Below are positions 1-16,677 of a DNA stretch of 16,677 nt, piece by piece; positions within the stretch are counted from its first letter, which is position 1, and the number at the start of each line of letters is the position of its first letter. The stretch is from Thermoplasmata archaeon. Its GTDB lineage: Archaea > Thermoplasmatota > Thermoplasmata > Thermoplasmatales > Thermoplasmataceae. The stretch is from NCBI GenBank assembly GCA_021792045.1, contig JAJYVJ010000026.1, forward strand, positions 1 to 16,677. Reading direction: 5' to 3'. The notes beneath the pieces are model-generated. The model worked only from the letters and a program-made list of their open reading frames with translations, did not search any database and was not told where the DNA came from. A program made the translations under genes and the position numbers.

Positions 1-83
1 AGAAGGTGTGCATCTTCGACTGATTCCACGTAAGTTCTTCCTTTACTGGTAAGTGGAATACCAGCAATACCAAATCTAATCAT
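1..83 (-). CDS. TIM-barrel endonuclease IV-like protein, N-terminal fragment
   Basis: Only the first 27 codons are in the window; the rest lies beyond the left edge. The start is MIRFGIAGIPLTSKGRT, followed by YVESVEDAHLL. This N-terminus resembles archaeal proteins of the endonuclease IV/xylose-isomerase-like TIM-barrel superfamily, where the first strand and the G-x-P-x-x-x-K-G-R-T loop are conserved. In that superfamily the function is AP-site cleavage or sugar-phosphate isomerisation, and 27 residues cannot separate these. The ATG at 83 sits 26 nt from the centre of a perfect TTTATAAA box, so the transcript is probably leaderless. It is transcribed divergently from dnaG. Confidence 0.65.
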   Translation of the reverse strand, partial: MIRFGIAGIPLTSKGRTYVESVEDAHL

Positions 84-105
84 CTTCCACACTTCAACGC
101 ATCTC

Positions 106-113
106 TTTATAAA
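106..113 (-). promoter_or_regulatory. Box A (TATA) of the TIM-barrel gene
   Basis: TTTATAAA is centred 26 nt upstream of the ATG at 83, the spacing expected for an archaeal leaderless transcript. It lies in the 269-nt divergent region shared with dnaG. That region also holds ATTTAAATA (181-189) and a T7 run (210-216) on the plus strand, which may serve dnaG. Confidence 0.55.
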
Positions 114-352
114 AATCTTAAGAGACCTCAGAGACAAAAAAACATAATTTTCAACGAAGAACCATCAAAGTTATGTTTTCATTTAAATACCGGGTTAAAC
201 GAGAGTAAATTTTTTTGCCAAAGGGAAAAGGCATGTGCATAAATGTTTGAAGAAGGAACGAATGAATTATATAGGATTAAATAATGCAAAGGCAATGGTT
301 ATTAATTCAAGAAACCTAAGTTTCACAGTTAATTCCATTTCAACAGAATTAG

Positions 353-1672
353 GTGATATATACGAACGTAGATCCGAATTTAACAAAATATATGATCAAA
401 GCAAAAATTTCAACGGATGGTGTGGTTGAGAAACCGGATGTAGTTGGAGCGATATTTGGACAGTCTGAAGGCCTTCTTGGCGATGAACTCGATCTTCGTG
501 ATCTCCAGAAAGGAGGAAAGATCGGGCGAATAGAAGTTGATATAGATAGCAAGAAAGGTAGAACTGAAGGAGTAATTTTTATTCCATCCGGACTTGACAA
601 AGTAGAAAGTTCTATATTGGCTGCATCTCTTGAAACCATAGATCGCATAGGTCCGTGCAAGGCGAGAGTGGAAATTGAGAGCATAGAGGACGTCCGCGTG
701 CAGAGAAGACAGAAGATCATTGAAAGGGCCGAAGATTTATACAAAAAAATGAACGACAGGAGTAAAACTGTAAGTGAGAGCCTTGTCGCAAGCGTAAGAG
801 AAGAAGTTGAAAAGGGGGACATAATTTCCTACGGTGAGGAGAAGCTCCCTGCAGGCCCTGCGATCAACGATTCTGATTCCATTATTGTTGTCGAAGGGAG
901 GAGCGATATTCTTAATCTTCTTAAGTACGGTATAAAAAACACAATTGCTGTCCAGGGAACGAATATACCCAAAACCGTTCAGAAGATTTCAAAGGAAAGA
1001 ACTGTTACTGTATTCCTTGATGGTGACCGGGGCGGGGATCTTATCCTTAAGGAAATGCTTCAGGTTGCAGAAGTTGATTTTGTCGCTCGTGCCCCGCCGG
1101 GAACTGAGGTTGAGGAGCTGACGTATAAACAGATAGTGAAGGCGCTCAGGTACAAAACACCGATAGAACAGTACCTTTCCATGAAAGGTATGTCTGAAGA
1201 ACTGAAAGAACTATCAGAGAGAAACGCACAGGAAGCCACGCAGAAACCCTCTAAGAAAGCGGAGGATGTCCAGAAGCTACAGCAAAAATCTAAGGAAACT
1301 GAACCTTCAGAAGATCTTCAGGTTACCGAAACAAATGATACCGAGAGCCAGGAAAAAGAGAATCCTAACGGAGCTTTCAGTCTCTCAGATCCAAGAGCTA
1401 TTGCAAGAAAGGGAATGGCCCTTGCAAAGGAAAAACTCACAGAGGTTTATGACGCACAGGGAACCGTTCTTGGAACATTCCAGATTCCGGAAGCCGTGGA
1501 TAAAATGGCGGAAATACAGAACGCCAACACCTTGATCACGGGCGGTGTCATATCTCAAAGGATGATCGACGTGGCCTACAGGATTGGAATTAAGAATATT
1601 TACGGAGCAAGGGTAGGTTTAATAACAAAGAAACCGATCGATGTGAGGATAGCACCATGGGATCACCGTTAG
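353..1672 (+). CDS. dnaG: Archaeal DnaG (Toprim-domain primase-like protein)
   Basis: Archaeal DnaG is a Toprim protein with reported primase activity that is also associated with the RNA-degrading exosome. The N-terminal signature is clear (TKYMIKAKIS, GVVEKPDVVGAIFGQ, LLGDELDLRDLQ, residues 11-52). The Toprim core follows: VEGRSD with E181, and FLDGDRGGD with D223, D225 and D229. A charged, low-complexity linker (about 280-340) leads to a conserved C-terminal domain ending in KKPIDVRIAPW. At 439 residues it is slightly longer than usual, mostly because of the linker. The start is GTG at 353: a TAG stop lies immediately upstream in frame, and the next in-frame ATG (M14) would remove conserved sequence. 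Its 3' end overlaps the next gene by 16 nt, so the two are probably cotranscribed. Confidence 0.95.
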   Translation: MIYTNVDPNLTKYMIKAKISTDGVVEKPDVVGAIFGQSEGLLGDELDLRDLQKGGKIGRIEVDIDSKKGRTEGVIFIPSGLDKVESSILAASLETIDRIGPCKARVEIESIEDVRVQRRQKIIERAEDLYKKMNDRSKTVSESLVASVREEVEKGDIISYGEEKLPAGPAINDSDSIIVVEGRSDILNLLKYGIKNTIAVQGTNIPKTVQKISKERTVTVFLDGDRGGDLILKEMLQVAEVDFVARAPPGTEVEELTYKQIVKALRYKTPIEQYLSMKGMSEELKELSERNAQEATQKPSKKAEDVQKLQQKSKETEPSEDLQVTETNDTESQEKENPNGAFSLSDPRAIARKGMALAKEKLTEVYDAQGTVLGTFQIPEAVDKMAEIQNANTLITGGVISQRMIDVAYRIGIKNIYGARVGLITKKPIDVRIAPWDHR

Positions 1673-3156
1673 CTGGAGCAGAGTTCGCAGACATTCCGGA
1701 TACTTCGTATGTTCATATACCCAATAATCCACTCGACAGGGTTATTGGGCAGCATGACGCAGTAAAGATGGCACAAATTGCTGCAAAGCAGAGAAGGCAT
1801 TTATTGCTTGTTGGCCCTCCAGGTGTTGGAAAATCAATGATCGCACAGGCCATGTCATTTTACATTGAAAGGCCGACCGAAGAGGTTCGTGTTGTTCATA
1901 ATCCGCAGTACCCGGAACGACCTTTTATTGAGGTAAAGAGCAGGTCACAGATAATGCTCGAGCGGGAGGAACAAAATTCGGTTGAGGGCACGCTTATAGA
2001 TCCAAGAGAAGCACCACTAAATGTTGCAGAGCGATTAGGCTACAGGTGTCAGAAGTGTGGTTTTTACTCGCTTCCTACCGACGCTAACTGCCCCAACTGC
2101 GACAGTCCAAAAGTACAACCGACAACACAGGGTCCGTTCGGTGATGTATTCAACGTCATAGGTGCTGCGTTTGGCGTTCAAAACAATACAGAGAGGGTCA
2201 CTTCCACGAAACGAAATGGCGACCGAGAAGAAGTCATAGTTTATGAACGCTTCGGCGACAAGATCAGAATTCTGGATGAGAAGACCCTGGAACGCAGGAG
2301 AAAGTTGGAAAAAAAGAGTCCAAGTAAAGTCATAGTTCCGATAGATAGGAATCCATTCGTACTAGCTACAGGCGCCAGCGAGACCGAACTTCTTGGGGAT
2401 GTTCGGCATGATCCATACGGTGGCCACCCGCAGCTCGGGACGCTCCCATACGAACGTGTGATCGCCGGAGCCGTCCATGAAGCTCATGAGGGGGTCCTTT
2501 TCATAGACGAGGTGACACATCTCGGGAACCTGCAGAGATTCATACTTACCGCCATGCAGGAAAAGGCGTTCCCGATTACTGGTAGAAACCCGCAAAGCGC
2601 AGGTGCAAGCGTTAGGGTTGATAACGTTCCAGCAGATTTCATTCTTGTAGCAGCTTGCAACATGCAGGACTTGCAGTACATCCTTAGCCCCCTGAGATCT
2701 CGTATAGTTGGTGGTGGTTACGAAGTTCTCATGGAAATAACAATGCCGGATACTCCGGAAAACAGGATGAAGTACCTGCAGTTTATTGCACAGGAGATCG
2801 CCATAGATGGAAAGATTCCGCATATGACGATGGAAGCTGCCAGGCTAGTCATAGATGAAGGCTTGAGAAGAGGAAGAGAGGTCGATCATAAAGAACATGC
2901 ATTCACTTTACGCCTGAGGGAACTTGGGGGTCTCATTAGAGCATCCGGAGATATCGCAGTTTTCAAGGAACACAAACTAACGGAAGCTGAGGATGTGAAA
3001 GAAGCTCTTAAGACGTATCTCCCGGTTGAAGAAAAGATAAAAAAGTACTATGGAAATCTCAGCGCGGCGTTTTCCTCGGAATCCACGATAGCTCAGAGAA
3101 GCGAGGAGTATATGATGAACTATCAGAATTACAGGGAAGATCGTTCCTACGAGTAA
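1657..3156 (+). CDS. Lon-like AAA+ ATPase without a peptidase domain, with a zinc-ribbon insert
   Basis: 499 residues closely resembling the ATPase half of archaeal LonB. Visible motifs: Walker A GPPGVGKS (53-60), the LonB-type ELLGDVRHDPYG segment (244-255), Walker B VLFIDE (280-285), sensor-1 Asn (N335 in VAACN), SPLRSRI with candidate arginine fingers R347/R349, and the helical lid (RLRELGGLIRASGDIA). Two features differ from a protease. The protein ends where the Lon Ser-Lys peptidase domain should begin. The Walker A-B insert, which carries membrane helices in archaeal LonB, here has a CxxC-x10-CxxC zinc ribbon (C131, C134, C145, C148) and no hydrophobic helix. It is inferred to be a cytosolic ATP-driven remodelling or unfolding motor. 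The overlap with dnaG suggests a shared or coordinated role, but the substrate is unknown. Confidence 0.85.
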   Translation: MGSPLAGAEFADIPDTSYVHIPNNPLDRVIGQHDAVKMAQIAAKQRRHLLLVGPPGVGKSMIAQAMSFYIERPTEEVRVVHNPQYPERPFIEVKSRSQIMLEREEQNSVEGTLIDPREAPLNVAERLGYRCQKCGFYSLPTDANCPNCDSPKVQPTTQGPFGDVFNVIGAAFGVQNNTERVTSTKRNGDREEVIVYERFGDKIRILDEKTLERRRKLEKKSPSKVIVPIDRNPFVLATGASETELLGDVRHDPYGGHPQLGTLPYERVIAGAVHEAHEGVLFIDEVTHLGNLQRFILTAMQEKAFPITGRNPQSAGASVRVDNVPADFILVAACNMQDLQYILSPLRSRIVGGGYEVLMEITMPDTPENRMKYLQFIAQEIAIDGKIPHMTMEAARLVIDEGLRRGREVDHKEHAFTLRLRELGGLIRASGDIAVFKEHKLTEAEDVKEALKTYLPVEEKIKKYYGNLSAAFSSESTIAQRSEEYMMNYQNYREDRSYE

Positions 3157-3313
3157 ACGTCAAAAAGTTGCTTGCACATCCACGTCAGCTGAATAGATTT
3201 CCCTTTTCGTAACTGATCAGAGATACATTCTAATTTTTATTATCGAAGACGCCATGTTAACGGATCTCTATTGACGTTTCTGTGAAATGTTAGCAAGGTC
3301 CAGAATGGAAGAA

Positions 3314-3323
3314 AATAATTTAT
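3314..3323 (+). promoter_or_regulatory. Probable box A of the M61 peptidase gene
   Basis: The AT-rich element AATAATTTAT is centred about 33 nt before the ATG at 3352. It lies in the 195-nt gap after the Lon-like ATPase. The T-rich run TTTTTATTAT at 3234-3243 may end the dnaG transcript. Confidence 0.4.
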
Positions 3324-3351
3324 GTTGTTGTATACTGACCATTAGAAGTTC

Positions 3352-5121
3352 ATGAAATTGCATTATTTTCTTGACATAAAGAAGCCTAATTCCCATTATT
3401 TTGACGTTAGGATTGAGCTATCAGATCTGCACCAGGATGAGATTATGTTCACGATGCCTGTATGGGTTCCAGGATCGTATTCTATTGAGGATTTTGCCAG
3501 ATATGTTAGGAATTTCACTGTGGAATCTCCAAAAGGAGCTTTGAAATTTACGAAGGTTGATAAGTCTACCTGGAAGGTCTTTACACAATCTGCAAGTTTG
3601 GTTACACTCACATACTCCGTGTTTGCGGATAATCTTTCTGTTCATACCAGCCAGCTGAACTCAACCCATGCCTACATAAACGGAACTTCCGTTTTCATGT
3701 ATGTTGAAACTTTCAAGGAATTGCCCATTGAAGTTGATATTTCACCTCCTCAGGGATGGAGAATCTCAACAGGTTTGAAATCACTCGGTTCGAATAAGTT
3801 CCTTGCAGAAAATTATGACAACCTCGTAGATTGCCCGATAGAAATTGGCACACACAAAAGCCTCTATTTTTCGGTCTTGGGAAAGGAGCATGAGATCGTT
3901 CTTTGCGGGCATGGAAACGAAGATGAGAATAAACTCATTGAGGATGTAAAAAAGATAGTCGAAGAATTCTCCAAGTTATTTCATGGACTCCCTTATGAGA
4001 GATACGTTTTCATATATCACCTCGTTGATTCAGAAACCACGTCGGAAGGGGGCCTGGAACACGTTAACTCCACGTCCATTAACATCGATCGATTCAAGTT
4101 CGGTACATTCGAAAAGTACAAGGCATTTCTTTCTGTTACCTCTCATGAATTCTTCCATCTGTGGAACGTAAAGAGGATCCGGCCTGCAGAACTCGGGCCG
4201 TTCAATTACAAGCAGGAGAACTACACCACCATGCTCTGGTTCGCGGAAGGATTCACTGACTTCATGGGAAATCTGTATATTTTAAGGGCAAAGCTTACAG
4301 AAGAGAAGGATTATTACAAACATATTTCTGAGAAGATCAGGATTTATGATCTTTTGCCAGGCTCACTTGCGTGCTCTGCATCACAGTCTTCATTCAACAG
4401 CTGGATAAAGCTCTATAAGCCGTCTCCAAACAATGTTAATGACTACATCTCTTACTACCTGCTTGGTGAATTAATTGCAGTGGCGATGAATGTGAAGATA
4501 CTTGAGGCAACGGGCGGAAAGAAATCGCTGGACGACCTTTTCCAATACCTTATGGACAAGTTCATGAAGGATGGCAGAGGCTATACAGAAAAGGATCTCA
4601 TAAAGGGACTGCACGAAGTTTCCGAAGTTAATTTTTCACCTTTTTTCATGCGCCATGTAGACGGAGAAGAGAAGATAGATTTTGACGAGATACTGAAAGC
4701 CCTCGGCCTCAAACTGAGGAAGAGTTACATAAAAACAAACGGACATGAAATCTCTGTAAAACCGTACCTAGGCATTCTTCTAAAGTCAACAAATCTGAAA
4801 GTCGTCGACAGCGTCCTTCAGGACTCACCTGCATACTCTGCCGGCTTAAGTGCAGGGGACGAATTAGTGGCAATAAATGGATTCAAGTTCGATGATAAAT
4901 TCCTGAAAAATTTGCAGGAGAGCAACAGCAAGATTAAAACAGATAATCTCCTTGATTTTCGTCCAGAAGAGAGAATCCGGATCACATTCTTCAGGAATGG
5001 TTTGCTTAGCACCGTTGAGACCGTTTTAAAACAGTCTCCCTTTGAACTGTATGAAATAGTTGAAATGGAAGACGCAACACAAAGTGCTATAGCGTTACGT
5101 TCGAAATTTTTGTTTGGATAA
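3352..5121 (+). CDS. M61 family metallo-aminopeptidase with C-terminal PDZ domain
   Basis: 589 residues with the M61 (glycyl aminopeptidase) layout. The N-terminal beta domain (about 1-160) contains MPVWVPGSYSIEDFAR. The catalytic domain has the substrate-side motif GGLEH (233-237), the zinc motif HEFFH (H265, E266, H269) and the probable third zinc ligand E299 in LWFAEGFTD. A PDZ domain follows at about 470-560, with DSPAYSAGLSAGDELVAING as its carboxylate-loop region. Known M61 enzymes remove N-terminal residues, often Gly or Ala, from peptides. There is no signal peptide or membrane segment, so it probably works in the cytoplasm on peptides released by the proteasome or tricorn systems. 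It is monocistronic by spacing, with its own box A. Confidence 0.92.
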   Translation: MKLHYFLDIKKPNSHYFDVRIELSDLHQDEIMFTMPVWVPGSYSIEDFARYVRNFTVESPKGALKFTKVDKSTWKVFTQSASLVTLTYSVFADNLSVHTSQLNSTHAYINGTSVFMYVETFKELPIEVDISPPQGWRISTGLKSLGSNKFLAENYDNLVDCPIEIGTHKSLYFSVLGKEHEIVLCGHGNEDENKLIEDVKKIVEEFSKLFHGLPYERYVFIYHLVDSETTSEGGLEHVNSTSINIDRFKFGTFEKYKAFLSVTSHEFFHLWNVKRIRPAELGPFNYKQENYTTMLWFAEGFTDFMGNLYILRAKLTEEKDYYKHISEKIRIYDLLPGSLACSASQSSFNSWIKLYKPSPNNVNDYISYYLLGELIAVAMNVKILEATGGKKSLDDLFQYLMDKFMKDGRGYTEKDLIKGLHEVSEVNFSPFFMRHVDGEEKIDFDEILKALGLKLRKSYIKTNGHEISVKPYLGILLKSTNLKVVDSVLQDSPAYSAGLSAGDELVAINGFKFDDKFLKNLQESNSKIKTDNLLDFRPEERIRITFFRNGLLSTVETVLKQSPFELYEIVEMEDATQSAIALRSKFLFG

Positions 5122-5130
5122 ACTGCACAG

Positions 5131-5138
5131 TATATATA
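5131..5138 (+). promoter_or_regulatory. Box A of the HTH/ACT regulator gene
   Basis: TATATATA is centred 26 nt before the ATG at 5161, implying a leaderless mRNA. A second AT-rich element, CTATAAAAT (5142-5150), lies too close to the start codon to be the TATA box. Confidence 0.6.
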
Positions 5139-5160
5139 GTCCTATAAAATCTATGTACAG

Positions 5161-5784
5161 ATGTTTTTAATACTGGAGGATTACTTCAAGGATCACCCGA
5201 CAAAGGCGAGGATTACCAGAGAGCTATTTGATCTTGGTATTTCTGTTGTTGGGCAGAAACTCTATCTCTCTGATATGGAACTGTCAATAGGTGAAATCTC
5301 AAAGAAGTTAAATGTCAACAGAAGAACCCTTTACGAAACCATAGCAATGATATCTGAAAATCCAGAGATAAGAAGGCTTATGGGCAACCTAAGGCCAATT
5401 CCAGATCTTGGTTCTGTTTACAAGCTCTTTGGCGGAGGAACAGTGACAATAGAGATACAGAAAGGTAAATTTTCTTATGTGTTCAAACAGACGCTAAAGA
5501 TCATGGAAAGGTATTCGTTTTTTATGCGAGAGATTAGAGCAGATAACTGTTTAGAATCACCCTCGATCAGGATACTTTTTCACAAGGATGCACCCAAGAG
5601 GGTTTACAGCGAAATTTCAGAAATTTCAGGAGTAAAGAGCATATGGATAGAAACGCAGAAAGATCTCAGCGATATTGTTTGTCACGGCTGCAAGGTGAAA
5701 CTTTGCCCTGAGAAATCTTCCACTTCGCTCAATTCGGACGAGATTCCCGTTGCGACACATGGTCAAGAATCCGATGTATTGTGA
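5161..5784 (+). CDS. HTH protein related to predicted ACT-domain amino-acid metabolism regulators
   Basis: 207 residues. An N-terminal helical region is followed by a helix-turn-helix at about 41-70 (LSIGEISKKLNVNRRTLYETI). The segment NPEIRRLMGNLRPIPDLGSV and an ACT-like alpha/beta part (about 90-175) follow. This order resembles the archaeal family annotated as predicted ACT-domain regulators of amino-acid metabolism (COG2061-like); the assignment rests on resemblance and the ligand is unknown. An extra tail contains CHGCKVKLCPEKS (CxxC-x4-C), possibly a metal or redox site, then about 25 polar residues. The gene has its own TATA box. Before the insertion sequence arrived it lay about 100 bp upstream of the COG1395-type regulator in the same orientation. 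Confidence 0.6.
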   Translation: MFLILEDYFKDHPTKARITRELFDLGISVVGQKLYLSDMELSIGEISKKLNVNRRTLYETIAMISENPEIRRLMGNLRPIPDLGSVYKLFGGGTVTIEIQKGKFSYVFKQTLKIMERYSFFMREIRADNCLESPSIRILFHKDAPKRVYSEISEISGVKSIWIETQKDLSDIVCHGCKVKLCPEKSSTSLNSDEIPVATHGQESDVL

Positions 5785-5798
5785 AAAGATCATATCTC

Positions 5799-5816
5799 TT
5801 CGCACACAAATGCGAA
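5799..5816 (+). terminator. Small hairpin after the HTH/ACT gene, possible terminator
   Basis: TTCGCA-CACAAA-TGCGAA is a perfect 6-bp stem with a 6-nt loop starting 15 nt after the stop codon at 5784. An AATAAT-N8-ATTATT inverted repeat (5816-5835) follows. There is no long T run, so this could be a 3' processing element or a protein site instead. Confidence 0.3.
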
Positions 5817-5840
5817 ATAATGATCGGGTATTATTCTCAA

Positions 5841-5848
5841 AATGTTTC
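5841..5848. repeat. Left target-site duplication of the insertion sequence
   Basis: AATGTTTC directly abuts the left terminal inverted repeat and recurs exactly at 7976-7983 beside the right one. The 8-bp length fits the IS256/Mutator-like superfamily among others. Confidence 0.88.
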
Positions 5849-5869
5849 CTATGCCAATCATAAACCGCT
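5849..5869. repeat. Left terminal inverted repeat
   Basis: It begins CTATGCCAATCAT and ends CCGCT. Compared with the reverse complement of 7955-7975, 15 of 21 positions match. The stop codon of ORF2 lies just 3 nt inside it, so the coding region fills the element almost to the edge. Confidence 0.82.
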
Positions 5870-5872
5870 GTT

Positions 5873-7621
5873 TCATCCTTTGTTACAATTCGAGAAATAC
5901 TCTGACATCAACTCTCTGCTGTATGGACTATCCGGAATGTGATCCTCAAGGATCATCTTCGTCCCCTTATCGACAAGAGCGATGATCCTCTTCCTTGTCA
6001 TGCCCTCCTTTTTGAACGGCATTCTATACCTGGAGAATACCTCGCTCATGTCTTCTTTTCCGAAGACTACATCCCGATATCTCTGATTGTCAACATTCTG
6101 AAAGAGCAGGAGTGACTCTCCGCTGTGTGCGATGACGCTACCAGTTGAAATGTTGCCGCACCTCTTCCTAACGTTCCTTCTCACCTTGCGGAATAATATC
6201 TCCATTCCATTGTTTGTCCTCTTCATCGTCCCTTCACGATTCTGTGAAAAGAGCATAGATTCTCTCTTGCTGAAGCGATCTATAGCCAGTTTTGCTGATC
6301 GGAGTATATGCTTCTCTATGTTCGCATGAAGATACACTTCGAGTTCTCCGAAGACCATACGGCACTGCTCGTGTACGATCGGATCATCCCTTGAAGTATC
6401 GTATATGTCGTTGGAGAGATCGCCACTCTCAGGTATTCTGAAAGCTCCACGTATCTTCTGGAATATCGCTGAATTAATATCTTTCAACTGATGAGCGATC
6501 CTCATTATTCCAGGATTATCCGTTACCTTTAAGATCTCATCCTTTATCCGTTCAATGATATTTATCGAGCTTTCATGCCTCATCCTTGGGGCGAGTTCAG
6601 AGAGATTCCTGAGAACCTCCTCACAGGAAGTGTAAAAATTCAAGTGTCTAAGGGAGAAAGGGAAGCCGTAGTCGGAACTCCCGTTACGGAATAATTCCTC
6701 CAAGATCCTCTTTATTGCCATCTCCTCCATAGTATTCCGATGAGTGCAGAATCCCTCATCGATCTCGTTCAGGGTCGATTCGCAATATTCGGGCATATCG
6801 TGCATTATCGTCCTTAGCCTGGATTTTATTCCCATATGATTGATCATTATTCCGAGATCTGTGTGGAGATCGAGCATCAGTTCCTTTCCGAGATCTCGGA
6901 GGAAATGCATGAGGCATATCCTCACTGGCACTTCGGGAAAGATCTTCTCCGATGCGGATATTATTCCTGAACGCATGTCGCATGTAATCCCTGAGGGGGT
7001 GCCGAAACGGTCTTTCACCGATTTCATGACACCCTCGATCGATGCCTGAGATTCTGAGGGGCATTTCCTTGCATAGAGGACGAATCCTGACAAAGCGTCC
7101 TTGACCGCAACGATCATTGAGAATTCGGAATCTACTGTGCCGTCAATCTGCAGTATGTAAGACGGCATTGCCGCTGCAAGTTTCTTTGCACTCTCCTCAT
7201 GTATCTTACGGAATATATCGAGAGCCTGGTTGCTCATCTTTCCGGCATGGCTCTCAGACATGCCCAGGCTGCGTGAGATCTCGGAACAGCTCTTTCCCGT
7301 TATGAAACGTTCAATGGCACTCTCCACCATCACGTCATTGGAATACCGGCATCTCTTCGGTACTATTTCGAAGAGTCTTTCCGATCTGTACTCTCTCTTC
7401 TCCCTCGGACACATCATGATTCTATGTACAGCCGTGAATTCGCCACTCAGTGTCCTGACAAGCTTTCTGTCACGCCTGTATTCCCTCAATCTTGTACCAC
7501 AGTTTGGGCAATTCTTCGGAAGATAAGAGAAGAGTATCTCTTTCATCCGAATCACTTCAGCTTGAGGAATACCTTCTTCATCTTCAAATCGTTCTCTATG
7601 ATGATCTTCGTTATGGGCCAT
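5873..7621 (-). CDS. IS transposase (ORF2), DDE type with MULE/IS256-like C-x2-H motif
   Basis: 582 residues. A zinc-ribbon-like start (CPNC at 38-41, C71, C91) is followed by a helix-turn-helix (about 111-133, SCSEISRSLGMSESHAGKMS). The RNase H-like core has LQIDGTVD with D160 as the probable first catalytic Asp, and GITCDMRSG with D215 as the probable second. RICLMHFLRDLGKEL has C236-x2-H239, a signature of Mutator/IS256-related transposases. The third acidic residue could not be fixed by eye. The ATG at 7621 lies inside ORF1, giving a 70-nt overlap in the -1 frame. The protein could start there by coupled reinitiation or be made as an ORF1-ORF2 frameshift fusion; codons 1-23 are dictated by the overlap. 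No stop or frameshift damages it. Confidence 0.85.
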   Translation of the reverse strand: MAHNEDHHRERFEDEEGIPQAEVIRMKEILFSYLPKNCPNCGTRLREYRRDRKLVRTLSGEFTAVHRIMMCPREKREYRSERLFEIVPKRCRYSNDVMVESAIERFITGKSCSEISRSLGMSESHAGKMSNQALDIFRKIHEESAKKLAAAMPSYILQIDGTVDSEFSMIVAVKDALSGFVLYARKCPSESQASIEGVMKSVKDRFGTPSGITCDMRSGIISASEKIFPEVPVRICLMHFLRDLGKELMLDLHTDLGIMINHMGIKSRLRTIMHDMPEYCESTLNEIDEGFCTHRNTMEEMAIKRILEELFRNGSSDYGFPFSLRHLNFYTSCEEVLRNLSELAPRMRHESSINIIERIKDEILKVTDNPGIMRIAHQLKDINSAIFQKIRGAFRIPESGDLSNDIYDTSRDDPIVHEQCRMVFGELEVYLHANIEKHILRSAKLAIDRFSKRESMLFSQNREGTMKRTNNGMEILFRKVRRNVRKRCGNISTGSVIAHSGESLLLFQNVDNQRYRDVVFGKEDMSEVFSRYRMPFKKEGMTRKRIIALVDKGTKMILEDHIPDSPYSRELMSEYFSNCNKG

Positions 7622-7866
7622 GCATCATAATCGATCCCTATCTTCTTCAGTATCTGATCGATCTCTTCCTGGCTTATCCCTTTGTCTAACAGGCGGGAGA
7701 CATACTTGACGATCTGTTCCGGATCGATCTCAGTCTTCGAATTGAGAGATTTCCCAAGGTATCCGACATAGTTCTGCACAACCTTCCCATTGACCCTCTT
7801 CTCGTCAACAAGGTTGTAGTAAACCTTTCCACTCTTCGATTTTCTCTTCACAGGTATCACTGTCAT
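7552..7866 (-). CDS. IS ORF1, small basic protein upstream of the transposase
   Basis: 104 residues. The N-terminus (VKRKSKSGKVYYNLVDEKR, then GKVVQNYVGYLGKS) resembles the N-terminal arm of IS1634-like transposases, which read a strong K/R-rich beta hairpin before the DDE domain. A predicted helical segment follows (DPEQIVKYVSRLLDKGISQEEIDQILKKIG). It overlaps ORF2 by 70 nt. It may be the DNA-binding part of a split transposase or a regulator of transposition; nothing in the sequence decides this. The ATG at 7866 is 27 nt from a TTTATAGT box, and a 28-bp palindrome covers the space between. Confidence 0.75.
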   Translation of the reverse strand: MTVIPVKRKSKSGKVYYNLVDEKRVNGKVVQNYVGYLGKSLNSKTEIDPEQIVKYVSRLLDKGISQEEIDQILKKIGIDYDAWPITKIIIENDLKMKKVFLKLK

Positions 7867-7892
7867 AGTATATAGTAATTACTACATACTAT
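7865..7892. promoter_or_regulatory. 28-bp imperfect palindrome over the IS ORF1 promoter and start
   Basis: The arms match at 13 of 14 positions, with AGTAATTACT at the centre (7874-7883). It covers the interval between box A and the start codon of ORF1 and includes bases of the ATG. Its position suits a repressor site for self-limiting transposase expression; a hairpin role is less likely if the mRNA is leaderless. Confidence 0.6.
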
Positions 7893-7896
7893 AAAG
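7889..7896 (-). promoter_or_regulatory. Box A of IS ORF1
   Basis: On the minus strand this reads CTTTATAG, centred about 27 nt before the ATG at 7866. It partly overlaps the outer edge of the 28-bp palindrome. Confidence 0.5.
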
Positions 7897-7954
7897 ATCT
7901 TTCGGTCACTCAGTCAAACAAAGAGAAAATTGATGGTCAAATTGCTGATTTTAT

Positions 7955-7975
7955 AGCGGAAGATTATCGACATAG
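7955..7975. repeat. Right terminal inverted repeat
   Basis: It starts AGCGG and ends ATCGACATAG on the plus strand, the inverse of the left end at 15 of 21 positions. The direct repeat AATGTTTC follows immediately. Confidence 0.82.
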
Positions 7976-7983
7976 AATGTTTC
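7976..7983. repeat. Right target-site duplication of the insertion sequence
   Basis: AATGTTTC, identical to 5841-5848. It forms the left half of the 16-bp palindrome at 7976-7991. Confidence 0.88.
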
Positions 7984-7991
7984 GAAACATT
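7976..7991. promoter_or_regulatory. Perfect 16-bp palindrome abutting the regulator's TATA box, candidate operator
   Basis: AATGTTTCGAAACATT is fully self-complementary. Its last base overlaps the TATA box TAATATACT (7991-7999), 29-44 nt before the ATG at 8020. It covers the position of the BRE, so a bound dimer would compete with TFB/TBP. The downstream gene encodes an XRE-type regulator, so autoregulation is a natural guess but unproven. Removing the insertion sequence restores the same palindrome at the junction. Confidence 0.6.
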
Positions 7992-7999
7992 AATATACT
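7991..7999 (+). promoter_or_regulatory. Box A of the COG1395-type regulator gene
   Basis: TAATATACT is centred about 25 nt before the ATG at 8020, consistent with a leaderless transcript. The insertion sequence ends 15 nt upstream and leaves it intact. Confidence 0.55.
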
Positions 8000-8019
8000 A
8001 TCAATAAACTTTAGGCTCT

Positions 8020-8967
8020 ATGGAAGATCGAAGGTCGGAACTTATAAGAGACGTTTTTAAGTTCCTCGTTCACGATGGCTTTAAGGTCAGTGATCCTAAT
8101 CTTAACGGACTAGTAAGTTTCGACTTGATTGCAGTAAGAGAACGTCTCAAGCTTGTCATAAAGATACTGCACAATATCGATACGCTTAGATATTCTTCTG
8201 CAATTGATATGATGAAACTCTCCAGATCCACTGCAGCAGCCCCAATAATTATTGGTGAGAAAGGAGGTAGTGGAAAACTTGAGCGCGGGATAGTTTACTA
8301 TCGCCATAACGTTCCAATATTTTCTCCAGAGAGTTTCTATGACTATATCAACGGGGAAAAACCTTACGTCTGTTCCGGACCGGGGGGTATTTATGTTTCA
8401 ATCAATGGAGAGAAACTCAAGGAACAAATGGAAAAACTGCGCTTCTCTATCGGATACGTTGCTAGCAAAGTCGGAACTTCCAGGAGATCTGTATCACTTT
8501 ACGAGAATGGAAGCGGCGTAAGTATAGATATATTCATGAAATTACAGCACCTCTTTGACACCGATCTTAAAAAGGGAGTCGATCTTATGGATCTTTCTGC
8601 AACCAACAAGCTTCCAGAAAATGAGGAACATAATGATATTTTCTTCTCAGAATTCACATCGGTCATGACCAATTACGGATATGAGATCCGGACCCTTCAG
8701 AAGTCTCCATTTGATGCAATTGCATTTGGGAGGGAGGTTCTTTCTTTCTTGATAGACGTAATGGCAAAAGAGAGTACACCAGCAAATAGGATTGCAGCAC
8801 TCAACAACCTAAGCAGCGTGTTAGACAACGAAGCATTTCTTGTGAGTAAAAAGGATGAGGACAAAAGGAACGTTGCAGGATGCCCGGTGATCACGCTGTC
8901 AGAACTGAGACGGCTGTCTGAACCAGACCTGCTTCTCGACCTGATACAGAAAAGAAAGAGTCTTTAA
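8020..8967 (+). CDS. Archaeal XRE-type transcriptional regulator (COG1395-like)
   Basis: 315 residues, the usual length of this archaeal family of putative HTH regulators. The N-terminal domain (1-120) carries the family landmarks FDLIAVRERLKLVIKIL, AAAPIIIGE, LERGIVYYRHNVPI and PESFYDYINGE, then PGGIYVSINGEKL. The XRE-type HTH is at about 130-180 (LRFSIGYVASKVGTSRRSVSLYENG). A C-terminal domain (about 200-310) ends with a ligand-like fold (SPFDAIAFG, CPVITLSELRRL). The family is conserved in many euryarchaea but its targets are not known to me. Its stop codon overlaps the next ATG by one base (TAATG), so the next gene is translationally coupled. The promoter sits directly beside the insertion sequence and a palindrome. 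Confidence 0.87.
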   Translation: MEDRRSELIRDVFKFLVHDGFKVSDPNLNGLVSFDLIAVRERLKLVIKILHNIDTLRYSSAIDMMKLSRSTAAAPIIIGEKGGSGKLERGIVYYRHNVPIFSPESFYDYINGEKPYVCSGPGGIYVSINGEKLKEQMEKLRFSIGYVASKVGTSRRSVSLYENGSGVSIDIFMKLQHLFDTDLKKGVDLMDLSATNKLPENEEHNDIFFSEFTSVMTNYGYEIRTLQKSPFDAIAFGREVLSFLIDVMAKESTPANRIAALNNLSSVLDNEAFLVSKKDEDKRNVAGCPVITLSELRRLSEPDLLLDLIQKRKSL

Positions 8968-9629
8968 TGTTTTTAGAATTTTCGAATGGAGAAAAGACTA
9001 TCAGGATATTTTCTGGAGTAAAGGGTCTTGTGAGCCATGGAGATGAGTTGCGTGAGCTTCTTGAGAAGCTTCAGCCCACGGAAATACTCATCACGATACC
9101 AGAGGAACAGGTTCGTGGCCTGCAGGAATTCCTGAAGGATCCATTTGAGATGACACTTTCTGACTACGAAATAATATACGGATTGAGGTTGCACAAATAC
9201 GGGGAGGTCATGACACCCCCTCCGATATATATCGTGGCTGTCCAGTACGCAACATCCCATGGAATTCCAGTCAGAGGTATCGATCTTGAAGACCAGAAAT
9301 TCAACGATGCTTACATGAAACACGTGAAAACTTTCGCGTTAGTCAGGCATTCGATAAGGAAGAAGAAGATAATAAATTATGATTTTCACGACACGAATCC
9401 TTATGAATTCGCTGAGGCCTGGATAAAGAGGATAAATAGCATAAAGGGTTTTGAAAGGCTCGATATGGAAAGGCTTGCTGCGATGAATAATGAGATTGAC
9501 GAATTCATCGAAAGAAAATTTATAGAGAATCATATAATAATTGTCGACCATGAGTTTTATGCGGGAATAAGAGAAAACTTGATCAAAATTGGATTCAGGC
9601 AAATCAATTCTGGGGACGATAGTCCTTGA
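8967..9629 (+). CDS. Conserved-looking protein of unknown function coupled to the regulator
   Basis: 220 residues; I do not recognise the family. There is no signal peptide or membrane segment. The sequence alternates predicted strands and helices: TIRIFSGVKGLV, then PTEILITIPEE, then YGEVMTPPPIYIVAVQYATSHGIPVRGIDLED, then a basic helical region with SIRKKK and a C-terminal strand ENHIIIVDHEFYAGI. The GIPVRGIDLED block and the preceding helix faintly recall TraB/PrgY-like proteins, but the diagnostic motifs are not seen, so no function is assigned. It overlaps the regulator by one base and overlaps rlmE tail to tail by 26 nt. Confidence 0.75.
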   Translation: MFLEFSNGEKTIRIFSGVKGLVSHGDELRELLEKLQPTEILITIPEEQVRGLQEFLKDPFEMTLSDYEIIYGLRLHKYGEVMTPPPIYIVAVQYATSHGIPVRGIDLEDQKFNDAYMKHVKTFALVRHSIRKKKIINYDFHDTNPYEFAEAWIKRINSIKGFERLDMERLAAMNNEIDEFIERKFIENHIIIVDHEFYAGIRENLIKIGFRQINSGDDSP

Positions 9630-10200
9630 AGATCATGTATATCTCCTTACTTCCTTTTCTTGAAGCGGAGACGGTTGTGATCTTGGAAAAAGCGAACCTC
9701 TTTCCCCATTCCGAGAAAAAAGTTTTTGTCAGATCACCTTGAAACTGCTTTACCACGACATAACCATGTTCTCTAAGAAAATCCGCAGAGAGAGACATCA
9801 CAGACTGACAAATGAGGTATGAAGAAGAATGGTCTATGCTTGTGTTCCCTGTTGTCTGGGACATGGCGTCCGAAAGGATGCCGTCGAATGACTGCACACC
9901 ACGCGAACTCATGGTTTCTCTTAACTCATCGAGAAATTCTGGCCTGGTTATATCGCCTCTCAGGAATATTGCTCCAGGGACCTTTTTCATGCTATTTTTA
10001 TCGACACAGAAAACTTCTTTGCCTGTAATCTCCGTGATGACTTGAGTCCATCCACCCGGAGAAGAGCCTATCTCGAGGTCATGGTCACCTTCTCTGGGTA
10101 TACCAAATTTCCTCGAAATTTCAAGAAGCTTGTAGGCAGCTCGGCTGTTGAACCTTTCCTTTTTTGCACGATAGTAATACTTATCTCTGTGCTCACTCAT
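9604..10200 (-). CDS. rlmE: RlmE/FtsJ-type 23S rRNA 2'-O-methyltransferase
   Basis: 198 residues, the normal size. The family methylates a uridine 2'-OH in the peptidyl-transferase centre of large-subunit rRNA using S-adenosylmethionine. The SAM motif is LEIGSSPGGWTQ (42-53). The K-D-K-E catalytic tetrad is complete: K24 in AAYKLLEI, D111 in GILSDAMSQ, K151 in YVVVKQFQGD and E186 in GSKEIYMIF. The basic N-terminus (DKYYYRAKKERFNSRAAYK) is typical. It starts 8 nt after the gcvH stop, so the two form an operon, and its 3' end overlaps the 220-residue gene on the other strand by 26 nt. D111 is followed by AMSQTTG in place of the commoner M-x-P-x-x-S-G. Confidence 0.95.
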   Translation of the reverse strand: MSEHRDKYYYRAKKERFNSRAAYKLLEISRKFGIPREGDHDLEIGSSPGGWTQVITEITGKEVFCVDKNSMKKVPGAIFLRGDITRPEFLDELRETMSSRGVQSFDGILSDAMSQTTGNTSIDHSSSYLICQSVMSLSADFLREHGYVVVKQFQGDLTKTFFSEWGKRFAFSKITTVSASRKGSKEIYMIFKDYRPQN

Positions 10201-10208
10201 CTCAGAGA

Positions 10209-10583
10209 TTATTCTCCTATGAATTTCCTGTATTCTTCGGCAGACATTGAATCTGCCGTTTTTCCTGTTTTCTTTAGTTTTACCAGCCAGCTTCCATAGG
10301 GATCTTTGTTTACCTTCTCAGGAGAATCTGAAAGCACTTTGTTGACGTCAACAACATCACCATCAACAGGAGAAAAAATGTCCTCTGCAGACTTAACAGA
10401 TTCTATGGAGAGCAGTGGCTCTCCAGCCTTCTTCTTAACGCCTGATTGTGGAAAATCTATGAAGACAACATCCGTAAGCTGAGACTGCGCAAAATCAGAT
10501 ATGCCTACTGTCACAATATCGCCATCCACTCTAAACCATTCGTGTGTCTTGAGATACCTCAGTTCTTCAGGTATTTTGGTCAT
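10209..10583 (-). CDS. gcvH: Glycine cleavage system H protein
   Basis: 124 residues, a full-length lipoyl carrier protein. It shuttles the aminomethyl group between the P, T and L proteins of the glycine cleavage system. Diagnostic features: LKTHEWFRVDGDIVTVGISD (11-30), the lipoylation site ESVKSAEDIFSP with K64, and the C-terminal segment DPYGSWLVKL. No gcvP, gcvT or lipoate gene is in the window, so its partners must be elsewhere. An alternative role as a lipoyl relay is known for H proteins but not shown here. It is the first gene of a two-gene unit with rlmE; box A lies 23-24 nt upstream. Confidence 0.95.
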   Translation of the reverse strand: MTKIPEELRYLKTHEWFRVDGDIVTVGISDFAQSQLTDVVFIDFPQSGVKKKAGEPLLSIESVKSAEDIFSPVDGDVVDVNKVLSDSPEKVNKDPYGSWLVKLKKTGKTADSMSAEEYRKFIGE

Positions 10584-10602
10584 TGATGATAATCAGTCAT
10601 AC

Positions 10603-10610
10603 GTATATAG
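10603..10610 (-). promoter_or_regulatory. Box A of gcvH-rlmE
   Basis: CTATATAC on the minus strand, centred about 23 nt before the ATG at 10583. The 268-nt divergent region to thpR (10584-10851) shows no other clear gene. Confidence 0.5.
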
Positions 10611-10820
10611 GTTATTCTTTCCGGCAACAACCCTGAAGTCTGGATCTTTAAACTTCCATTTCGATCGTGTTTTATTTTGTCGATCATGAACATGCTTTTG
10701 CACCCATTTATGAAACTTTTGGAACACTTTCCCTATAGAGTTACATGGAACACCTGTAACCGCAGAGTTAAATGAAGATACCACAAAAAACGGCCGGGAC
10801 GGTTACGTTCAGACAGGAAA

Positions 10821-10829
10821 AAATTATTT
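10821..10829 (+). promoter_or_regulatory. Probable box A of thpR
   Basis: AAATTATTT is centred 27 nt before the ATG at 10852. Between it and the start codon lies GCATGC-TTTG-GCATGC (10840-10855), whose second copy contains the ATG. Confidence 0.4.
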
Positions 10830-10851
10830 CCCGTCAAAAGCATGCTTTGGC

Positions 10852-11373
10852 ATGCGAATTTTCATTGCATGCTCTATTCATCGATTCGACGACTTACAAG
10901 ATCTTTATTCTTCTCTAAAAGAATTCAAAAGCGTTCGAACGGTAAATACACCGGAATTGCATCTCACATTTCGCTTCTTCGGAGAATTGAACGAAGAGGA
11001 AACCTCAAGATTATTAACTGAGTTTAGGAAACTGAAACTTAAAAAATTTATCCTGAGGATTTCAGGCCTCGGATGTTTTCCTGAGCCAAAGAGAGCACGA
11101 ATTCTGTACATGAACGTGGACATTGTGGAAGAGATACTTTTCAATTATGATCTTATTACGAAGATAAATGTGGGAAAAGAGCCAGAAAAGAGAGCTTTTG
11201 TGCCTCACATAACAGTAGCCAGATCAAAGAGACCAAATAATTTAGAAAATATTGTTAAAATATTTGACCGTATACATCTGGAAAAAACTATAGATCATAT
11301 GTCTGTATACCAGAGTGTACTCACGGCATCCGGACCATTGTATAAAATGATGGAGGATGTTCAGCTAATATAG
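10852..11373 (+). CDS. thpR: RNA 2',3'-cyclic phosphodiesterase / 2'-5' RNA ligase family protein
   Basis: 173 residues, normal for the 2H phosphoesterase family. Two H-x-T-x motifs are present: HLTF (37-40) and HITV (119-122), which supply the paired catalytic histidines. The N-terminus MRIFIACSI and the PELHLTFRFFGEL block are typical. Family members hydrolyse 2',3'-cyclic phosphates and can join tRNA halves through 2'-5' links in vitro; the in vivo substrate in archaea is unsettled. The stop overlaps the convergent 109-residue gene by 13 nt. Confidence 0.93.
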   Translation: MRIFIACSIHRFDDLQDLYSSLKEFKSVRTVNTPELHLTFRFFGELNEEETSRLLTEFRKLKLKKFILRISGLGCFPEPKRARILYMNVDIVEEILFNYDLITKINVGKEPEKRAFVPHITVARSKRPNNLENIVKIFDRIHLEKTIDHMSVYQSVLTASGPLYKMMEDVQLI

Positions 11374-11690
11374 GTAGTTTTATCCTGTTCTTCAGACTTC
11401 TTCTTGGATAGCAGTTCCTCATCGCCGAACTCAATAGCAATAAGGCCGGAAACTGGTATAAGTCTGAGAAAGGATCTGCTGTCTTCGCCTTTCACCCTGA
11501 AGCATACCGCACCCTCTTCACCAAGAATCGTATATCCCACAAATTCACCTATAGTTTCAAGTGGTTCATCCTTTCCACTGTTCGAAATAACCTTATACTT
11601 CCCACCTTTTTTGATCTCAATCATATCCAAGTTTATCATCGTTCCTTGAAGTAACCTGATTATCTTAGAAAGGCCCGCCTTCTTTTTCAT
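11361..11690 (-). CDS. Small protein of unknown function, last gene of the winged-helix operon
   Basis: 109 residues if it starts at the ATG at 11690 (MKKKAGLSKIIRLLQG). An upstream in-frame ATG at 11735 would give 124 residues but overlap the preceding small gene by 38 nt; the shorter start leaves a 7-nt gap and follows a GGGATG sequence, so it is preferred. Residues 15-90 look like a small beta-rich domain (IEIKKGGKYKVIS, TIGEFVGYTILGEEGAVCFRV, FLRLIPVSGLIAIEFGDEEL), followed by a charged tail. I do not recognise the family. It converges with thpR, overlapping 13 nt. Confidence 0.65.
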   Translation of the reverse strand: MKKKAGLSKIIRLLQGTMINLDMIEIKKGGKYKVISNSGKDEPLETIGEFVGYTILGEEGAVCFRVKGEDSRSFLRLIPVSGLIAIEFGDEELLSKKKSEEQDKTTYIS

Positions 11691-11697
11691 TTTGCAA

Positions 11698-11898
11698 CTA
11701 CATCCCACATAGGCATATTCCAATCTTATCGGCAATCAATTCTATTCTTTCGAATGATTTCTGGGTTACTTCCCTCTGACCTTTAATAAGTAACTTATAT
11801 TTTAGCGTTTCATGAAGAGCAGAACTAATTCCGTTTGAAATTGCAGGTAAGAATATGGATTTTGAAAAAGATTGCGCTCTCCATTTCAAAAAAATCAC
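11698..11898 (-). CDS. 66-residue protein of unknown function, coupled to the winged-helix gene
   Basis: It starts with GTG inside the GTGA overlap with the stop of the winged-helix gene, the pattern of a translationally coupled gene. The protein is basic and helical (SNGISSALHETLKYKLLIKGQREVTQKSFERIELIADKIG) and ends CLCGM, with a C-x-C pair. No family is recognised. It could instead be a spurious frame or a frame-shifted remnant; the precise overlap and the tight 7-nt gap to the next gene are the main support. Confidence 0.5.
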   Translation of the reverse strand: MIFLKWRAQSFSKSIFLPAISNGISSALHETLKYKLLIKGQREVTQKSFERIELIADKIGICLCGM

Positions 11899-12332
11899 TT
11901 GGAGGAATCTATGATCTCCTGTATGTGTTCCACCGTTTTCCTGTAGTTATCTAGGGCCATTTTCACATTCACCTCGACCCAGTTCCATGCTTTTAGAAGG
12001 TTTCCTGAACGCAAGCGGTATTTCTTTGTCTTTCCCTCCTGTATTTCCTCGAGTATGTCGAGATACTTCAACTTGTTCAGATGCCTGTAAAGAGTTGTCC
12101 TGCTAGTTGCCAGATACGCCATCATTTCGTCTCCGGTCCAGTATCTGTCAGGATTCAGTAACAGACATTCCTTGAAGAGCCTGAAATATGCTGACCTTGT
12201 TATACTCTGCATATCCGTGGTAGGTTTGAGTCGTGGTATATAACCGATATCTGAGAGAAAAAAGGCTATATTCCTATCTAGATCGTTATCAAGCACCCTC
12301 GTTGGGATTGAAACAACGGCTAACTTAAACAT
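11895..12332 (-). CDS. Winged-helix transcriptional regulator
   Basis: 145 residues. A winged helix-turn-helix spans about 50-108: FRLFKECLLLNPDRYWTGDEM, LATSRTTLYRHLNKLKYLDIL as the recognition region, and EEIQEGKTKKYRLR as the wing. A 40-residue N-terminal extension (MFKLAVVSIP, SDIGYIPRLKPTTD) and a C-terminal helix (VNVKMALDNYRKTVEHIQEIID), likely for dimerisation, flank it. No effector pocket is obvious. It is the first gene of a minus-strand unit with the 66- and 109-residue genes. Its box A is bracketed by a 9-bp inverted repeat, suggesting autoregulation. Confidence 0.8.
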   Translation of the reverse strand: MFKLAVVSIPTRVLDNDLDRNIAFFLSDIGYIPRLKPTTDMQSITRSAYFRLFKECLLLNPDRYWTGDEMMAYLATSRTTLYRHLNKLKYLDILEEIQEGKTKKYRLRSGNLLKAWNWVEVNVKMALDNYRKTVEHIQEIIDSSK

Positions 12333-12348
12333 TGTTGTCGATCTATAA

Positions 12349-12392
12349 CATGCAGAAATTTATAAATCTATCACAGAACAATCTTCTGCATG
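12349..12392. promoter_or_regulatory. 9-bp inverted repeat flanking the winged-helix gene promoter
   Basis: CATGCAGAA (12349-12357) and TTCTGCATG (12384-12392) are perfect inverse copies separated by 26 bp. The interval holds box A TTTATAAA (12359-12366; one base into the left arm side), 27-34 nt before the ATG at 12332. The arrangement fits two operator half-sites, or a looped dimer site, around the promoter. Confidence 0.55.
12359..12366 (-). promoter_or_regulatory. Box A of the winged-helix operon
   Basis: A TTTATAAA element centred about 30 nt upstream of the ATG at 12332. Confidence 0.6.
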
Positions 12393-12410
12393 TTCGAGAT
12401 AGCGATAAAA

Positions 12411-13046
12411 TCAGACACTCGTGACTATCGAAATGATACCGGTGGCTATGAAGTCTATTGCGAGGGACATAAGGAGGATACCCATTATCCTCGTGATAAT
12501 AAGTGAACCAACTCTTCCCAGTCGATCAAATAATGGAAGGGAATATTTTAGTATAAAATAGGACACGACAACAGCTAATGCTACGCCCAGGACAACTACC
12601 AGACGCAGGGTTAACCCATAGTTGTCCTGATTAAAGTATATCATTGCGGCGGTTATTGTTCCAGGACCAGCCAAGAGCGGAGTACCTATGGGAACAACAC
12701 TTATCTCTTCTCTCTCCATGGATTCTTCCTTTTCTTTCTCGGTTATGGAAGTACTTGGGATATGCCCCTGGAGCATTTCAAATGCCACAAGGAAAAGGAG
12801 TATCCCGCCAGCGACCTTGAAATCAAATATGCTAATACCAAGAACGGTGAAGATATATTCACCAACAAACATGAATCCAAATATCATGCCGGCCGCAACT
12901 AAAATGCTTTTAAAGACCACTATATTGCGGTCTTTTTTCGAATAGGACTTGGTCAAGGCTATTACTATAGGGACTGCCCCGATGGGATCCATTATTGCGA
13001 AAACGGCTGCAAAAACCGTTACCAGCAAAAAAGCTGCAGATATCAA
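12411..13046 (-). CDS. MarC family integral membrane protein
   Basis: 211 residues with six probable membrane segments (about 3-23, 42-62, 72-92, 118-137, 146-166, 184-206). The family motifs are present: MDPIGAVPI (19-27), DFKVAGGILLFLVAFEM (75-91) and VPIGTPLLAGPGTITAAM (118-135). A charged cytoplasmic loop (TEKEKEESMEREE) separates the two halves. MarC proteins are inner-membrane proteins of unsettled transport function; the old link with multiple antibiotic resistance was withdrawn. The start is TTG at 13046: no ATG or GTG lies between it and the in-frame TAA at 13074-13076, and an AATATAAA box is centred about 30 nt upstream. Confidence 0.9.
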   Translation of the reverse strand: MISAAFLLVTVFAAVFAIMDPIGAVPIVIALTKSYSKKDRNIVVFKSILVAAGMIFGFMFVGEYIFTVLGISIFDFKVAGGILLFLVAFEMLQGHIPSTSITEKEKEESMEREEISVVPIGTPLLAGPGTITAAMIYFNQDNYGLTLRLVVVLGVALAVVVSYFILKYSLPLFDRLGRVGSLIITRIMGILLMSLAIDFIATGIISIVTSV

Positions 13047-13072
13047 TCGATGCGGTAATGTTATCCCACTAA

Positions 13073-13080
13073 TTTATATT
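13073..13080 (-). promoter_or_regulatory. Box A of the marC-like gene
   Basis: AATATAAA on the minus strand, centred 30 nt before the TTG start at 13046. It supports the TTG choice with a very short leader. Confidence 0.45.
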
Positions 13081-13240
13081 ATCTCAGATAGAACAACATT
13101 TAAAGGATCTGACTCAGTAAGGATCGCATTTTCCGAGAAGAAAATCATTGAAAAGGAATCTCTGTAATTAAATCATGTATGTATTAATAAATTGTTAATG
13201 CCCCTCGTTAATATACTACCTAGGTTTACTTTTTACATCT

Positions 13241-13250
13241 TTTAATAAAG
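13241..13250 (+). promoter_or_regulatory. Box A of the zinc-ribbon microprotein gene
   Basis: TTTAATAAAG is centred about 27 nt before the ATG at 13273, which supports the gene being real and leaderless. Confidence 0.45.
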
Positions 13251-13272
13251 GATAAAGCATGTCTTCAAATCC

Positions 13273-13515
13273 ATGGAAAAAATATTAAGTAAGATCGAGG
13301 ATACCTTCGCAATGGGAGCTAAACATCACTGCATTATCTGTGGCTCATTGATTTTTGACGGGCTGTACTGTGCCGATTGTCAGGAGGAGGTATCCAGAGC
13401 AAGAACGATGGATGAGGAGAGCCTTGACGAATGGCTTTCGAGAAATAGAGCCACAAACAAAGTGACACAAAAAACACACACAGAGAACGTAAGATCAATT
13501 CTTGATTTCCCTTAG
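13273..13515 (+). CDS. 80-residue zinc-ribbon microprotein
   Basis: Four cysteines form CxxC-x9-CxxC (C20, C23, C33, C36) within HHCIICGSLIFDGLYCADC, a treble-clef or ribbon type knuckle that should bind one zinc. A short N-terminal helix precedes it, and an acidic then polar tail follows (TMDEESLDEWLSRNRATNKV). There is no enzyme domain. Proteins of this kind act as adaptors or nucleic-acid-binding subunits, but nothing fixes the partner. It has its own box A and lies upstream of the superoxide dismutase gene with a 125-nt gap. Confidence 0.7.
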   Translation: MEKILSKIEDTFAMGAKHHCIICGSLIFDGLYCADCQEEVSRARTMDEESLDEWLSRNRATNKVTQKTHTENVRSILDFP

Positions 13516-13596
13516 GCGCATTCTTCTTTATCATTAGAACAACGAAGTATTAAGTGCTGTATGGGACGGGCGTACGATGTTCATTGTAAAGCTTCA

Positions 13597-13615
13597 TTAA
13601 CTTTTTAAACGTTAA
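13597..13615 (+). promoter_or_regulatory. Promoter of the superoxide dismutase gene with flanking inverted repeat
   Basis: Box A CTTTTTAAAC (13601-13610) is centred about 35 nt before the ATG at 13641, leaving room for a short leader with AGGTG (13630-13634) as ribosome binding site. TTAAC and GTTAA flank it symmetrically (13597-13601 and 13611-13615), possibly a regulator site. Confidence 0.45.
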
Positions 13616-13640
13616 CTCCATTTAGAATTAGGTGTAAAAA

Positions 13641-14255
13641 ATGGCAGAAACATGGGAAACAAAAGATAAACTAAAACCAAAAGGACTGGATGGCATATCT
13701 GATCAACAGATAGATTACCATTTTGAAACGCATTATAAGGGATACGTAAACAAGCTAAACGAGATCTGGTCAAAACTACTTTCTGTTGACAGGAGCAAAG
13801 CTAACCAGAATTACAGTGACCTTAGAGAACTAAAACTTGAGGAGACTTTTAATTATGACGGTTCTCTTCTGCATGAAATATACTTCGGCGGTTTGACGAA
13901 GGATCATAAAACTGTTGAACCGGAGTTCAAGAAACAAGTGGAAAAGGACTTCGGAAGCTATGAGAAGTGGGTAGAGGACTTCAAAGCAACGGGAATAGCT
14001 TTCAGAGGATGGAGTCTTTGTGTCTTCGATCTCAACCTTGGAAAACTGAGGAATATAGGAGCTGACGCCCACAATTCAAACGGCATATGGAACGCTGTAG
14101 TTGTCCTAGCCCTAGATGTTTATGAACACGCATATTACACGGATTACGGGGCAAAGCGCGCACCATACCTGGATGCTTTCCTGAAGAACGTTAACTGGGC
14201 AGATGTTGAATCCAGACTTAAGAAAGCTCTGAAGATGTACGAAATCTTCAAGTAA
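13641..14255 (+). CDS. sod: Superoxide dismutase, Fe/Mn family
   Basis: 204 residues, normal length, no signal peptide: a cytoplasmic enzyme that dismutates superoxide to oxygen and hydrogen peroxide. The metal ligands are H27 (IDYHFETHYKGY), H78 (SLLHEIYF), D159 and H163 (LALDVYEHAYYTDYG). The residue that hydrogen-bonds the metal-bound water is not the usual Gln: the Gln69-equivalent position of Fe enzymes is G74, and the Gln146-equivalent position of Mn enzymes is H144 (ADAHNSN). Such His-type enzymes are known in other archaea and often accept either metal, so the metal is left open. AGGTG precedes the ATG by 6 nt. A T9 tract follows the stop. Confidence 0.94.
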   Translation: MAETWETKDKLKPKGLDGISDQQIDYHFETHYKGYVNKLNEIWSKLLSVDRSKANQNYSDLRELKLEETFNYDGSLLHEIYFGGLTKDHKTVEPEFKKQVEKDFGSYEKWVEDFKATGIAFRGWSLCVFDLNLGKLRNIGADAHNSNGIWNAVVVLALDVYEHAYYTDYGAKRAPYLDAFLKNVNWADVESRLKKALKMYEIFK

Positions 14256-14256
14256 A

Positions 14257-14265
14257 TTTTTTTTT
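14257..14265 (+). terminator. T9 tract between the superoxide dismutase and glycosylase genes
   Basis: Nine T residues begin 2 nt after the sod stop. Oligo-T on the non-template strand is enough to terminate archaeal RNA polymerase. GAGGA (14266-14270), the ribosome binding site of the next gene, follows at once, so readthrough would give a dicistronic message with less of the downstream genes. Confidence 0.5.
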
Positions 14266-14276
14266 GAGGAAACTAA

Positions 14277-14930
14277 GTGGAAGACCCCTCCCTCAACGTT
14301 GATGGCCAATCGATCCTTGATGAGGTAAGAAAGAGGGCAAGTTCGCCAATTGCTGAGCTTATTGAAAAGAAAAAAGAAGAATTCATCTCTGTAGGGAGAT
14401 CTTCTAAGGAAAGGCTCTTTGAAGAGCTCTGCTTTTGTATTCTGGCAGCTAACACGTCAGCAGAGATGGGATTAAAAACACAGAATTACATACGCTATAT
14501 CGGTTTTGCAACAATGCCTCAAGAGGAGCTCTCTAGGGAACTTAAGTCATGCAAGTATAGATTTTATAATGTGAGAAGCAGGTTCATTAGCGATTCCAGA
14601 TGGATCATTGATGAACTGCCAGAACTAATTAGATCCACGGATAAAGCAGGTGTGAGAGAATACCTTGTAGCAAACGTTCCTGGAATAGGTTTCAAGGAGG
14701 CGTCTCACTTCCTCAGGAACGTTGGAATTTTCGATTTCGCCATTCTAGATAAACATATATTGTCAATACTCAAGAAGGAATTCCCAGGCAGGCCCATAAA
14801 AGTTAATTCGAAGTACTGGTACCTTGAGACGGAAAAACTCTTCATCGACTTATCGAGGAATATTTCCATGGAACCTGGAATACTTGATCTGTACCTCTGG
14901 GAGATTGCCACAGGGAAGATCATAAAATAA
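14277..14930 (+). CDS. ogg: 8-oxoguanine DNA glycosylase/AP lyase, Ogg2 type
   Basis: 217 residues, the normal size for archaeal Ogg2. The enzyme excises 8-oxoguanine and nicks the strand. The helix-hairpin-helix with catalytic Lys is VPGIGFKEASHFLRNVG (K140), and the catalytic Asp is D158 in FAILDKHIL. The N-terminal landmark ELCFCILAANTSAEMG and the C-terminal LDLYLWEIATGKIIK match the family. The start is GTG at 14277, preceded by GAGGA at 6-nt spacing. It begins 21 nt after sod, separated from it by the T9 tract. Confidence 0.94.
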   Translation: MEDPSLNVDGQSILDEVRKRASSPIAELIEKKKEEFISVGRSSKERLFEELCFCILAANTSAEMGLKTQNYIRYIGFATMPQEELSRELKSCKYRFYNVRSRFISDSRWIIDELPELIRSTDKAGVREYLVANVPGIGFKEASHFLRNVGIFDFAILDKHILSILKKEFPGRPIKVNSKYWYLETEKLFIDLSRNISMEPGILDLYLWEIATGKIIK

Positions 14931-14984
14931 ATTCGAATTGAACATATCATTAAGCTGTTTGTAATCATGTGTTGGGGATAAGAG

Positions 14985-16370
14985 ATGATAACCTACAAGG
15001 ATGTCGAGAAATCCGATAAAAATTATGAATATTTTATTGGGGACACGTATACACTGATGGAAAATGCCGGCGGTTCTGTGGCAAATTCAATATTAAAGGA
15101 ATTTGGTTCTAGCAATAAAATACTGACCGTGTGTGGGGTAGGCAACAATGCTGGAGACGGATTAGTTGCTTCCACTATACTTTCTGCGACAAATGACGTG
15201 ATGGTGTACTTTGTTAAGGGAAGAGAATCAGTGAAAAGCCAGCAGGTCCTCAAAGCTTTGTCCGGATACAAAGGTAAGGTTATTGAAGAATCACAATTTG
15301 AAAGTTCTTTGGAAGAAGCAGACATAGTTTTAGATGCCATATTTGGCTCTGGATTCAATGGAACTCCCAGACCCCCTTTTGATGAGATCATAAAGAAGAT
15401 GAATTCCTCAGGCAAGAAGATTGTATCTGTTGATGTCCCATCAGCGCTAGGATCCGAAATTGCAATCCATCCATTTATGACGGTCACATTTACGGACCTG
15501 AAGGAAGGCATGAACGAACGAAATTCTGGAAAAATTGTTATCGCCGACATAGGAATCCCAGAAAAAATTTTCAATTATGCAGGTCCCGGTGATTTCGTAT
15601 ATTACAGACTCCCAGAGCTTGATTCACACAAAGGGATGAATGGTGTTGTTGCAATAGTGGCAGGTTGGACTTTTTATGGGTCTGGAATAATATCTGCCCG
15701 CGGAGCTGTTAAAACAGGGGCGGATTTAGTAAGGGTGTATAGTAGTGACTACAACCGCATTGTCCTGAGTTCTTACGACCCACAGATAATTGTCAGGCCC
15801 GTGGATGGCAAAACCCTTGATGATATGGGAAAATCCAATTCGATACTCATAGGTCCTGGCCTAGGCAAAGGACAGGACATTTCACCGATCCTTTCCCGCC
15901 TGAAAGGGTACTCGGGTGTTGTGGTTGTTGACGCAGACGCCCTTGACCTGCTGAATCTCATAAGAAGTGAGCTAAGCAATTCGCAAATAATAATCACGCC
16001 GCATCATGGAGAATTTGAAAGGATATCCGGAACCGAGCCGACGGAAAAGAACGCCATAGTCTTTTCCAAGAAATTCAATGTCATCATAATTCTTAAAGGC
16101 CTAGAGGACCTTATTGTTTTCCATGACAAAGTCATAAGGGTGGATGGTGGAAATCCAAGAATGACGATGGGAGGAACAGGTGACCTTCTGGCAGGGGAGA
16201 CTGTTGCAATTTCTGCCAGGTCTTCTAGTGCGTTTGAATCTGCCTGCATGGCATCATTTCTCAACAAAACTGTTGGTGATCTCTGCTACAAGGAGAAGTC
16301 CTACTGGTACGATGTAAATGACATGATCGAGAAAATACCGGAAGCCATGAAGATCCTTCTGAAAAAATAA
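14985..16370 (+). CDS. nnr: Bifunctional NAD(P)HX epimerase / ADP-dependent NAD(P)HX dehydratase
   Basis: 461 residues with two domains that repair hydrated, inactive NADH and NADPH. NnrE-type epimerase (1-205): LMENAGG (24-30), GVGNNAGDG (51-59), DAIFGSGFNG (117-126) and VDVPSALG (149-156). NnrD-type ribokinase-fold dehydratase (about 210-461): KGMNGVVAIVAG (216-227), GPGLGKG (290-296), TPHHGEF (338-344) and GGTGDLLAG (396-404) with probable catalytic D400. The epimerase part is shorter than usual after VDVPS, where the normal Gly is Ala; the rest looks functional. The ribosome site GGGGAT (14971-14976) precedes the ATG. It lies 54 nt after ogg. Confidence 0.93.
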   Translation: MITYKDVEKSDKNYEYFIGDTYTLMENAGGSVANSILKEFGSSNKILTVCGVGNNAGDGLVASTILSATNDVMVYFVKGRESVKSQQVLKALSGYKGKVIEESQFESSLEEADIVLDAIFGSGFNGTPRPPFDEIIKKMNSSGKKIVSVDVPSALGSEIAIHPFMTVTFTDLKEGMNERNSGKIVIADIGIPEKIFNYAGPGDFVYYRLPELDSHKGMNGVVAIVAGWTFYGSGIISARGAVKTGADLVRVYSSDYNRIVLSSYDPQIIVRPVDGKTLDDMGKSNSILIGPGLGKGQDISPILSRLKGYSGVVVVDADALDLLNLIRSELSNSQIIITPHHGEFERISGTEPTEKNAIVFSKKFNVIIILKGLEDLIVFHDKVIRVDGGNPRMTMGGTGDLLAGETVAISARSSSAFESACMASFLNKTVGDLCYKEKSYWYDVNDMIEKIPEAMKILLKK

Positions 16371-16492
16371 ACCCCGTTCTAGTGTGAATCGTTGTATGAA
16401 TATTAATGGGTTTTGATGATACCGACAATTATGATAAAGGGAAAAACTGCATTTTTCTCAATCAGTTCTGATCTTCGTGCATGTCCTGAAAT

Positions 16493-16518
16493 GAGGTGAT
16501 CCTTCCGGATCATTCCTC
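16493..16518 (-). terminator. Hairpin just after the molybdenum-subunit stop codon
   Basis: TGATCC-TTCC-GGATCA is a perfect 6-bp stem with a 4-nt loop (16497-16512), extended by GAGG/CCTC with a 2-nt bulge. On the minus strand it begins 6 nt after the stop at 16525. There is no T run behind it, so intrinsic termination is uncertain; it may protect the 3' end. The 154 nt between the two convergent genes show no other clear element. Confidence 0.35.
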
Positions 16519-16524
16519 CGTTAC

Positions 16525-16677
16525 CTAATTCTTAATGGCATTCATAAGGCATTCCATTGACAGCGGAGTTTCCCTGATCCGAAGGCCTGTTGCCCTTTCT
16601 ATTGCTCGCGAGAGCGCCGTCGGTACTCCAATGGTAGGGGCCTCTCCAATGCCTTTGGCTCTTGATGGCAGAGTGGA
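16525..16677 (-). CDS. Xanthine/aldehyde/CO dehydrogenase-type molybdenum-binding subunit, C-terminal fragment
   Basis: The last 50 residues and the stop of a gene whose body lies beyond the right edge. The block AKGIGEAPTIGVPTALSRAI, then ERATGLRIRETPLSMECLMNAI, is the conserved C-terminus of the large subunit of the xanthine oxidase family (the G-E-P and P-A-x-A-N-A-I type motif near the molybdenum cofactor). The E in GIGEAP corresponds to the Glu proposed as catalytic base in this family. Whether the substrate is an aldehyde, purine or CO cannot be told from this fragment; the active-site loop lies outside. It converges with nnr. Confidence 0.88.
   Translation of the reverse strand, partial: STLPSRAKGIGEAPTIGVPTALSRAIERATGLRIRETPLSMECLMNAIKN

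Follow-up and report, generated by a model that had tools for sequence, protein, structure and literature searches.

A Thermoplasmata insertion sequence family with a probable preference for the upstream edge of predicted archaeal core promoters

Within the Mutator superfamily (p-MULT), insertion at promoters has been described for bacterial elements: according to Guerillot et al. 2014 (PMC3942029), the integration sites of TnGBS/ISLre2 (p-MULT 3) and ISKra4-group elements keep a constant spacing to a downstream sigma-A promoter, which for TnGBS places them 15-17 bases upstream of the -35 region, and both orientations occur among promoter-targeting bacterial elements whose inverted repeats are nearly complementary. 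The same account describes IS256 (p-MULT 1) insertion as likely random, and reports that ISH6 (p-MULT 2), mainly archaeal and with an AT-rich target, duplicates the motif AANATNTT itself and has been suggested to favour promoters, maybe via its AT-rich duplication. As marks of the superfamily it gives a C/D(2)H motif 11-19 aa after D2 and a helical insert of 99-138 aa, and it cites yeast Ty3, the integration of which is tied to promoter transcription factors (PMC3942029).

Here, we analyzed an insertion sequence in a window of 16,677 nucleotides (the whole stretch of DNA under study, from contig JAJYVJ010000026.1 of a Thermoplasmata archaeon). The L, G and C numbers below are our handles for loci, genomes and contigs. 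The features of the window are as follows.

5161-5784, plus strand: upstream neighbour, weak match to a TrpY-family regulator (75.7 bits, cut-off 180)
5841-5848: target duplication AATGTTTC, left copy
5849-7975: insertion sequence of 2,127 bp with two genes, Mutator/IS256-superfamily-like, delimited by its inverted ends, the exact 8-bp duplication and its absence from L031/L062 and L063
5849-5873, plus strand: left terminal inverted repeat, from the family consensus CTATGGCGGTnATAnACCGTTAGAT
5873-7546, minus strand: transposase, 557 aa form (open frame reaching 7621), with D135, D190, E449 and C211-x2-H214
7552-7866, minus strand: ORF1, 104 aa, conserved accessory protein also found in some sister elements (about 29-30% identity)
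7951-7975, minus strand: right terminal inverted repeat, from the terminal-repeat matrix
7976-7983: target duplication AATGTTTC, right copy, equal to the left half of the palindrome
7976-7991: 16-bp palindrome AATGTTTCGAAACATT, with 1 and 2 mismatches in two congeners
7984-7989, plus strand: BRE-like element GAAACA, in agreement with the family target motif
7990-7997, plus strand: TATA-box-like element TTAATATA, centred about 26 nt before the start codon
8020-8967, plus strand: target gene, HTH transcriptional regulator (NF003162/PRK04140; 273.9 bits, cut-off 263)

The right end of the element lies 44 bp from the regulator start codon, duplication included, and the duplication itself lies 36 nt from it. 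On general knowledge, we take GAAACA at 7984-7989 to be the BRE. The form and order of the two motifs, an A-rich BRE followed by TATA, are typical of archaeal promoters.

The element begins with CTATGCC and ends with CATAG, and its two ends match in inverted orientation at 16 of 25 terminal positions, an imperfect repeat. Translation of the transposase from the start at 7546 yields 557 aa, the length of the nearest homologue. A culturable relative, Oxyplasma meridianum, has a transposase (P0027) with 51% identity. Across 77 aligned sequences, D135 and E449 are invariant and D190 is conserved in at least 90%. In the structure model, D135 lies in beta1, D190 just after beta4 and E449 at the start of a helix, and the fold, compared mainly over residues 100-508, matches those of ISCth4, Hermes and retroviral integrases. 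As modelled, therefore, the protein has the DDE triad in an RNase H fold expected of the Mutator superfamily. The C211-x2-H214 motif is present 21 aa after D190, and the D2-E spacing is 259 residues. The element appears to be a member of the Mutator/IS256 superfamily. Family profiles scored below their cut-offs, both for ISKra4 (NF033572, 13.2 bits against 205) and for IS256 (NF033543, 35.9 bits against 150); the latter score and the D2-E spacing distinguish the element from the IS256 family (p-MULT 1) and ISCth4. A TFIIB-type zinc ribbon in the N-terminal part of the transposase likewise stayed below cut-off (12.9 against 22 bits). ORF1 gave no Pfam or NCBIfam match above cut-off. It was considered as a factor restricted to the clade of the window element and rejected, because relatives about 29-30% identical adjoin the sister transposases L174, L175 and L176.

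The initial annotation, made from the letters of the window, had read the target duplication as exactly one half of a perfect palindrome, and this is borne out: AATGTTTC occupies 5841-5848 and 7976-7983, and GAAACATT at 7984-7991 is the second half completing the palindrome. The intact palindrome is kept on the right beside the TATA box, the half-site AATGTTTC is left at 5841-5848, and joining the flanks gives the predicted intergenic distance of 100 bp (64 + 36). The expectation that an empty site would contain the palindrome held in part: the element-free relatives carry a near-palindrome at this place, imperfect in both. One of them, L031 (MAG YS3.bin24), has flanks 93.7% and 93.6% identical to those of the window, and L062 (G001), also without the element, is identical to L031 at the site; their empty site reads AGTGTTTCGAAAGATT (longer stretch CAAAGTGTTTCGAAAGATTAATATAC), with 2 palindrome mismatches. 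The other, L063 (G002, of the same genus as the window), reads AAGGTTTCGAAACATT (longer stretch CAAAAGGTTTCGAAACATTAATATAC), with 1 mismatch. The palindrome core TTTCGAAA is identical across the window, L031/L062 and L063. Thus, the near-palindrome is older than the insertion. At every differing palindrome position, the window carries the letter found in the majority of these three, which suggests that the perfect palindrome may be ancestral. Among 31 upstream regions of the regulator, the near-palindrome is confined to the genus of the window (L031, L062, L063). By base composition, 0.31 perfect 16-bp palindromes would be expected in the window, which has 2; 400 kb of G002 hold 3 against 7.9 expected. 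The second one in the window, TTGTTGACGTCAACAA at 10339-10354, lies inside a minus-strand ORF (10209-10583).

To survey the sites occupied by the family, element ends were gathered from those genomes of the order that have a transposase match (38 of 117) and from further searches, drawing on a part of the transposase protein matches. The terminal-repeat matrix returned 124 hits, which were reduced to 67 non-redundant ends once near-identical flanks (≤6 mismatches over 30 bp) had been removed; some of the remnants kept may share descent. Each 8-bp duplication was then compared with the next 8 bases outward.

The exact reverse complement followed the duplication at a single end of the 67, that of the window; among the other 66, one had 3 mismatches and 65 had 4 to 8. 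The preference for palindromic targets suggested by the initial annotation, together with its alternative that the insertion was neutral through a rebuilt operator palindrome, is in our view extremely unlikely as an explanation of the site. The palindrome at the window site is indeed exact, and the near-palindrome in both congeners makes an autoregulatory operator possible; against this stand the survey count and the fact that the duplication spans one half of the palindrome without its centre. The palindrome is a feature of the window site, not what the element seeks. Because the window has regained the palindrome that overlaps the BRE, an operator at this place, if there is one, would stay working, and neutrality via the restored operator is a possible candidate effect. 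Insertion upstream of the BRE is a simpler reason than operator repair: because the element lands there, the core promoter and the gene are intact.

What many of the ends share lies beyond the duplication on one side, where NAAANNTTTAAATA, corresponding to a BRE+TATA core promoter, stands at a fixed offset. With the duplication numbered as positions 1-8, A occupies position 11 at 51 of 67 ends. AAA starts at position 10 in 24 of 67 (10, 14 and 10 ends at offsets 9, 11 and 12, 7 at offset 18, and 0-5 elsewhere), and TTTA, TTAA, TATA or TTAT starts at position 15 in 15/67 and at position 16 in 16/67, compared to 8-10 at positions 17-19 and 0-6 elsewhere. After 8 tandem-junction ends that run straight into another element had been set aside, a two-component fixed-offset model fitted to the remaining 59 ends gave the consensus nnAAAnaTTTAaAtan from position 8. 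The mixture log-likelihood reached 161-163 when the offset was 6-8 and stayed at 36-50 for offsets of 21 or more. In 300 control sets of 59 random intergenic sites, all from one genome (G002) whereas the ends come from many, the mean was 32.5 (sd 5.2) and the maximum 49, against 153.6 for the ends. Leave-one-out scores exceeded 2 at 31 of 59 ends and 6 at 19 of 59; under the full matrix, 3.2% and 0.6% of random intergenic sites did so. The right end of the window element tops the leave-one-out ranking (12.9). Where the best score at any offset exceeded 6 (26 ends), it fell at offset 6-9 in 23. By the model, 36 of the 59 ends are motif-positive and 23 lack the motif; many of the latter are the far ends of elements, single-end remnants apart.

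The motif was also assessed on elements delimited without reference to it. Duplication pairs were sought on loci up to L131, on 12 named loci and on sister loci, and 8 elements were found to be bounded by their own duplication: the window element, L154 (a copy also listed as L002), L033 (likewise L004), L035, L093, L094, L187 and, with one mismatch in its duplication, L044. Seven of the 8 have a leave-one-out score above 5 on one side, and L044 fails on both sides. In a held-out genome from another family of the class (G393), six ends scored 9.1, 8.3, 6.5, 2.1, 0.9 and -4.5, 3 of the 6 thus exceeding 6. Distant sister elements were examined at four sites delimited by duplications (L174, L175, L176 and L237); the motif is missing at the offset in all of them, with best scores of 1.0, -6.3, -15.5 and -7.7, respectively, and transposase identity is about 25% for the first three. 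Judging from these four sites, the promoter-edge property may be limited to the clade of the window element. A fifth sister pair, L233, was dropped as probably not an element boundary (12/20 end matches, scores -15.8 and -18.3). According to the nearest coding match, the motif is faced by the left end of the element in 19 cases and by the right end in 16, with 1 unassigned. The distance is therefore fixed without a fixed orientation, and it is the target that is asymmetric, not the element end.

The position of downstream genes follows the same pattern. Counting ORFs of at least 70 codons that start within 250 nt of the duplication, 26 of the 36 motif-positive ends have an ORF, and in 17 of these 26 the start codon lies 32-40 nt past the duplication (outside this range in the other 9). 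Motif-negative ends have an ORF in 10 of 23 cases, and 0 of 10 start at 32-40 nt; among random G002 intergenic sites with an ORF, 5.9% do. This distance, with the TATA centre about 26 nt upstream of the start codon, would fit leaderless transcripts from the predicted promoters. De novo learning of a native promoter motif yielded a spurious motif from 91 upstream regions. From 224 G002 regions it gave a TnnatAAnnttAAATA motif that was weak and showed hardly any positional peak; the likely cause is that genes often start at a codon other than the first possible one. Native genes were therefore scanned with the element-derived matrix. Built without same-genus ends and applied to 224 native G002 genes, it had its sense-strand peak between -40 and -31, with 42 sense versus 11 antisense hits; a minor group of 13 sense-strand hits fell between -20 and -16.

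The promoter sequence is already present in the element-free loci L031, L062, L063 and L077. Moreover, the PRK04140 regulator has an element end at this offset both in the window and in a genome of another genus, G015 (L080), where the site reads ACATAACG-CAAATGTTTAAATAC and the distance to the start codon is 35 nt. The opposite end of the G015 element was looked for and not found, and G031 (L077), of the same genus as G015, carries the regulator without the element. With one G015 end seen, two insertions at this regulator are the simplest reading. Related downstream products (27-32% identity) recur in three other pairs of loci, L040/L154, L048/L051 and L054/L099.

Several sites carry more than one element. 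G075:C86 has a row of two whole elements followed by the beginning of a third, all in one orientation, with a single CTAAAATG between neighbours and promoter-like sequence at the outer edge of the stack; G011 (L035) has the first of these elements and the beginning of the second. The G075:C86 elements are 67-77% identical in alignable pieces, and the transposases of the two whole ones are 52% and 46% identical to that of the window. Since the stacked elements differ, one 8-bp site has apparently been struck repeatedly. In G117:C82, GTCCAATG is common to two elements that point in opposite directions and share 72% identity over 233 bp, and GATGAACC marks a further shared-site junction in G067:C24.

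Random insertion, followed by selection that purges copies breaking genes or core promoters, would leave upstream survivors with no targeting at all, and in compact genomes intergenic survivors would be expected in general. However, survival alone would not set the position within 1-2 bases, as in the 23 of 26 high-scoring ends above, nor does it agree with different elements on one exact 8-bp site or with the four distant sister sites that lack the motif at the offset. We thus consider such an origin of the pattern very unlikely.

Individual loci were noted as well. Single copies of one 8-bp duplication stand between different neighbouring elements at L092/L035 and L132, at L172 and at L142. 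L187:1998-2311 (G030:C24) is a 314-bp element with the exact duplication TATGAATA and a short transposase remnant, located at the promoter offset; it is apparently an internally deleted (MITE-like) derivative. L001/L038 (G001:C111:11412-12062) is a copy that matches the first 651 bp of the window element at 96% identity and no further, and its left end faces promoter-like sequence. L148:1715-2353 (G030:C70), a stretch of 639 bp, is bounded on either side by an element end that faces promoter-like sequence; its duplications do not match, and it perhaps consists of two remnants. No relative was found in 76 pattern stretches of viral contigs, and among plasmids six bacterial records gave partial matches covering up to 48% of the query at <28% identity.

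Judged from sequence comparison, the family combines a fixed offset and a duplication with the occupation of one exact site by different elements and of the same gene in two genera. We consider it highly probable that, in this transposon family of the Thermoplasmatota, the transposase directs integration to a constant position immediately before predicted archaeal core promoters. The duplication would arise from staggered cuts, 8 bp apart, at the upstream border of the core promoter. Its promoter-side edge precedes the A-tract of the BRE by one base and typically lies some 35 nt before the start codon, and either element end can face the promoter. The BRE, TATA box, start site and gene would stay together, separated only from sequence further upstream, and the effect on the host should be mild. 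The duplication would end where the DNA predicted to be bound by TFB-TBP begins, so that recognition might involve either the bound initiation factors (the TBP/TFB/RNA polymerase edge) or the BRE/TATA DNA itself.

The second of these routes, a variant of promoter-edge integration that differs in mechanism, would have the transposase read a DNA word alone, an A-tract past the duplication followed by TA-rich sequence that promoters happen to bear, with no protein partner. The strength of the motif at base level and the A at position 11 of some ends away from promoters agree with it, and we regard it as quite possible, if somewhat short of an even chance. The start codon distance is constant too, however, and the motif lies on one side only, whereas two-fold symmetry would be expected of an integration complex; a promoter-bound partner fits these two features better than a DNA word alone. 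A specific form of such a partnership, in which the transposase would dock on the archaeal initiation complex (TBP-TFB, perhaps RNA polymerase) and integrate at its upstream edge, in parallel to Ty3, is put forward only tentatively. Such reading of initiation complexes could be ancient in the superfamily and have outlasted the switch from sigma to TBP/TFB, because related Mutator-type transposases target sigma-A promoters in bacteria.

Inserting at a constant spacing from a predicted promoter, and doing so above the random-site control, the family appears to be promoter-targeting in its behaviour. The promoter-edge strategy would thus work with a different promoter recognition system in an element of acid-loving archaea. 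Natural insertion sites might provide a core-promoter map in uncultured Thermoplasmatota, and the family offers a case for testing whether basal transcription factors tether a transposase in archaea. Ty3, a retrotransposon with an integrase working with TFIIIB/TFIIIC, is an analogy only, and no homology is claimed. ISH6, as described in PMC3942029, is likewise an archaeal Mutator-type insertion sequence with an AT-rich target, but there the motif is the duplication, whereas in the present family the duplicated bases vary and the motif is adjacent to them; ISH6 is set apart by this description, and by eye its consensus AANATNTT fits 0 of the 8 verified duplications. Among the open-licence matches listed (titles and abstract openings), there was no report of archaeal insertion sequences at BRE/TATA core promoters. 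The precedent is that of the bacterial sigma-A promoters described in PMC3942029. TnGBS/ISLre2 and ISKra4-group elements share with the window element a DDE transposase of the Mutator superfamily and insertion at a fixed distance upstream of promoters; like the bacterial promoter-targeters that use both orientations (PMC3942029), the present family is orientation-free, yet the inverted repeats of the window element are less alike. In TnGBS/ISLre2 it is the right end that faces a sigma-A promoter, whereas here the host is archaeal and 19 left and 16 right ends face a motif corresponding to an archaeal BRE/TATA promoter.
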